Origin: Bacteroidia bacterium
Lineage (GTDB): Bacteria > Bacteroidota > Bacteroidia > J057
Reading direction: 5' to 3'
Assembly (NCBI GenBank): GCA_033391075.1
Contig: JAWPMV010000001.1
Location: 4,960,001-5,024,000 of the forward strand
Length of the DNA: 64,000 nucleotides
Shown: positions 1 to 64,000 of the stretch, in pieces
Layout of the letters: every line of letters starts with the position of its first letter
Position numbering within the stretch: position 1 is the stretch's first letter
Position numbers and translations under genes: made by a program
Notes under the pieces: model-generated
What the model saw: only the letters and a program-made list of their open reading frames with translations
Database searches by the model: none
What the model was told of the DNA's origin: nothing

Positions 1-187
1 TAACGACATCATCAGTGGCTCCGGGAACTGCATTACCCGACCAGTTTGAAGCTCTTTCCCATAGTTCGTCTGTGGTTCCGAGCCAGGTTCTTGTTGCAGC
101 TTCAAGACCTGTCGGGAAGAAGAGCAAAAGACTCAGGCAAAAAGTAGAAAATAAACGTAGCGTGATTACAGATGTACAATGTTTCAT
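1..187 (-). CDS. Secreted T9SS-type surface protein, N-terminal fragment (cut by window edge)
   Basis: The minus strand opens at ATG 187-185 and stays open to the window edge, so only about 62 N-terminal residues are visible. They form a signal peptide (basic start, leucine/phenylalanine-rich core, cleavage near LEAA). It is followed by a TWLGTTDELWERASNWSG module that closely matches residues 32-51 of the protein encoded at 872-5068 (TWTGATDELWERGSNWSG). It is therefore a tandem paralogue, probably another large beta-helical cell-surface protein. The start codon overlaps the stop of a small upstream ORF (184-531) as ATGA, which suggests translational coupling. The function is unknown; export through Sec and then T9SS is inferred from the full-length paralogue. 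Confidence 0.75.
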   Translation of the reverse strand, partial: MKHCTSVITLRLFSTFCLSLLLFFPTGLEAATRTWLGTTDELWERASNWSGNAVPGATDDVV

Positions 188-531
188 TCTTGTATTGCTT
201 TAATGGAAAACTCAATTTTTAATGATAGATAATTGTGGTTTCGAGATTGGCTCGCCTGCATAGCATTGAGCTTGAGGACTTTCTTCTTCTTTAAAAATTT
301 GAGTTTGGATTGTAGTGGAAGCTGCAGGGTGGGATTGGCAGCAGAAGGTAAAATAAGGTCTGGGCCATTGGGGCAGGCCGGATGAAGGTTTAATGCAGTG
401 GTTTTGAAAACAGAAAGGTAGGCTTGATGGATGATCCTATAATAGTCCTGGCTAAAAATGAAGCCTAAAAACTCCCGCCAGGAGGGAGAAATTCCTTCTT
501 TTATGTATTCATTTTTAGGGTCTTTACGCAT
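184..531 (-). CDS. Small hypothetical ORF, possibly coupled to the downstream surface gene
   Basis: This is a 115-residue open frame with no recognised domain: a basic, lysine-rich C-terminal half and no signal peptide or membrane segment. Two facts favour it being real. It begins just downstream of the triple-box regulatory array at 605-668, and its TGA overlaps the ATG of the next gene. The composition is ordinary and no homologue is recognised, so it could equally be a chance ORF in a long 5-prime leader. In the paralogous locus the equivalent slot is filled by a methyltransferase gene, to which this ORF shows no visible similarity. Confidence 0.3.
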   Translation of the reverse strand: MRKDPKNEYIKEGISPSWREFLGFIFSQDYYRIIHQAYLSVFKTTALNLHPACPNGPDLILPSAANPTLQLPLQSKLKFLKKKKVLKLNAMQASQSRNHNYLSLKIEFSIKAIQE

Positions 532-604
532 CTGGTTTTGAGTAAGGTTCTTCTTGTTAAAGAAGCTTTACACAAATTTGATAAGGGAAAGCCCATAGCT
601 CTTT

Positions 605-668
605 ACCTATTGATCTTATTTCTGTACCTATTGTTCCCAATTCCTGAGAAATCCTTTACCTATTGTTC
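605..668 (-). promoter_or_regulatory. Triple direct-repeat operator array, copy 1
   Basis: Three copies of ACCTATTGWTC (plus-strand reading) begin at 605, 626 and 658, so they are spaced 21 and 32 bp (two and three helical turns). A TTACATGT follows at 703-710. The same layout recurs at 6050-6113. The array lies upstream of the minus-strand genes ending at 184 and at the window edge, so it probably controls them. Direct repeats 21 bp apart suit AraC-type or LytTR-type regulators. The hybrid AraC regulator at 6204-9389 is the nearest candidate; that link is inference. Confidence 0.6.
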
Positions 669-799
669 GGCCTCACATATTTAATTGCTGATAATCAATG
701 ATTTACATGTTCATTAATATTTTCATGTTAGGCAAGCAAATAAAAGAGGAAAGGTTTGTGGATTTAAATATCCGAATCAAAGAATCGCAAGGAGTAAAA

Positions 800-837
800 C
801 AAAAAACCGCAGAGAAAGCTAAGCTTCCCCCGCGATT
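800..837 (-). terminator. Rho-independent terminator of the giant surface-protein gene
   Basis: On the minus strand a 15-bp stem (arms 823-837 and 805-819, with several G-U pairs) closes a three-base loop and is followed by a T tract (plus-strand A run at 801-804). It sits 35 bp beyond the stop of the gene at 872-5068, where a terminator is expected. Confidence 0.65.
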
Positions 838-871
838 ACGCACATAAAAATCTCAATTCACATAAATTTGC

Positions 872-3800
872 TTACTGAGAAATCAAGAATTTCCTTGAAT
901 ATAATTTGTTGTCGAGTTGTAGCAGCAACTGGTAAGCACCAGCACCCCAAGTCTGAGTTTCCAAAGAAGTACTGGATTGATTCTTGTCCAATACGGTTTG
1001 GAATACGAGCTGCCCCTTAAGATCAAAGACTTGCAATTTCCCTCTGGAAAATGAATCCAAAAGCTTAATATTTACTCGTTCAGAAGCCGGATTAGGATAG
1101 AGGATCAATCCCACTCCAATTGGAGAGAAGTTTAGTTCGATTGAGGGAGAGTATTCAAAATTACCATCAAGATCAATTTGCTTCAGGCGGTAGTAATTCA
1201 TGCCTTTTTGAGGGTCTGCGTGCTGGTACTCGTAGCTACTGATTTGGTCGGTAGTACCCAGACCTTTTACAAATCCGATCTTTCCCCAGTCGCTGCTTTC
1301 GGTCCTGTGTTCAACTTCAAATCCATCATTGTTCAGTTCCTTAGCTGTTGCCCAATTCAGCTGCGAGCTTTGTCCTACAATTTTGGCCTCAAATTCCAGA
1401 AATTCTACGGGGAAGATGGCAGGATTGTAGAGCAGGGATACTTCTCCCGGAATTGAGTAATCCAATCCCCAACCAGCAGGAAGCGCAGGATTGGTTGAAC
1501 TAAATGTACCGCTAATGGTTGTAGCTGTAAGGAATACGATGCGATCCCCAGTAGTTGGGACAAAGTTGATCACGGGTTTTAAGGTCCCTCCAAGAGTAGC
1601 GGTTCCGGTAACATCAAGCCAGTCATAATCTACTCCCTGTGTTGTTCCGTCAATTTCGATCTCCAGGGTAGCAGAAGAAATGTTGAGATTATTGGGTGAT
1701 TCCAATTTACCAGGAGAATTGCCAGGGGCGATGGTTCCGTCAAGACTTGTAATTCCAAAGAGTCTTCCGTTTATCCGCATAGTCCCTCCTGAATTACTTA
1801 TTGTATTAGAACTTCTGTACAGGGCAGGAAAATTGGTATTGGAAATAATGATTTCTCCAGATGTATTGTTAAGGCTCCCAGCTGTGAAGATACCGTTTTG
1901 AGAAATGGTATTTCCCGAGCCTCCGATTTCTAATTTACCTCCATTGGTGTTGGAAAAACTGGTGGTAATGGTATTCAGGCGTAAGCCGGTAGCCACATGA
2001 TCGATGTAGATTTCGCCTCCATCATTGTTAAGGTTTGATATACTGCTTAAATGGATACCGTTTCCACTAATGGAATTGACTCCCAATGCACCTATCCGGA
2101 TTACAATTTCAGCTGCAGAGGATACATCATTGATATTCAGATTTCCTCCATCCACTGTAATTCCACGCTGGCTGCAATTGTCAATCAATAAAGTAGGCGT
2201 ATCATCTGTCCCATCATCTGTAAACCTAAGCTCGGAGAAACCTCCAAGCGCAATTCCATGATTTCCAATGTTTAATGCACTCCCATTTTGCCCGATCAGG
2301 ACATCTCCATTGGAAATAAGTTTGGCCGTAGAACCTGAAAGGAAGATTCCAGGACCCGTGGTGTTATCGATGGACAAGGTTCCACTATTATTCAAGACCC
2401 CTTCAATTCTGGCACCAACTCCTAATGCTCCATCTATATTCAATACTCCACCATAATTGATGCTCAACTGTGCATTGGGATCAATGTCGAGGGACTCAAT
2501 CGTAGAAGAAACTCCATTCGAGATCAGGGGATAAGTAGTAGAAACGGGAATGATGACTTTGTCTCCAGATGCAGGTACTTTTATCGGCAACCAGTTGCAA
2601 GCCTCGTTCCATGCTGCAGAGCTTTCACCCGTCCAGGTCAGGCTACCGGAATTGGGAACAGCCAGCTCATACTCCAACTGAATCAGGAAGGTGCAGCTAT
2701 TTCCACTGACTTCGAAAAAGAGGTAAGAACCTTCCGGGTAATTGGATAAGCTAAAGTTATTGTTGGTAGGATTGTAGGTTCCTGCAGCTACGCTAAGCGC
2801 TTCGTCTGCATACCAGGTATTTCCGTTCCTACTGAAATTATTGGCAGCGCCCGTTTGAAAAACATTGGTGAGGGTACAAGCACCTGAATTATTCAGAAAA
2901 ATCAGCATATCGTTGTTGACCAGGCCGGGAATGGGATTGGTCTGGCTGTATTGCAATACCCCATTATTGGTGATGGTCCCGGAATTTGTATGGGCATTGG
3001 CGGTGTTTATGGCCAAATATCCTGCATTAGTAAAGCTTCCCGTATTCTTGATGAAGTCGTAGATTCTCAATTCCGCACAGCCAATATTTTGAAAAGTACT
3101 GTTATTGGATTCAATAGCTGCATGGGTCGCTCCTCCGATGGGTCCGTTTTTCCCGATGATGGTTTTTGCATTGCCCTGATTGATAAAGGAAGGATTAAAT
3201 CGGTTTAAGTAAATCCCATCATTTCCTACATTATCGATTAAGAGCTCTGAATTTCCCTGGTTAGTAAAAGAAACACCGTCCTGAACGAATAGCCCATATT
3301 CACTGATATTGCCTGTATTCTGACCAATCCATACTTTCCCTGTTCCTTTATTCAGAAAGGGGCCGTCTGCAAAAATTCCATTGTCCGAGCATTCATCGAT
3401 TTTTATCATCCCTTCATTTTCAAGAAGGCAGGATGAACCTGATATACTAATGCCATCTCTCCCTACACTTCCTGCAGCTTGACCGATGATAAGCTCCCCA
3501 TTTGCTGCATTGCTAAACCGAGCATTTCCAACCTCAACAGCGATGGCAGAGAAACCCACCTGGTCCACTTTAATCTGTCCATTTGAATTGTTGAAGACAG
3601 CATTGGTGCCCAATACAAATACACCTAGCCCTAATATATTACCGTCGCCCTGTCCCAGCTCAAGAACACCTCCCCCCTGATTGGTAAAACTGGAGGCATT
3701 TTCTACAATAATAGCTGTTCTTTCCAGGTTGTTAAAAACTGCCCCCTGACTACCACAATTATCAACCCGAATGGTACCCCCATTATTTACAAAAGCCGAT

Positions 3801-5068
3801 CCGTTGTCTTGATTCAGAATCCCCCTGAGGCCGATTTCAATTTCCCCTATATTCAGATTACCGGTATTGGTAAAGTCTGCTGTATTCGAGTTCTGGATTC
3901 CATTATCCAGGGCGTACTTCATATTGAGGGTCCCGTTATTGGTAAAAGAAACGAGGGTATTTGTTCCGCTCAGTCTTTCATTTCTGATGCCATTTAACTC
4001 AATAGGTTTAGAGGTTGCTCCCAGATTAATCGTTCCGTTGTTGATGATCTCTTCATAATTCAAAATCCCATCATCATCAATGTCCGAGATAGTGATTCTC
4101 CCACTCCCTCCTACGGTTATTTTATCGTAATTATTCAATCCGTAGGAAGCAGTATTTTCTATGTTCAAGTTCCCATTAACGATTAATTCGTCTTGATTAA
4201 GCATCCCCATCTGAGGGAGCTGATTGCCACTGCTTCCAATGTTTAAGGTCGCTCCTGACAAGACTCTGAATCTGGGAGAAGAAGTATTAATAAAACGGTT
4301 GACAACTCCCGCATTCCCACTAGCAGCATCTCTTACATTTAAGGTTCCATCACTTAAATCAAAGTTTGCAGCATTCAAGACTCCTATCTCTCCGATCGAG
4401 CTTGAACCTGCTCCTCCAATTGTAACAGTAGTCCGCGAGCTAAAAAGGCCTGCACTTACTTCGTCTATATCTACACTCCCCCCAAAGTTATAGATACCCA
4501 AATCAGCGGTTCTATCTATGGTAAGGATGGTGGTGCCAACATATAAAGCGTCATTATAATCACGAATGGTTAAACTCCCTCGATTTATAAATATTCCGTG
4601 ATTACCAATGTTACCCGTATTTCCGATGTAGGTTTTCCCCCTTAAGGTCACATTGGTTCCATTGGTATTTAAATCAATGCCCGATCCTCCAACATTGTTG
4701 ATGTAAAGCAAGCCTGCATTTGTAAAGCTTCCACTCACATCCAATCCATTCCCACTTGCTCCATTAATGTTTAGCCTGCCCGCATTCAGGATAACCAAAT
4801 CAGCGCCGCTTCTAATAACAACCGATTTCGCGTTGCGGGTATCACTAATCTCAGGATAATTTCCATTCCCTACGGAGGGAATGACAACATCATCTCCAGA
4901 TCCCGGAACGGATCCGCCCGACCAATTGGAGCCTCTTTCCCAGAGCTCATCAGTAGCCCCGGTCCAGGTTATGGTGGCTGCCAGCAAGCCTTGCGGCATC
5001 ATACTTAAACAGGCCAGAAAAAGAAGTAAATGGAGGGTGAAAAATTTAACAGATGTCCGATATTTCAT
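872..5068 (-). CDS. Giant secreted beta-helical surface protein with T9SS sorting domain
   Basis: A 1398-residue exported protein. A signal peptide (about 1-31) is followed by a TWTG..DELWERGSNWSGG..P..GDDVVIP module and then some 700 residues of degenerate repeats of the type FTNQGNxELxIDNxGxDGI, rich in Asn and Gly, as in right-handed parallel beta-helices. A second NWLP...P.SGDKVIIP module (about 810-850) starts another beta-helix. Around 1150 there is a DWLDVTGTATLGGTL stretch like those ending autotransporter-style passengers, then an FN3-like domain typical of Bacteroidota. The C-terminus (about 1325-1398, LYPNPASERVNIKLLD onward) is a type A T9SS sorting domain. It is probably a cell-surface or adhesin-like filament; the ligand is unknown. 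It lies 41 bp after the methyltransferase gene, likely in one operon. Confidence 0.88.
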   Translation of the reverse strand: MKYRTSVKFFTLHLLLFLACLSMMPQGLLAATITWTGATDELWERGSNWSGGSVPGSGDDVVIPSVGNGNYPEISDTRNAKSVVIRSGADLVILNAGRLNINGASGNGLDVSGSFTNAGLLYINNVGGSGIDLNTNGTNVTLRGKTYIGNTGNIGNHGIFINRGSLTIRDYNDALYVGTTILTIDRTADLGIYNFGGSVDIDEVSAGLFSSRTTVTIGGAGSSSIGEIGVLNAANFDLSDGTLNVRDAASGNAGVVNRFINTSSPRFRVLSGATLNIGSSGNQLPQMGMLNQDELIVNGNLNIENTASYGLNNYDKITVGGSGRITISDIDDDGILNYEEIINNGTINLGATSKPIELNGIRNERLSGTNTLVSFTNNGTLNMKYALDNGIQNSNTADFTNTGNLNIGEIEIGLRGILNQDNGSAFVNNGGTIRVDNCGSQGAVFNNLERTAIIVENASSFTNQGGGVLELGQGDGNILGLGVFVLGTNAVFNNSNGQIKVDQVGFSAIAVEVGNARFSNAANGELIIGQAAGSVGRDGISISGSSCLLENEGMIKIDECSDNGIFADGPFLNKGTGKVWIGQNTGNISEYGLFVQDGVSFTNQGNSELLIDNVGNDGIYLNRFNPSFINQGNAKTIIGKNGPIGGATHAAIESNNSTFQNIGCAELRIYDFIKNTGSFTNAGYLAINTANAHTNSGTITNNGVLQYSQTNPIPGLVNNDMLIFLNNSGACTLTNVFQTGAANNFSRNGNTWYADEALSVAAGTYNPTNNNFSLSNYPEGSYLFFEVSGNSCTFLIQLEYELAVPNSGSLTWTGESSAAWNEACNWLPIKVPASGDKVIIPVSTTYPLISNGVSSTIESLDIDPNAQLSINYGGVLNIDGALGVGARIEGVLNNSGTLSIDNTTGPGIFLSGSTAKLISNGDVLIGQNGSALNIGNHGIALGGFSELRFTDDGTDDTPTLLIDNCSQRGITVDGGNLNINDVSSAAEIVIRIGALGVNSISGNGIHLSSISNLNNDGGEIYIDHVATGLRLNTITTSFSNTNGGKLEIGGSGNTISQNGIFTAGSLNNTSGEIIISNTNFPALYRSSNTISNSGGTMRINGRLFGITSLDGTIAPGNSPGKLESPNNLNISSATLEIEIDGTTQGVDYDWLDVTGTATLGGTLKPVINFVPTTGDRIVFLTATTISGTFSSTNPALPAGWGLDYSIPGEVSLLYNPAIFPVEFLEFEAKIVGQSSQLNWATAKELNNDGFEVEHRTESSDWGKIGFVKGLGTTDQISSYEYQHADPQKGMNYYRLKQIDLDGNFEYSPSIELNFSPIGVGLILYPNPASERVNIKLLDSFSRGKLQVFDLKGQLVFQTVLDKNQSSTSLETQTWGAGAYQLLLQLDNKLYSRKFLISQ

Positions 5069-5109
5069 GTTCGTTGAAGAATTAATGATGTTTTTAGGTA
5101 TAAATAATA

Positions 5110-5973
5110 TTAGGATGACTGGGCCACCGACTGATAGATAGCCGGCAAGCCAATCATCGTATTACATTTCTGTTCAAAGTTTTGAAGCTCACATACGAGG
5201 GCATGAAGTTCTGCGGGTATGCTCAGCTTTTGATTAAGGATGCTTTGTCCTATCGATTCCAGGCATACCGAGACCAGCTGTTTGTGGTGAGGTGCGAGAA
5301 AAATCGGGGGTATTACTTCAGCCTTTAAGACGGTAAAGCCAAGCTCTTCCAGTAAAGTATTCATCCGGCTGCCGATTGCCGGATCAAGGCCCTGAAGTTT
5401 CATACTGCTTTGGTATAGCTCCTGGAACTGCCCGAACGCAAAGGAAGTAGGATAGCAGTGAAATTGAGAAAAGTTCATTTCCTGCATGATCAGGCAGCCT
5501 CCTTTTTTGAGGTATTCTTTGCACTTTCTTAAGAGGGCTTGTGATTCAGAATGAGTGGAGAGAAGAAATTGCCCAAAGACAATATCAAATTGGAAAAGCT
5601 CAGCGGAAGATAACTTATGCATAGAATGGAAAGTCAGGTTATCTCCTTCTTTTCCCTTTACATGCTGCCTGGCAATTTCCAAATTATTGAGGTTGCTATC
5701 GATCCCAACCACTTCCAGCTTGCCCCTAAATTTATCGGCAATTTTTAAGCTTAGTTCTCCTAGCCCGCAGTTCCAGTGGAGTAGTCGGAGTGAGTCTTTT
5801 TTTCTACTAGTTATCTCCTCCTTTACTAGATGGAAAGTCGGCTCAAGCAGAAGCTCTTCCAATATTTGCAAACGCTTGCGATTTGCAGCATTCCCAATCA
5901 GTCCGTAGTTCTGCCTATGCCATTTCTGGGATAAACCCAATGCATGTATTCCTTTATTGAGACCTTCTTTCAT
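5110..5973 (-). CDS. Class I SAM-dependent methyltransferase
   Basis: A 287-residue cytoplasmic protein with a Rossmann methyltransferase core. Motif I is LHWNCGLGELS (about 75-85, a variant of the usual LDxGCGxG). An acidic end of strand 2 (VVGIDSN) should bind the SAM ribose. An FDIVFGQFLLSTHSE stretch (motif IV) and LKKGGCLIMQE (motif VI) follow. The N-terminal extension and the C-terminal region resemble no family I can name, so the substrate is unknown. It is the first gene after the second three-box array and lies directly upstream of the giant surface protein, so the two are probably co-transcribed. Modifying that protein or an associated polymer is possible but unproven. Confidence 0.75.
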   Translation of the reverse strand: MKEGLNKGIHALGLSQKWHRQNYGLIGNAANRKRLQILEELLLEPTFHLVKEEITSRKKDSLRLLHWNCGLGELSLKIADKFRGKLEVVGIDSNLNNLEIARQHVKGKEGDNLTFHSMHKLSSAELFQFDIVFGQFLLSTHSESQALLRKCKEYLKKGGCLIMQEMNFSQFHCYPTSFAFGQFQELYQSSMKLQGLDPAIGSRMNTLLEELGFTVLKAEVIPPIFLAPHHKQLVSVCLESIGQSILNQKLSIPAELHALVCELQNFEQKCNTMIGLPAIYQSVAQSS

Positions 5974-6049
5974 TTATTTTTCGCATTTGCAGCTATTCTT
6001 TTAGAATCGCTGTTATGCAAAAGTGCCGAGAAGGATGTTTAAGCCTTTT

Positions 6050-6113
6050 TCTTATTGTTCTAAATGCTGTACCTATTGTTCAGGGAAGGAAAAAAATGCT
6101 GTACTTATTGTTC
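6050..6113 (-). promoter_or_regulatory. Triple direct-repeat operator array, copy 2
   Basis: Three near-identical boxes (TCTTATTGTTC, ACCTATTGTTC, ACTTATTGTTC) begin at 6050, 6071 and 6103, with exactly the 21- and 32-bp spacing of the first array. A TTACATGT follows at 6147-6154, at nearly the same offset. The array lies about 80-140 bp upstream of the methyltransferase start at 5973 and just beyond the end of the hybrid regulator gene. A role as operator for the 5973-872 operon is inferred. Confidence 0.65.
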
Positions 6114-6203
6114 AACAATTAAGTTAACGCGCTCAAAAACAAATACTTACATGTCAAATGAATGTTGTGTAAGATTTCAATAAGAATGTAATAAAAGAGG
6201 TGT

Positions 6204-9200
6204 TTAATTTTGGGTTCGTAGCTGGGATGGACTGGATTTAAACTCTTCATTGAAGAGGCGAGAGAAATAGGTATGGTTTTTAAAGCCTACCTGGAAAGCA
6301 ATTTCGGAGATATTCAGCTGAGTAGTTTCCAGCAAATGGCGAGCCTTATGCAAACGAATTTTTCGGATGATATGAGAAGTCGGCTGTCCCGTCAGGGCTT
6401 TGATCTTATTGTGGACCTGTGCCCGACTCATGCCCAATTTATGCGCAAGGCTAGCTGTCCCAAATTCTTCATCTTCCATAAACTCCAAAATGACTTCATT
6501 CACCCTTGACATAAACTCATTCTCAAGCTGTAAGGAATCATCATCCAACTGGAATTCATGTGGATTTAATTTGAGAAAACGGATTTGCAACTTTTGCCTG
6601 AGTTCGAAGAGTTTTTGCAGACGGATCAGAAGCTCTCTCCTTTCAAAAGGTTTGGCCAGGTAGGCATCCGCCCCTTTGCGCAAGCCTTCGATTTTGGATT
6701 CTGTATCCGCTTTGGCTGTCAAGAGGATTATCGGAATATGACTTGTCCGCTCATCCTGTTTCAAGCTATTGCACAGTTGGTAACCGTCCTTCTCAGGCAT
6801 CATCACATCACTGACTATCAAATCCGGCACCTGCTCAATCGCTTTATCGATTCCTTCCTGCCCATTTTCGGCTAAGAGCAAACGATAGTCTTCCTGCAGG
6901 CAGGCTACCAGGTATTGCCGTACTTCCGGATTATCCTCAACTATTAATAACAAAGGCAAAGATTCGTCCTGGCTTGCCGCCATTATGAGTCCATTTTTTT
7001 TCTCTTCCTTTTCCTGAGGAGTTTCTTCAAAACTCATTTTGCCGGGAGAAGCTTTAATTTCTGCTGTACGCTGTTGGCTTGTTTCTGTAATCGGCAAAAG
7101 AATCCTGAAGTTGGCTCCTTTCCCAAACTCACTCTCAACTTCAATTTCTCCCTTCAACAACCTGACCAACTCACGCGTAAGAGAGAGCCCAATACCTGTT
7201 CCTTCTCCTTTGCGGGTAATGGAACTATCCACCTGGTAAAATCGATCAAAAATGTAGGGGAGCTTTTCCTGAAGGATGCCATCGCCCGTATCCTTTACAC
7301 TAATCTTTAAGCAGGGTTTCCCTTCTGCTTCCACTGTAGTGATTTGCAGGTATACATGTCTATCCTCGTGGTCAGCATTCGCGGTGAATTTGATGGCATT
7401 TGATAAAAGATTGGAAACAATCCTCAACATCTTTTCAGGATCATAATCCATGTTTATGCGATCCTGAGCAGGAAGGAAATGAAGTTTGATGCCCTGGCTT
7501 CGTGCCAAAGATTCGAAGGACTCGGAAATGTATTTGAGGTAGGAGATAATGTCTCCCTGGATGTACTGAGGTTTTAGTTCCTCGGATTCCAGTTTTCGAA
7601 GTTCCAAAATCTGATTTACCAAATTGAGCAGATTCTGGCTGTTCTGCTTGATCATTTCAGCCCCTTTTTCCAACCAAAGCTCAGGCTGCCTTTTTACCTG
7701 TTCAATCATACCCGAAATGATCGTCAGCGGGGTTCTAAACTCATGAGAAATATTGGTAAAGAATCGAGATTTCAATTCGTCCAGCTCACTCAATTTTGCA
7801 TTCTGGGCTTCCACTACTTCCTTTTGCCTGCTAAGCTCCTGATTCAGCGCATTCAGCTTTTTATTTGCTTGCTGCTTGGAACGAAAGTAGCCCAGACCCA
7901 CAATCAGCAAGAGTAAGAAGAATAGGGAGGTGCCTATCAACAAAGTACGAATATTCGATTGCTTTTGGGCTTCCTGTTCTTGTTCAAATAAAAGGGCCTG
8001 CCTTTCCTGTTCAAAAGCAAAACGAGATTCCAAGCGGCCGATTTCCAATACCTTTTCCTGATTAAATATAGAATCCTTCAAAAGGACGCTATTTTCAAGA
8101 TACTGCAAGGCCAAGCTCGGATTAGTAGTTTTTAAGCCACTGTATAATTCCTCTGAAAGAATCAGCTGCTGATGGATAACTCCCGTTTTCTCCGCGAGCC
8201 CATAGGCTTTGGTAAATTCAGCGATTCCTGCTTGTCGATTCCCTTTTAGCATATAAGCCTTCCCCATTCCATGATGAGCCACCATTTTTTCAACAGAACT
8301 AAAAGTGTTCACGGAAGCTTCCAGGCTTTTCTGAAAATGGTAAAAGGAAGAGTCTGCTTCTTCTTCTTTCAAGAAAGATTCACCTAAATATCTATGCGTT
8401 GCATATACCGAAAACCCCGGCCTATTCGATAGAATTTTCAAGCTATTTCTCAATAATTCAATGCTCCGGGAATATTCTCCTTTATGGTAGGCGATTTTTC
8501 CCTTCAAAAGGGGAAGCATAGGATTATCGTCTTCTCCAAAAATCTCAACAAAAGATTCTTCCTGTAGCTGAAGGTATTTCAAATTATTTTCCTCGTCCTG
8601 GATCGTCTCATAAATGGAGGACAACATATCCAGCACTATGGGTTTTTGTTGTCTGGGGTCCTGTTTCTTCAGGATTTCATAGCTGCTGAGCAACTTATCA
8701 AGCCCACTGGGATAATCTCCTAAGAACATATGAGTCCCTCCAAGTTGCATGTAGGAATTCGCCAGATCGACCGAATCTTTCAGTTCGAGGTTGATCTCTA
8801 GGACTTTATTGTAATATTCAAGTGCGGAAGAAAACTGTCGAGACCGCCCGGCATTTGCTCCCAGACGATTGTAGATATTTCGTAAGAGGATTTCCTGGTC
8901 GAGTTTTTTGGCTATCTCTAAAGCCTCTTGCATATACAATTCAGCAGAATCTGCTTTCCCAAGAAATGAGTAACTATTTCCCAGAGAGAAAATGGCATTT
9001 GCAAGCACTTCCTGATCCTCGAGGCTTCCGCTTAGTTTGTAAATCCACAAACGTAAATCTTTTGCTTTATCAGGCCTCCGTTGAGAATCGTAGCTATCAG
9101 CGAGTTTGTCCCAGATTTCTACCTGGCTCTTATCATCTCTGCTTTGTATTGAACTTCTTTCGTTCTGGACAAATGCGTCAAGCAAATTGAGTGCGCTGTC

Positions 9201-9389
9201 TCTATTTGTCTGAACAAGAGCCTTCGAGAGCCCAACCGTCAAGTCCACGCGATTCTCCAAATCCTGCTCATTTACCAAAAGGCGAGCAAGAGAATCTGCC
9301 GTCGAAAACTGGGCATCAACTTTAGATATCGGCAGCAAGCAGGCTATGAGCAGAAGGAAAAATGCTTTCAGAAGTATTCTATTGAACAT
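6204..9389 (-). CDS. Hybrid two-component system: TPR sensor, histidine kinase, receiver and AraC-type HTH
   Basis: A 1061-residue one-protein phosphorelay. Signal peptide (1-27), an exported sensor of TPR-like repeats (to about 420), a coiled segment, and one membrane helix (about 485-507). Then a HisKA domain with phospho-acceptor His549 (SHEFRTPLT), an HATPase domain (DTGDGI, GTGIGLSL), a receiver with phospho-acceptor Asp861 (SDVMMPEKDG), and a C-terminal AraC HTH (about 960-1061, ending IAFQVGFKNHTYFSRLFNEEF). Unlike the Bacteroides polysaccharide HTCS, the periplasmic sensor is TPR-based rather than a beta-propeller. It lies next to the second triple-box array and is the obvious candidate to control the two paralogous surface-protein operons. 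The start is supported by the signal peptide. Confidence 0.92.
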   Translation of the reverse strand: MFNRILLKAFFLLLIACLLPISKVDAQFSTADSLARLLVNEQDLENRVDLTVGLSKALVQTNRDSALNLLDAFVQNERSSIQSRDDKSQVEIWDKLADSYDSQRRPDKAKDLRLWIYKLSGSLEDQEVLANAIFSLGNSYSFLGKADSAELYMQEALEIAKKLDQEILLRNIYNRLGANAGRSRQFSSALEYYNKVLEINLELKDSVDLANSYMQLGGTHMFLGDYPSGLDKLLSSYEILKKQDPRQQKPIVLDMLSSIYETIQDEENNLKYLQLQEESFVEIFGEDDNPMLPLLKGKIAYHKGEYSRSIELLRNSLKILSNRPGFSVYATHRYLGESFLKEEEADSSFYHFQKSLEASVNTFSSVEKMVAHHGMGKAYMLKGNRQAGIAEFTKAYGLAEKTGVIHQQLILSEELYSGLKTTNPSLALQYLENSVLLKDSIFNQEKVLEIGRLESRFAFEQERQALLFEQEQEAQKQSNIRTLLIGTSLFFLLLLIVGLGYFRSKQQANKKLNALNQELSRQKEVVEAQNAKLSELDELKSRFFTNISHEFRTPLTIISGMIEQVKRQPELWLEKGAEMIKQNSQNLLNLVNQILELRKLESEELKPQYIQGDIISYLKYISESFESLARSQGIKLHFLPAQDRINMDYDPEKMLRIVSNLLSNAIKFTANADHEDRHVYLQITTVEAEGKPCLKISVKDTGDGILQEKLPYIFDRFYQVDSSITRKGEGTGIGLSLTRELVRLLKGEIEVESEFGKGANFRILLPITETSQQRTAEIKASPGKMSFEETPQEKEEKKNGLIMAASQDESLPLLLIVEDNPEVRQYLVACLQEDYRLLLAENGQEGIDKAIEQVPDLIVSDVMMPEKDGYQLCNSLKQDERTSHIPIILLTAKADTESKIEGLRKGADAYLAKPFERRELLIRLQKLFELRQKLQIRFLKLNPHEFQLDDDSLQLENEFMSRVNEVILEFMEDEEFGTASLAHKLGMSRAQVHNKIKALTGQPTSHIIRKIRLHKARHLLETTQLNISEIAFQVGFKNHTYFSRLFNEEFKSSPSQLRTQN

Positions 9390-9417
9390 TCTTTTTGATT
9401 CAGGAAGCGTCTTTATT

Positions 9418-9447
9418 CGAAAGTAAAGGCTTCAAGTATTATTCCAA
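9418..9447 (-). promoter_or_regulatory. Candidate Bacteroidota-type promoter of the hybrid regulator
   Basis: On the minus strand TTG (9447-9445) is followed after 19 bases by TACTTTCG (9425-9418). This approximates the Bacteroidota -33/-7 consensus TTTG and TAnnTTTG with one mismatch in the -7 box. It lies about 30-60 bp upstream of the start at 9389. This is a visual match only. Confidence 0.3.
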
Positions 9448-9592
9448 GAACAATTTTTAAAAAATCGTTACTGAGATTTTTTTGCATAAATAATAAGTAA
9501 TATCTCTCAATAATTGTTCAATTTATTTTAAAATCCATCAAAACGTACGTTTGTGAATAAATATTCAAGGAATTAGGTTCTCTGGGAAAAAT

Positions 9593-9623
9593 TAAACATT
9601 CTTGTTTAAACAATTTTGTTTAA
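9593..9623 (+). promoter_or_regulatory. Candidate TetR operator (overlapping TTAAAC/GTTTAA palindromes)
   Basis: Half-sites TTAAAC, GTTTAAAC and GTTTAA follow each other. They form two overlapping palindromes that share the central GTTTAAAC (9604-9611); the second is TTAAAC-N6-GTTTAA at 9606-9623. The last arm runs into the ATG of the TetR remnant at 9623, as expected for an autoregulatory operator. It survives although the repressor gene is broken. Confidence 0.5.
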
Positions 9624-9812
9624 TGCCGGGACTGAATCAAAAAACCAAAGCAAAAATCCTTTCAGCCGCTGAGACAGTCTTTTACGAAAATGGCTTCAAC
9701 GGAGCTCGGACTACTAAGATCGCGGAAAGGGCAAATGAATGGAAAAGCTAGCGTATGGTGGATGAAAGAGAAAGAAAAATTAGCAGTCAGGATTCTGGCC
9801 CTCATTCAGCAA
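9623..9812 (+). pseudogene. TetR-family repressor remnant, frameshifted and truncated
   Basis: From ATG 9623 the frame reads a TetR N-terminus (KILSAAETVFYENGFNGARTTKIAERAN) but stops at TAG 9749-9751 after 42 codons. The continuation of the helix-turn-helix (MNGKASVWWMKEKEKLA, expected right after IAERA) is in another frame from 9735. A small indel near 9733 therefore splits the DNA-binding domain. The ligand-binding domain is absent: the second frame runs straight into a piece of a flavin monooxygenase. The gene is almost certainly non-functional. Confidence 0.6.
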
Positions 9813-9989
9813 AAAAATGTTGAATCCTTATTAGGTAGTTCTTCACTTGCTGCCTTAGTGGAAAGCATATATCCAATAAATAAAGTACCCCTTCTGTTAA
9901 TTCGCCCGGACGGACAAATCGCCTGGCGTGCAGAAAGCATGGATATAGATATCCCTTCTGGATTTTCTCAATTAATTCCTTCCTTATGA
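9813..9989 (+). pseudogene. C-terminal remnant of a PheA/TfdB-type FAD monooxygenase
   Basis: About 58 residues contain VPLLLIRPDGQIAWRAE, which resembles the conserved end of aromatic-ring FAD monooxygenases (…LLVRPDGxVAWR…). All FAD- and NADPH-binding parts are missing, so only the tail is left, joined to the TetR remnant by a deletion. Its TGA overlaps the ATG of the FAH-family gene (9986), the remains of an operon of TetR, monooxygenase and hydrolase as found in aromatic catabolism. The frame may still be translated and coupled to the next gene. Confidence 0.5.
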
Positions 9990-10972
9990 AAGCTTGGAAA
10001 ATGATTTTTGTCGTCTTATGTTTCCTGGCAGGCCTATTGGCTTATTACCTCCTTCGGCCTTTGTCAGAGATTCCTCAAGCTGCCAATTTTAGCTGCCTTG
10101 AAATGAGCGAAGGCAGCTTCATCTCACGAGATAGCCTTCCACAAACTCAGAAAATCTATGGTATGGGCCTGACTTACAGTCAGCACTTGATTGAAACAGC
10201 CTCCGAGTATGATCCCCATGCTATCCCACCCATTTTTCGCAAGAAATTAATCAGCCTTGCTAGTGATGGCGATCAGGTAAAACTTCCTTCGCATGAGGAG
10301 CTTCTGGCTGGAATTGGAGAATTGGAAGTAGAGGTAGCGCAGGTAGCGTCCGCCGATTTCGAATCCATTGATCCCATGCTTGATTATGAAGTCGAATTGG
10401 GATTTGTTTTGCTGGAAGGGATTGATACGAAACAATTGAAAGACGATGACTTTGTTCCGAAACTGGGCTACTTCATTTCCAATGATCTTTCCGCCCGTAG
10501 TCTGGCACTGCTGGGAGAAGGAAGTCCCTTACGCTACGAATACTGGGGCATCTCCAAAAGTTATCCGGCATTTCTACCTCTTAGCGATGAAGTTTGGATC
10601 CCTAATTCGCCGAGCTCCAATTCCATACCCTGCATTCGTATAGAAACCTATGTCAATGGCGAGCAAAGGCAATCTCAAAGCACTGACAACATGATTTTTA
10701 CTCCTTTGCAGATGCTTCGTTTTATTCATAAAAAGTACCCGGATGCCGCTTTGAAAGCGGGTGATATGGTGTTGACAGGAACGCCGGGCGGAGTCGCCAT
10801 CGCCACTCCTCGCGCATTGGTACGATTGGGAAATTTATTGGGCTTTGATCGCTACAGAAAATTGTCCCTAAAAATGGGAGGCGACTTATCTGCTTTCCTG
10901 AAAGTAGGCGACAAAGTGGAAATCAGAGGCGAAGGTTTTGCACCTATCCTAAATGAGATTATTGAAGAATAG
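9986..10972 (+). CDS. Membrane-anchored fumarylacetoacetate hydrolase (FAH) family protein
   Basis: 328 residues. An N-terminal membrane helix (about 6-24, IFVVLCFLAGLLAYYLL) precedes an FAH-like domain with the metal-binding EVELGFVL segment, the ISNDLSAR motif and KAGDMVLTGTPGGVA. These match the fold that cleaves C-C bonds in or hydrates small diketo acids. Most family members are soluble, so the anchor is unusual and suggests action at the membrane or in the periplasm. The start overlaps the stop of the monooxygenase remnant (ATGA), so it was part of an aromatic-degradation operon that has since lost its first enzyme. The substrate is unknown. It ends 20 bp from the convergent gene. Confidence 0.82.
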   Translation: MKAWKMIFVVLCFLAGLLAYYLLRPLSEIPQAANFSCLEMSEGSFISRDSLPQTQKIYGMGLTYSQHLIETASEYDPHAIPPIFRKKLISLASDGDQVKLPSHEELLAGIGELEVEVAQVASADFESIDPMLDYEVELGFVLLEGIDTKQLKDDDFVPKLGYFISNDLSARSLALLGEGSPLRYEYWGISKSYPAFLPLSDEVWIPNSPSSNSIPCIRIETYVNGEQRQSQSTDNMIFTPLQMLRFIHKKYPDAALKAGDMVLTGTPGGVAIATPRALVRLGNLLGFDRYRKLSLKMGGDLSAFLKVGDKVEIRGEGFAPILNEIIEE

Positions 10973-10992
10973 AAACAGATTCTTCGTGGAAA

Positions 10993-12201
10993 TCAGGGAA
11001 GTGAGCTTTCAAGCTGAATGTCCCTGCTTTCCACTTCCTTTCCGTCCTTTACCCAAACTTCCTCTCCTACCTTAACTGTGGCATCGGTAAAGAAATTCCA
11101 GCGTACGTAACCTCCTCCTACTTTGCCTCCCAGCTCTGTATTGTCTCCGAGGGAAAGACGGACGATTCCGGATCCATATCCATAATAAGGGATCCATGCA
11201 TTGCCGGATTGGGGGATTGCAAGGAGGGGATTAAAGCCCAGCGCAAATTCACGAAAAGAGCGCCCCGCTTCACCCGCAGCTGCCAATTCCTCCTCAACTG
11301 CCTCTTCTCCTTCACTGGCCTCATAATCGACAAGTTTGCCCGCTTCGAAATTCATCACCAGTCCTTTAACCTCTTTGTCGTTCCAGCGAGCATCAGGAAA
11401 AGCTATGCTTCCGTTAACGCTCTCCTCTATCGGAGCAACTCGTATGGCACCCGCGGGCAATTCGATTTCGCGATCGATAAGGTTGAGGGCTTTTTCGCTT
11501 CTAGCTGCAGAAGCATCTCCATCCTGTTTGGTGACAGGCCGGTCGCCTATCGTAAAACTGATATCCGTTCCTGCAGGTGTTGTAACTCGTATTTGCTTTC
11601 CGCGCATGGAGTTTTCAAATCCCAATTGACTTGCTGCCAGGGCCTCGTAATCGGTTTCCAGCAATACATTTTGGTAAAAAAGGTCTTTTTCTGCATCCAT
11701 ATCCAAGAGCTGTCCATTGAGGTCGTAAGCTCCTGCCCAGTGAAAATGGATGGTGCGCCCGCTTCCAGCGTCCAATTGTTCCTGCAAAACTTTGTAGGGG
11801 AGATGGGCAGGAGTCGCTCCGGGCAGCATAATTCCCAGGTCTACACTTTTGAATATTTCGGCCAGTTCAGCTTTATCTTTATCCTTGCAAGAGTTTGTAA
11901 ATTCGCTTGCCCAATTTCGAGGCGTTTCCCCATCCGCATGCAAAGCTCCCAAATAGCTTCCGCCTGCCTCTGCGATTTTATTTGCCAATTGATCAATTAA
12001 AGGGTCGAATGCGCCCGGTATTCCCACTAGCAAAACCTTTTCGCCGGCTTGTACATCCATTCTTTCCATCAGAAGATTTCCGATCTTATTCATGTCAAGA
12101 CTGCTACCTTGTTCGGCCTCCGATGGACTTGAGGTCTTTTGTTCACAACTGGAAAAAGGGAGTAGCATTAAAATAATGCAGATATACCATAAAATACGCA
12201 T
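10993..12201 (-). CDS. M29 aminopeptidase-like lipoprotein, probably catalytically degenerate
   Basis: About 402 residues from the ATG at 12201; a longer frame opens at 12228, but the lipoprotein signal (MRILWY…LLPFSSC) fits the inner start. The body follows the thermophilic M29 aminopeptidase fold: APIEESVNGSIAFP retains the glutamate strand, and REFALGFNP and LGDNTELGG are family blocks. From memory of the family, metal ligands lie in (T/V)HxALG and HxD motifs; here those positions read IVRLSLGDNT and YVRWNFF, so the histidines and the aspartate are replaced. It may be a binding protein or pseudoenzyme on the periplasmic face of a membrane. It is convergent with the FAH gene. Confidence 0.72.
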   Translation of the reverse strand: MRILWYICIILMLLPFSSCEQKTSSPSEAEQGSSLDMNKIGNLLMERMDVQAGEKVLLVGIPGAFDPLIDQLANKIAEAGGSYLGALHADGETPRNWASEFTNSCKDKDKAELAEIFKSVDLGIMLPGATPAHLPYKVLQEQLDAGSGRTIHFHWAGAYDLNGQLLDMDAEKDLFYQNVLLETDYEALAASQLGFENSMRGKQIRVTTPAGTDISFTIGDRPVTKQDGDASAARSEKALNLIDREIELPAGAIRVAPIEESVNGSIAFPDARWNDKEVKGLVMNFEAGKLVDYEASEGEEAVEEELAAAGEAGRSFREFALGFNPLLAIPQSGNAWIPYYGYGSGIVRLSLGDNTELGGKVGGGYVRWNFFTDATVKVGEEVWVKDGKEVESRDIQLESSLP

Positions 12202-12306
12202 AGCAATAGTTATAGATGATGAATTCAAAAGTTAGGGGCTTAATCCCTAAGAATAAAGTCATTGTGGGAATTCTTTAGGGGAATCCAGGCCTTGTGGATC
12301 AAGGAC

Positions 12307-14685
12307 TTATTTACTGGCTTTTTCCAATTTAGGGGAAAAAGGGATGTTTTTCTCCGCAAAGGATTCCATTTCAACCAGTATTTGATTGAGCAGGCGTATA
12401 GCGTCGAGTATATAAGGCCCTTTGTTGAGCATGACGCAATCTGCCCGCTGAGCCATAACGGCATCTGTAATTTCGGCCCGGGAAGGTATACCCTTTTTAG
12501 CCAGGCCTTCAAGCACCTGAGTAGCCCAGATATCGCTAATGTGAGCCGCCTGGCAGAAGGAAAGAATTTCTTCCTGTATCCTGCCGATGTTGTACCAACC
12601 CGTTTCTATCGCAAGGTCTCCCCGAGCGATCATTACTCCTACCGGATTGACTTGCATGGCAGACAGCAGGATTTCTGTTAGTTGATTAAAAGCTTGTTGG
12701 GTTTCTATTTTCAGGATAATGCCCATGCGATTTATGGCATCAAGAGCGGTCAAGGCATCTATGAGTTCCTGTACATCTTCCGGGCTATTGACAAAGGAAA
12801 AATTCACAATATCCGCATGGCGGGCCACAAAGTGCAGGTCAATCCGATCTTTATCCGTCAGACCTTTGATTCGAAGTTCACTTTCAGGCAGGTTAATCCC
12901 TTTATCTTCTCTGAGCTTGCCTCCTCCTTCTGCCGCATAGGTGATCCTTATCCATAAATGATCGGCATGTATCTCTTCAATCAATCCTTCAATTTTACCA
13001 TCATCAAAGAGGATTTTTTCACCTACTTTTACTTGCTCGAAAATAGCCGGTGCTGTACAGGAAATATGTGCCGCTTTGACAAGGGTACCTTTCTTATTTA
13101 GTTGAACAGGTGCTCCGGGCAGGCTTTCTTTATCTAAACGGAGGTGATCCCCTTTATTTAGCATAATGATCCCTTCTTTGTAAGGCAATTCCCCAACAGC
13201 TATACTTTCCCCCTGTCTTTTTGCTTGCTTGAACAGGTGGGAACCGGTTTCGAGGAAAACGGTTTTCTCCAGAAGAACCTTCAATCCCTCCTCTGTCCAA
13301 CTATCTATTCGAAACTTTCTTTTTTTAGCACGGGCATCCAAGAAAGTAATCTCATCGGCATCTTTGAAAAAAGCTACATCTTCTTGCGCAATAGGCACAT
13401 GGGGCATGTCTTTCCGGGCTTCAGGCCCAATCCAAATCTCCATGGACTGGTCAATTCTGCCATGGACATCTTTTGCCGGTCGATACTTGCGCACTTTTGG
13501 TCCGCTTTTTAACTGCCCGGTTCGGATCTTAGGACCAGCCAGATCCATGGCGATCTTGCATACTTTTCCCTGACTATCGGCAGCTTTTCGCACATTCCCG
13601 ATGATTTTTTCCCAAACCTCCGCATGATCATGAGCACAATTTATACGCGCACAATCCATTCCTTCCTGCACCATTTGCTCGACAAGCTCATAATTTTCAG
13701 CCGCCACGGTAGGCATGGTCACCATAATGCGGGTACTTCTGCTAGCTATTGCTTTCCCCAACAATCTTTTCGCATTGGATCGAAGGAGTTTGCTGCCTTT
13801 TTTAAAACTCAGTTCCAGTTTATTCTCCTGTATGGGACTTCCTTCGCGTAGAGCATTGAGGATGGTTCTTGTATTTTTTAAACCGGCCAGAATATGGGCC
13901 TGGGCTTTTGCCAGACGAGACAAGCCTAAGCTACCCAGAGACTCCTGGAGCTTCCGTAGGTCATACTGGCGAAATTCCCGGTAATAAATCAGGTTCCTGG
14001 CACTGTCCTGGTAGCGCGGGTGTATACCTGAGAGAGCATCTTCGGCCCTACTTTCTGCCTTTTTGCATGCCTTTATCAGACGATCGATTTTGGCGATCAT
14101 TTTATCGAGTTTCCCTGGCTTTTGCTCCTCTGCTTCTGATCCCTTAGCTGCTAGCTGATGAATCTCCTTCAGGCTCTGGTCGAAGAAATTCTCAAGACCT
14201 GTATCCGTTCCCCTGATTTCGTTTACCACTTTTGATGCGGTCTCTACATATGCTTGCTTCTGTTCCGTAGACCAGTTGAGGGGATAGCTGAATATGTCCT
14301 TGAGGTTTGAAGCCTTATCGGTAATCCGAATCTTTTTAGCCGCCAAGGACAAAGATTTTGATCCTTCTATTTGAAGTTGTTTCCGTCTTTCATAGTCCAG
14401 GTTCATATCATCTGTCAATTCCGAGACGATAGCAGCGACTTCTTCTCCGAATTTTTCCGCAAGTTCCTCTCTACTGAGTTCGGTATCCTCCAAAATGTCA
14501 TGGAGCAAAGCCGCCAACAATGTATCCCGGTCTTTTTCATCAGCCTCTTGCATCAGGCTTTGGGTGACCTTGATCAGGTGATTTATGTAGGGCAAAGCAT
14601 CGTATCCTGCCCTTCGCTGGTATTTGTGTTTTTCTGCTGCGAGGCTTAGCGCCTGTACGAATTCTTCTATTTTTATTTGGGGCAT
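12307..14685 (-). CDS. Fusion of a Mesh1/SpoT-like HD hydrolase domain and a pyruvate kinase core
   Basis: 792 residues, cytoplasmic. Residues 1-190 match the Mesh1-type (p)ppGpp hydrolase: RRAGYDALPYINH with metal His36, LLHDILEDT (His62-Asp63, Glu66-Asp67), ELTDDMNL, and ITDKASNLKD (Asp123, Asn127). A helical linker (about 190-315) follows. From about 317 the pyruvate kinase barrel appears: GMDCARINCAHD, DLAGPKIRTG, a beta-insert domain, LKIE with the catalytic Lys, MIARGDLAIE and ATQVLEGLAKKGIPSRAEITDA. The usual C-terminal allosteric domain of pyruvate kinase is missing. Ligands of both sites look intact. A link between alarmone (or NADPH) hydrolysis and glycolytic flux is attractive but unproven. 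The start follows an intergenic repeat element. Confidence 0.85.
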   Translation of the reverse strand: MPQIKIEEFVQALSLAAEKHKYQRRAGYDALPYINHLIKVTQSLMQEADEKDRDTLLAALLHDILEDTELSREELAEKFGEEVAAIVSELTDDMNLDYERRKQLQIEGSKSLSLAAKKIRITDKASNLKDIFSYPLNWSTEQKQAYVETASKVVNEIRGTDTGLENFFDQSLKEIHQLAAKGSEAEEQKPGKLDKMIAKIDRLIKACKKAESRAEDALSGIHPRYQDSARNLIYYREFRQYDLRKLQESLGSLGLSRLAKAQAHILAGLKNTRTILNALREGSPIQENKLELSFKKGSKLLRSNAKRLLGKAIASRSTRIMVTMPTVAAENYELVEQMVQEGMDCARINCAHDHAEVWEKIIGNVRKAADSQGKVCKIAMDLAGPKIRTGQLKSGPKVRKYRPAKDVHGRIDQSMEIWIGPEARKDMPHVPIAQEDVAFFKDADEITFLDARAKKRKFRIDSWTEEGLKVLLEKTVFLETGSHLFKQAKRQGESIAVGELPYKEGIIMLNKGDHLRLDKESLPGAPVQLNKKGTLVKAAHISCTAPAIFEQVKVGEKILFDDGKIEGLIEEIHADHLWIRITYAAEGGGKLREDKGINLPESELRIKGLTDKDRIDLHFVARHADIVNFSFVNSPEDVQELIDALTALDAINRMGIILKIETQQAFNQLTEILLSAMQVNPVGVMIARGDLAIETGWYNIGRIQEEILSFCQAAHISDIWATQVLEGLAKKGIPSRAEITDAVMAQRADCVMLNKGPYILDAIRLLNQILVEMESFAEKNIPFSPKLEKASK

Positions 14686-14798
14686 ATGGCTAGGCTAAAG
14701 TATTGACGTTCCTAAATTTACGGGAAAATAAAATAGAATTTTCTCTTTATAATCTGAGTTTTATTAATGGGTTTAAGGGAGGATTATTTAAGGGATAT

Positions 14799-14975
14799 TT
14801 CCATCTTTTTCTAAAAAAGATGGAATCAGAAATCGCAGCGCCCAGAACCTGCCCCCTCATGCCGCCCCTTTTCCCGATGGGCTCTGCAGGGCCAACGCGC
14901 CTGGGGAGGTGGTGGGGTTAGTATAAGTATTCCAACGACACACACACTAACACCCAAAAACACTAACACTTATTT
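14799..14975 (+). repeat. Structured intergenic repeat element, copy A
   Basis: It begins with a near-perfect hairpin (TTCCATCTTTTT at 14799-14810, AAAAAGATGGAA at 14814-14825). A second inverted repeat follows (CAGCGCCCA at 14836-14844 with TGGGCTCTG at 14878-14886), then CGCGCCTGGGG and a tail of CACTAACA-type repeats. Copy B at 23718-23900 has the same order of parts in the same orientation. The whole gap 14686-15059 otherwise holds no supported gene. Confidence 0.65.
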
Positions 14976-15059
14976 CATAGGTGGGCTTGAGGCTGTGGGT
15001 CAAAAAAAAACCAGCATAATCCTCAAAAAGGATCATACCGGCTTCCGAAAGCTCAAAAC

Positions 15060-15509
15060 TTATCGCTCCATTTGGGCATAGACTTTCCTCCATTCGGTAG
15101 TATCGTAGATCATGTGTGAGGCGACAATCTTGCCGTCCTTTATCCAAAACCACTCTGTAGCAAAATTGGATTCCATACCAGGAAGGGAAGAGGTAAATTC
15201 GTAGAGAACCACGACTTCATCCTGATCGTTTTCAGCTATGTGTTTTAGCTTGACTCCGGTTACCACCTTGCCTATTTCTCCCACCAAAGCAATGAACTCT
15301 GGTTTAGATTTGAGTTCGACCAGGGGGTTTTTAAAGGCATAGTCATCCGTCAGTAAATCCAGAGATGCCTGAATTTTGGAGGGATCGTTCATCCCTTCAA
15401 AGAATCTTTCAACGATTTGGATATTGGAGAGCTTTTTTATGCCTTGTCCAAAGGCAATGTTTCCTAAAAAGAGGGGCAGAATCAGAAATGCGAATCTTGT
15501 CAATTTCAT
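15060..15509 (-). CDS. Exported SnoaL/NTF2-like protein
   Basis: 149 residues with a clear signal peptide (1-21, ending NIAFGQ). A SnoaL/NTF2-like cone follows: IVERFFEGMNDPSKIQASLDLLTDDYAFKNPL at the start and WFWIKDGKIVASHMIYDTTEW at the end. Family members are small binding or isomerase-like folds; no catalytic residue can be assigned here. The periplasmic location is inferred from the signal. The next gene upstream is a separate GNAT enzyme 93 bp away. Confidence 0.75.
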   Translation of the reverse strand: MKLTRFAFLILPLFLGNIAFGQGIKKLSNIQIVERFFEGMNDPSKIQASLDLLTDDYAFKNPLVELKSKPEFIALVGEIGKVVTGVKLKHIAENDQDEVVVLYEFTSSLPGMESNFATEWFWIKDGKIVASHMIYDTTEWRKVYAQMER

Positions 15510-15602
15510 GTTTTGATTGTTTGTTTATCAATAATGTTCTTGACAAAAGTCCGGCTTCTCAAGCAGATGATTCTTGGTCCATACCAAGAAAACTTCTGGC
15601 AC

Positions 15603-16046
15603 TTAGGACTTCAACTCCATATGCAAGATGGGATAGGGTTTACCAGAGGAGTCTAAGTCTGAACGGGAAATCACTTCAAATCCATAATGCAAGTAAAAAC
15701 CCAAAGCCTGTTCATTCTGCTCATTAACATCTACTTTGGTAATTCCCAGCTTTTTTACTGCATGTTCCAAAAGGGCTTTCCCTATCCCTTTCCCTCTCTG
15801 ATCCGGATGAATAAAGAGCATTTCCAAATTTCCCTCGGCAACTCCCTGAAAGCCCAGGATTCTGCCAGAATCATTACGAATACAGCTCAAATCAACTGCA
15901 TCCAGGTAATGATTGAGGATCAAAGGTTTGAAATAGCGGATATCCTCCTCTTTGAGAAAGTGATGGGTAGCTCGTACAGATGCCTCCCAGAGTTCGACGA
16001 CTTCGGGATATTCCTTTTTATCAATGCAGTCGATGGGGTATTTCAT
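15603..16046 (-). CDS. GNAT-family N-acetyltransferase
   Basis: 147 residues, cytoplasmic, the normal size for a single GNAT domain. The acetyl-CoA pyrophosphate loop is HPDQRGKGIGKALLEHAV (about 78-95, the Q/RxxGxG/A motif A). The preceding strand is EGNLEMLFI and motif B is VNEQNEQALGFYLHYGFE. It resembles YjaB/YhdJ-like acetyltransferases of unknown substrate. It sits in a run of small minus-strand enzymes with gaps of tens of bases. Confidence 0.85.
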   Translation of the reverse strand: MKYPIDCIDKKEYPEVVELWEASVRATHHFLKEEDIRYFKPLILNHYLDAVDLSCIRNDSGRILGFQGVAEGNLEMLFIHPDQRGKGIGKALLEHAVKKLGITKVDVNEQNEQALGFYLHYGFEVISRSDLDSSGKPYPILHMELKS

Positions 16047-16072
16047 TAGTAATGTCAGAAAATTTCTTTGGC

Positions 16073-16504
16073 TTATTTCTCAAGGATTAGATCCAGTTCT
16101 TTGGCCAATTCTGCCAGGCGCACCGGGACGTGTTCTTCCATGCCCTGTAGAATCTCTCTGAAATTTGCTACATCCGCTCCTTGGGCAGAAATAAGTTGAG
16201 TTAAACGAGTCCCCTTTTCCGCATCCTCCATTTTCCAGCAAAAACTCAGGCTAAAATCCTGCCCCTCTGTTTGGCCCACTATTGTAAACTGTTTTCCCTC
16301 AATCACATCCTCAAGAACCCACTCCTGGGTATACTCTTTCATGATGGTACGCCCATGCGTTCCACTTTCGAAAGGACCATCCAGTTCTATGGATTCTACC
16401 GCGGATTCCATCCTGACCTGATTGCTCATATCGGACATAAAATTCCAAACTTTTTTTCTATCGGTTTGGGTGTTAATGCTATTTGTAAGTGTCCAGTTTG
16501 ACAT
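16073..16504 (-). CDS. SRPBCC (START-like) domain protein
   Basis: About 143 residues from ATG 16504, which I prefer to the longer frame opening at 16705. The extra 67 residues overlap the upstream SnoaL gene and have no domain character, whereas MSNWTLTNSINTQTDRKKVWNFMSDMSN is a typical SRPBCC opening. A hydrophobic-cavity helix-grip fold is expected (TRLTQLISAQGADVANFREILQGM at the end). The ligand is unknown. It lies 37 bp after the SnoaL-like gene and is likely co-transcribed. Confidence 0.75.
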   Translation of the reverse strand: MSNWTLTNSINTQTDRKKVWNFMSDMSNQVRMESAVESIELDGPFESGTHGRTIMKEYTQEWVLEDVIEGKQFTIVGQTEGQDFSLSFCWKMEDAEKGTRLTQLISAQGADVANFREILQGMEEHVPVRLAELAKELDLILEK

Positions 16505-16541
16505 TATAAATGAGGTTAAGTTTGGCAAAAACGAGTCCTTC

Positions 16542-16997
16542 CTAGATAAAATCACTTTTCTTCTGAGCGGATACCAATTCCTGATACAACTCATACGCAC
16601 TCCTTTCCACCCAGCATTCGGCGAGTTTTTGATCCCGAATGCTCCAAATGGCGATTCCGCTAAAGGAAATAAAACGATCATCCGCCTCCAGACCAAATAG
16701 TCCATTATTCCTACCCGAACATATCCAACGGGAAACTACCTTATCTCCTTTTTCATTAGAAAAAACATCGACGCTCTCTGTTTTTGCGTCCAGGAGCTGT
16801 TCTTGAAATTTTCCTACCCAGGTTTTAAATGCCTCTCGCCCTTCTACTCTTTGCCCTGCTGTAGTTATCACATAATCCTGGGTCATCAATTCGTCGATGG
16901 CATCTCGTTCGTGAGGAGCATGCCAGACCCTATCGAAAAAATCCAGAACGAGTTGTTCCGCTAAGGGGAGAGTAGAATTATCCATTTTATGTGTCAT
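16542..16997 (-). CDS. SnoaL-like / ester cyclase-type protein
   Basis: 151 residues without a signal peptide. The SnoaL pattern is visible: LVLDFFDRVWHAPHERDAIDELMTQDYV, then a V.GREAFKTWV helix, VVSRWICSG and a FSGIAIWSIRDQKLAECWVE strand. The family includes polyketide cyclases and steroid-isomerase-like proteins of about this length; the specific reaction is unknown. It is likely first in a short operon with the SRPBCC gene. Confidence 0.78.
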   Translation of the reverse strand: MTHKMDNSTLPLAEQLVLDFFDRVWHAPHERDAIDELMTQDYVITTAGQRVEGREAFKTWVGKFQEQLLDAKTESVDVFSNEKGDKVVSRWICSGRNNGLFGLEADDRFISFSGIAIWSIRDQKLAECWVERSAYELYQELVSAQKKSDFI

Positions 16998-17159
16998 ATT
17001 CTATTTTCTTTGATCAACTACAAGGTATGTTCCAGAACGATATCCCTGCCTTCAATCAGACTTTCCACACTCGGCATGATCGCCATATTTCATCAAAATT
17101 TCCCCTCCCTTATTCAAGTTTTCTCCAGCCAGACATATCCGTTGCTGATTTTTTGGGTA

Positions 17160-17603
17160 TTAAAGGCCGTAGGCTTTTTTTGCACTTGCAATTTGTTCCT
17201 CTTCTGTTGTTTCTGGATAAAGGATGTATTTCGGGGCAATGATCGGCTTCACCTCATCCATGTTAATTTTGATAATACTTGAGAAAGGAAATTTCCCAGC
17301 AGTCATTTTGAGCAGAACTTTTTCCATCTCTGAGAATTCTGGCTGCGTCTTTTTTACAATTTCTGCTGCGCCCTTGATTTGAAATCCCTTTTGGACGAGT
17401 ATATCAATAAAACTCACACAAACATTGGGATTCTCTCGAATGTTGCGGATGCTTTGAGGAGAAGCGATGTTTGCGATAATGATGCTGTCGTTTTCGTAGA
17501 AAGCAAAGATTTCTTTCGGAGAAACATTGGGCATATTTTTCACAGATGAAGTTGCTAACCAGCATAAAATACTTCGGTCAATACATTCCTTTATTTCTTC
17601 CAT
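17160..17603 (-). CDS. Pyridoxamine 5-phosphate oxidase-like flavoprotein
   Basis: 147 residues with the split-barrel flavin-binding pattern of the PNPOx-like superfamily: CWLATSSVKNMPNVSPKEIFAFYENDSIIIANIASPQSIRNIRENPNVCVSFIDI, then an FQIKGAAEIV strand. It is a single domain without the C-terminal dimerisation segment of true PdxH. A general FMN- or F420-like reductase is therefore more likely than vitamin B6 oxidation. It lies just downstream of a disrupted AraC regulator. Confidence 0.75.
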   Translation of the reverse strand: MEEIKECIDRSILCWLATSSVKNMPNVSPKEIFAFYENDSIIIANIASPQSIRNIRENPNVCVSFIDILVQKGFQIKGAAEIVKKTQPEFSEMEKVLLKMTAGKFPFSSIIKINMDEVKPIIAPKYILYPETTEEEQIASAKKAYGL

Positions 17604-17729
17604 TTGCTTTGTTCAATTGATCCATAGTCTTCCTTTTAAGGAGAGCATGAATCTCGTTTTATAAAAAGTATCCCTCTACCCATTCTATTTTCTTTTATTC
17701 TCTCATATTCAATGGTATGGCTAGTCTTT

Positions 17730-18722
17730 TCAGGAAAAAGCCATTTCTCGATTATACTTCTTTCGATATTCCAGGGGAGACAAACCGGTATATTTCCTGA
17801 ATATCTTCCTGAAGGCCTTTTCATCATTATAGCCTACGCTGTACATCACCTGGTTTACATGTAGGGCAGATGACTCAAAGCTCTTTTTGGCAACTTCGAT
17901 CTTTACCCTTTGCATATATTCAAGGGGGGTGTTGAGAGTAGCCTTTTAAAACCTTCGGATAAAAGTCCTGCTGCTGATGGCAAATTTCTCGGCAAGGGCT
18001 TCTATACTTAAGCGGTCCTCATAATTTTCTTCGATATACTCCTGTACCTTTTTAATTACCTCATCTCCATGCTCTTTTTGCCCACTGAATATGACGAATT
18101 GATTTTGATTTATACGGTCGAAATCAATCTCACCCATTTTTGAACACCAAATGGCCGTTTCTCTTCCATAGTACTTTTCGATGAGGTACAGGATCATATT
18201 TAAAAAAGAATAGGCTCCACCGCTTGAATAAATGCCTTTATCTTCGCTGATTATCTTTTCGGGTAGCAGATCAATTTTCGGATACTTCTTTTCGAATTCA
18301 TGATGTACAGCCCAATGTGTTGCACATGATTTCCCATTGAGCAAGCCAGTTTCGGCCAAAATAAAGGCACTCCTGCACAAACTCACTACCTCCGCATCAT
18401 TCTTCACCCTTCTATCTCTTATCCAGTCGATAAGACTTTTATTCTTTTCCAGTGCCCCTTCTATATCAGCCGTAATTGAGGTGATAATTATCAAATCTGT
18501 TTGATCGACTTCATTTAGGCTAGCTGTAGGTTGTACTTGAAAATACCCGTGGCAGGAAATGGGCTCCAAGGTTTCTGCGACCAGGTCAATGCTAAAATAG
18601 TCTTCTTCGTATTTCCCAACCCGTTTTGCATAGCTATTGGCCATCCGGAAGAGATTCAGACTACCAACAATTGTGTCCAGGATCAAAGTTCCTTTGGGTA
18701 TAAGTATACTTAAATGCCTCAT
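17730..18722 (-). pseudogene. GlxA-type AraC regulator (DJ-1/PfpI plus AraC HTH) with an in-frame stop
   Basis: Translated from ATG 18722 the frame gives a DJ-1/PfpI-like domain (ILIPKGTLILDTIVGSLNLF, then VVSLCRSAFILAETGLLNGKSCATHW) and the first half of an AraC HTH (IEALAEKFAISSRTFIRRF). It then meets TAA at 17948-17946. The same frame continues at once with KATLNTPLEYMQRVK and a full second HTH half (VNQVMYSVGYNDEKAFRKIFRKYTGLSPLEYRKKY) to 17730. A single-base change from a lysine codon would explain the stop. The product would lack half its DNA-binding domain unless the stop is read through or is a sequencing error. It diverges from an ABM-domain gene. Confidence 0.75.
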
Positions 18723-18851
18723 TTCGATTTTCTTGTAAATTAAATCCAATACTTGGCAAAATCAACCCCTCAAGTTGGCATAAATGACACCCCTTCCATA
18801 TACATTCAGGCCATATCTTTGTGTCATACCGAAATTATAAAATCAGTCATA

Positions 18852-19232
18852 ATGAAAAATCAATCAATCACCGTAGTTTACACATGGACCGCAAATCCCG
18901 GAAAATCAGAGGAATTGAAATCTATTTATCAGTCTGTAGCCAAACAAATGCAGGAGACAGAACCAAATGCCCTTCAGGTAGATTGCTTTTTCGATGATAG
19001 CTCCCGGACTCTGGTCGTTTATGATCTTTTCAAGGACGGCGCAGCTCTTGGACAACATTTAGGTACAACTGCTGCCGGGCACTTTCCTCAATTGCTAAAA
19101 ATTGCCAATCCAGGATCTTTTCTTTTCTGTGGCGAAGTTCCTGAAGAATTGAAGCAAGCAGCCTTGGGCATGGGACTGGATGCCACTTTTGCTCCCCGCG
19201 CTTTTGGATTTAATAGGGCAGTTTTCGAATAA
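18852..19232 (+). CDS. Antibiotic biosynthesis monooxygenase (ABM)-like domain protein
   Basis: 127 residues from ATG 18852. A longer frame opens at 18753 but its extension overlaps the divergent promoter region. The dimeric ferredoxin-like ABM pattern is visible: ITVVYTWTANPGKSEELKSIYQSVAKQMQETEPNALQ, then SRTLVVYDLFKDGAALGQHLGTTAAGHFPQL. Family members act as cofactor-free oxygenases, haem-degrading enzymes or small sensors; no specific substrate can be assigned. It is divergent from the broken GlxA-type regulator, a likely former regulatory pair. Its terminator was split by the IS110 element. Confidence 0.75.
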   Translation: MKNQSITVVYTWTANPGKSEELKSIYQSVAKQMQETEPNALQVDCFFDDSSRTLVVYDLFKDGAALGQHLGTTAAGHFPQLLKIANPGSFLFCGEVPEELKQAALGMGLDATFAPRAFGFNRAVFE

Positions 19233-19279
19233 AGCTGAGTAAGCCTTAGCAAGACTAAAATGAGTCATCCTATACTTGC

Positions 19280-19475
19280 CTAAGAGCTAGGGAAGAAAAG
19301 AATTCTTAGTTTGTGGTATTTGAATAAGCAGCAAAAGGAGAGGGGATAAATCCGTTAAGTGTCATTGGTTTAAAAAACCGTCCGGGATGTTGGTTTCCCT
19401 CTCCCTCTGATCCAAAACTAGAACAGTACAGTAGGCTAAGAGCCAGAATGTAGGATTGATAAGTTCGAATCAGAG
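19280..19475 (+). ncRNA. IS110 bridge RNA with readable target and donor guides
   Basis: A 5-prime stem-loop (CTAAGA 19280-19285 with TCTTAG 19304-19309) precedes two abutting internal-loop modules. The target loop is closed by GGAGAGGG/CCCTCTCC (19337-19344, 19397-19404) with tip hairpin GGTTTAAAAAACC. The donor loop is closed by CTCTGAT/ATCAGAG (19405-19411, 19469-19475) with tip hairpin GGCTAAGAGCC. Guides: GTGTCAT (19359-19365) resembles the left target GAGTCAT. CCGGGATGT (19382-19390) is the complement of ACATCCCGG at the right junction. ACAGTACA (19423-19430) equals the right IS end. TGTAGGAT (19449-19456) pairs with the left IS end ATCCTATA with one G-T wobble. The layout is that of the IS110 bridge RNAs described in 2024. 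Confidence 0.72.
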
Positions 19476-19493
19476 CTGCTCAACTATAGGATT

Positions 19494-20459
19494 ATGGATA
19501 ATAACGTATATGGAATCGACATTGCCAAAAAAAGCTTTGAAGTAGTCTGTCTTAATGATAGTGGGAAAAGCTGGGTAAAAAGCTATTCCAATACTGCTTC
19601 GGGCCATTGTAAATTTATCGAAGTCCTCTCTCAAGGAGATCTCTGTGTCATGGAAGCAAGTGGTCCCTATTATTTATCCCTGGCCTTTAGTTTACATCAG
19701 CATGGGATTAAACTAAGTGTAGTTAATCCCCTGGTCATTCGCCGCTACAGTCAGATGCAATTAAGGCGAACCAAGACCGATCAGCAAGACGCGCGCTTAA
19801 TTGCTCAATATGGACGGGATCACCGAAGCTTTATTAAGCTCTGGCAGCCTCCAGCGGCTATTTTTCTCCGCTTACAGCAGTTTTTGACTAGCATTAACCT
19901 ATTTCAAAAACAGCTCCAGATGCTTCGTAATCAGCTCGAGGCTATGGATCAAGTTCCTATTGTGGATCCTTTGGTGAGAAGTCAGCAGCTTTATCTGATC
20001 GAACAGCTACAAGCTTCGATCAAGCGGCTGGAGCAACAGATGCTCAGCCTTAGTAAAGAGCATTGTTCACAAAGCTATCAGTCGCTTATGAGCATCCCAG
20101 GTATAGGACCTAAGACCGCTTGTTTGTTGATCTGTATTACCCATGACTTTAGCCGATTTGAGTCTGCCAAACAATTGGTCGCTTATTTGGGATTATGTCC
20201 TCGTATTTTCACATCGGGTAGCTCAGTAAAGGGAAAGGAGAGGATCGTAAAAATGGGGCAGGCCTTGGCAAGAAAGTATCTCTATATGGGAGCCTTTTCC
20301 GCGATGAAAGTAAATCCTCTTTGTCAATCTATGGTAGAAAACATGAAGCAAAAGGGTAAACATCATAAAGTCATTAGAGTTGCGGTTGCTCATAAACTCT
20401 TAAGACAGGCTTTTGCTGTAGCTAAAAATAGAACTCAATTTAATCCCAATTTTATTTGA
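19494..20459 (+). CDS. IS110-family transposase (DEDD recombinase)
   Basis: 321 residues, the usual family size. The N-terminal RuvC-like DEDD domain shows Asp9 (GIDIAK), Glu54 (VMEASGPYY), Asp96 and Asp99 (KTDQQDARLIAQ). A coiled-coil region (about 125-190) leads to the Transposase_20 domain: LMSIPGIGPKTA, QLVAYLGLCPR and TSGSSVKGKERIVKMG with the conserved serine. The family works with a bridge RNA that pairs with donor and target DNA. All catalytic residues are present and the frame is intact, so the element may be active. The start lies just after the bridge RNA. Confidence 0.93.
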   Translation: MDNNVYGIDIAKKSFEVVCLNDSGKSWVKSYSNTASGHCKFIEVLSQGDLCVMEASGPYYLSLAFSLHQHGIKLSVVNPLVIRRYSQMQLRRTKTDQQDARLIAQYGRDHRSFIKLWQPPAAIFLRLQQFLTSINLFQKQLQMLRNQLEAMDQVPIVDPLVRSQQLYLIEQLQASIKRLEQQMLSLSKEHCSQSYQSLMSIPGIGPKTACLLICITHDFSRFESAKQLVAYLGLCPRIFTSGSSVKGKERIVKMGQALARKYLYMGAFSAMKVNPLCQSMVENMKQKGKHHKVIRVAVAHKLLRQAFAVAKNRTQFNPNFI

Positions 20460-20560
20460 CTTTTACTACAGTACATCCCGGGTTCTCAGGATGACTCATC
20501 TTAGTTTTTATGACTGCTTCTAATAAATGCTTAAAGCTTCTGTCCCAGGCTTTGTTTATA

Positions 20561-21175
20561 CTAATTCTTAAACCAGCCGGCTATACTTATTCGCTCTCTT
20601 GTAAATGAGGGCTGCACTTCATGTTCCATTTCATCACTTCTAAAGAAAACCATTCTTCCCCCAAAGGGAGAAATATCTTTTTGATTGGCTCCTTTCGGAT
20701 AAAGGCTCAACATTCCTCCATCCTTTTTTTGCCAATCTTTATTTAAGTAAATAATGATGGAAAACTTTCGACTCTTGTCCTCTTTAAATTGATCAATATG
20801 CTTCTTATAATAAGTTTTTTGTTCATAGCTCGCATAATGTGATTCGAAGGTATTGATAGATGTAAAACAAGTTTCATTTAAGTACTTGATGAAATTCCCC
20901 ATCTTTTTCAAATAGATCTGTTCGTATTTGTTTTCGCTATCTCCTTCAATCCATTTTATATTATCTCCTCTGACCAATTTGTTTTTTTGATAATCCATTT
21001 TCTTCCCCAATCCAGCGGCCTTCATGTCTTTTGAGTCTTTCAAGTCCTGAATATTTCCTCTTAGGCCGGATAGCAGATGTGAATTAATAAAGTCGTCACA
21101 GCAAGCATACTCATGATCTATAAGCCCCTGAATTAAGCCTTCGAACTGGATTTGCTCCAGATGGTCATCATCCAT
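20561..21175 (-). CDS. Prolyl 4-hydroxylase-like 2-oxoglutarate/Fe(II) dioxygenase
   Basis: 204 residues, cytoplasmic. The iron-binding HxD is YYKKHIDQF (about 140-148), the distal histidine is in EMEHEVQPSF, and the arginine that would hold 2-oxoglutarate follows in TRERISIAGWF. SIIIYLNKDWQKKDGGML fits the double-stranded beta-helix. The family hydroxylates prolines or other residues in proteins; bacterial members often act on ribosomal proteins or EF-Tu, which is only a possibility here. It is monocistronic, between the IS110 element and the cold-shock gene. Confidence 0.82.
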   Translation of the reverse strand: MDDDHLEQIQFEGLIQGLIDHEYACCDDFINSHLLSGLRGNIQDLKDSKDMKAAGLGKKMDYQKNKLVRGDNIKWIEGDSENKYEQIYLKKMGNFIKYLNETCFTSINTFESHYASYEQKTYYKKHIDQFKEDKSRKFSIIIYLNKDWQKKDGGMLSLYPKGANQKDISPFGGRMVFFRSDEMEHEVQPSFTRERISIAGWFKN

Positions 21176-21250
21176 AGTGTTTTATTTTACCGATGGAATG
21201 AATTTCCCAAAGGAGGTTTCCTCAATATCGTTATTCTTTAAGCAATAGGT

Positions 21251-21292
21251 GTATAAAAAAGAAACTGGCCTGTCAACGAATCAACAGGCCAG
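21251..21292 (-). terminator. Rho-independent terminator of the cold-shock gene
   Basis: A perfect 9-bp stem, CTGGCCTGT (21265-21273) with ACAGGCCAG (21284-21292), closes a 10-base loop. It is followed on the minus strand by TTTCTTTTTTAT. It sits 22 bp after the stop at 21315. Confidence 0.85.
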
Positions 21293-21314
21293 AGTTAAAT
21301 ATGACGCTTAAATG

Positions 21315-21515
21315 CTAGTCCCGTACCAAAGATACATTCACTGCATTCAATCCTTTTTTTCCTTGTTCAGTTTCGTAAGAGACTTTGTCTCCTTCGGTAA
21401 TCGAAATTCCACCTAGTCCGTTCTTATGAACAAAAACATCTCTTCCACCATCATCAGGTGTAATGAATCCGAATCCTTTTTCTTCGTTAAAAAACTTAAC
21501 TGTACCGTTATTCAT
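21315..21515 (-). CDS. CspA-family cold-shock protein
   Basis: 66 residues, the full length of a single cold-shock domain. [24 protein letters not shown] contains RNP1 (KGFGFI) and DVFVHKNGL contains RNP2 (VFVHK); the end is [12 protein letters not shown]. It is a single-stranded nucleic-acid-binding RNA chaperone of the cytoplasm. It has its own terminator and a long upstream region with repeats and a stem-loop, which suggests post-transcriptional control as in other csp genes. Confidence 0.95.
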
Positions 21516-21879
21516 TATAAAAATTTAAGATAAAAAAGAAGATATAAGAACATATACCTTCATCATGTCGGCAATATACGACATTCTCAACGTATATGGC
21601 TTAATCTTTTGCGCTTTCTTAAGCTAAAGGGGAATCTTTGCGCTTATTAGGCTAGAAGTTTAGCCATTTCGCGCCTGATTAGGCTCATTATTTGCAAAAA
21701 TCAATAAAAAGACTGGCCTTGTAAAAGGCTTTTCTGATCTCAATAGAATGAAATATCGTCCATTTGGCACATGAGATGTATCAAGGGACTCGAATTTGAT
21801 TTGCAGAAAAACGCTCAGATGAAATTTTCAGAAATTATTATCTGATCGTATTCTGGAACGATTGCCTTTGGTTTCTCCT
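21516..21879 (-). promoter_or_regulatory. Leader/upstream region of the cold-shock gene with a stem-loop and three repeats
   Basis: A perfect inverted repeat, ATATACG (21574-21580) with CGTATAT (21591-21597), lies about 60-80 bp upstream of the start. Further out three related units end at 21625, 21653 and 21685 (minus-strand pattern AGCCTAATnAGCGC, loosely conserved). A structured, temperature-responsive 5-prime leader is possible. Beyond 21690 I see nothing up to the next gene. Confidence 0.35.
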
Positions 21880-23022
21880 TCAATTCTCTTTCACAGGAAA
21901 TAAGCTAGCGTCAATATTCGGTATCACCTGTATGGCATTTTCATAATACAATTTCCGTAATACCGAATCGGGCAAATCAAGTCCGTACATTTTCCAATGG
22001 GCATGTCGCTTTCGATAATAGTCGAAATATTCATCTGCCGTCTCCAGGACTCGAAAATAGGTATAGTACTCTGAAACCCGATAGGTATCCTTGCCAAACA
22101 TGACCCGATCCTGATACTTGATCATCCAGTCTCGAGCAAATCGAGGTTGACGACCGAGTTCAGCCAGGACAGCCCCAATCTCGGTGTACATATTGGGAAA
22201 TTCATCCATCAATTCGCCCAATCTTCCCAAATCATTTCCGTACCAACCTAAATGGGCATTGATGAACTTTGTATTGGGGTGTTTGCGAAAGATATTGTGT
22301 TGCTCAGTGATGATTTGTTCAAAGGGAGGATAGTCCTCAGCCGATCGATAGCGACTGGGTACCTGTTTAAGTTCCAGCCAACGTTCGTTGTATTTGTCTT
22401 TGTCCTTCCAGAAGGATGCAGGCTCTGCTGAGTGGATCAGAATAGGAATACCCAAGTCCCCACATTTCGCCCATATCGGATCCAGGCGGGGATCATCTAC
22501 CGCTATGCGATTCCCATCATTGTCTTTATCTGTCAGGCCGAATCCTTTGTAAATCTTCAAGCCATTTACCCCTTGCTTCACGGCTTCTTCCAGGGTAGCC
22601 AAAGCATTGTCTGGCCAGCCTTCATCATCCAGCTCTTCAAAATTCAGGTTGAGGAAGAGGATAAAACGATTGGCATGCTTTTCATTTACATTATCCAAAG
22701 ACCATTCTAAAAACTTCCCCCTGAAACCACTGAGATTGACCATCACTCCCATATTGAGGGAATCCATTTCCGTTACCAATTTATCCAGGTCCTGAATGGG
22801 CATGGTCCATTGATGGTTGTGAACATCAATAAAAGGATATTTAGCTTTGGTGAGTTTGGTTTCAGGAACTACCAGGGTTGAGATAGGTTCATACTCCTCG
22901 ACATCCATGACATTCAATTTGTACTGAATCCTGTCGATGGCATAATAGGTCAGTCCCAGAAAGACCAAAATGAGCAGCATAAATGCTGCCCATTTTCTTT
23001 TTTTAAATCGTTCTTTCGCCAT
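21880..23022 (-). CDS. Membrane-anchored amidohydrolase (amidohydrolase_2 family)
   Basis: 380 residues. An N-terminal membrane helix (about 11-29, WAAFMLLILVFLGLTYYAI) precedes a TIM-barrel metal hydrolase. Metal ligands are suggested by FIDVHNHQW (HxH), ILIHSAEPASFW, FINAHLGWYGND and VMFGKDTY (final Asp). This is the ACMSD/uracil-5-carboxylate-decarboxylase-like superfamily of hydrolases and decarboxylases; the substrate is unknown. It starts immediately after the stop of the DUF2911 gene (23023), so the two form an operon. Confidence 0.82.
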   Translation of the reverse strand: MAKERFKKRKWAAFMLLILVFLGLTYYAIDRIQYKLNVMDVEEYEPISTLVVPETKLTKAKYPFIDVHNHQWTMPIQDLDKLVTEMDSLNMGVMVNLSGFRGKFLEWSLDNVNEKHANRFILFLNLNFEELDDEGWPDNALATLEEAVKQGVNGLKIYKGFGLTDKDNDGNRIAVDDPRLDPIWAKCGDLGIPILIHSAEPASFWKDKDKYNERWLELKQVPSRYRSAEDYPPFEQIITEQHNIFRKHPNTKFINAHLGWYGNDLGRLGELMDEFPNMYTEIGAVLAELGRQPRFARDWMIKYQDRVMFGKDTYRVSEYYTYFRVLETADEYFDYYRKRHAHWKMYGLDLPDSVLRKLYYENAIQVIPNIDASLFPVKEN

Positions 23023-23586
23023 TTATTGTACTCCTATAGGAATGGATATTTTGATATTGTCCCAGCTCATATTCATATTGATCCCTGTCGTATCGCTGCT
23101 AAAATCAAAAGTCAGTTGCTCCACAATCGGGTCAATAGTCTCAGGACTAACTTTCACCTTCAGGATGTCTTTATCATAATCGGGCTCCAGGAAAGCCAAC
23201 CACACACCAGCTTCGCTATTGAGAACTACTTCCCATTCGCTTGCTCCAGGTATGGCATACATACGATAAGTTCCGGCATCTATCGGATTGCCTGCGAAGG
23301 TGAAATTTTTATTTACACTAAGTTCGGTTGCATTATTTGCACCCATTCTCCAGTATTGTCCATATGGTTGCAAAGGCTTTTCACTTTCAACTTCAGTGTC
23401 CTCTCCAAAGATCAGGCGATCCTTTTTATAGGGACGACTGTAATCTACACTCATTTCCAATTCTCCTTCTGAGAAATTGACTTTATCAGGGGGTGAAGCA
23501 GGGGGTGTAGTTCTGATTTTGTAAACCTGGTATCCGATAAACAGCACGACAAGTGCGAGTATTCCGAGGATGATTTTACGTCTCAT
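23023..23586 (-). CDS. DUF2911 family membrane-anchored or exported protein
   Basis: About 187 residues from ATG 23586; a longer frame opens at 23619, but MRRKIILGILALVVLFIGYQV is the natural membrane-anchor start. The body carries the DUF2911 pattern SVDYSRPYKKDRLIFGE, PYGQYWRMGANNATELSVNKNF and IDAGTYRMYAIPGASEWEVVLN. The family is a beta-rich periplasmic domain common in Bacteroidota with no known activity. It is joined to the downstream amidohydrolase with no gap, which suggests a shared role. Confidence 0.85.
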   Translation of the reverse strand: MRRKIILGILALVVLFIGYQVYKIRTTPPASPPDKVNFSEGELEMSVDYSRPYKKDRLIFGEDTEVESEKPLQPYGQYWRMGANNATELSVNKNFTFAGNPIDAGTYRMYAIPGASEWEVVLNSEAGVWLAFLEPDYDKDILKVKVSPETIDPIVEQLTFDFSSDTTGINMNMSWDNIKISIPIGVQ

Positions 23587-23717
23587 AATGATATGTAGTA
23601 GAGTTTTATGTGTTGACAAAGATAACCAGAAATTAAGAAGGATTTCTTTTTGCCGTTTTTAGGTGTTCTTTCGGCTTTTTATGGGAGGTTTCCTTTTAGT
23701 TTTTACTTAGGGGTTCT

Positions 23718-23900
23718 TTCCATCTTTTTTAGAAAAAGATGGAGTCAAAAATCGCAGCGCCAAGAACCAGCCGCACTTAGCCGCCCCTTTTCCCGATTGG
23801 CGCTGCCGAACCTCCGCGCTTGGGTAGTAGGTGGAGTAGATTCAGATTATTTCCAACTCCAACACTTTAACACACTAACACACTAACACGTCAACACTTC
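23718..23900 (+). repeat. Structured intergenic repeat element, copy B
   Basis: Same order of parts as copy A at 14799. A hairpin CCATCTTTTT/AAAAAGATGG (23720-23729, 23733-23742) is followed by a perfect inverted repeat CAGCGCCAA/TTGGCGCTG (23755-23763, 23797-23805), then CGCGCTTGGG and a tail of ACACTAACAC repeats. The A-T pair in this stem is C-G in copy A, a compensatory change. It fills most of the divergent gap 23587-23949. Confidence 0.65.
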
Positions 23901-23949
23901 CCTCCCCCATTGCAACCTTTCTCCTAAGCTTGTATTATAGAAAGAAACA

Positions 23950-24504
23950 ATGTCCGAAGAACAACTCATACAAGCGATCCAGCAAGAGCCCGATCAATTC
24001 GAGCAACTGTATGAGGCTTATTATTCGGCCATCTTCAATTACGTATTCAAACGGATCGGCGAATTTGAATTATCCAGAGATATCGTTTCTGAAGTATTTC
24101 TCAAAGCTTATGCGGGAATCAGTCGCTTTCGCTGGAAAGGCATTAGCATAAAGTCCTGGCTCTATCGAATCGCCTCTAATGAAATCAAGCTCTATTTCCG
24201 CTCAAAGAAATATCGGCCCCAATTATTTGCTCAAACCTATAAGGAAATGATCTTCAGCGAAGGAAAAACGCCTTTAGAACTAGAAAAAGATCAGCTGGAA
24301 ATCAGCCAAGAAAAATTTGCCCAGTTCCAACGGATACAGGCTGCCTTGCGAGAACTTCCTCTCAAATACCAGGAAGTAATCGCCTTGAAATATTTCGAAC
24401 AAATGGATATAGAGGAAATCATGCAAATCAGCGGCAAAAAGAAAGGAACGGTCAAATCCCTTTTATCCCGAGGCATGAAACACTTAAAAGAGAAACTGAA
24501 TTAG
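23950..24504 (+). CDS. ECF-type RNA polymerase sigma factor
   Basis: 184 residues. Sigma region 2 is visible as FEQLYEAYYSAIFNYVFKRIG..ELSRDIVSEVFLKAY and the following SWLYRIASNEI. Region 4 is LRELPLKYQEVIALKYFEQMDIEEIMQISGKKKGTVKSLLSRG. It would direct RNA polymerase to a small regulon. The next gene begins 3 bp after its stop and encodes a small membrane protein, the arrangement of a sigma/anti-sigma pair. Confidence 0.92.
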   Translation: MSEEQLIQAIQQEPDQFEQLYEAYYSAIFNYVFKRIGEFELSRDIVSEVFLKAYAGISRFRWKGISIKSWLYRIASNEIKLYFRSKKYRPQLFAQTYKEMIFSEGKTPLELEKDQLEISQEKFAQFQRIQAALRELPLKYQEVIALKYFEQMDIEEIMQISGKKKGTVKSLLSRGMKHLKEKLN

Positions 24505-24506
24505 TC

Positions 24507-24989
24507 ATGGAAGAAAAAGACTTACATAACATATTAGAAGAAATGGAACAGCCAAAATTGGATGTGAATGCACATCAAAACGAATTCAGACTGCCCCTGC
24601 TCAATACCAAAAGGTCCAGTCTGGCAGGAATTATTCTCCTGATATTACCTTTCATTTTTTTGAGTGGGGTAATTTTCAATCACTATCTTGAAATCCATAT
24701 ACCGATCATCGGGCATATCTATGAGTGGATCACAGATGTGGACAGGCAGTTTGGGGATAACTCAGCCCTGAATTGGAGCATCCGTCTATTATTACTCTTT
24801 GGGCCTTTGATTGCAGGCGCTATAAATCTCATGGCCATTACTCACATCCGATGGGAGAAGTTGGAAAAGGAATTGATCATTTCCTTTAAAATGCGCTGGC
24901 AAAATGTACTGATCATTGGGATTTGCTTCTTCATTTTCAGCATATTTTTCACCTATCTGACCTTTTCAAACCTGGCTCATACCTCATGA
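24507..24989 (+). CDS. Three-helix membrane protein, possible anti-sigma factor
   Basis: 160 residues. An acidic N-terminal cytoplasmic stretch (1-35, MEEKDLHNILEEMEQPKLD) precedes three predicted membrane helices (about 39-60, 88-108 and 132-153). No zinc-binding HxxxCxxC motif of the ZAS type is present. It is placed as an anti-sigma factor mainly by its position 3 bp after the ECF sigma gene. The sensed signal is unknown. Confidence 0.6.
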   Translation: MEEKDLHNILEEMEQPKLDVNAHQNEFRLPLLNTKRSSLAGIILLILPFIFLSGVIFNHYLEIHIPIIGHIYEWITDVDRQFGDNSALNWSIRLLLLFGPLIAGAINLMAITHIRWEKLEKELIISFKMRWQNVLIIGICFFIFSIFFTYLTFSNLAHTS

Positions 24990-25527
24990 TTTTGACAAAT
25001 CTGAATCTAATTGCAATACTTTTGTGATAATTGGAAAAGCCTGGGGATGAAGTCTAGCTCATCGGCAAGAAGGAATCATATATAAAAATCTGATAGTCAG
25101 TCATATAAATTATTCCGAGGGGATATTTCCTCTCGGATTTTTTTTGTTAAAATTTTCTAAAGACAGATTTCATATGGAATAAAAAGATGATATCCATGTG
25201 AATCCTTTGTGATACTTGAAGGCTAATCTTGTAATGTGAATGAATCAATTGACCCGCAATACTTCAATAGCATGTTCATTAGACCACAAATCTTGATGCA
25301 AGTAAGACAAAGGACCTTAGAAAATCTGTCAGGTAAGAAACAGAAAAGCGAATTAGCTGCCAAACGTTTCCCTGGATCTCCCATCGGTTTCCTCTTACGA
25401 GAGATGATGTGTCAACGAGCTAAAAGATTGCAATTCCACACCTACAAACAAAGCAGGAAAATTCACACCACTCATATATGCCAGGCTTAGATTTTTATGC
25501 CGCCTTAAACCATTAAATCAAAACAAA
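24990..25527. other. Long intergenic region before the Crp/Fnr gene
   Basis: Apart from the terminator at 25115-25145 I see no supported feature. An 84-codon open frame at 25236-25490 has no recognisable domain and is not annotated. The Crp/Fnr promoter must lie here, but no convincing -33/-7 pair was found. Confidence 0.5.
25115..25145 (+). terminator. Rho-independent terminator downstream of the sigma operon
   Basis: CCGAGGGGA (25115-25123) pairs with TCCTCTCGG (25128-25136, one G-U pair) and is followed by an eight-T tract after an A. It lies about 125 bp beyond the stop of the membrane-protein gene. Confidence 0.85.
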
Positions 25528-26262
25528 ATGAACTCTCAACATCAAATATGGTATTCAGACAAGTTGAACCTACAAGAGTGTTTCTGTGCCTATTTAAACT
25601 CGGAAGCCGGACAGAAACTCAGCAGCAGAAAAAGCTATGGAAAGCGCGATTTCATTTATTTCAACAATGACAATGCAGACAAACTCTATTTTATCCATAA
25701 AGGAGCTGTAAAGATCATAGGATATACAGATGATGGGCAGGAAGTGATAAAAGCCCTTTTGCATAAAGGGGAAATCTTTGGAGAATCAGCTGTATATGGT
25801 CCCGGTAAAAGAATGGATTATGCACAGGCCGCTGAAGATTGTGAGATTTGCGTAATCTCAACCGAGCAGGTGATGGAAATGATGAGAGATAGTGAAGGAT
25901 TCGGAAAATACATTCATCAGCTATTGGGATGGAGAGTGATGTACAGCCAGAAAAGAATGGAGTCTCTTTTGTTTAAAGATGCTCGTGCGCGCATCGCAGA
26001 GTTTGTCATAGAGCAAGCTAAGAAAAGCGGCAGAACAACCCTGGATGGAGCAGTGGTTCTCAAAAACTACCTGACTCACCAGGAGATCGCCAGCTTTACA
26101 GGAACCTCTCGTCAGACAGTAACGACTGTTTTGAATAAATTTCGAGAAGCCAGAATCCTCGACTTCAACCGCCGCAGAACTACGATTCGCAATATCAATG
26201 ATCTGCATTCTGAAGTATATTCCGGTGGGACTAAGGCCGTGAGACGGAGGAATATGGCATAA
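25528..26262 (+). CDS. Crp/Fnr-family transcriptional regulator
   Basis: 244 residues. A cyclic-nucleotide-binding-like beta-barrel (about 35-130: KLYFIHKGAVKIIGYTDDGQEVIKALLHKGEIFGESAVYG) is joined by the dimer helix to a Crp-type winged HTH (about 155-225: LTHQEIASFTGTSRQTVTTVLNKFREARIL). The phosphate-binding cassette is only partly like cAMP binders, and no Fnr cysteine cluster is seen, so the ligand is uncertain. It is monocistronic, with a large hairpin terminator downstream. Confidence 0.9.
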   Translation: MNSQHQIWYSDKLNLQECFCAYLNSEAGQKLSSRKSYGKRDFIYFNNDNADKLYFIHKGAVKIIGYTDDGQEVIKALLHKGEIFGESAVYGPGKRMDYAQAAEDCEICVISTEQVMEMMRDSEGFGKYIHQLLGWRVMYSQKRMESLLFKDARARIAEFVIEQAKKSGRTTLDGAVVLKNYLTHQEIASFTGTSRQTVTTVLNKFREARILDFNRRRTTIRNINDLHSEVYSGGTKAVRRRNMA

Positions 26263-26330
26263 TGAGGTGTTCTGGTATTCTGGTGTTCTGTTGAAATTAA
26301 CCCGAGCACATGAGCACAAGAACACATATC

Positions 26331-26399
26331 AAAAAGGACTTTTAGCAAAGCTTAATCTACGGTTTATGGGTAAAACGTGGCTTTGCTAAGGTCCTTTTT
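26331..26399. terminator. Large hairpin terminator after the Crp/Fnr gene
   Basis: AAAAAGGACTTTTAGCAAAGC (26331-26351) pairs with GCTTTGCTAAGGTCCTTTTT (26380-26399), giving a stem of about 19 bp with A and T runs at the two ends, so it could work in both directions. The remaining bases of the gap 26263-26634 show no gene. Confidence 0.7.
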
Positions 26400-26634
26400 C
26401 TTATTCTATTATACTTTGAGACCATTGATCCTTCTTCAAGCGCGTGGGTCCTACAGAGTCTATAGGGACTAGGGGCAGTATGTCTGGCAGGCTTTAGGCT
26501 CTGCGATTTTTGGACCGACCTATATGAAGAAAAGTAGAAGAGATCCTTCAAAAACATATCAAAAATCCTTTTCCGGAAAAAGCTACACTAGAATTTCAAG
26601 CCCCATTCCCTATATTGCTGAAAAGCAATTCAGC

Positions 26635-26928
26635 ATGAATCTCAGCAGTCAAAAAACCATAGCCTGGGCCAGTACAGCAAGCGTCATTTTCTGTGTAGCC
26701 TATTTGATGATCGGTTATCTCCTGAAAATAGAGCATACGCTCTACGGGGTTTTCGCCAATCTCCTCGGAGGCTTATTTCTTTTGCTGGCTCCTGCTGCTT
26801 TGATTCTTTCATTTCTCTTATTCCGGGCCGAAAAGTATAAGCTTCCTTCTACTGGATTCCTGCTTATGGCATTGAATGTTCTACTTTTAAGCCTCCTATT
26901 CATTGATCCTTTGTCTCTGGCCTCATGA
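26635..26928 (+). CDS. Small three-helix membrane protein
   Basis: 97 residues from ATG 26635 (the frame is open from 26524, but the extra residues are basic and featureless). Three hydrophobic helices are visible (about 9-27, 37-58 and 70-90) with short loops. I recognise no family. Its stop overlaps the start of the next gene as ATGA, so the two are translated together; a membrane partner for the exported NTF2-like protein is possible. Confidence 0.6.
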   Translation: MNLSSQKTIAWASTASVIFCVAYLMIGYLLKIEHTLYGVFANLLGGLFLLLAPAALILSFLLFRAEKYKLPSTGFLLMALNVLLLSLLFIDPLSLAS

Positions 26929-27371
26929 AAATTATCCTATTATTTAGCCTTTGGCTGCTACCTTTGTTTTCTTTTTCGCAGGATGTTGAAGAGAAAAAAA
27001 TACTAGGTGTTGTAGATCAGTTTTTCTCAAGTATGGAAGAAAGGGATGTCGAATTGGCGAAAAGTCTTTTGCATAAAGATGGTCATTCTTTTCGCCTGAT
27101 TAGCCCTTCCCAAAAAGAGGAAACGGAAGCCCGGACTTTCGCCAGCTATCTATCGAGTCTTGCAAGCGGAGAAGGTTCCTGGAAAGAAGAAGCCATAGAT
27201 CCAAAAGTCCTTATCGACCACAATCTCGCTATGGTCTGGACGCGCTATAAATTCTATATCAATGGAAAATTCAGCCACTGCGGAACAGATGCTTTCACCC
27301 TCGCAAAAAGTGAACAAGGCTGGAAGATCCTCGACCTGGCCTATACGGTGCAAAAAGAAGGCTGCGAATAA
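26925..27371 (+). CDS. Exported NTF2-like (SnoaL) protein
   Basis: 148 residues with a signal peptide (1-19, LLFSLWLLPLFSFSQ). The NTF2-like pattern follows: VVDQFFSSMEERDVELAKSLLHKDGHSF, then an AMVWTRYKFYINGKFSHCGTDAFTLAKSEQGWKILDLAYTVQ strand pair, as in the Cif/DUF4440-like group. No catalytic activity is assignable. It overlaps the upstream membrane-protein gene and nearly abuts the convergent deaminase gene. Confidence 0.78.
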   Translation: MKIILLFSLWLLPLFSFSQDVEEKKILGVVDQFFSSMEERDVELAKSLLHKDGHSFRLISPSQKEETEARTFASYLSSLASGEGSWKEEAIDPKVLIDHNLAMVWTRYKFYINGKFSHCGTDAFTLAKSEQGWKILDLAYTVQKEGCE

Positions 27372-27374
27372 GGC

Positions 27375-28799
27375 CTATTTCTTCCCCAGGTTTTTATAGT
27401 GTGAAGCAATCATCGCCTCAAAAGCCTCAAACTTCTCATCCAGCAGTTTCAGGCTTCGCTCCTTATCTTCTGTACTCATAAAAGAATAGCGGATGCTATT
27501 GTACACAAAACCCTTGATGTCCCGGTAGCTGAAATCGTAGCGGCTCCCAAGCTTTGTGTATTCGCTGCTAAGGTTATTTCTTGAAACCCCGGCATCATCA
27601 GTCGAGATCACAATGGGCACGCCGAATTCATGATATAATTTGAGGGGATGCTCAGGCCCACTTATTCCTAAAATAAATTCATTGCTGGTTAAATTCACCT
27701 CTACCGGAATTTGATTTTCAGCCATATAGGTCAGGGATTTTACGGCATGCACTTCGAAAGGCATATCAATCCCATGACCAATTCTATGAGCTCCTGCGAT
27801 AAAAAGAGCATCATGAATATGGAAGCTCAGGTCTTCTGGCTTGACCATTCCCAAAGCGAGCTCTCCAGCATGCAAACTCATTTTCACTTGAGGAAATTTG
27901 TGAGAGATATAGTTGAACATCTGCATGTGCAGCCAATAATCACGCATAGAAACCCGACCATGCTCAGGAGCCACAATATTGATCCCTACGATCAGCTCGT
28001 CTTTACTCGCGGCTAAAAAGGAGGCATACAGGCTGGTGAAAATATCAGAAGGATTCCGAAATCGGGTAATATAGGCTTGATAGCGCAAGCTGAAATCCTT
28101 TTGATCAAGACCTTTATGATATCCTTGTAGCGTACTTATGTATTCCTCTACTGTGGCATTCAATTCCTTGCCCTGCATCTTCTGCTCTATTTCTCCCAGC
28201 AATTGAAAAAGCGCTGCAGTATCTCTGGCTTTCTGGCTTTCCCATAGGCTGTCATCATATTCGGAATAGCTAAAGGGCATCCGTATGATGAGGGCCTGGG
28301 TTTCGATGTATTGAACATTCTCTTTGAGGGCTCGCTGCTTGATATTTATCAAGCCTTCTCTATAATCTCGGTACTCCCTTTCCCCGAAATAACTAAAGGA
28401 ATTGAAGAAATGCTGATCAGGAGGAAGTTGATAGGCGAACGTATGCTCATAATCCTGTGCAGACCACCTTTCGATTACCCTTTCAAAAAGATTAGAGTTT
28501 CTAATTACCTCACTAATGGAAACACAAGGCGCACAATTTTCCTTTGAGGCTTTCAGGCTTTCTGTATTGAGGTAATAGCCCTTTTCCTCCAGCCACTCTA
28601 AATAAGACTCTGCATACAATGATCCACCAAAATGGTGATGCAGATCCCCTCCTTTGGGCATTTGGCTAAAGAAAAATTGAAGTTTGGCCAGATCTCCTTC
28701 TCTTTTGATCTTGCCATAATATTCGCTGGTATAGGCTGCATCTTGTGCAAGCAAACCATTTCCAAAAAGGAAAAGCAGGGCCAGGATATGGAATTTCAT
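27375..28799 (-). CDS. Secreted adenosine deaminase-like hydrolase (ADGF/CECR1 type)
   Basis: 474 residues with a signal peptide (1-18, FHILALLFLFGNGLLAQ). The adenosine/AMP deaminase barrel is complete: DLHHHFGGSL (HxH metal site), the long N-terminal insertion typical of secreted ADGF/ADA2 proteins, LHAGE (catalytic Glu), HRIGHG, and VISTDDAGVSR (metal Asp). It would convert adenosine to inosine outside the cytoplasm, providing hypoxanthine nucleosides or nitrogen. It is divergent from the two-component pair at 28910. Confidence 0.9.
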   Translation of the reverse strand: MKFHILALLFLFGNGLLAQDAAYTSEYYGKIKREGDLAKLQFFFSQMPKGGDLHHHFGGSLYAESYLEWLEEKGYYLNTESLKASKENCAPCVSISEVIRNSNLFERVIERWSAQDYEHTFAYQLPPDQHFFNSFSYFGEREYRDYREGLINIKQRALKENVQYIETQALIIRMPFSYSEYDDSLWESQKARDTAALFQLLGEIEQKMQGKELNATVEEYISTLQGYHKGLDQKDFSLRYQAYITRFRNPSDIFTSLYASFLAASKDELIVGINIVAPEHGRVSMRDYWLHMQMFNYISHKFPQVKMSLHAGELALGMVKPEDLSFHIHDALFIAGAHRIGHGIDMPFEVHAVKSLTYMAENQIPVEVNLTSNEFILGISGPEHPLKLYHEFGVPIVISTDDAGVSRNNLSSEYTKLGSRYDFSYRDIKGFVYNSIRYSFMSTEDKERSLKLLDEKFEAFEAMIASHYKNLGKK

Positions 28800-28909
28800 G
28801 TATTGATTTTGATGGAAATTTACGACCTCATTCGTTTAAAAAACAAAGTGTAATCCATCCTCGTTTCATTATTCCCCTAATTTCGATAAGAATTGATTAA
28901 TTTACACTT

Positions 28910-31297
28910 ATGCGTGCGATCAGGATTATAGGCCTATTTCTTTTATTCTTTCCCATTTCTCTCCTATCTATAGCTCAGACTACTGAGATAGAGAGCCTTC
29001 GTCAAAACATAGCCAGCACTACTACCCCAAATGATAGTTTGGATCATAGCTTGACACTGGCTCAGAAACTGCGGCCCTTTTCGACAGACTCTGTCCGAAA
29101 ATATGCAGAAATTGCCCTGAAACTGGCGGAACAAACAGAGGACAAAGTCGGACAGGCAAAGGCTTATCGTCATCTTTCCTGGTCCCGAGGCCTTATGGTG
29201 CAGAATATTGCCCAATTGATTCAGGATGCGACCCAGGCCCTGGAACTGGCTAAATCAGCCGCTGATTCTCTAGAAATTCATATGGCAGGTTTAGCCTTAT
29301 CCCGAGGATTTCTCGCCATACAGAAAATGCCAGAAGCAGAAAGCTTTGTGAAAGGAGCTTTGGATTATGGACAAAGAAACAATCTAGGCAAGCTGGTCAA
29401 TCAGTCCTATAATTCTTTCGCCTATTTATCCATCCTTTCAGACCTCAACAAAAGTCTGGAATACCGAGATCTCGCGATACAACAAAGCCTGAAAAATGGA
29501 GATCAACATGATCTTGCATTCAACTATACCCAAAAAGCTTATATCCTCAAGTTCCAGAAATCCGATTCTGTCGCTCACTATCTACAGTTGGCTCGGGAGA
29601 TCTATAAACAAAGTCCTGCACCTGTCTATGAAGGTATACTGCTCTACAATTTGGCAGAATACTATGGAGACCTCGGATATGGAGACTCTCTTATTTATTA
29701 TGGATTAAAGGCCAATGATTTATCCAGGCAAACCAATTATGTGCAAGTTGCACGGGTTTCGAAGGCCCTTTTATTTGCCTACTACTTCAACAGGCAAGAG
29801 TACGAATCGGCGGAACCATTTGCACGAGGTGCCCTGGAAATCGAAAAATCACGACCATCAATCAATTATGTATCTGCCTTTGTAGATATGGCTCGGATAC
29901 AGGCCAGTCTGGGAAGAACAGATTCGGCGCGATACTATTTCAAAGCTTCTGAAGAAGCCCTCAAAGTGATCCCTTCTCCTCGTTTCGAGGTCTTGGTCCG
30001 ATCATATTATGGAGAGTTTTTGAATAACCAAAAGGAGTATCAGGCCGCTCTAGGAGAACTAACCAAAGCCAATGAAATATCTCAAGGCATGCAGGAATCT
30101 GCTGTTCAGGATTTTCTCCTTTTAAAATTGGCGGATTCGCACAGAAATTTAAGGCAGTATCAGCAAGCAAAAAACTATTATCGGGAAGCCATTGAATTGG
30201 GTAATACCTCCAATGAGGCTGATTTATTGAGAGATGGATATGAAGGATTGAAAGCCTGCGATTCTGCTTTGGGCAATTGGGCATCTGCTTTCCAGAATCA
30301 ACAGAATTACAAAATCTGGGCGGATTCTTTTCAGCGGAGAAGTTACAATATACAGACGGCTGAAATGCAGACCCGTTTTGAGACCGTTCAGAAAGAAGCT
30401 CAAATCACTCAGTTGGAACAAGAACAGGAAATTCAAAATCTGGAACTTCAACAAACAGAAACAGAAAGGAATTCACTGATAGGCATAGTTGCACTTCTAT
30501 TGATTGCCGGGGGCATCGTTTTCGCCCTACTTATGCAATTGAGAACGCGCAATACCGAAATAAAAGCTCAACGGGAAAAGTTGAGTGTATTGAATGAAAG
30601 TAAAGATCGTCTATTTGCTATGATTGCTCATGATTTGCGCGGTCCGATTACCGGCTTCCAGAGTGTAGGGAAAATATTTGATCATTATGTACAAAAGGAA
30701 GACTTCTCTAAGCTGGGAGCAATCAGTCAGCGCATCAATCAACAATCCAATCAGCTCAAACAACTGCTGGACAATCTCCTGAACTGGTCTTTGCAGCAGT
30801 TGGGGGTGTATGAAGCCCAGGCTAGTGATATCAAATTGCAGGGATTGGGGAAAGAGATTCTGGACAGATATGAAGCGCATGCCCAGGCCAAGGGAAATGA
30901 ATTGATCCTCAGCATTCCTGAAGAGCTAAAATGGAAGGGAGATAAAAATGGGCTAAGTGTAGTCCTGAATAATCTCGTAGGAAATGCCATCAAGTTTACA
31001 GAGCAAGGCCAGATCGAATTGAGTGCCAGGCAGAACGATGGCATTGTAGAAATAAGTTTATCTGATACTGGCAAAGGAATGAGCCCTGGACAAGTTCAGC
31101 AATTGATAAAAGAATCTAAATTGAGTTCAGAAAGAGGTACAGCAGGTGAAAAAGGAACTGGATTGGGTTTTCAGATCATTCATCAACTCCTGGATCATTG
31201 GAAGGGAGAATTAAAAATTGAAAGTGAAGAGGGCAAGGGATCTCGTTTCAGCATTCATTTGCCGATTGCCCCTGATTTTGCGAAATTGTCAACATGA
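28910..31297 (+). CDS. TPR-sensor histidine kinase
   Basis: 795 residues. A signal peptide (1-22) is followed by an exported array of TPR-like repeats (about 30-480), a coiled segment, one membrane helix (about 521-543), HisKA with phospho-acceptor His574 (MIAHDLRGPITG), and an HATPase domain (NAIKFTEQG, LSDTGKGM, GTGLGFQI). Such kinases in Bacteroidota sense unknown envelope signals through the TPR part. Its stop overlaps the start of the response regulator (ATGA), so the two form a cognate pair. Confidence 0.92.
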   Translation: MRAIRIIGLFLLFFPISLLSIAQTTEIESLRQNIASTTTPNDSLDHSLTLAQKLRPFSTDSVRKYAEIALKLAEQTEDKVGQAKAYRHLSWSRGLMVQNIAQLIQDATQALELAKSAADSLEIHMAGLALSRGFLAIQKMPEAESFVKGALDYGQRNNLGKLVNQSYNSFAYLSILSDLNKSLEYRDLAIQQSLKNGDQHDLAFNYTQKAYILKFQKSDSVAHYLQLAREIYKQSPAPVYEGILLYNLAEYYGDLGYGDSLIYYGLKANDLSRQTNYVQVARVSKALLFAYYFNRQEYESAEPFARGALEIEKSRPSINYVSAFVDMARIQASLGRTDSARYYFKASEEALKVIPSPRFEVLVRSYYGEFLNNQKEYQAALGELTKANEISQGMQESAVQDFLLLKLADSHRNLRQYQQAKNYYREAIELGNTSNEADLLRDGYEGLKACDSALGNWASAFQNQQNYKIWADSFQRRSYNIQTAEMQTRFETVQKEAQITQLEQEQEIQNLELQQTETERNSLIGIVALLLIAGGIVFALLMQLRTRNTEIKAQREKLSVLNESKDRLFAMIAHDLRGPITGFQSVGKIFDHYVQKEDFSKLGAISQRINQQSNQLKQLLDNLLNWSLQQLGVYEAQASDIKLQGLGKEILDRYEAHAQAKGNELILSIPEELKWKGDKNGLSVVLNNLVGNAIKFTEQGQIELSARQNDGIVEISLSDTGKGMSPGQVQQLIKESKLSSERGTAGEKGTGLGFQIIHQLLDHWKGELKIESEEGKGSRFSIHLPIAPDFAKLST

Positions 31298-32037
31298 GTA
31301 GGGAATCTGTGCGCGTTTTTGCCCTGGAGGACGATTTTTTCCACCAGGAAAACCTGAGGATAACCCTAGAAGATCTGGGATATGATCTGGTGGGTTTAGA
31401 GGATAAAGCCGAGGGAATGCTTCCTGTCGTCAAGGAAAAGAAGCCTGACATAGTCTTGCTGGATATTCATTTATCCGGAGAAGAATCCGGCATTGATCTT
31501 GGGCACAAAATCAATCAACAGCTTCCCACCCCCATTATTTACATCACTTCCTTTTCCGATTCGCAAACCTTCAAAAAGGCGAGCCTCACGCATCCATATG
31601 CTTACTTAACAAAACCGGTAGAAAAACTGGCTTTGCAAAGTAGCATAGAACTCGCTTTGCAGAGTACAGATGATGAGGCTAAGGAAAGTCAGGAATGGGA
31701 GTCAGATATCCTCTTCCGAAATTTCTTCTTTGTAAAAATAGGCCCCAAACTGGTCAAGATCCATCCCGAAGAAGTCCTCTATATAGAAGTGGATGGCAAC
31801 CGATATTGCAAAATCGTGACCCTGGATCGCCAGGCTCATATTCGTGGCACTTTACCCGAAATCCAAAGAAAGCTAAATCCTTCCCCTTACATTCGGGTCC
31901 ACAAATCCTTTCTCATCAATCCCCTCCACCTGGAGTCCATTCACCAACTTAATCAGACCCTGAAAATCGGGCCGCATGAGATTCCGCTTGGAAAGACCTA
32001 TAAAGAATCATTTTACGATCGGCTGAATAGACTGTAA
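31294..32037 (+). CDS. LytTR-family response regulator
   Basis: 247 residues. The receiver domain (1-120) has acidic residues near LEDDFF, the phospho-acceptor Asp57 (IVLLDIHLSG) and Lys in LTKPVE. The C-terminal LytTR DNA-binding domain (about 145-247) shows VLYIEVDGNRYCKIVT, IRVHKSFLINPLHLESI and the final PLGKTYKESF. It is coupled to the kinase gene. LytTR proteins bind short direct repeats about 21-22 bp apart, which is exactly what lies at 32136-32188 just after this gene. Confidence 0.93.
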   Translation: MSRESVRVFALEDDFFHQENLRITLEDLGYDLVGLEDKAEGMLPVVKEKKPDIVLLDIHLSGEESGIDLGHKINQQLPTPIIYITSFSDSQTFKKASLTHPYAYLTKPVEKLALQSSIELALQSTDDEAKESQEWESDILFRNFFFVKIGPKLVKIHPEEVLYIEVDGNRYCKIVTLDRQAHIRGTLPEIQRKLNPSPYIRVHKSFLINPLHLESIHQLNQTLKIGPHEIPLGKTYKESFYDRLNRL

Positions 32038-32135
32038 ATGGAGCTTAGGATGTGTTTTAGTGTTGTTGTGTTATAGTTGTAATTTTTCCTTAAAATGAAC
32101 TACCGCACTAAAACACTGCCGTACTCACCTCTTCC

Positions 32136-32188
32136 TTCCCTGACACCATTATCATCTTTCCCTGACAAAATCCTTCCCTTTCCTGACA
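32136..32188 (+). promoter_or_regulatory. Triple direct repeat with LytTR-like spacing
   Basis: TTCCCTGACA at 32136-32145 and 32158-32167, and TTTCCTGACA at 32179-32188, spaced 22 and 21 bp. They lie between the LytTR regulator gene and the lipoprotein gene at 32258, about 70 bp from its start. The spacing fits paired LytTR monomers, although the sequence differs from the classic ACAGTTnA type. Assignment to the upstream regulator is inference. Confidence 0.55.
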
Positions 32189-32257
32189 AAGCTCGGTTTA
32201 AAGCGATTATAGAGGACATCTTTATCATGTCAAACAATCTATAATCCTTTAATCGAC

Positions 32258-34282
32258 ATGAAATACAACAGCAAACTATTAGTAATTCTATCCCTCCTCA
32301 GCATGATTTTCTTTTCATGTGAGGAAGGCCCTATTAATCCCAATGCAGAAGGTTGTGAAGAGATACATGGAAATTGGGTAAGAGTAAGAAGTAATAATCC
32401 AGCCAATGACGGCATGGAGCTTATCGCAACCGGAACAGAAGGTACCATCCTTGTGGGTCGCGGGAATTTCAACGTAGGCGATATAAAATGGAAAGACATC
32501 AGCGGAGGAGGTGGCAATTTTACGCACCAGGAACTGGGGAGTGATGGTAATTATTATTCAGCAAGCATGGAATTGATTGCTGATACCATCTATGTTACCG
32601 TAAGTTCAAGTGGTGCAGGAAATGAGCAAAAATGGGTACGAAAAGAATCCTATACCGATCCAGGACCTTCTGGTGAAACGCAGATACTTGATTGCAGTAT
32701 CTCAGAAAATACGACCCTGGTCAATGGACCAGCAGCCGTAGACTACCGCATCGATTGTGTGCTTGACCTAACAGCAAGCCTCACTATAGAACCCGGTACA
32801 GTTATCGAGTTTTCGCAAAACGCAGGAATAGGCGTTTATGATAATGGAGAGCTTAAAGCTCTGGGAACTTCAGGAGAACCTATCATATTCAAAGGTACAA
32901 CAGCTAACAAAGGCTGGTGGCGAGGTATCCACATTGAAACTCCCTTATCCAACCAGTTGGATTATGTAGAAATTCAGGACGCTGCCGGGAATTATGTGTA
33001 CTGCTGTAATGATAAAGCCAGTTTATTCCTGAAAGATGGGTCTATTGAAATCCGCAATACCCGCATCTCCAATGGGGAAGAACACGGAATCATTATAAGA
33101 AATGCTGTCGAAATTGGAATCTTTGAAAACAATACCATTACAAGTCATGATAAAGAGCCCTTGGTTCTGCCTATTCAGCAGGCGCAAAAACTTGATGGTT
33201 TAGGATCTGACTTTAGTGGAAATGGCCAGAATTTCGTCCTACTAACAGATGATGATGTAACGGAAGAAAGCAGGCTAAAAAAGCTCAATATTCCATATGA
33301 ACTAGAAGGGGCAGTTTACGATATAAAAGAAAAACTAACCATCGATGCAGGTGTAGAACTTCAAATGAATGAAAATGCGGGTATAGGCGTATTCGACCAG
33401 GGAGCCTTAAAGGTAGAAGGGACTGATTTAGAGCCTGTCATTATGAAAGGCAGAGAAAGTCTACGTGGCTACTGGAGAGGAATTCACATCGAAACCAATA
33501 GCTTGAGCAATATTCTAGATCATCTTCAAGTATCCAATGCAGGTAGTAATTATGTCTACTGCTGCAACGTAGTAGCCAGTGTTTTCCTCAAAGACGGAAG
33601 GACTACCATCAGAAACTCCAGCATCACAGAAGGACAAGGCTATGGTATAGCGACTACAGATGACTTTACCTTCTCAGGATTTGAAAATAATGTGATAAGC
33701 ACGCATGACGCAGAACCGCTTTACATCAGCATAGAGCAAGCCGCTGAACTGGATGGTATGAATTCTGATTATTCAGGAAATGATGAAGATTACCTGCACG
33801 TTTACAACAGCAGTGTTGGCAATCAAATTGAGATTGATAAAACCAATGTTCCTTTCCTCCTGCACTCTGTAATCGATGTAACAAAGCCTTTGACCCTTGA
33901 GCCCGGAGTTGAATTTGCATTCGCCTTAAACGCAGGACTGGGAGTTTATGATGACGGTATCTTAAATGCTATTGGTACAAGTACGGATAAAATCATCTTC
34001 AGAGGAAAAACGGCTCAACCGGGATACTGGAGAGGTATTCATACCGAGACCATCAGCTTTGACAACGAATTGACGCATGTAGAAATCAGAGACGCAGGAA
34101 GTAACTATGTCTACTGTTGTAACAGCGTTGCTGCTCTTTTCCTGAGGTCTGGCAGAATGAAAGTTACCAACTCTTATATCCACGATAATGCCGGATGTGG
34201 AATCTTCGTGAGATCAGGCTCTACCCTTGAAGAAAATGGCAATACTTACGCAGGAAACGCAGACGGACACATTTGTAACTAA
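32258..34282 (+). CDS. Cell-surface lipoprotein with three beta-helix repeats (NYVYCCN motif)
   Basis: 674 residues. A lipoprotein signal (1-21, ending MIFFSC) and a lipocalin-like or unassigned N-terminal part (to about 140) precede three tandem repeats of some 186 residues. Each repeat starts with a GxxxxFxxNAGIGVxDxG strand, continues with a GYWRGIHIET segment and ends in NYVYCCNxxASxFLKDG at residues 245, 431 and 616. These look like right-handed beta-helix modules. The paired cysteines recur in each repeat and may form disulfides or a metal site. The function is unknown. It lies behind the triple direct repeat and upstream of a barrel-like protein gene. Confidence 0.8.
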   Translation: MKYNSKLLVILSLLSMIFFSCEEGPINPNAEGCEEIHGNWVRVRSNNPANDGMELIATGTEGTILVGRGNFNVGDIKWKDISGGGGNFTHQELGSDGNYYSASMELIADTIYVTVSSSGAGNEQKWVRKESYTDPGPSGETQILDCSISENTTLVNGPAAVDYRIDCVLDLTASLTIEPGTVIEFSQNAGIGVYDNGELKALGTSGEPIIFKGTTANKGWWRGIHIETPLSNQLDYVEIQDAAGNYVYCCNDKASLFLKDGSIEIRNTRISNGEEHGIIIRNAVEIGIFENNTITSHDKEPLVLPIQQAQKLDGLGSDFSGNGQNFVLLTDDDVTEESRLKKLNIPYELEGAVYDIKEKLTIDAGVELQMNENAGIGVFDQGALKVEGTDLEPVIMKGRESLRGYWRGIHIETNSLSNILDHLQVSNAGSNYVYCCNVVASVFLKDGRTTIRNSSITEGQGYGIATTDDFTFSGFENNVISTHDAEPLYISIEQAAELDGMNSDYSGNDEDYLHVYNSSVGNQIEIDKTNVPFLLHSVIDVTKPLTLEPGVEFAFALNAGLGVYDDGILNAIGTSTDKIIFRGKTAQPGYWRGIHTETISFDNELTHVEIRDAGSNYVYCCNSVAALFLRSGRMKVTNSYIHDNAGCGIFVRSGSTLEENGNTYAGNADGHICN

Positions 34283-34315
34283 TCATTAACAAACACACAT
34301 AAACAATTCTAAGTC

Positions 34316-34885
34316 ATGAAAAATCAACTGATTATAGTCCTTACAGCACTGTTCTTAACAGTCATGGTAACGCCCCAGAGCACACAGGCCCAGAGTTTTG
34401 AAAAAGGCTTGTTGAGCATTAGCCCAGGCCTTAACCTCGGAAACATAGGCTTCTATGGATCCGGAACAGGTTTGCCCCTGATAGCTTCAGCTGAGTTTGG
34501 TATCCTTGAGTATGTGGGAGTAGGCCCTTATGCAGGCTTCGTAAACTACAGCTTTGGAAGCGGAGCCAACAAATATAGATACACCTTCATTTCGGTAGGT
34601 GTGAGAGGTGACTTTCATTACAACGCCCTTCTGGAAGAAATTCTGGAAATGGACCTCAACTCAGACAAGGTCGATCTCTACATAGGCATCCTGCTGGGGT
34701 ATCAAACTACCTCCTATTCAGGACCTGATGGAGATATCTACAGAGGGCTTTACAACAATCGGGGAACTTCAGGGGTAACCGTTGGCGGGAGATATTACTT
34801 CAACCAAAACCTGGCAGTTTTCGCAGAGGCAGGCCGCTCTCTATATGGGGCACTCAATGTGGGCCTTACCCTGAGACTGAAATAG
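34316..34885 (+). CDS. Outer-membrane beta-barrel-like protein
   Basis: 189 residues with a signal peptide (1-26, ending STQAQ). The rest consists of alternating Gly/aromatic strands: LLSISPGLNLGNIGFYG, VGVGPYAGFVNYSFGSG, LYIGILLGYQT, SGVTVGGRYYFNQNLAVFAEAGRSL, and a final ALNVGLTLRLK with amphipathic pattern. It is a small porin-like or OmpW/OprF-sized barrel. It lies 33 bp after the repeat lipoprotein gene and shares the terminator at 34929, so they are probably one operon. Confidence 0.75.
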   Translation: MKNQLIIVLTALFLTVMVTPQSTQAQSFEKGLLSISPGLNLGNIGFYGSGTGLPLIASAEFGILEYVGVGPYAGFVNYSFGSGANKYRYTFISVGVRGDFHYNALLEEILEMDLNSDKVDLYIGILLGYQTTSYSGPDGDIYRGLYNNRGTSGVTVGGRYYFNQNLAVFAEAGRSLYGALNVGLTLRLK

Positions 34886-34928
34886 CAAGAAGAACACAAG
34901 ATTTTTTTAATAGCGAGGCGCTAAATAT

Positions 34929-34967
34929 GCAAAGCCCAAGGGTTATCCCAAGGGCTTTGCTTTTTTT
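34929..34967 (+). terminator. Rho-independent terminator of the lipoprotein/barrel operon
   Basis: GCAAAGCCC (34929-34937) pairs with GGGCTTTGC (34952-34960) and is followed by seven T. It overlaps the stop region of the convergent gene at 34966. Confidence 0.88.
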
Positions 34968-36396
34968 AATTACCCCACTGCAACTTCATATTGCGCAGGT
35001 CAATCTTTACGCTCATGGGACCATAGCCCATATCGATCTGGGTTTCTCCTTTTAGTCGTGTATTGAATTGCTCTCCCTGCAATAATTGAAAGACACCATT
35101 CGAGGCCTCATTCATGTTCCAGTTGAGACGGAGCTTTACCCACAATTCTTTTTCCTCACCGGCTTCTATTCTACGATTCCTCCCCTGAACGCCCATTTCA
35201 AAACTGATAGGAGTAAATGAATTGAAATCTGCATCCGCAAAAAAGAGGGGAGCTTCTATGGGAAATTCATTGGTATTCTTAAATATAAAGGGAATGCTCA
35301 CTTCCATTCCTGTCACCCTCGGTCCGGGAAATTCGATTCTATTCGGCATGGCATCCAGATCACCCCAGCTTTCTACAAAGTTTTCCCAATGAGTCTGTAT
35401 GGGAGAGTTTGGATCGACATAAGTCAAAACCAAATGGTTGAGCATGGGTACATTTTCATCTGGTTCCAGTTTCCCCACAAATTCATTCCATTTCTGATTC
35501 GCCTCTACCCCATAGAAAGGGGTAAGTATCGTCGTCATTAAGTAGGAGGCAACATTCACCTTCCCTATTCCAAAGACATCTATGCTATCCTTCATCATGG
35601 AAACAAAGGGATCGCTAAGCGCATTGCTGTTATTCGTTTCGATCAGGGTATTGACCATGGGACTCAATCCATCCTTGAGTAATTTGAGATCGAGGGTTTC
35701 CATTTGGCCGATAAATTCCACCTTCATTGGATTGCTGGAAGCTTTGATTTGAGGTAAAGCTGGCAGGCGAAAGTTCATACCATGTGAAAGTTCAAGGGTT
35801 CGACTGCCCAGTTTCTTATCCAGATAAGTCTTTGCCAACTCACTCCCCTTGCTATCCTCAGGCAAAGGAATATCAAATGAAGTGGCAAGAGATCCTGCAT
35901 ATTCAACCAAATTTACCGTAAAGGAAGAAGCAAACTCCAGGCGATTATCTTTTCCCAATACCCTATATCGACTCAGCTTTCCCCTCGGATTTAAATCAAA
36001 AGTAGCTACGTAGGTAATGTGGATACTATCTTCTGCAGGTAAAATAAAGCCTTCCTTAGACAGAGGCATACCGGGCAAATCCTTCCCATTTAGCTTGAAA
36101 CTAAAGCTATGCTGTGGGATGGGAAGACTCTTTTTATAAGGATTTTTATAGGCGAAGGTAAGCCCCAGCTTTAGATCCGTTTCCTCCAAACTCAATTCAG
36201 GAGGAAATTGCTGCACTTTTACGCCTTGAAAACTGGCTGTAGGCACTACATCCTGAATATTCAATACCGAACGGCAGGAAGTATTCATAAGAGAAAGGAT
36301 GCAGGCAAGGATCAGGAGTATATTTCGGTAAGCCAAAATCGAGCGGGTTAGTGAAAATTGTGTGTTTTTCTCAATTAAGTGCTTTTTCAGGCACAA
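34966..36396 (-). CDS. Lipoprotein with LEA14-like (WHy) domains
   Basis: 476 residues. The N-terminal signal ends in a lipobox (LSLMNTSC, Cys about 41). Two stretches resemble the LEA type 2/WHy fold: LSLEETDLKLGLTFAYKNPYKKSLPIPQHSFSFKLNG early, and a C-terminal FIFKNTNEFPIEAPLFFADADFN segment. Such domains are beta-sandwich proteins common in Bacteroidota, with no known enzyme activity. No catalytic residues are visible. The frame has only this start, followed by the hydrophobic segment expected of a lipoprotein. It is divergent from the GH88-like gene. Confidence 0.75.
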   Translation of the reverse strand: MCLKKHLIEKNTQFSLTRSILAYRNILLILACILSLMNTSCRSVLNIQDVVPTASFQGVKVQQFPPELSLEETDLKLGLTFAYKNPYKKSLPIPQHSFSFKLNGKDLPGMPLSKEGFILPAEDSIHITYVATFDLNPRGKLSRYRVLGKDNRLEFASSFTVNLVEYAGSLATSFDIPLPEDSKGSELAKTYLDKKLGSRTLELSHGMNFRLPALPQIKASSNPMKVEFIGQMETLDLKLLKDGLSPMVNTLIETNNSNALSDPFVSMMKDSIDVFGIGKVNVASYLMTTILTPFYGVEANQKWNEFVGKLEPDENVPMLNHLVLTYVDPNSPIQTHWENFVESWGDLDAMPNRIEFPGPRVTGMEVSIPFIFKNTNEFPIEAPLFFADADFNSFTPISFEMGVQGRNRRIEAGEEKELWVKLRLNWNMNEASNGVFQLLQGEQFNTRLKGETQIDMGYGPMSVKIDLRNMKLQWGN

Positions 36397-36459
36397 AAGG
36401 TTACCGATGATTACATAGAATGCAGGCTGTATGCTTCTTGCCTTTAACTTGCAAGAGAC

Positions 36460-37653
36460 ATGAACACATTTCGGATCATAGCTATCAGCTTGTTCTTAAG
36501 CGCCTTGTTTCCTGCTTGTCAGGAAGATATACAAAGGCCCGAAAATATCTCGAAAGAACTCCTCCAACATCGTCTGGATATGCTGGTTCAGCGAAGCCTG
36601 GAAACCTATGAGCAATATCCTCCCATACGCGAAAAAATATATCGTTCACGTAGCGGATTCTGGACCTTGAGATTTGCAGAGGAATCAGACTGGTGCAGCG
36701 GATTTTATCCAGGTATCCTCTGGCAGCTTTATGGATATTCGAGCAAGGAGCCACTGATGATAGCTGCCAAAGCCTATACTTCCTTTCTCCAAAAAGAAGC
36801 CCTCAAATCTGACAGCCATGATATCGGCTTCAAAATAAACTCCAGTTATGGACAGGCATGGAAAATCAGAAAGGAACAGGAATTCAAATTGACCTTGATA
36901 CAGGCAGCAAGAAGTCTGAGCAAGAGATATGATGCGCGCATGCAAGCCATCAAAAGCTGGGACTATAATCCCGGACATTATCAGTATCCCGTCATCATTG
37001 ACAACCTCATGAATCTCGAATTGCTCTTTGAAGCTTCCCGTCTAAGCAATGAGCCGAGTTTTTATCGACTGGCCAGGAGTCATGTTGAAACCAGCCTTAA
37101 ACATCATTTTCGGGAAGACTTTAGCAGCTATCATCTTGTCAACCTGGATAGTATGAGTGGAGAGCTTTTGGGGAAAGAAACCAATCAGGGCGTCTCTGAT
37201 GAATCTGCCTGGGCAAGAGGACAAGCATGGGGTCTTTATGGGATGACTCTGGCTTATAGATATACACGGGATAGCAGCTACCTCAGACAAGCGGAAGGTA
37301 TTGCGGACTTCTTCTTCAATCATCCTAATCTGCCCGAAGATTTCATCCCTTATTGGGATTTTGATGCTCCTGATATTCCAGAGGCTCCGCGAGATGTATC
37401 GGCAGGCGTAATCACTGCTTCGGCTTTATTCGAATTGGCTACTTATAGCAATAATCGAGAAGAATATCTGAATTGGGGAGACCAGGTATTGCTAAGCTTG
37501 GAAAGCAGTCAATATCAGGCTTCCCGACTGCCTTTCTTTTTGGACAAAAGTACGGGCAATATGCCGATAGAAGAAGAAATTGAAGTGCCTATCGTCTATG
37601 CGGATTACTATTATGTGGAAGCCTTGATCCGAAGGCTAAAATTTTTTCCGTAA
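36460..37653 (+). CDS. GH88-like unsaturated glucuronyl hydrolase, lipoprotein
   Basis: 397 residues with a lipoprotein signal (LFLSALFPAC). An (alpha/alpha)6 toroid is indicated by repeated W/Y-rich helices. Family signatures are WCSGFYPGILWQLY, DIGFKINSSYG (Asp of the first active-site motif), NLMNLELLFEAS (second active-site Asp in VIIDNLMNLE) and QGVSDESAWARGQAWGLYG. The family removes unsaturated uronic acids from the non-reducing end of oligosaccharides made by polysaccharide lyases, normally in the periplasm. No lyase is visible within the window, so the polymer cannot be named. Confidence 0.88.
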   Translation: MNTFRIIAISLFLSALFPACQEDIQRPENISKELLQHRLDMLVQRSLETYEQYPPIREKIYRSRSGFWTLRFAEESDWCSGFYPGILWQLYGYSSKEPLMIAAKAYTSFLQKEALKSDSHDIGFKINSSYGQAWKIRKEQEFKLTLIQAARSLSKRYDARMQAIKSWDYNPGHYQYPVIIDNLMNLELLFEASRLSNEPSFYRLARSHVETSLKHHFREDFSSYHLVNLDSMSGELLGKETNQGVSDESAWARGQAWGLYGMTLAYRYTRDSSYLRQAEGIADFFFNHPNLPEDFIPYWDFDAPDIPEAPRDVSAGVITASALFELATYSNNREEYLNWGDQVLLSLESSQYQASRLPFFLDKSTGNMPIEEEIEVPIVYADYYYVEALIRRLKFFP

Positions 37654-37732
37654 TCATCTAAAGAAATTGCATAATAAGGATCGCTAAAATTGGCCCGCGG
37701 GGAAAGAAAATATAAATAAAGAAGTTAATTCC

Positions 37733-39181
37733 TTAAGCCAATATGTCGTGTATCACATGTCCATGTACATCCGTAAGTCGTATGTCCCTTCCACTGAAGC
37801 GATAGGTCTGTCTAACATGATCGATGCCCAATAAGTGAAGCATCGTGGCGTGCATGTCATGGATAGAAGTAGGGTTTTCAATTACCCGATATCCATATTC
37901 ATCTGTTTTGCCATAGACCGTTCCTCCCTTTATTCCTGCACCTGCCATCCAAATGCTGAAAGCTGAAGGATTGTGGTCGCGGCCACCACCCGTACCCTGA
38001 GAAAAGGGAGTTCGCCCAAATTCTCCGGCAAAAACAATCAGGGTCTCTTCAAAAAGCCCACGAACTTTCAAATCCTTGATCAGTCCTGCTATGGGTTGAT
38101 CGACAGCATGGGCATTCCGGGCATGTCCTTCTTTCAATTTGTTGTGTTGGTCCCAACGATCTGCATAGACATTGGGGCAGGTGAGTTCGATAAAACGAAC
38201 GCCTCTTTCTACCAGTCTTCTTGCCAACAAACATTGGGTTCCATAACTCACCGTATTGGGATCATCTGACTCAAGGCCATACAGCTTTTTAGTGGCATCA
38301 CTTTCGCCTGTAAGATCAGCCAGTTCCGGAATAGAAGATTGCATTTTGTAGGCCAATTCATAATTGGCGATGGTGGACTCGACCTGATCAGCATGCCCAA
38401 GTTTCCCGAGCAAACTTTGATCCATCTGGTCCATATATTTCAGCTTATTGAGTTGCAATTGGTCGTCGTATTCATGTGGGAGAATATTGGCTAAAGGCAC
38501 TTTTGAAGCTTTGAGAACAGATGCCTGATAAGTGGCGGGCAAAAAGCCATTTTTAAAGTTATCCAGGCCTCCGGGAGGAGTAAGGCCTCCGTCCAGCACC
38601 ACATAGCCCGGCAGATTCTCACTCTCGCTACCCAGCCCATAAGTAATCCATGCACCCATACTCGGTCGGCCTTGAATGCCGATCCCTGTATGCAGGAAAT
38701 AATTGGCATTTGTATGCTCGGGGAATTCGGCAAACATACTATTGATCATGGCGATATCATCTACACAGGTCGAAATATGAGGAAAAAGATCGCTCATCCA
38801 CATTCCCGATTCGCCTCTCTGTTTGAATTCCCATTGGGGGGGCATCAATTTGCCATAGTTGTTGAACTGAGTTGCATCCACTTTGAATTTGTCAAAGGGA
38901 TTCTCGCCAGCTTCTTTGATGAGTCGGGATTTATAGTCGAATGCATCTACTTGTGAAACCCCTCCATCCATATAAAGGAAGATGATACTTTTGGCTTTTG
39001 GGGTAAAATGTGGAGCCTTATCTCCAGCTCCGGCCAGGGTAGCTGCTTTCGCCATCAAATTCCCCCCAAAAGGGACAGAGCCCATCAAGCCTAGTAAGGC
39101 AATAGAGCCAAAGCCATTGCTAAAGCGGCTGAGCATTTCCCGCCGACTCATCCGTTTTTTATAGTTGTGGGAATTTTTCAT
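37733..39181 (-). CDS. DUF1501 family protein
   Basis: 482 residues. A Tat-like start (MSRREMLSRFSNGFGSIALLGLMGS) precedes an alkaline-phosphatase-superfamily-like domain: IIFLYMDGGVSQVDAFDYK at the front, INSMFAEFPEHTNANYFLHTG, LTCPNVYADRWDQHNKL, and LIVFAGEFGRTPFSQGTGGGRDHNPSAFSIWMAGAG near the end. The family is typical of Planctomycetes and of some Bacteroidota and pairs with DUF1549/DUF1553 proteins. It is probably a sulfatase-like or phosphatase-like periplasmic enzyme of unknown substrate. Its start overlaps the stop of the preceding gene by four bases. Confidence 0.9.
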   Translation of the reverse strand: MKNSHNYKKRMSRREMLSRFSNGFGSIALLGLMGSVPFGGNLMAKAATLAGAGDKAPHFTPKAKSIIFLYMDGGVSQVDAFDYKSRLIKEAGENPFDKFKVDATQFNNYGKLMPPQWEFKQRGESGMWMSDLFPHISTCVDDIAMINSMFAEFPEHTNANYFLHTGIGIQGRPSMGAWITYGLGSESENLPGYVVLDGGLTPPGGLDNFKNGFLPATYQASVLKASKVPLANILPHEYDDQLQLNKLKYMDQMDQSLLGKLGHADQVESTIANYELAYKMQSSIPELADLTGESDATKKLYGLESDDPNTVSYGTQCLLARRLVERGVRFIELTCPNVYADRWDQHNKLKEGHARNAHAVDQPIAGLIKDLKVRGLFEETLIVFAGEFGRTPFSQGTGGGRDHNPSAFSIWMAGAGIKGGTVYGKTDEYGYRVIENPTSIHDMHATMLHLLGIDHVRQTYRFSGRDIRLTDVHGHVIHDILA

Positions 39182-42100
39182 AGCAAGTGGATAAATTCTT
39201 TGAGGTTAAATATGGTATGGCAATAGTCGGCCCACAGTCGGGTATCATTTTTCATATCTTCCAAGCTGCATAGGTGATCTTTGGCCTGCATTTGGAGGAA
39301 AGCGATGCCATTTTTGATTTCTTCTTCCGAGGCTTGTCTGCTAAACGCCCTTGAGTAGATGAAAGCAATTCGATCTTCTATTTTTTCCGGGCCATTTGTA
39401 AGCAGGTTGAGGGCGAAATTGTAGGCCTGATCCTGAACAAAAGGATCATTGAGTAACGTCAGGGATTGAGCGGGGACATTGGTTGTAAGTCTTTTGCCGA
39501 AAGTGGAAAAGGGAATCGGAGCATCGAAGACCAGCATCATAGGAGAAAGGAAATTTCTTCGAATAGCTGTGTAGACACTTCTCCGGCCCATACCGTCCAG
39601 AGGTCCGGAAATACGCGGTTTTCCCCTACCCGTCATAAAAGGAGTCAAATGAAGAGGAATCGGCTCTCCATAAAGGGTCGAATCCATACAATCCGATACG
39701 GCCAGCATGCCATCTCGTATCGCCTCTCCTTCCAATCTTCGGATTGGGAAATGATGCAGATAAACATCCGTGGGATCTTTTTGCTGGCTTTCGGGCACTG
39801 CTACGGTAGAACGCTGGAATGCTTCTGTCAATAGCATATGTTTAAGCATTCGCTTTATTGACCAGCCTTCCTCCTTCATCTTGACTGCAAGGTAATCCAG
39901 GAGTTCCGGATGGCTCGGCAATTTTCCCTGTAAGCCAAAATTATCAACGGATTCTACGATTCCTCTGCCAAATACATGATGCCATAAGCGATTAACAATA
40001 ACCCGGGCCGTGAGAGGATTTCCTTCATCCATTACTGCTTCTGCCCAGGCCAAACGACCACTACCCGTTTGAGGGAATTCCTTTGTCCTGGCTGGAACAG
40101 CACTGAGAAATTGACGAGGTACTTTTTCTTCCGATTGTTGATTGATGCTCCCTCGAATAAAGACAGAACTGAAAACAGCATCTCCTTCTGCCATACCGAT
40201 GAAATGCGTGGAATCATATAAGGCAGTTTGTAAACTATCTCTAAGCTCAAGCAGCTGATTGAGTTTAGGGCCAGGTCCACTCCGGGCTGTTTTGTCAATG
40301 ATCTTGTTTAGTTGCGCAAAGTCCTGTAGGCTCAGGTCATTTTCTATCCATTTGGCAAGGATTTTCTTTTCATCAGCGAGTTTAACATTCTCTTTGGCCT
40401 CCATCTCCGGCATCTCCATCTCTGGTTCTCCTCCGGTAAACTGGCTGGCATATTCTACTTCGACATATGTCTCCCTATCCTGATGATAGACATTACTTCC
40501 ATGCACATTATAGTTTCCGGGAGTAAACTGGAAATAGGCTTTTTTCCCTTTCACCAAATCCAGGTCTATGTAATATGTTTTGAATGCTTCATCATCCAGG
40601 GTGATTTCCAAATTTCCATACAAGGGATTCCGGATGACCTGGAAATTATCTACAACTAATCGAATCTGTCCTCCTTTTCCTGCTGCTCTTATAGCTATGC
40701 TGTCGTGTTCGAGTATAAAATTGGGGGACCGAAGAATCCCATGTACACCTGTTCCATAAGCTCGGCTGGAAGCATATCCATTTTGCATAGCTTTCAAAGC
40801 TCCACTTTTCGAATCAAAAACGGGCTCTCCCATCAGGGGCCTTTCCCCGAAAGCAAAACCTGAACTATACCAACCGTCCCAACTTCCCTTTCGAAAGTCA
40901 GCAATCACCTGATAGCCATCAGCCGTTTTATCCCTTACAGGGCGTACTTCTTCTTTTTCTCCTTCTTCAAAAAATCTCGCCAATTGAAAGACAGATTCTT
41001 CAGACATTTCTTCCAGAGCTATCCCCCAATCTTTCGCCAATTCTGCCCGAATCAATTGCTTAACTTCCTTCAATTTGGAAAAAGTTCTGAGCTTCTCTTT
41101 TCCACTTCTTGCAGGGTGCGGTCCCAGCCTGGCACTTTCGATCATGCCATACATCGCGTAGTAGTCGGTAGTGGGAATGGGATCAAACTTATGGTCATGA
41201 CAGCGAGCACAGGCTACTGTCAGGGCCTGGAAGGTTTTGGAGGTAACATCGATCATATTATCAATCTTGTCCGCCTCTTCCTGTTTGGTATCTACCGGAC
41301 TGTGTTTGCCTTCCCCCAGGTAAAAGTATCCGGTTCCAAAAATAGATTCATTATAGCCTTCTGTTGGATGATATCTTGCCTCTTTCAGCATATCTCCTGC
41401 CAAATGCTCTTTCACGAAGAGGTCAAATGGGACATCCGCATTGAAAGCTCTTATCAGATAATCCCGATATTCCCATGCATGGCTGATTTCTATATCGAAT
41501 TCATGCCCCATGGCTTCTCCATAGCGTACCAAATCCATCCAGTGTCTGGCCCATCTTTCTCCAAAATGAGGCGAAGCCAAATATTGATCGACTACTTTTT
41601 CGAAGGCCTGCTCTGAAGAATCTAACAAAAAAGCCTCTACATTATCTGGCGAAGGAGGTAATCCTGTGAGAATATAAGAAGCTCGTCGGATGATAGCGTT
41701 TTTACTTGCCTTCTCGCTCTTTTTCAAGCCTCTTCTCGCCAGTTCTTCGTCAAGTAGATAGTCGATCTGCCTGGATGGGGCTTCCTCTTTTATGTTTCGG
41801 GCAAGGTCAGGCATTTCGGGGGAAATAAATGCCCAGTGCGGCTTCCATTCCGCTCCCTGATCAATCCATTTTTCCAATAAAGCAATCTCCCGCTCACTCA
41901 TAATCTTCTTGGCTTCCGGAGGAGGCATGCGCATTTCAGGATTTTCAGATCGCAATCGCTCTATGATACTACCTGCATCCGCATCTCCCGGCACAATGGC
42001 ATAATTACCACTTTCCAGTAAGGCAGTCGCCCCTTCAAGATTGTCCAGGCGAAGTCCAGCCTCCCTGGAACTCGAATCCGGCCCATGACACACAAAACAG

Positions 42101-42258
42101 TTCTGCGAAAGCAAAGGACGAATATGATAATTGAAATCTACCGTTTTCGGCAGGTCTATATTTGGGGTACTGCTCGGCCAGAAACCAATCAGCAGGCAGA
42201 AGAGCAGGAGGGCAATTGCTCCTGTCAAATATTTCCGATTCGTTTTGCTGATCTTCAT
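39178..42258 (-). CDS. PSCyt1-DUF1549-DUF1553 (planctomycete-type) surface or periplasmic protein
   Basis: 1026 residues. One N-terminal membrane helix (about 11-27) is followed by a c-type haem motif (QNCFVCHGPDS, CxxCH, PSCyt1), a DUF1549 domain (QIDYLLDEELARRGL, FGERWARHWMDLVRY), a second CARCHDHKFDPI haem motif, and a long central carbohydrate-binding-like insert. DUF1553 ends it (TARVIVNRLWHHVFGRGIVESVDNFG, MLLTEAFQRS, QSLTLLNDPFV). With the overlapping DUF1501 gene it forms the standard two-gene unit known from Planctomycetes, linked to polysaccharide use. The electron-transfer role is inferred from the haem sites. Confidence 0.9.
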   Translation of the reverse strand: MKISKTNRKYLTGAIALLLFCLLIGFWPSSTPNIDLPKTVDFNYHIRPLLSQNCFVCHGPDSSSREAGLRLDNLEGATALLESGNYAIVPGDADAGSIIERLRSENPEMRMPPPEAKKIMSEREIALLEKWIDQGAEWKPHWAFISPEMPDLARNIKEEAPSRQIDYLLDEELARRGLKKSEKASKNAIIRRASYILTGLPPSPDNVEAFLLDSSEQAFEKVVDQYLASPHFGERWARHWMDLVRYGEAMGHEFDIEISHAWEYRDYLIRAFNADVPFDLFVKEHLAGDMLKEARYHPTEGYNESIFGTGYFYLGEGKHSPVDTKQEEADKIDNMIDVTSKTFQALTVACARCHDHKFDPIPTTDYYAMYGMIESARLGPHPARSGKEKLRTFSKLKEVKQLIRAELAKDWGIALEEMSEESVFQLARFFEEGEKEEVRPVRDKTADGYQVIADFRKGSWDGWYSSGFAFGERPLMGEPVFDSKSGALKAMQNGYASSRAYGTGVHGILRSPNFILEHDSIAIRAAGKGGQIRLVVDNFQVIRNPLYGNLEITLDDEAFKTYYIDLDLVKGKKAYFQFTPGNYNVHGSNVYHQDRETYVEVEYASQFTGGEPEMEMPEMEAKENVKLADEKKILAKWIENDLSLQDFAQLNKIIDKTARSGPGPKLNQLLELRDSLQTALYDSTHFIGMAEGDAVFSSVFIRGSINQQSEEKVPRQFLSAVPARTKEFPQTGSGRLAWAEAVMDEGNPLTARVIVNRLWHHVFGRGIVESVDNFGLQGKLPSHPELLDYLAVKMKEEGWSIKRMLKHMLLTEAFQRSTVAVPESQQKDPTDVYLHHFPIRRLEGEAIRDGMLAVSDCMDSTLYGEPIPLHLTPFMTGRGKPRISGPLDGMGRRSVYTAIRRNFLSPMMLVFDAPIPFSTFGKRLTTNVPAQSLTLLNDPFVQDQAYNFALNLLTNGPEKIEDRIAFIYSRAFSRQASEEEIKNGIAFLQMQAKDHLCSLEDMKNDTRLWADYCHTIFNLKEFIHLL

Positions 42259-42345
42259 ATTTTTAATCTACAATTTTATCCAAAGACTTAGACGACTTTG
42301 CTCTGATTAATCCCCCTTTAGCTTGCTCGATCAATTCAAATACTC

Positions 42346-43773
42346 CTAGCTAAAGTTTTCGGGATAAATACTTTGGAGGAAAAAGTATACAGCAAGAGCT
42401 GCGCTCCCTATTCCTACAAGCAAAAAGAGCAATTGCGAAGTCGTGATTTCTTTTCTTTTGTATTTATCGCTAACAATGGCCCCAATAATGACGAGGCCAA
42501 AAACGATCTTCTGTGTATTGGATTCTATCCCCAACTGGTTCATACCACTTTGGATGACAGCAATAATAAATGCTCCGATCAGGGTTCCCATGATCTTTCC
42601 CTGACCTCCCATGAGGCTCGTTCCCCCAACCACAACTGCCGCGATGGTATAGAGCTCATAATAATCCCCGTAGGTAGCTGCTCCACCGGCAAGATTTGAG
42701 GCGGTAATAACTCCTCCTAATCCGGCAAGCAAACCACAAATGGTATAGACCCAAAGCAGGACTTTATTTACGGGTACTCCGGAGAGTCGAGCTGCTTCCA
42801 GGTTCCCTCCTATGGCATAAATTCTTCTTCCGAAGGTTGTCCAGTGCATCAGGAACCAGGCCCCGGCATACAAAAGGCTCATGATAATTACGGATACCGG
42901 TACTCCTGCGAAACGACCTTTCCCCAAGACGGCAAAAGCTTCATTATTTACAGGGATAGTGGTTACATTTGAGAATTTATAGGCCAGCCCCCGCGCGATC
43001 ATCATCATGGCAAGGGTTGCGATAAAAGGAGTGATCTTAAAGGTAGTACTGAGGGCTCCCGAGAAAAAGCCCATCAGGCCACAGAGTAGGATAGCCATCA
43101 CACTTGCCATAAAAAGAGCTCCTCCTCCCGCAGCATCCGCTCCCATCTGTTGGATGAAGAGGGAAACACTTACTGCAGCCAGAGCGATCAAACTTCCTAC
43201 GGAGAGGTCAATGCCCGCAGTAATGATGACCAGGGTCATCCCTATAGCCAAAATGGCAATGACTGATATTCTATCTGCTATATTTCGGAGATTATCTCTT
43301 TTCAGGAAGCGGGGGAATTTGCCGGAGGAAGGTTGAATAATGCTTGCCTCGGCAGCAACACTATATTTGGCAGAAGCTTTTTGAATCACCCCCCAATGCG
43401 CAATGTTTTTGGTAGTGGCAATAAAGTCTATTGCTTTTCCCTCTTCCTGGAGTTGTCGAAGTTGTCGTGCAACGGAGGGAGGATCAGCATTTACAATTGC
43501 CAGAACTTCATGTCCGGCCATACGCAGTTTTTCTGCCAAAGAAGCGGACATCTCCAAATCGTCCGGACCAATATTGCTAAGGATAAGTACAGATTGCTCC
43601 TGACCTTCCCCATTGATTTGGGTGAGGAGTTCTGTAGCAGCAGCCTTCCCTTTCGCCTCCTCCTCGCTGATAGTCATGATGCTAAAGAAGGCAATCAGGG
43701 CCAGCAAAACGAGTACCATGCCATAGTCTGCCAACAGGCGCTTCCAGATGTCTTGTAATTCTTCTTTATCCAT
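42346..43773 (-). CDS. RbsC-like sugar ABC transporter permease with a large inserted domain
   Basis: 475 residues, about 150 more than typical RbsC. TM1 (about 12-32) is followed by an inserted soluble segment of some 125 residues (QSVLILSNIGPDDLEMSASLAEKL, HEVLAIVNADPPSVARQLRQL, AIDFIATTKNIAHWGVI) in the first periplasmic loop. Standard RbsC then follows: AIGMTLVIITAGIDLSVGSLIAL, GFFSGALSTTFKITPFIATLAMMMIARGLAY, and TIAAVVVGGTSLMGGQGKI. The insert looks like a small alpha/beta (Rossmann-like) unit and might help ligand hand-over. It follows the ATPase gene by 4 bp. Confidence 0.87.
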   Translation of the reverse strand: MDKEELQDIWKRLLADYGMVLVLLALIAFFSIMTISEEEAKGKAAATELLTQINGEGQEQSVLILSNIGPDDLEMSASLAEKLRMAGHEVLAIVNADPPSVARQLRQLQEEGKAIDFIATTKNIAHWGVIQKASAKYSVAAEASIIQPSSGKFPRFLKRDNLRNIADRISVIAILAIGMTLVIITAGIDLSVGSLIALAAVSVSLFIQQMGADAAGGGALFMASVMAILLCGLMGFFSGALSTTFKITPFIATLAMMMIARGLAYKFSNVTTIPVNNEAFAVLGKGRFAGVPVSVIIMSLLYAGAWFLMHWTTFGRRIYAIGGNLEAARLSGVPVNKVLLWVYTICGLLAGLGGVITASNLAGGAATYGDYYELYTIAAVVVGGTSLMGGQGKIMGTLIGAFIIAVIQSGMNQLGIESNTQKIVFGLVIIGAIVSDKYKRKEITTSQLLFLLVGIGSAALAVYFFLQSIYPENFS

Positions 43774-43777
43774 ATTT

Positions 43778-45274
43778 TTAGTGTACCGCTAACTCCATGA
43801 TATCTTCCTGATTTGCGGAGGCTACCTCTTGTATTTCTCCAGCTATTTCTCCCTTTCTCATCACCAGGATTCTATCAGACATGCCCAGCACTTCCGGCAA
43901 TTCAGAACTGACCAGAATGATGGCTTTACCTTCTGCTGCCAGGGCATTTATGAGTTGGTATATTTCGTATTTGGCTCCCACGTCTATACCGCGAGTAGGT
44001 TCGTCAAAAATGATGACTTCACAATCTTTTTGCAGCCACTTCATGAGCACCAGCTTTTGCTGATTTCCTCCACTTAGATTACCCGCCATTTGATCAAACG
44101 AGGATACTTTGAGCCTTACCTTTGACCGAAAGTCCTCAAAAGCAGATTTCTCTTTTCTCGGATTCATCAGGGACCTTTGTGAAAATTCTTTGAGATTGGG
44201 CAGGGCGAAATTGTTTTTTGCACTTTCTATCAGGACCAGTCCTTCTGCCTTCCGATCCTCCGTCAGCAGACAAATACCCGCGCTGATAGCATCACGTGGT
44301 TGCTGTATATTCAAGAGCTTCCCATGTTTATAAATTTCTCCTTCATCCTTTTCATCTGCTCCAAAAATCAGTCGCATTGCTTCTGTTCTTCCAGCCCCAA
44401 TGAGTCCTGTAAATCCCAGTACTTCCCCTGCCCTGATTTCGAAGGATATGTTTCGAACAAATCCTCCACCTGACAAGCCTTTAACCTCCAGGATTTTATC
44501 TCCTATTTCCTGATACACTTTGGGAAACTCATCTTCTACTGTCCTACCAACCATCATCTCGATGAGGCTGCGGCGGTCCACTTCTTCGATCGATTTGGTA
44601 GCGATATATTCTCCATCTCGTAAAACCAGGATGCGATCGCAAATTTCAAATATTTCATCCAGTCTATGGCTGATATAGATAATGCTAATTCCCTCTTCTT
44701 TGAGTTCCCGGATGATGCGAAATAATCCCTGGACTTCCTGCGGGCTTAGGGTGGCGCTGGGTTCATCCATGACGAGGATGCGGGCATGTTGAGAGAGGGC
44801 TTTCGCAATCTCAACGATTTGTTGTTGGGCGATGCTCAGTCTCGAGCAAGGAATTTCAGGATTGATTGCTATGCCCAATTTATCGAATAATTCCTTTGCC
44901 TGTCGGCCTTCTTCTGATCGATGGATCATCCAGCCGCGGGTAATCTCATTTCCCAGAAAGATATTTTCACGTGCATTCAGATGAGGAACCAGGTTGAATT
45001 CCTGATAGATAATTCCTATTCCCAGCTTTTGGGCCATTTGGGGGCTAGATATTTCCACCCTTTCGCCAAACAACTCTATACTTCCGGCAGAAGGTTTATG
45101 GGCTCCTCCCAGCATTTTGATCAAGGTACTTTTACCGGCTCCATTTTCCCCCAACAAGGCCAAAACTTCTCCTTCCCGAAGGTCGAGATCCACGCCCTTT
45201 AAGGCATGTACACCCGGGAAATGCTTATGAATTTCCCGCATGGACAAAACCATACTATCCGAAGCTTGCGACAT
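43778..45274 (-). CDS. rbsA: RbsA-like sugar ABC transporter ATPase (two nucleotide-binding domains)
   Basis: 498 residues. The first ATPase half is complete (GENGAGKST Walker A, LSIAQQQIVEIAKALS signature, ILVMDEPSA Walker B). The second half has a weaker GLIGAGRTEAMR P-loop with NLSGGNQQKLVLMKWL and VIIFDEPTRGIDVG, as in all RbsA/MglA proteins. It energises the import of a pentose, hexose or related sugar. It lies between the binding protein and the permease in the order B-A-C; the exact sugar cannot be read from sequence. Confidence 0.93.
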   Translation of the reverse strand: MSQASDSMVLSMREIHKHFPGVHALKGVDLDLREGEVLALLGENGAGKSTLIKMLGGAHKPSAGSIELFGERVEISSPQMAQKLGIGIIYQEFNLVPHLNARENIFLGNEITRGWMIHRSEEGRQAKELFDKLGIAINPEIPCSRLSIAQQQIVEIAKALSQHARILVMDEPSATLSPQEVQGLFRIIRELKEEGISIIYISHRLDEIFEICDRILVLRDGEYIATKSIEEVDRRSLIEMMVGRTVEDEFPKVYQEIGDKILEVKGLSGGGFVRNISFEIRAGEVLGFTGLIGAGRTEAMRLIFGADEKDEGEIYKHGKLLNIQQPRDAISAGICLLTEDRKAEGLVLIESAKNNFALPNLKEFSQRSLMNPRKEKSAFEDFRSKVRLKVSSFDQMAGNLSGGNQQKLVLMKWLQKDCEVIIFDEPTRGIDVGAKYEIYQLINALAAEGKAIILVSSELPEVLGMSDRILVMRKGEIAGEIQEVASANQEDIMELAVH

Positions 45275-45312
45275 GTATTTCGAGTCTTAGTAGTAGTATT
45301 TATATTTTCAGC

Positions 45313-46287
45313 CTAGTTCAGGCTGGGGTCTTTTTCTGCATCTGCTTTTTTGTAGAGGTAAGTATCGATGAGTACATCTTTTTCCACTTCCTCTCCATCA
45401 AAATAGCGCATCATGGTTTGAACTGTCATCTGACCGATCCGATCTGGAAACTGTATCGGGTCCGCATAGATTTTCCCTTCTTTTATGGCTCGTTTTCCCT
45501 CCGGCATTCCGTCAAATCCTATGATATCTATATCTTCCTCTTTCCCAACCTTTTCAAGGGCCGCATATGCCCCCAAAGCAGCAGGGTCATTGATCGCAAA
45601 GATGGCTTTTAAATTGGGATGTGCTTGTAAAGCATCACTGGTAGATTGGTTGGCAATATCTCTCCTTCCTCCACTTTTCAATTCACTGACTATTCTGATT
45701 TCTGCATCTGGATTCGCTGCATTATACTCGATCATCACTTTCTTAAATCCAGCCACTCTTTTTAAACAAGACTCAGCCGACTTGAAATCCAGAACCAGGA
45801 TGTCTCCTCCTTTTCCTCCCAGTAATTCTACCATAGCATTGCCCGCTTGTATACCTCCTTCATAGTTGGCAGTGGTAATGGTACTAACGGTTTTGGCCGT
45901 GCTATCTGTACAACCGGTATCAGCCATAAAAACAGGTATGCCTACCTTATTGGCAGATTTGATAGAAGCTCCAATTGCATGTGCATTACAAGGTGAAATG
46001 ATAATTCCCGCTACTTCTTTCGCAATAAAATCCTTCATTTGGCGATCCTGCTTATCGGGATCATTATCCCCACTCAGAATTTCCGTTTCATATCCATGTT
46101 TGCGTGCCTCTTCAGCAGCTGCATTTGCGAGAACATTGAAAAAAGGATTTTCGGAACTCATCACAGTAATACCAATGATTCCTTTTGCTGATGTACTAGA
46201 AGATGATTGCTGACAGGAGGAAAGACTTATCAAAAGGATAAGCATTAGACCCAACAGAAAGGAATTGCCGCCAATCTTAATTCTCAT
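45313..46287 (-). CDS. rbsB: RbsB-like periplasmic sugar-binding lipoprotein
   Basis: About 325 residues from ATG 46287; the signal (LLILLISLSSC) ends in a lipobox. A type I periplasmic-binding fold is clear: GIIGITVMSSENPFFNVLANAAAEEARKHGYE, IAKEVAGIIISPCNAHAIG, KVGIPVFMADTGCTDS, GGDILVLDFKSAESCLKRVAGFKKVM, LKAIFAINDPAALGAYAAL and DIIGFDGMPEGKRAI. The final domain is suited to ribose, allose or similar sugars. It is first in the B-A-C order after the kinase gene. Confidence 0.92.
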   Translation of the reverse strand: MRIKIGGNSFLLGLMLILLISLSSCQQSSSSTSAKGIIGITVMSSENPFFNVLANAAAEEARKHGYETEILSGDNDPDKQDRQMKDFIAKEVAGIIISPCNAHAIGASIKSANKVGIPVFMADTGCTDSTAKTVSTITTANYEGGIQAGNAMVELLGGKGGDILVLDFKSAESCLKRVAGFKKVMIEYNAANPDAEIRIVSELKSGGRRDIANQSTSDALQAHPNLKAIFAINDPAALGAYAALEKVGKEEDIDIIGFDGMPEGKRAIKEGKIYADPIQFPDRIGQMTVQTMMRYFDGEEVEKDVLIDTYLYKKADAEKDPSLN

Positions 46288-46392
46288 GAATTCCGGTATT
46301 GCAGGAGACAGCATCCTGAAGAGCCGTCCGCCAGTAGTTTTAATCCTTATTTACAAGGTAAGCAGAATGCGTGATTTTTCCTCAAGCAGACC

Positions 46393-47280
46393 TTAGTCAA
46401 TCTCCAGGATTTTTTTCAATTCATCAGAATAGGTGGGAATGGGTCCATGAGAAGAGGCTACAAAGGCTCCCAGCTGATTTGCAACAGAGGCAGCATAAAC
46501 CGGATCTCCTTTTTTGAAATACATTGCCAGGAAGGCTGCACTAAAAGAATCACCTGCTCCCACCGTATCCACTACTTTTACTTTTTTCCCGGGGACTTTA
46601 TGCAGTTTGTTTTCGTGGTAAATGAAACAACCGGCTCCCCCTGCAGTAACGATCACGATTTCCTGCCCTCTTTCAGCTGCAGCTCTTTTACAAAAATCCT
46701 CTATTCCCATTTTTTCGGAAAACGTAAATTCGGAAATGATGGGCACCTCATCATCATTGAGTTTCAGAATTGTACTGTATTTCAGGGAATCATTTACAAT
46801 CTCCGCGGAATAACAATCTTTTCTCAAATTCACATCATAAAAGATATGCTCGAATCTAAGACTTTCAAGGATGCGATAAAGACAGCTTCGGGATGCTTCA
46901 TTTCTTTGAGCCAGGGAACCAAAACCAAACATATCAAAGGATTCCTCCTTTAATCCTGACTGAATCAATTCCTCAAAATCAAGGTAGTCATATGCGACTT
47001 CGGGATTGATGGTATAGGAAGGTTGACCATTTTTGAGAAATACATCCACTGTGCCCGTGGGTTTTTCCTTATCCCATTGAATGAAGTTAGGATAGATGCC
47101 TAATTTTCTCGCTTCCTCAAAAGCTTTTTCGCCCCACTCATCTTTTCCCAATCTTGATACCATATAAGTCTCAGCCCCACAACGAGTGATATGAGAAGCG
47201 AAGTTGAAAGGGGCTCCTCCGATATAGTATTTTCCCTCTATAATATCCCAGAGAATTTCACCAAATGAAAGTACACGCAT
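46393..47280 (-). CDS. PfkB-family carbohydrate kinase (fructokinase-like)
   Basis: About 295 residues from ATG 47280. The frame is open from 47352, but MRVLSFGEILWDIIEGKYYIGGAPFNFA is the conserved PfkB start. The substrate-binding GGAPFNFASHITRCG and the C-terminal anion hole and base DTVGAGDSFSAAFL are both intact. It would phosphorylate fructose or a related sugar imported by the adjacent ABC system. It lies 105 bp upstream of the binding-protein gene and divergently from SusC, likely the first gene of the kinase/transport operon. Confidence 0.88.
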   Translation of the reverse strand: MRVLSFGEILWDIIEGKYYIGGAPFNFASHITRCGAETYMVSRLGKDEWGEKAFEEARKLGIYPNFIQWDKEKPTGTVDVFLKNGQPSYTINPEVAYDYLDFEELIQSGLKEESFDMFGFGSLAQRNEASRSCLYRILESLRFEHIFYDVNLRKDCYSAEIVNDSLKYSTILKLNDDEVPIISEFTFSEKMGIEDFCKRAAAERGQEIVIVTAGGAGCFIYHENKLHKVPGKKVKVVDTVGAGDSFSAAFLAMYFKKGDPVYAASVANQLGAFVASSHGPIPTYSDELKKILEID

Positions 47281-47645
47281 AATTGTAGAATGTTGGAGAG
47301 GAAAGTAGCCACGATAATCTAAAATTATTTGAAGAATTGAAAGAAAAGACAAAATAAATAACTGTGGGATTTACGGCTCAAGAGCAATCTAAATGCCTTG
47401 TTTGAGGGTTTTCTTGTCCCTTGCATGAATAATTTTTAGATAGCCGAAGTAGACCTTCCTCAAAACTTTTCGTTATTATGGACAGTTAAGCATGATCAAC
47501 CTATGTTCAAACACTAAGAATTATACACACATTCACTAACCAAAAAACACAAGTGCAAACCATGATTTCTTAAGAATACCATGATCATATCCAAGTAGGA
47601 TAGCACACGTTCTTTCTCACATGTTTTCAATTCTAATCTAACGTT
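47281..47645. promoter_or_regulatory. Divergent promoter region between the kinase/ABC operon and SusC
   Basis: No gene is supported. CATGATCA occurs twice (47491-47498 and 47580-47587), and a single LytTR-like ACAGTTAAG lies at 47482-47490, but none of these is convincing alone. Promoters for both directions must lie here; no clear -33/-7 pair was identified. Confidence 0.35.
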
Positions 47646-50600
47646 ATGAAACGACTATCAACGCTAGTGAGTCTGATGGTAATCTGCTGCTCCTTTTTAT
47701 GGAGTCAAGCCATTACAGGCTCCGTAAGAGATGCTGATGGGCCGCTCAGTTTTGCCTCAGTTGTGGTAAAAGGAACGACCTTTGGTACCTCTACCGATAA
47801 TGAAGGCAACTTCAAATTGACTGTGCCCGAAGGTGCTACTGCATTAGTAGTAACTTATGTAGGCTACAAGACCCAAGAGATCAAACTCGATGGCAACACG
47901 AACTACACAATCACACTGGTTGAAGACTATCTGGGAGTAGATGAAGTAGTAGTAACTGCGTATGGAACCAAAAGATCTGGTGACGTAACAGGAGCTATTT
48001 CTACTGTAAATTCTGAGGTTATTCAGGATGTTCCCGGTGTAGGCTTACAAACCGCACTCCGAGGCAGAGCTGCAGGAGTAATTGTAACTCAAGCTTCAGG
48101 TACGCCTGGTGCAAGTGTAGATGTTCGCGTAAGAGGTTCTACCTCTATTTCTGCTACTAATCAGCCTTTGTATGTAATTGATGGAGTTCCTCTGATCTCC
48201 GGAAACTTCTCACAAGTAGGAGTAGGTGGGCAGGACTTAAATGCCCTGGCTGACCTCAACCCTAATGACATTGAATCCATCAATGTATTGAAAGATGCTT
48301 CTACAGCGGCCATCTACGGTTCTCGTGGTGCCAATGGAGTAGTACTGATTACTACCAAGTCCGGAAAGGCAGGTAGAACTCAGATCAATTTCAATGCTTC
48401 TTATGGTGCACAAGATCCCATCAAACTGATTCCTGTACTGGACTCCGCAGATTATCGCGACTATTTAGGAGAAATCTATGGTGACAGAAACTTCTTCCTG
48501 GGAGGATTTCAGGGAGATACCTATTGGCAGGACCTGGTTTTCAACAATGGAACCATCGAAGATTACAGCCTTAGCTTTAGTGGTGGGGATGCAAAGACAC
48601 GATTCTACGCGGGTCTGTCCTATCATGACAATGAAGGGATCATCGAAAGTTCTCGCTTCCAGCGCTACAGTGCACGTCTGAATCTGGACCACCAGGCCAA
48701 TGACAAATTGACCATTGGTATGAATATGGGGTACAACAACTCTGTCAATGACCGGGTAAGAAATGACAACAACATTTTTGGGATTGTATCCATTGCCATA
48801 CTTTGGCCTTCTACTGTTCCCGTAAGAAATGATGACGGATCTTTTGCTTCCGGTTTAGGTTGGGAAAATCCGGTTAACAACATAGAAAACTATGACAACA
48901 AGATCATTTCTCACAGATTGAACGGTAATGCTTTTGCCAAATATGAATTTGTGGATGGTCTGTCCCTCAAAGTCGGGATGGGTATTGATGCCTTGAATTT
49001 GAGAGAGTCGGTTTATGAACCTTCTATCCTTCAATCATCCAATACAGGTACCGGAACCAATAGTGAAGTATCTGACTTCCGCTGGGTAAACAACTATACC
49101 CTGAACTACAACACCAATTTTGGAGCCAGCACACTGGACATGAATATCGGTGCTGAGTTTCAGGAAGACAGAATCGATCGTCTTTTCGCAGAAGTAAATG
49201 ACTTCCCAACTGATGATTTCACCGGTCTTTCTTCTGGAGCATCTCCTACGACCATTACAGGAAGTTTCTCCGGAGATAGATTGCAGTCTTATTTTGCAAA
49301 TGTTGATTACTCTTATGCAGATCGCCTTTTTGTGACGGGTGTATTCCGTACGGATGGATCCTCTCGTTTTGTAAACAACAAATTTGGATACTTCCCCGGA
49401 GTTTCTGCCGGATGGAAACTGTCCAATGAAGACTGGATGACAGGTAGAGGATTTGACCTCTTGAAAGTTCGCGTGGGATGGGGACAAACCGGTAACAATG
49501 GTATCGGAAACTTCACAGCCCTACAGCTTTTCGGAGCAGGTGCTAACTACCTCGACCTTCCCGGTATCATTACCACTCAATTGGGTAATCCTGACCTAAG
49601 ATGGGAAACTACAACTCAAACCAATATCGGTATCGACTTTGGAATTCTGGACTCACGAATTGGCGGTAGCCTGGAATATTATATCAAAGACACTGATGAT
49701 TTACTACTTAACAAACCGATCCCAACTACCACTGGATTTGCCAGTGTAACAGAAAATATCGGTAAAGTAAGAAACACAGGATTTGATATCAGCTTGAATT
49801 TTGTTCCGGTATCTACCAAAGATTTCCAGTGGGATATTAGCCTGATCGCAGGTTATAATGAAAATGAGATTGTGGAGCTATTCGAAAGCCAGCCTATTGA
49901 TGTAGGTTTTGCTACTCGTTTGGCGGAAGGACATCCTATCGGTGCTTTCTTTGGCTATGTAGTTGATGATATCTACCAAAATGATGAGCAAATTGCTGCT
50001 GATGCGGCTTTAGACGGCGATGATACGACTCCTTATCAGCCAGGTGCTGCTCCTGGAGATTTCCGTTTCCAGGATATTAGCGGAGGTGCCGGTGATGATG
50101 GTATTCTTGGAACAGCTGATGACCTTCCTCCAGATGGAAGAATTACAGATGCAGACAGAACCTTTATCGGACAGGGACTACCTTCCTGGACGGGTGGTGT
50201 AACCAATATATTCGCCTACAAAGGAATCGAGCTGAATACTTTCTGGCAATTCTCTCTTGGGAATGATATCTACAATAACAACCTTGAGTTTGCTGAAGGT
50301 ATGCACTCTGTATTCTCTGTAACTCAACGTGCATGGGATGGTAGATGGCAAATGGAAGGAGATGATGCTGATTTCCCAAGAGCTGTACGAGGGGACCCCA
50401 ATAACAACAGAAGAAATTCTACTCGATTTGTAGAAGATGGATCTTACCTGCGTTTGAAGGTTGCTACGCTTTCCTACACCTTCCCAAGAACAATTCTGAA
50501 CAATATTGGATTGCAGAAACTGCGGGTGTATGTAACCGGTCAAAACCTGATTACTTTCACCAACTACTCCTGGTTTGATCCTGAAGTAAGTACGTTCGGA

Positions 50601-50684
50601 GAAACCAATACAGCTCCCGGAACTGACTTCCTTACTTATCCTCAAGCAAGAAGCATTGTAGGAGGAATTAACATTGGCTTCTAA
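47646..50684 (+). CDS. SusC/RagA-family TonB-dependent outer-membrane transporter
   Basis: 1012 residues. A signal peptide (1-20) and a carboxypeptidase-D-like regulatory domain (GSVRDADGPLSFASVVVKGTTFGTSTDNEGNF) precede the TonB-dependent plug (VDEVVVTAYGTKRSGDVTGAISTV, LQTALRGRAAGVIVTQASGTPGASVDVRVRGSTSISATNQPLYVIDGVPL, VLKDASTAAIYGSRGANGVVLITTKSG). A 22-strand barrel follows, ending AGVGxINIGF-like (GGINIGF). It is the usual length of a SusC and forms the barrel of a SusCD nutrient pump. It lies 19 bp before SusD. Confidence 0.94.
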   Translation: MKRLSTLVSLMVICCSFLWSQAITGSVRDADGPLSFASVVVKGTTFGTSTDNEGNFKLTVPEGATALVVTYVGYKTQEIKLDGNTNYTITLVEDYLGVDEVVVTAYGTKRSGDVTGAISTVNSEVIQDVPGVGLQTALRGRAAGVIVTQASGTPGASVDVRVRGSTSISATNQPLYVIDGVPLISGNFSQVGVGGQDLNALADLNPNDIESINVLKDASTAAIYGSRGANGVVLITTKSGKAGRTQINFNASYGAQDPIKLIPVLDSADYRDYLGEIYGDRNFFLGGFQGDTYWQDLVFNNGTIEDYSLSFSGGDAKTRFYAGLSYHDNEGIIESSRFQRYSARLNLDHQANDKLTIGMNMGYNNSVNDRVRNDNNIFGIVSIAILWPSTVPVRNDDGSFASGLGWENPVNNIENYDNKIISHRLNGNAFAKYEFVDGLSLKVGMGIDALNLRESVYEPSILQSSNTGTGTNSEVSDFRWVNNYTLNYNTNFGASTLDMNIGAEFQEDRIDRLFAEVNDFPTDDFTGLSSGASPTTITGSFSGDRLQSYFANVDYSYADRLFVTGVFRTDGSSRFVNNKFGYFPGVSAGWKLSNEDWMTGRGFDLLKVRVGWGQTGNNGIGNFTALQLFGAGANYLDLPGIITTQLGNPDLRWETTTQTNIGIDFGILDSRIGGSLEYYIKDTDDLLLNKPIPTTTGFASVTENIGKVRNTGFDISLNFVPVSTKDFQWDISLIAGYNENEIVELFESQPIDVGFATRLAEGHPIGAFFGYVVDDIYQNDEQIAADAALDGDDTTPYQPGAAPGDFRFQDISGGAGDDGILGTADDLPPDGRITDADRTFIGQGLPSWTGGVTNIFAYKGIELNTFWQFSLGNDIYNNNLEFAEGMHSVFSVTQRAWDGRWQMEGDDADFPRAVRGDPNNNRRNSTRFVEDGSYLRLKVATLSYTFPRTILNNIGLQKLRVYVTGQNLITFTNYSWFDPEVSTFGETNTAPGTDFLTYPQARSIVGGINIGF

Positions 50685-50703
50685 GCACTAAACTATTACA
50701 ACA

Positions 50704-52071
50704 ATGAAGAATTTATTTATATATCTTCAGGTAATTGCGATCGCTCTCATAGCCACTGCCTGCGATGCAATAAACCTGGAGGACGTAAGACCTCAAAATT
50801 CGATCCCCGTTTCTGCCGGGATCAACGATAAAAAGACTGCCGATGCACTGCTAAATGGTGTGTATGATGGTCTGCAGGATGGAACTGTTTTATTTGATGG
50901 ATTCCTGGCTTTGGCTCAGATTTATTCAGATGAAGCCATCTTTACCGGAACTTTCCCAACTCGCTTTGAATTCGCGACCCTCAATGTACAGACCTCAAAT
51001 GGTACCAATGCAGGAGTATTTTCCGATTTCTATGACGTGATCAACCGCGCCAATAATGTAATCGAATTGATTCCTCTGGTTCAGGATGAAGCTTTCTCTG
51101 AGGAGGATAAAAGCAGCTCGGTAGCTCAGGCAAGATTCCTGCGTGCGCTTTGCTACTTCTACTTGACTAATTACTATGGAGATGTCCCACTTATCCTGAA
51201 TCCTACCCGTTCGGTAGCACCAGATGTGATCAATGTCCCTAATGATGCTCAATCTGCTATCTACGATCAGGTGATTGCTGATTTACAGTTTGCTGAGCAG
51301 AATTTGGGAGATGGGGATGTATTAACGGTTACAAGTTCAGCTGCAACCGCTCTGCTTTCACGTGTATACCTCTACCTGGAAGATTGGAATAATGCCCTTT
51401 CCTCAGCAACTACCGTTCTGGGATCAGGCTTTGATCTGGGTGCCTTTGGCTACCTGCAAGACCAAATCTATGGTATTGGATTTACTGCAACAGATGGAAA
51501 TGTTTTGAACTTCTGGTATAGTCCTGCCGAGTGTGGTGGTCGCCATGATGTTGAACCTTCTCCAAAATTCCTCGCTTCTTATGAGGCAGGTGATTTGCGT
51601 AAAGCGGCTTCTGTATTGGAAGTGGGTGAAGTGATGACCGCTTGTGGACTGGCAGATACCGCTCTTGTTCCATTTGTATTAAAATACGATGACTTTGCAT
51701 CGGGTATTTCTGGTACAGGAACTGATCCACTGATCATCAGTCGTCATGCTGAATTGGTATTGATAGCTGCAGAAGCTCAAGCCAGACTGGGCAACTTCAC
51801 TGATGCGAGTTCCTGGATCAACCAGGTAAGAGCCAGAGCCGGATTGGCTGATGTTACGCTGGACGCTTCAAACTTCCTGGATTTGATTCTTCAGGAGAGA
51901 TTGATAGAGCTTTCTTTCGAAGGGGCTCATAGATACCTCGACTTGAGAAGAACAGGTAGAGCGCAAGCTGAAATCTCTGGATACCAGCCTTGTCATGACA
52001 TTTGGCCTATTCCTCAAAGAGAAATAGACAGAAACCCAAATCTCTCTCAAAACGCATGCTGTAACTGCTAA
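50704..52071 (+). CDS. SusD/RagB-family nutrient-binding lipoprotein
   Basis: 455 residues. The lipoprotein signal ends in ALIATAC. The SusD TPR-like helices are visible (NNVIELIPLVQD, VAQARFLRALCYFYLTNYYGDVPLIL, IYDQVIADLQFAEQNL, AATALLSRVYLYLEDWNNALSSA). The C-terminal block is LIISRHAELVLIAAEAQARLGN, LDLILQERLIELSFEGAHRYLDLRRTG and WPIPQREIDRNPNL. It is the surface lid of the SusCD pump. It is followed by a strong terminator. The substrate is unknown. Confidence 0.94.
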   Translation: MKNLFIYLQVIAIALIATACDAINLEDVRPQNSIPVSAGINDKKTADALLNGVYDGLQDGTVLFDGFLALAQIYSDEAIFTGTFPTRFEFATLNVQTSNGTNAGVFSDFYDVINRANNVIELIPLVQDEAFSEEDKSSSVAQARFLRALCYFYLTNYYGDVPLILNPTRSVAPDVINVPNDAQSAIYDQVIADLQFAEQNLGDGDVLTVTSSAATALLSRVYLYLEDWNNALSSATTVLGSGFDLGAFGYLQDQIYGIGFTATDGNVLNFWYSPAECGGRHDVEPSPKFLASYEAGDLRKAASVLEVGEVMTACGLADTALVPFVLKYDDFASGISGTGTDPLIISRHAELVLIAAEAQARLGNFTDASSWINQVRARAGLADVTLDASNFLDLILQERLIELSFEGAHRYLDLRRTGRAQAEISGYQPCHDIWPIPQREIDRNPNLSQNACCNC

Positions 52072-52091
52072 GTTTTGATATTATCAGAAAA

Positions 52092-52120
52092 GGGCTGCCG
52101 GATGGCAGCCCTTTTTTTTT
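52092..52120 (+). terminator. Rho-independent terminator of the SusCD operon
   Basis: GGGCTGCC (52092-52099) pairs with GGCAGCCC (52104-52111) around a GGAT loop and is followed by nine T, 20 bp after the SusD stop. Confidence 0.92.
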
Positions 52121-52131
52121 CCTCAGGTCCT

Positions 52132-52593
52132 CTAAGGATTCCTTGCCATTTCATCCAAATGCTTATCTATGGCTTTTCTGAAAAAAAGAGAAATCAACCA
52201 AAGCAAAGGCTGCGTAAAGATAGATTTCGGATGAAGCTCAAATGCCCTTTCTACCATGGTCCCACCTGCGACTTTCTCTAGCTGCCAATGCTCCATAAAG
52301 TGGCTGGCTATCCCTTTTAAAGGAGGAGAAAACCCATATAATTTCATCAGGATTTCAGCATCTGCCTTCCATAAAAGAATTTCTTCTATGTGTTTTGATC
52401 CATCCGTATTTTCTACCCAAATCTTTGAACCGGCCATATCGGGAGTTTTAGGATCGAAATAAGCATCCGCAATGCCGGGGAGAAAACCGTATCCCTTAAA
52501 GTCTTTCCATTTCTCTATATCTGCAATTTGGCTGGAGATTTTTTCAGGTAGGACTGAAATGAATTTGTGGCAACTAAATTTTATCGCGGGCAT
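52132..52593 (-). CDS. SRPBCC/START-like domain protein
   Basis: 153 residues, no signal peptide. The opening MPAIKFSCHKFISVLPEKISSQIADIEKWKDFKGYGFLPG and the long C-terminal helix (FTQPLLWLISLFFRKAIDKHLDEMA) fit a polyketide-cyclase-like or SRPBCC helix-grip fold with a hydrophobic cavity. The ligand is unknown. It is convergent with the SusCD operon and separated from it by the terminator. Confidence 0.72.
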   Translation of the reverse strand: MPAIKFSCHKFISVLPEKISSQIADIEKWKDFKGYGFLPGIADAYFDPKTPDMAGSKIWVENTDGSKHIEEILLWKADAEILMKLYGFSPPLKGIASHFMEHWQLEKVAGGTMVERAFELHPKSIFTQPLLWLISLFFRKAIDKHLDEMARNP

Positions 52594-52753
52594 GGTTTAT
52601 TCCGTTTCGTATTTTGCGTCTAATAGGAGTAAATATCTGTCCTTTCCCATAAATTTGTCATAAAATTCGAAGACTTATTGTATTTTTATATATAGAGTAA
52701 CCCTAATATACTTGTTCTAAACATCGACTACCGCTAACCTAAAGAACCATTCC

Positions 52754-54478
52754 ATGAAAAACTATTACCCGATTTCGGCGATTTGGATTCTTTCAATCTC
52801 ACTTCTTTTGGGTCTCACCACTGAGCTAAATGGGCAGGTCCGATTAGACAGTACCTATACCTACTCCATTCTTTCCCCTACAGATTCGATCCCCATCCAA
52901 AAAAGAGTCTGTAGTTATTCCAATATCAAGGGTGATTCTGACTGTTTCAATTTCAGCTCTTGCATCGACTATAATTGGAATTTTTCATTCAATAAGTGGG
53001 AGCCTGTGAGAAAAGAAGATTTTCGGAGAGATGATGCAAAAAACACAAGAGCAGCCATTTCCTTTGAGTGGGACAATGCAGAAAGAGAATGGATACCCGC
53101 TTATAAAGAAGTTTACTTTTCGCCCAATAATAGCTATAGCAGCTACAGATATGCTTATGATAGGGAGGCTAAAGAGTGGGTCGCTGTTGATTATTTTAGC
53201 AATCGCTCCTCTGATAGAGGGTATTTTTTTGAGTTGAAGCGAACAGATTTCAATGATAGAACTACTTCCGGGAGGAGAGAAACAAGCACCAATAATGATA
53301 TTGGTCAAAGAGTGGAAACCCTGGGAGATATTTGGGATGATATAAAAAAAGAATGGGTACAAAGCTCTCGCTTTGAATATACCTATACAAGCCAGGGAAG
53401 AAATTTTACAGAAACCTCTTATTACTGGAGAAATGATATTGAAGATTGGGAACTGGAGACGTTCAACCAAACCAATTATGATGCTATGGGTAACAGGACT
53501 GCTATCATTTTCCAAAACTTCAGAGATTTTGTTGATCAGTTGACCGAATACAAATACGATTCACTCGGAAACATCATATCTGTTATTACTTCTAGTAGGC
53601 CTAATGCCCTTGCACCTTTAAGCTTCGAGCGAAAAAGAGAGCGAAGATTCAATGCCAATGGTTGGCAGATAGGAGAAGAGGTTTATAGATGGGAAAATGA
53701 AATGTGGGTTTTGGATGTCTTTAGTTCTGCAGAGCTAAATTCCCAGGGGAAGGATTCTCTTTTTGAAGCTTTTCAATGGGTGGCCGATTCAAACGACTTT
53801 ATATTGATGGTCAGGGAAGAGACAAGCTATGATGAGCAGGACAGAGTAAATGATAGAAGATCCCTCTATTTCAGCACCTTTGATAATCGCTACTATGGAT
53901 TCAGGTATCAGACTGTCTTTGATTCTCAAGGGCGCAATATCAGCGATATATATTCTGATTATTCCCAAGAAAGCAGAGAGTTTATTCCGCAAAACAGATA
54001 TGATCGGGGCTTCAATCCTAGCGGGCAAACCATCCTAAACGAGACCTATCGATGGGATACAGCTCTTGCTAGTTGGCAGGGACAAAGAAAAAGCACTTAC
54101 AGCTATGTAGGCTCTGGAAATTATAAACGGGTAGGCACCTATACCTGGGATGTAAATCTGAACGAATTCAGCATTTCAGAGAGCAAAATTTATAGCTGGG
54201 GAGTATGTGAACAAGAAAATATAGTAGAACGAGACATTGATAGATTCAGAATTTTCCCGAATCCTGCTACGGATAATTACCTACAAGTCCTTGCTGATCT
54301 CCGGCCTTTCACATATGAATTGATAGGGATAGATGGAAGAAAGATTATGCAAGGGGAATCCGAGAGTAATCTCTTGCAACTGGATGTAGGAGAGCTGCAA
54401 AACGGTGTCTATATTCTCTCATTTAGATTCCTGGATACAGAAGTACAAAAGAAAGTGATCGTCAATCATCCCTGGTAG
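52754..54478 (+). CDS. Secreted T9SS protein with WD/RHS-like aromatic repeats (paralogue 1)
   Basis: 574 residues. A signal peptide (1-27) precedes a Cys-bearing N-terminal part (CSYSNIKGDSDCFNFSSCIDY) and then some 15 degenerate repeats of the type EWDxxxxxWIPxxKExYxY, with a Trp or Tyr every 20-25 residues, resembling RHS/YD-type beta-strands. The last 75 residues form a T9SS type A sorting domain (IFPNPATDNYLQVLADLR, then QNGVYILSFRF). It is exported and surface-anchored or released; function unknown. It is followed after 25 bp by a paralogous gene with the same layout. Confidence 0.82.
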   Translation: MKNYYPISAIWILSISLLLGLTTELNGQVRLDSTYTYSILSPTDSIPIQKRVCSYSNIKGDSDCFNFSSCIDYNWNFSFNKWEPVRKEDFRRDDAKNTRAAISFEWDNAEREWIPAYKEVYFSPNNSYSSYRYAYDREAKEWVAVDYFSNRSSDRGYFFELKRTDFNDRTTSGRRETSTNNDIGQRVETLGDIWDDIKKEWVQSSRFEYTYTSQGRNFTETSYYWRNDIEDWELETFNQTNYDAMGNRTAIIFQNFRDFVDQLTEYKYDSLGNIISVITSSRPNALAPLSFERKRERRFNANGWQIGEEVYRWENEMWVLDVFSSAELNSQGKDSLFEAFQWVADSNDFILMVREETSYDEQDRVNDRRSLYFSTFDNRYYGFRYQTVFDSQGRNISDIYSDYSQESREFIPQNRYDRGFNPSGQTILNETYRWDTALASWQGQRKSTYSYVGSGNYKRVGTYTWDVNLNEFSISESKIYSWGVCEQENIVERDIDRFRIFPNPATDNYLQVLADLRPFTYELIGIDGRKIMQGESESNLLQLDVGELQNGVYILSFRFLDTEVQKKVIVNHPW

Positions 54479-54503
54479 ATATTTCCTTTAGATAAAAACC
54501 GTC

Positions 54504-56243
54504 ATGAAAACTCTTCTAACTACAGGACAGTTAGCCTTTTTATTAGGCTATCTATTTTGTATACAATGCTTTCCCCTACAGGCACAGGAAGTCCGGACAG
54601 ACTCTGTTCTCTTTTTCCAATTCCAGTCCCCCAATGATTCTCTGATCTCCGAGAAAGAGGTATGTACCTATAGCAATTATGCTTCCGGAAGTGTTTGCTA
54701 CAATTTTGCGAGCTGCATAAGCTCGAGATGGGATCCTTTCAACAGAAGCTGGACCCCGATAGCAAAAAAAGAAGAAAAAATTGAAGAAAATGGACAAAGA
54801 AGATTTGTTACTTATTCTCAATGGAGCCAGGCTGAAAACCGATGGGTCAATAGCTGGAAAGATCTCTCTTATGAAAGCCCTGAAATCGAATGGAAAGAGC
54901 GATACGAATGGGACGCAATTAGCAAGATCTGGCTTAAACTGAATGAGGATTATATATACTTCAACAAATCCAGGCAAGTAATACTGAATGAAAGTAAGTA
55001 TTATCAAAAGGACGGAAATACCTGGACGGGCGCTAGAGTAGCATTTAAATACGACACAAATGGCTATCAGGCAGAACGTATCGATGCTAATTGGTCAGAA
55101 GAGTTTGAAAAATGGATCTTCGATAGAAAGACCGAAAATGAGAGAGATCAGGACGGGAGAGTACTTTATGAAAGGATATTTGCATGGGAAGAGGATACAG
55201 AGTCATGGCGAAATTTCTGGATAAATGAAAGAAATTATACAACTGAAGGACGCATCCTCCGGAATGTAGGAACCCAAATCCCTAGCGGATTTCGATTTAT
55301 TGAAGATTACAGCTACAATAATCAGGGAGAGGAGCTTTTGTACCAGAGCTTTTCTCAGGCACCCGGATCGAGCAATGTAATAGCAGAAGAAAGACGAGAA
55401 AGCTTATTCGATACGGATAATAATTTGATCCTCCGAGAATCCTTTTCCTGGAATCCGGATTCGTCTAGTTGGATGCTAGAGAATAAGGATGAATATACCT
55501 ATGATCAAAACTCACGGGAAATCCGGAAGGTGGAATACAGAAGCAATTTCGGAAATAGCCCCCTTCGTCTGGAGAGAGTTTATGAGCGGGAATACACCCT
55601 TGAAGGGGAATTGGCCCAATTGCAGAATTTTACTTATGATGATCAGCAAAACATACGAGATGGCATGCGATTCTCCTATGAATATGATACAGAAGGTCGA
55701 AGAATTGCAAATATCGTCTGGCGCTGGGATAGAGAACTTGAGGAATTTCACCCAAGTCGTAAGAATGAAAATCCCTATAATGATGAGGGTTCAGTCGAGT
55801 ATTATGCTGCCTTTGACTGGGACAGAGTAGAAGAAAAATGGGTGGGATTTTCCATGGTCGGATTTACCAATGATCCCCAAGCTCCAATAGGCCGCCTATT
55901 CCGGGGAATCTGGAATCCCATTTCCGAAAGCTGGTTTATCAACCAGATCACTTATACCTATAGAGGATCCTGCAGACAAGAAGAGGCTTTACGGGCCCCG
56001 ACTTCTGAGTTGAGTTTTTATCCCAATCCCGTTCAGGATGGAAAACTATCCCTGGATATGCCTTTTGACAAAAGTTATGATTTTGAACTCATGGATCTTC
56101 AGGGAAGAATAATCAAGGAAGGAGCTGTTAAAGGTCCCTTTGCGATCATAGACTTGGACAAGGCTTCTACCGGGGTTTATCTGATTCGCTTCAGAAGCGG
56201 AGAAGAAGAAATTCTGGAAAGGATCATGATTCAAAATCCTTAG
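54504..56243 (+). CDS. Secreted T9SS protein with WD/RHS-like aromatic repeats (paralogue 2)
   Basis: 579 residues and the same architecture as the gene before it. A signal peptide (1-27, ending QAQ), a CTYSNYASGSVCYNFASCISS segment that aligns with the paralogue, about 15 aromatic repeats (RWVNSWKDLSY, KWIFDRKTENERD, EWDRVEEKWVGF), and a T9SS type A sorting domain (FYPNPVQDGKLSLDMP, ASTGVYLIRF). The pair probably arose by tandem duplication. No enzyme motif is seen. Confidence 0.82.
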   Translation: MKTLLTTGQLAFLLGYLFCIQCFPLQAQEVRTDSVLFFQFQSPNDSLISEKEVCTYSNYASGSVCYNFASCISSRWDPFNRSWTPIAKKEEKIEENGQRRFVTYSQWSQAENRWVNSWKDLSYESPEIEWKERYEWDAISKIWLKLNEDYIYFNKSRQVILNESKYYQKDGNTWTGARVAFKYDTNGYQAERIDANWSEEFEKWIFDRKTENERDQDGRVLYERIFAWEEDTESWRNFWINERNYTTEGRILRNVGTQIPSGFRFIEDYSYNNQGEELLYQSFSQAPGSSNVIAEERRESLFDTDNNLILRESFSWNPDSSSWMLENKDEYTYDQNSREIRKVEYRSNFGNSPLRLERVYEREYTLEGELAQLQNFTYDDQQNIRDGMRFSYEYDTEGRRIANIVWRWDRELEEFHPSRKNENPYNDEGSVEYYAAFDWDRVEEKWVGFSMVGFTNDPQAPIGRLFRGIWNPISESWFINQITYTYRGSCRQEEALRAPTSELSFYPNPVQDGKLSLDMPFDKSYDFELMDLQGRIIKEGAVKGPFAIIDLDKASTGVYLIRFRSGEEEILERIMIQNP

Positions 56244-56316
56244 AAAATCTCATAGCTAAGCCAGGCTCCCAATCTTTTCTCTTATATTACCTGAATCATT
56301 CAGGAATGAGAGATCT

Positions 56317-57801
56317 ATGACTACAACATCTACTAGCGGCTTAAGTCGCCGTCTGGGACTAGTGGGACTTGCCGCAACGGGCATTTGCTCCATGTTGGGA
56401 GCCTCCGTTTATGTGGTGCCCTTTATGATCCAGCGCAATGTGCCCGGAATAGGCCCCTATGTACTTTATGCCTTTTTATTCGCAGCACTTCCCGCCCTGC
56501 TGGCAGCCTTTGCCTATGCATTACTCTCCTCCTCCATGCCGCGTGCCGGAGGAAGCTATATCTTTGCCAGTCGAGGCCTACATCCTTATTTGGGCTTTGT
56601 TGCGAGTTTTTCTCAATGGTTTGGACTTTCCATCGCAATTGGTGTGATCTCCTATATCATAGTTCCCTTTCTGCGGGATACTGCAGCAGCTATGGAACTG
56701 AACGAAATAGCAGAAAGTCTGGAAATGCCTATCGTAAGACTTATCCTTGCATTAGTACTACTCTGGACTTTTGTAGGCATCAATATCCGAGGCTTGAAAT
56801 CCTATGAAAGAACCCTCATCCCTTTGATGATCCTTATGTTTGTTTTGGGAGCAGTGGTGATCTTTGCTGCTCTGCATTTTTCTCACGAAGATTTCTCAAG
56901 AGAACTCCTCGAGCATGAAGGCAGAACAATTCCCGACCAGGTTGCCAGTTTCAATTTCTCTACCTTCCTGACTGCGGCGGCTCTCCTCTTCTCTTCTTTC
57001 ATTGGTTTTGACAGTATCGCCCAGGCTGGAGGAGAAGCAAAGAATCCCTCCCGCAATCTCCCCCTTGCGATTGCGATTGCCATTCTCGGCGTGGGCACTT
57101 ATTATTTTCTTTTTACAGCAGCCATTTATCAAGCTGTTCCCTGGTCTTTTGTAGCAGAAGAAGCCATGACAAAAGACATAAGTGCACCGGGCCTCCTGAG
57201 TTATTTGCTATCTCCGGGATGGTCAGTGCTCATCATTGGAGGAGCAGCCATAGCTCTGATCAATGATTTACCCGCTATGCTCCTTTCCGTCTCCCGTTTG
57301 ATGTTCGCCTGGTCCGAAGATGGAATTTTCCCGAAATCTGTTTCCCGCATTCACCCCAAAAACCAGACACCTGTCAATGCCTTGATCCTAAGTGGAGTCA
57401 TGGCTAGTATCGGAATCATGGGAAGTCATTGGGCAGGAGATTTCTTCCTGGGTATAGACATCATGGTTACGTCCATGCTCGTCAATTTTCTCCTGATGTG
57501 TGTTACAGTTATTAGCCTTCCCAAACGAAATCCTGACATAGCCAAAGGAATGGATAAACTGAGTCCGAGAAGGATTCAAGGCTTGATTGCCACCGGAGGT
57601 ATTTTGCTACTGACTTTATTCCTTTTTGTCCATATAAGAAAAGATCTCACTGCCGAACTGGATGCCTGGTATTTTCACTCAACTTATGCCTGGCTGATCG
57701 TGATGGGACTGGCCTCTTTGATTTACGTTTATAAAATCAGGCAGATGAAAGCTGCCGGTGAAAATATTCAGGAGAAATTCCGCAATTTGCCTAAAGAATA
57801 A
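56317..57801 (+). CDS. APC-superfamily amino-acid permease
   Basis: 494 residues with about 12 hydrophobic helices. The APC opening is LGLVGLAATGICSMLGASVYVVPF (TM1 with the substrate-binding unwound GxG region). SMPRAGGSYIFASRGLHPYLGF is the usual TM3 region, and FIGFDSIAQAGGEAKNPSRNLPLAI is the conserved TM6-loop. A loop-rich C-terminus ends in a short cytoplasmic tail. It imports an amino acid, polyamine or related amine across the inner membrane. The fused reductase gene begins 13 bp later, so the two are likely co-transcribed. Confidence 0.9.
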   Translation: MTTTSTSGLSRRLGLVGLAATGICSMLGASVYVVPFMIQRNVPGIGPYVLYAFLFAALPALLAAFAYALLSSSMPRAGGSYIFASRGLHPYLGFVASFSQWFGLSIAIGVISYIIVPFLRDTAAAMELNEIAESLEMPIVRLILALVLLWTFVGINIRGLKSYERTLIPLMILMFVLGAVVIFAALHFSHEDFSRELLEHEGRTIPDQVASFNFSTFLTAAALLFSSFIGFDSIAQAGGEAKNPSRNLPLAIAIAILGVGTYYFLFTAAIYQAVPWSFVAEEAMTKDISAPGLLSYLLSPGWSVLIIGGAAIALINDLPAMLLSVSRLMFAWSEDGIFPKSVSRIHPKNQTPVNALILSGVMASIGIMGSHWAGDFFLGIDIMVTSMLVNFLLMCVTVISLPKRNPDIAKGMDKLSPRRIQGLIATGGILLLTLFLFVHIRKDLTAELDAWYFHSTYAWLIVMGLASLIYVYKIRQMKAAGENIQEKFRNLPKE

Positions 57802-57814
57802 TCAAGAACTCCCT

Positions 57815-59266
57815 ATGTCCTTACCCAAAATAGAACTGGCTCCCGGCTTATCCATCTCTCCTATTGTCAATGGCCTTTGGCAGATTGCAGATATGGAAAG
57901 AGATGGAAAAGAGCTTGATCTGGCGAAAGCAGCCACAGCTATGCAAAAGTACCTGGATCAAGGCATGTGCAGTTTTGACATGGCAGATCATTATGGTTCT
58001 GCGGAACTAATTTCAGGTTTATTCAGAGAGGCTTTGGGGAATAAAAAAGCGGTTCAGCTTTTTACCAAATGGGTTCCGGAACCGGGCCCTTCTTCTAGAG
58101 AAAAGGTTCGTTCAGCCATTGAGCGCTCTTTAAAACGGATGAAAAGTGAAAGCCTGGACCTGCTGCAATATCATGCCTGGAATTATGCGGATCCTGCCTG
58201 GCTGGATGATCTTTATTATTTAGAAGAATTAAAGCGGGAAGGCCTGATCCAACATTTGGGCCTGACCAATTTTGATGCAGCCCACCTCAATATGGTGCTT
58301 AAAAGCGGAATTGAAGTAGTTTCCAATCAGGTATGTTTTTCTTTATTGGACCAAAGAGCAGCCGGAGCCATGAGTCAGGTTTGCGAAAAACATGGGGTGA
58401 AGTTATTGGCCTTCGGAACTTTGGCAGGTGGATTTTTTGCCGAAAAGTGGCTGGGGAAAACCGACCCGGGGATAGATAATCTGGAGACCTGGTCCCAAAT
58501 GAAGTATCGGCGATTCATCGAAGAGTCCGGAGGATGGGACAACTTTCAAGCCCTCTTAAAAATTCTAAACGAAATTGCCCAGAATCATGGCTATAGTATT
58601 CCTCAGATTGCCAGTGCTTATATCCTACAGCAAAAAGCTGTAGCAGGAGTGATTGTTGGAGTACGATTAGGCAGGGATAAATATTTGGATGCAAATAAGA
58701 AAATCGCTGAACTAAGATTTACTGAAGAGGATATCCAGAAAATTGAAGCGCATCTTTCTCAGCAAAGGACCATTCCCGGAGATTGTGGAGATGAATACCG
58801 AAAACCTCCTTTCCTCACAGCATCCGGCGACCTGAGTCATCATCTCGAATCCTTTCCGGCTCCATATGAAGTCATCGAAGTCGATGGAGACAGAAGCAAA
58901 GTCCTAAGTGGAACCATCTGGGAAGACCTTGCTGGCTTCAGTCGCGCTACAAAAAAAGGAAATCGCATACTGATCTCCGGTACTACTGCCACCCATGGCA
59001 AAGAAGTCATAGGAGGAAATGATCCCCTTGCTCAAACGCAATTTGTTATCGATAAAATCGAAGGAGCTATTCAGTCCTTTGGCGGAAGGCTGGAAGATGT
59101 CGTTAGAACACGCGTTTACATTCAGAACATGAAGGATTGGGAAGTAATCTCTCGTGTCCATGGAGATCGCTTTCGCCATATCCAACCCGCCAATACCCTG
59201 ATCCGGGCAGATATCATAGGAGGAGAATATTTAGTAGAGATTGAAGCAGAGGCTGTGCTTTCTTAA
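57815..59266 (+). CDS. Aldo-keto reductase fused to a RidA-like domain
   Basis: About 483 residues from ATG 57815; a longer frame from 57758 overlaps the permease stop. Residues 1-320 form an aldo-keto reductase barrel with the catalytic Asp and Tyr in FDMADHYGSAE, Lys in LFTKWVPE, and His in LLQYHAWNY. Residues 340-483 form a RidA (YjgF/YER057c) domain (NRILISGTTATHG, DKIEGAIQSFGGRLEDVVRTRVYIQNMKDWEV, LVEIEAEAVL). RidA removes reactive enamines and imines made by amino-acid-cleaving enzymes. The adjacent amino-acid permease fits a joint role in the catabolism of an imported amine. Confidence 0.85.
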   Translation: MSLPKIELAPGLSISPIVNGLWQIADMERDGKELDLAKAATAMQKYLDQGMCSFDMADHYGSAELISGLFREALGNKKAVQLFTKWVPEPGPSSREKVRSAIERSLKRMKSESLDLLQYHAWNYADPAWLDDLYYLEELKREGLIQHLGLTNFDAAHLNMVLKSGIEVVSNQVCFSLLDQRAAGAMSQVCEKHGVKLLAFGTLAGGFFAEKWLGKTDPGIDNLETWSQMKYRRFIEESGGWDNFQALLKILNEIAQNHGYSIPQIASAYILQQKAVAGVIVGVRLGRDKYLDANKKIAELRFTEEDIQKIEAHLSQQRTIPGDCGDEYRKPPFLTASGDLSHHLESFPAPYEVIEVDGDRSKVLSGTIWEDLAGFSRATKKGNRILISGTTATHGKEVIGGNDPLAQTQFVIDKIEGAIQSFGGRLEDVVRTRVYIQNMKDWEVISRVHGDRFRHIQPANTLIRADIIGGEYLVEIEAEAVLS

Positions 59267-59275
59267 GCCATAAAA

Positions 59276-59371
59276 ACGAACCCTATCTGGCCGCCAAATA
59301 AGAATAGCTGGCAATGCGCGCACTGCATCATTCCCTGCGAATAAGGGAGTGAAGTCTGAGGCGGTGGGTTC
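59276..59371. terminator. Nested inverted repeats between convergent genes
   Basis: GAACCC (59278-59283) and CCGCC (59291-59295) are mirrored by GGCGG (59360-59364) and GGGTTC (59366-59371). A short inner stem (TCCCT/AGGGA at 59332-59336 and 59344-59348) lies between them. The gap separates two converging genes, so a bidirectional stop structure is likely. Confidence 0.4.
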
Positions 59372-59392
59372 TCAAGGCTCCAGTTTCAAAGC

Positions 59393-60943
59393 TTACCTCT
59401 CTTCATACATCTTATCCAGAAAAAGATAGCGCTCGCGATTAATTTCTTTTTCAACCTTGGTATTCACATCCAATTGCAAGACATAAGGTATTTCTCCTTT
59501 ATTTTTTGCAGGCCAAATGGGAAGTCCCAGTCCATTGGGATCACCTTGAGAAACAAAGTTGAAATAGTAGCTTTGAAAAATGGAAGAAAGTTGATAATCA
59601 TCATCGGTCCATGCATAGACTTTATTGGTCGGCAAATTGCCCATGGCATATTCGATCTCTGCAGAGTGAACGGCTCCTTTAGGTGAATTTTCATCCAAAG
59701 TCGGACGAGGATGTTTGTAGAAATACTGAAAGACAGCCTGCCCACTTTTTGCATGCATTTCGCCCCACTTCCAGGTACTATATCCGGTAAAGTTATCTCC
59801 GGCCAAATCAGAAGCTACTTGCTTCACTTCTTCTTCATTACGTGCAAAATAAGCCTGAAAGGCTTCCTGCCCTTTCCCCGGATACATCTTCTCCAAAGCA
59901 GCCTTATAATTTTCAAGGCTAGGTTCTTTCCCCTGAAAAACAGAGGGATAGTATCCTTCTTGTGAGTTCCACCCCAACAAAAGCGGAATTTTCGCCTGTT
60001 CTCTGGCTTCAAATATTTTGTAGACAGAGGTTGGGAAGAAATATCCATCAATGGTCGGAGCAAAAGCAACGGGATTCATTTGAGCAGTAGCAGCCAATAT
60101 GTCTTCAGCAGATAAAGCTCTTAAGTCCTCCAGAGAATTTACCCCTATTTTCTCCTGAAACTGCTTCCCGACTTTTTCCCCCTCCTTCATCTCAACAGCT
60201 CCCAGGGTACCCATAATCGAACCACTGGAACCAATCGCTCCAGCTAGTAGATCTTTGGAGACAGGAGAAGCCATAAGTGCACAAACCGAAACAGATCCCG
60301 CAGACTCTCCAGCTATGGTGATTTTTTCAGGATCGCCTCCAAATACTGCTATATTTTCATGGATCCATTCCAATGCTTTCCACTGATCCATAAAACCATA
60401 ATTACCGGAACCGGCATAAGCAGTTTCTTCACTCAGCTGGGGATGAGAAAGGAAGCCAAACACATTGAGTCGATAGTTTACGGTAATGGAAATGATGCCC
60501 TTGCGAGCCATACTTTCCCCATCATATCTATACTCTGAGCCATCTCCTGTAAACAAGCCTCCCCCATAGAAATAGACCAAAACCGGAAGCTTTTCATCTC
60601 CTTTTTGGGCAGGCGTCCAAACATTCAAATACAAACAGTCTTCACTCATCCCATCTGAACGGAAATTCATATCATCGAAAAAGGCTCTTTGCATTGCTCT
60701 TGGCCCAAATTTATTGACCTCTTTTACCCCTTCCCAGGGCAGAGGCTCCTGAGGAGCTTTCCATCGAAGTTCACCTACAGGTGGCTGCGCAAAGGGAATT
60801 CCCTTGAAGCTATGGATACCGGAATCATAGCTGCCTTTGAGTTTGCCTTGTTTAACTTCCAGAATCAGGTCATAATCTCTATCCGGCTGGGCATACATAG
60901 CCAGGCTAATCAATAAAAAAGGGATGCAAAGTGTAGTTTTCAT
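59393..60943 (-). CDS. Type B carboxylesterase, exported
   Basis: 516 residues with a signal peptide (1-18). The alpha/beta-hydrolase of the carboxylesterase/cholinesterase family: GSYDSGIHSFKGIPFAQPPVGELRWKAP, the oxyanion loop YFYGGGLF, the nucleophile in FGGDPEKITIAGESAGSVSV, the acid in WNSQEGYYPSVF and the histidine in AVHSAEIEYAMGN. It would hydrolyse carboxylic or acyl esters in the periplasm or outside the cell; the natural substrate is unknown. It is convergent with the AKR-RidA gene and divergent from the phosphofructokinase gene. Confidence 0.92.
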   Translation of the reverse strand: MKTTLCIPFLLISLAMYAQPDRDYDLILEVKQGKLKGSYDSGIHSFKGIPFAQPPVGELRWKAPQEPLPWEGVKEVNKFGPRAMQRAFFDDMNFRSDGMSEDCLYLNVWTPAQKGDEKLPVLVYFYGGGLFTGDGSEYRYDGESMARKGIISITVNYRLNVFGFLSHPQLSEETAYAGSGNYGFMDQWKALEWIHENIAVFGGDPEKITIAGESAGSVSVCALMASPVSKDLLAGAIGSSGSIMGTLGAVEMKEGEKVGKQFQEKIGVNSLEDLRALSAEDILAATAQMNPVAFAPTIDGYFFPTSVYKIFEAREQAKIPLLLGWNSQEGYYPSVFQGKEPSLENYKAALEKMYPGKGQEAFQAYFARNEEEVKQVASDLAGDNFTGYSTWKWGEMHAKSGQAVFQYFYKHPRPTLDENSPKGAVHSAEIEYAMGNLPTNKVYAWTDDDYQLSSIFQSYYFNFVSQGDPNGLGLPIWPAKNKGEIPYVLQLDVNTKVEKEINRERYLFLDKMYEER

Positions 60944-61065
60944 TTTCTTTTCGTCTGAGTAGAAATATAGGAAAAGCAGAATTAAATACGGATTTAAGCT
61001 TGAGTAAATAAGCTTTTCCTTATATTTAATATAAGCTCCGCCCCGCTTATCTGAATATTAAAACT

Positions 61066-62418
61066 ATGCTACCTAAAGACTTCCACGTCAAAACCCTGGG
61101 CCCATGCAAGGTCAAATCTCCCATTACCTTGTCCAAAAAGCAGGGAGATAGAATCTTCAATTTCGTCGAAGAAAGTGAAAAAGTACTCTTTGATGTGGTT
61201 TGGGATGATAGAAACAGCAATTCAAATGGGAAGAGCAAGGAACCTCTGTTTATGGAGCGAGCTGGTCCCAGAGAAAAAATCTATTTCGATCCTTCTAAAA
61301 CCACCGTTGCAATTGTTACCTGCGGAGGACTCTGTCCTGGCATCAACAATGTAATCCGGAGTTTGGTGATGGGACTTTATTATCGCTATGGGGTACGGAA
61401 AATCTATGGAGTCCAATACGGATACAAAGGTTTTATCCCCGAATTTGGATTTCCTTTTATGGAACTCAATCCAGATGCGGTTACGGATATTCATCAATTT
61501 GGAGGCACCCTGCTGGGCTCATCGAGGGGGAAACAGGATGTAAGCGTAATCGTTGACTGCCTGGAGCGTCATGGGATCAATATCCTTTTTACCATAGGAG
61601 GAGATGGTACGCTGACAGGAGCGATGAAGATTTGTGAAGAAATTGAAAGACGGGGATTGAAAATTTCTGTCGCGGGTGTACCCAAAACCATAGACAATGA
61701 TATCAATCATATAGAAAAGACCTTTGGATTTGAAACATCCTTTACCATCGCCAGTCCGATAATCCGCGATGCTCATAATGAAGCGAAAGGAGCCTTCAAT
61801 GGAGTAGCGATTATCAAACTTATGGGGAGAGATTCAGGCTTTATTGCGGCGAATGCAGCATTGGCCATGCCAGAGGTAAACTTTGTTCTGGTCCCGGAAA
61901 TGGAGTTCGACCTACATGGAGAAAAGGGCCTACTGGAGATTGTGCGAAAGCGATTGGAGAGCAAACATCATTGTGTGATTGTGGTAGCGGAAGGTGCAGG
62001 ACAATTTCTATTCGAAGATCAGGGGCGAGAAGTAGACAAATCCGGAAACATCCTACATAAAGATATCGGCATCTTCCTCAAGGAAGAGATCCTTGCCTAT
62101 TTTAAGGAGCTTGAAATGGAGATCAATGTAAAGTACATAGATCCCAGTTACATCATTAGAAGTGCCCCTGCGACCCCTAGCGATAGTATATTTTGTAATA
62201 AGCTCGGTTTGAATGCCGTACATGGGGCTATGGCAGGCAAGACGGGATTTGTAGTGGGTAGGCGAAATAATAAGTTTGTGTACTTGCCCATTGACCTGGT
62301 TACCGCAGAACGGAAGAAGATCGATCTGGAAGGGGATCTTTGGCTAAATGTGCTGGAAACAACCGGTCAACCGATGAGCATGAAGAATGCTCTCTTAAAA
62401 AAGAAGGCCAAGGCCTGA
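61066..62418 (+). CDS. 6-phosphofructokinase (ATP-dependent, long clade)
   Basis: 450 residues, longer than the 320-residue bacterial PfkA. Family blocks are intact: TCGGLCPGINNVIR, TIGGDGTLTGA (the nucleotide loop with Gly as in ATP-using enzymes), VPKTIDNDI (catalytic Asp), KLMGRDSGFIA (MGR motif), and GAMAGKTGFVVGRRNN. An N-terminal extension (about 1-75) and the overall size match the trypanosome-like/long PFK group common in Bacteroidota. It phosphorylates fructose 6-phosphate in glycolysis. It is followed by an inverted-repeat region before a convergent gene. Confidence 0.92.
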   Translation: MLPKDFHVKTLGPCKVKSPITLSKKQGDRIFNFVEESEKVLFDVVWDDRNSNSNGKSKEPLFMERAGPREKIYFDPSKTTVAIVTCGGLCPGINNVIRSLVMGLYYRYGVRKIYGVQYGYKGFIPEFGFPFMELNPDAVTDIHQFGGTLLGSSRGKQDVSVIVDCLERHGINILFTIGGDGTLTGAMKICEEIERRGLKISVAGVPKTIDNDINHIEKTFGFETSFTIASPIIRDAHNEAKGAFNGVAIIKLMGRDSGFIAANAALAMPEVNFVLVPEMEFDLHGEKGLLEIVRKRLESKHHCVIVVAEGAGQFLFEDQGREVDKSGNILHKDIGIFLKEEILAYFKELEMEINVKYIDPSYIIRSAPATPSDSIFCNKLGLNAVHGAMAGKTGFVVGRRNNKFVYLPIDLVTAERKKIDLEGDLWLNVLETTGQPMSMKNALLKKKAKA

Positions 62419-62456
62419 TTGAGCATCCAAATCAAGACAAGAGAAAATACGTTCTC

Positions 62457-62547
62457 GCTTGAGATCCCGGATATCTGATAGATACCGGGATGACAGCTAG
62501 ATGTGATAAGATGCCTGATACTTAATTCAAGAGTCCGGATCTCAAGC
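62457..62547. repeat. Nested inverted repeats between convergent genes
   Basis: An inner stem, ATCCCGG (62464-62470) with CCGGGAT (62485-62491), extends to TATC/GATA around a small loop. It is flanked by an outer 11-base repeat GCTTGAGATCC (62457-62467) and GGATCTCAAGC (62537-62547). It sits between the phosphofructokinase and DUF1080 stops, and may serve both directions as a terminator or be a REP-like unit. Confidence 0.5.
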
Positions 62548-62577
62548 TATCAGTTATAGCTACCCCAAAGGTTTATC

Positions 62578-63267
62578 TCACAATTCCTTGATCATAATAT
62601 CTTTATAACTGGCCTCAGCAGGAGAGCCTCCATGTATCTGTACACAGATTTTTCCGCTACGCGCAATTCCTTCTTCCTCTTCCATATAATCAATCACTTG
62701 CTCTCCATTGAACCAAACCTTCAGACTCGGTCCCTGACAAAGGATACGGTATTCATTAAAATCATCTTTTTTCAGGAGGGCTAAAATCTGATCAGCGTCT
62801 GCTTCAGCAATAAATTTATTTCGGCGGGACTCATCATAAACCGAGGCCCAGACGGGGGTTTCTCCCGCATAACCCACATCCACCTGATAGCCAATCACCT
62901 CATGATCATTGGGGATACGTTCGCTGCGAATCTGAATTCCTCCATTATTTTTATAGGGTTGAAACTTCACCTTAAGGCTCAGGTCAAAGTCTTCGAACTC
63001 CTTTTCCGTACACATGAAAAGATTGCTGGGAATTTCTTTTTCCAGACTTCCGGCAATGATCGCTTCGGCTTCAATACGAAAAAACTCTTCGGGTCCTTCC
63101 CAACCCATTAGGCTCTTTCCATCGAAAAGCGCATAGGCTTCATTTGTTGATGTTTGCGAAGGGGCTTCTTTACTTGTTTCTTTTTTCGCAGGAGAACAGG
63201 AAAGTAAAAGAGATAGGGAGAAAAGCATTCCCCATTGGATGATTTTTTGTGAGTGAGTAGTAAACAT
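62578..63267 (-). CDS. DUF1080 (3-keto-disaccharide hydrolase-like) lipoprotein
   Basis: 229 residues. A lipoprotein signal (MLFSLSLLLSC) precedes one DUF1080/LamG-like jelly roll: ALFDGKSLMGWEG at the front, LFMCTEKEFEDFDLSLKVKFQPYKNNGGIQIRSE in the middle and SGKICVQIHGGSPAEASYKDIMIKEL at the end. Some family members act on 3-keto glycosides; others only bind. No catalytic residue can be assigned with confidence here. It lies 70 bp after the next gene (63338-63820). Confidence 0.88.
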   Translation of the reverse strand: MFTTHSQKIIQWGMLFSLSLLLSCSPAKKETSKEAPSQTSTNEAYALFDGKSLMGWEGPEEFFRIEAEAIIAGSLEKEIPSNLFMCTEKEFEDFDLSLKVKFQPYKNNGGIQIRSERIPNDHEVIGYQVDVGYAGETPVWASVYDESRRNKFIAEADADQILALLKKDDFNEYRILCQGPSLKVWFNGEQVIDYMEEEEGIARSGKICVQIHGGSPAEASYKDIMIKEL

Positions 63268-63337
63268 GCTTATGGGTTTTATACCATAAGGTCATGAAAA
63301 ACTCACAAAGTCCCATACAATGGAGAAAAATTCTAGC

Positions 63338-63820
63338 CTATATAAAGGCAATGGGTGAAATGACAGCTATAAAGAGCCCCGACATTTCCCAGTAGAAATT
63401 TGAAACAAAGAGGCCCACGAGACTCAGGATCTCTTCGGTTTCTAAGGAAACTGCTTTCCCTTTCATAGAATGACCACAAAAAGATACTTGAGTTCCTTTA
63501 TCATCATAGATCTCCCACCGAGTTTCCCATATATTTTTAAACTTCCAGTAATAGGTTTTATCTCCTATCTCTATTCGGGCTTTTGGCATCCAGCAATCAA
63601 ACTTTACCTTGCCAATGACCGAACCATCCTTCCCATCCAGAATTTCTGTTTGTTTTCGAAACACACCATAAGTATTGAACCCATAGCGATTGCCAAAAAC
63701 TTCTCCTTCTGCTGATTGTCCAAATGATTTTCCTTTCAGGAAACCGACATTATTTCCTCCTTCCATGAGTTTAAAACTGCATGACAAGAGACCTTTCTTC
63801 CAATTCAATACTGTATTCAT
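63338..63820 (-). CDS. Hypothetical beta-rich protein (possibly LURP1/Tubby-like)
   Basis: 160 residues, without a signal peptide. It is rich in alternating beta-strands (FGNRYGFNTYGVFRKQTEILDGKDGSVIGKVKFDCWMPKARIEIGDKTYYWKFKNIW), which recalls the LURP-one/scramblase-like beta-barrel, but I am not certain of the family. The C-terminus (about 140-160) is a hydrophobic helix that could anchor it to the membrane. It follows the partial membrane-protein gene by 10 bp, likely in the same operon. Confidence 0.6.
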   Translation of the reverse strand: MNTVLNWKKGLLSCSFKLMEGGNNVGFLKGKSFGQSAEGEVFGNRYGFNTYGVFRKQTEILDGKDGSVIGKVKFDCWMPKARIEIGDKTYYWKFKNIWETRWEIYDDKGTQVSFCGHSMKGKAVSLETEEILSLVGLFVSNFYWEMSGLFIAVISPIAFI

Positions 63821-63830
63821 ATCTGTAAAA

Positions 63831-64000
63831 TTATTCGATTTGATCTTCCTGCATATCTTTTAAAGCCTTGCTTACACGAGAGACATTTTTCTTATAGAAA
63901 TACATAATTCCATAGAGAAAAAAGGGTAACAGAATAAATCCTGCTAGTAAACTCTCCCCATAGTCCTGCCAGTTGTCCAGGATGTCTTTTTGAAACCAGA
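63831..64000 (-). CDS. Membrane protein, C-terminal fragment (cut by window edge)
   Basis: The minus strand is open from the window edge to TAA at 63833-63831, giving 55 C-terminal residues: WFQKDILDNWQDYGESLLAG, a hydrophobic helix FILLPFFLYGIMYFY, and a basic tail. It is a protein with at least one membrane helix. No family can be named from the fragment. It runs directly into the hypothetical gene after 10 bp. Confidence 0.65.
   Translation of the reverse strand, partial: WFQKDILDNWQDYGESLLAGFILLPFFLYGIMYFYKKNVSRVSKALKDMQEDQIE

Follow-up and report, generated by a model that had tools for sequence, protein, structure and literature searches.

Does the left non-coding end of an insertion sequence encode an RNA that tells the recombinase of the same element where to insert? 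This question is raised by a locus at 19267-20476 of a 64,000-nucleotide stretch of DNA from a Bacteroidia bacterium (hereafter the window; G000:C1:4960001-5024000 of a 9.49-Mb genome in five contigs), which had been predicted to be an IS110-family element with a readable bridge RNA. Every testable feature of the family was found at this locus, and we regard it as nearly certain that it represents an intact, recently mobile IS110-group element whose bridge RNA guides the recombinase to TGTC-AT-CCCGG, where transcription of the RNA, the circle, RNA binding and catalysis are steps that we infer.

Nine copies with common ends delimit an IS110-group element

The element, its gene and its junctions are located in the window as follows.

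19267-20476, + strand: full-length IS110-group insertion sequence of 1210 bp, AT cores at both ends included (nine same-ended genomic copies)
19267-19268, no strand: left AT core (copy boundaries; single AT at unoccupied sites)
20475-20476, no strand: right AT core (copy boundaries)
19263-19266, + strand: left half of the target, AGTC, which is TGTC in the other eight copies (copy comparison)
20477-20481, + strand: right half of the target, CCCGG (9/9 copies)
19494-20459, + strand: DEDD recombinase (transposase) gene, 321 aa (PF01548, PF02371; similarity to IS621 and ISCro4)

Eight further full copies were found in the same genome, and among the resulting nine, three were identical, one had a single-base difference and five had 16-19 differences. 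All of them start with ATCCTATA / ATCCTATACTTG and finish with ACAGTACAT / ACTACAGTACAT, so that the predicted boundaries proved exact and no copy ended at other bases. Beyond these ends the copies share the target only: each is preceded by TGTC, replaced by AGTC in the window copy, and followed by CCCGG, i.e. TGTC-AT-CCCGG with one mismatch in one copy. The recombinase reading frame is open in 9/9 copies; the element is intact, and the identical copies support recent mobility. A DNA search of 60 relatives yielded no copy outside the own genome, the sole match being 26 bp long in one relative. The non-coding ends measure 227 nt on the left and 17 nt on the right, and inspection by eye revealed no subterminal inverted repeat of 7-17 bp in them; this long left and short right end, an RNA upstream of the transposase gene and the lack of a long subterminal inverted repeat place the element in the IS110 group and not in IS1111.

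The recombinase contains an N-terminal PF01548 domain (8.9e-24) and a C-terminal PF02371 domain (1.9e-23), both above cut-off, and these two domains together with the conserved serine assign it, as far as its sequence goes, to the IS110 (DEDD) family. The closest solved structures were those of IS621 (8wt6, E 1.5e-37) and ISCro4 (9t56, E 6.9e-37 over residues 5-317), the latter likeness concerning the protein alone, and we consider the recombinase fold settled because of the similarity to the solved IS621 structure. D9, E54, D96, D99 and a serine motif had been said to be kept; in an alignment of nine proteins all four acidic residues and the serine, S241, were invariant, which is consistent with DEDD and serine catalysis as the presumed activity. 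Scans with the single protein against genomic and viral contigs gave no relatives of the recombinase, which were recovered by an alignment-based protein query.

Two partial structures were also observed. A solitary 37-bp left end of the element (G000:C1:5940281-5940317, 92% match), devoid of a transposase gene, abuts an inverted copy of its own first bases to form a small palindrome, TGTCATCCTATACTT...AAGTATAGGATGACA. In Polaribacter marinus (L160:1148-1481), a stretch of at least ~180 bp from the start of the element is tandemly repeated within its own bridge-RNA gene, representing either self-insertion or an assembly artefact near the contig end.

A covarying RNA structure lies upstream of the recombinase gene

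The left end had been proposed to fold into a target loop followed by a donor loop, as listed below.

19328-19481, + strand: bridge RNA, modelled part comprising target loop and donor loop (model R1, covariation)
19337-19404, + strand: target-binding loop closed by the stem GGAGAGGG/CCCTCTCC (helix 1, paired in 98.8% of cells)
19405-19475, + strand: donor-binding loop closed by the stem CTCTGAT/ATCAGAG (helix 4, covariation)

The true 5' end of the RNA is probably at about 19285. Folded alone, the left end was weakly better than its shuffles (z −1.58), so the structure rests on covariation. The covariance model R1 (155 positions) was built from seven aligned elements, the consensus including compensatory changes, and scored the own element at 139.2 bits (E 9e-31), this sequence being part of the training set. 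In 36 aligned R1 hits, 92.3% of cells were paired and 249 cells carried double changes against 72.5 in shuffled alignments, although these counts lean toward the model structure since A2 and A4 were themselves aligned to R1; sliding the structure by one base lowered pairing to 48% or less. R1 RNAs were present in 18/395 genomes of the class and 14/395 of the phylum sample, the recombinase gene was directly downstream of most hits, and in most relatives the RNA was located about 12-40 nt upstream of that gene. When loci were picked by protein similarity alone, R1 detected the RNA just upstream of the transposase gene in 80/80 of them, a few of these being from the same genomes as earlier R1 hits. 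The covariance model thus accepts the proposed fold and its order of loops, and finds the RNA widespread next to IS110 transposase genes in Bacteroidota, indicating a putative bridge RNA with covariation-backed target and donor loops, which would be transcribed.

An Rfam search of the region returned no bridge RNA, even with the E threshold relaxed to 1. Elsewhere in the window, the cspA thermoregulator family of Rfam weakly matched 21262-21586 on the − strand (E 0.0041, 23.7 bits where the gathering score is 78). Three loci (L111, L086 and L088) carry relic bridge RNAs that still match R1 and in which the recombinase gene is deleted or truncated. They were considered as "orphan" bridge RNAs without a transposase and rejected as such, since L111 retains a short transposase remnant, recognized by eye, and L086 and L088 retain truncated N-termini. 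Two weak R1 hits, L112 and L115, have no transposase gene.

The predicted guides vary in step with the landing sites

Four guides had been read in the two loops, and all were located where predicted.

19360-19365, + strand: left target guide TGTC plus core AT (copy flanks, permutation tests)
19382-19388, + strand: right target guide CCGGG with core AT, together the reverse complement of ATCCCGG (copy flanks, permutation tests)
19423-19430, + strand: left donor guide ACAGTACA, same sequence as the right end (copy ends)
19449-19456, + strand: right donor guide TGTAGGAT, pairing with the left end ATCCTATA with one G-T wobble (copy ends)

The predicted target guides match both sides of the insertion site, the window copy having a mismatch to its own guide at −4 of the left target, and the predicted donor guides match both ends of the element. 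For the right donor guide, the pairing with one wobble is as originally described; the identity of the left donor guide with the right end extends through that end and the A of the core, the next guide base being G and not T. When the left end was shuffled 200,000 times, TGTCAT with CCGGGAT following it within 60 nt arose in 19 of the shuffles.

In a first set of 12 elements, whose guide-flank table was transcribed by hand, right guides matched their flanks at 56.5/60 positions (35.7 after shuffling) and left guides at 41.9/44 (35.5 after shuffling). In 45 further elements extracted automatically, the right guides gave 203.4/225 matches against 103.8 (sd 7.1) for shuffled pairs, and covariation of the left guides gave p 0.013, a modest signal because the left guide hardly departs from YGTC among the relatives. 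In total, about 60 relatives were compared, in which guide and landing site vary in step: for instance, the genome G485 holds two variants differing in both guides and, accordingly, in their targets, L110 and L118 having the guides CGTC and CCGGGAT and the site CGTC-AT-CCCGG, and L120 having GGTC and TCGGGAT and the site GGTC-AT-CCCGA. The left ends of the relatives likewise track the donor guides (ATCC/ATCG/ATTC/ATAC), where the ends in one set were partly located via the guides themselves. Across the relatives, these comparisons show statistically that target and donor are chosen by pairing, and the expectation that guides follow the flanks at other insertion sites was borne out. In two elements of the genome G515 (L113, L119), the donor loop contains an insertion and the left donor guide mismatches the right end, while the target guides match.

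When each position was evaluated separately, the right guide was informative from +1 to +5 and at none beyond, and the left guide at −3 and −4, positions −1 and −2 being nearly invariant. Guide information is therefore confined to −4 to +5, which defines a target of 4 + AT + 5, i.e. 11 bp. The guides quoted in the original prediction were correctly positioned but one to two bases too long; since pairing stops at −4 and +5, neither the first G of GTGTCAT nor the GT of CCGGGATGT contacts the target. The latter GT corresponds to AC in the right end of the element itself.

The same data bear on a reading in which the recombinase protein alone reads the palindromic repeat and the likeness of the RNA to the target and the ends is incidental. 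The targets in the own genome are indeed hairpin-forming repeats, and the left half-site YGTC hardly varies among the relatives; nevertheless, with one element taken per guide class, the right guides of 22 classes predicted their own flanks at 97/110 positions against 39.9 when swapped, and the match ends sharply at +5, as expected of pairing by a defined guide, which makes recognition by protein alone very improbable. We give as little credence to the left end regulating the transposase gene as a 5' untranslated RNA (an attenuator or antisense target) instead of serving as a guide. Its position close upstream of the gene in most relatives would suit such a role, and small RNAs are reported to regulate the transposase of ISPpu9 (PMC8450116), yet regulation alone leaves the matches of guides to flanks and to ends unexplained. 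The two roles could coexist in the left-end RNA.

The landing site at the end of a host palindromic repeat

The perfect target TGTCATCCCGG occurs unoccupied 42 times in the own genome, the reversed control 0 times, and variants with a different first base 8 times, from which about one in six perfect sites is calculated to be occupied. Most of the inspected sites are the ends of a ~90-bp palindromic repeat, TGTCATCCCGG...CCGGGATGACA, which is abundant in the own genome (L029-L058), REP/BIME-like and contains two hairpins. The orientation of insertion relative to the 11-mer was always the same at occupied sites. Unoccupied repeats carry a single AT, so that the AT found at both junctions would be shared between element and target. 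The window copy is an exception to the insertion of most copies in this repeat family: the genes on either side of it converge, and it interrupts a strong hairpin, unrelated to the ~90-bp repeat, that looks like a two-way terminator; the joined flanks of this copy fold at −31 kcal/mol. Spread of the common target by homologous recombination between repeats rather than by guided insertion, for which the residence of most of the nine copies within one repeat family could be cited, is the least probable reading of all, given that the left flanks diverge just past the 9-11 bp target, that the window copy is in an unrelated hairpin and that relatives obey the same rule in other genomes.

A predicted promoter at the circle junction

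In addition to RNA-guided insertion, the ends of the element point to a promoter that would be built upon their joining.

19271-19278, + strand: −7 box TATACTTG of the predicted junction promoter (consensus TAnnTTTG, PMC7366714)
20455-20458, + strand: −33 box TTTG of the predicted junction promoter (with a 20-bp spacing to the −7 box after end joining; overlaps the transposase stop codon)

The Bacteroidota primary sigma factor recognizes a −33 box TTTG and a −7 box TAnnTTTG (PMC7366714). When right and left ends were joined in the order of an excised circle, TTTG-20 bp-TATACTTG was formed in the own element. The pattern NTTG-20-TAnn(T/C)TTG spanned the junction in 23/26 elements, which are not 23 independent observations because the boxes are shared by descent, against a mean of 0.06 for shuffled ends, whereas in the integrated form, with the native left flank in place of the right end, it was present in 1/25. 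The boxes are near-invariant and the spacer is variable except for the guide-bound bases. This newly seen junction sequence, TTTG-N20-TAnnTTTG, would thus act as a Bacteroidota-type promoter.

Combining these results with what is known of the family, RNA-guided transposition of the element would proceed as follows. Excision would join the right and left ends around one AT to give a circle; the joined ends would build the promoter TTTG-N20-TATACTTG, from which the left end would be transcribed into the bridge RNA. Its donor loop would pair with the circle junction ACAGTAC-AT-CCTATA and its target loop with the chromosomal 11-mer TGTC-AT-CCCGG, favourably at the end of the host ~90-bp palindromic repeat, and the DEDD recombinase, using this RNA, would recombine the two at the common AT, leaving an AT at both ends.

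Relation to known IS110 and IS1111 elements

IS621 of E. coli (PMC11208160, PMC11208158; 8wt6), whose protein is distantly similar to the recombinase (E 1.5e-37), resembles the element in its DEDD recombinase with a conserved serine, in a bridge RNA in the long left end with the target loop ahead of the donor loop, in four guides with a common core dinucleotide, in REP-like targets and in a junction promoter that forms in the circle only. The two differ in the core (AT versus CT), in the junction promoter (Bacteroidota TTTG/TAnnTTTG versus sigma-70 in IS621, PMC11208160) and in the division of the 11-bp target, 4+2+5 versus 7+2+2 (PMC11208160), the core of the element therefore being three bases further left; the element has neither the CT core nor the 7+2+2 target of the IS621 type. 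IS621 has already been reprogrammed experimentally to an AT core, and some of its orthologues have longer right guides, AT cores having been used by design (PMC11208160), so neither an AT core nor a longer right guide is foreign to the family.

The AT core was confirmed at both ends in nine copies, but calling it a new case was too strong: 51/65 recombinases in the lineage tree have AT, making it the commonest core of the lineage, and TT appears in two separate groups. No earlier description of AT as a common core of this lineage was found in the text of the papers searched. Nearly all named hosts of the relatives belong to Bacteroidota (among them Flavobacterium, Sphingobacterium, Mucilaginibacter, Polaribacter, Membranihabitans and Pontibacter); a few are Balneolota, and other phyla contribute single records. 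On balance we lean, by a narrow margin, toward a large Bacteroidota IS110 lineage having its own bridge-RNA layout: an AT (sometimes TT) core, an 11-bp 4+2+5 target whose left half hardly changes from YGTC and whose right half varies freely and tracks dispersed host palindromic repeats, and a junction promoter adapted to the primary sigma factor of Bacteroidota. If so, its recombinases might work in Bacteroidota hosts and recognize sites not favoured by the CT-core IS621. AT-core recombinases with short left and long right guides, and a junction promoter that suits Bacteroidota, offer starting points for studies on what sets core and guide length. The element itself, with four readable guides and ends confirmed by nine copies, is a neat natural test case for bridge-RNA targeting in hosts other than Proteobacteria, and its relatives represent dozens of natural guide-target reprogramming events.

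ISPpu9, ISPpu10, ISPa11 and ISRm19 (PMC1525189), also of the IS110 family, have every copy in REP sequences, comparable to the repeat targets of the element, but their hosts are Proteobacteria, whose REP families differ; ISPa11 is an IS1111-group member, and its RNA follows the transposase gene (PMC11187229). TT-core cousins of the element (L067, L070, L072, L075 and L077 at G209:C1:111-138 kb; L196, L197, L201 and L202 on CP096136.1) occupy TT-TGTTA sites, which resemble integron attC core sites (GTTRRRY). Several copies lie within about 20-30 kb and adjoin a tyrosine recombinase that resembles integron integrases but scores below the TIGR02249 cut-off (G209:C1:146593-147408, G736:C1:1972612-1973430). 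These cousins appear to target attC-like sites and are, like the IS1111-attC elements ISKpn4 and ISPst6 (PMC11187229), RNA-guided DEDD systems, of which they are possibly the IS110-group counterpart in chromosomal integrons; elements of the IS1111 group carry subterminal inverted repeats and an RNA that follows the transposase gene, whereas the RNA of the cousins is upstream. Separately, the own genome encodes two integron-integrase-like tyrosine recombinases, at G000:C1:2802951-2803763 and G000:C2:170589-171371, which score below the family cut-off.
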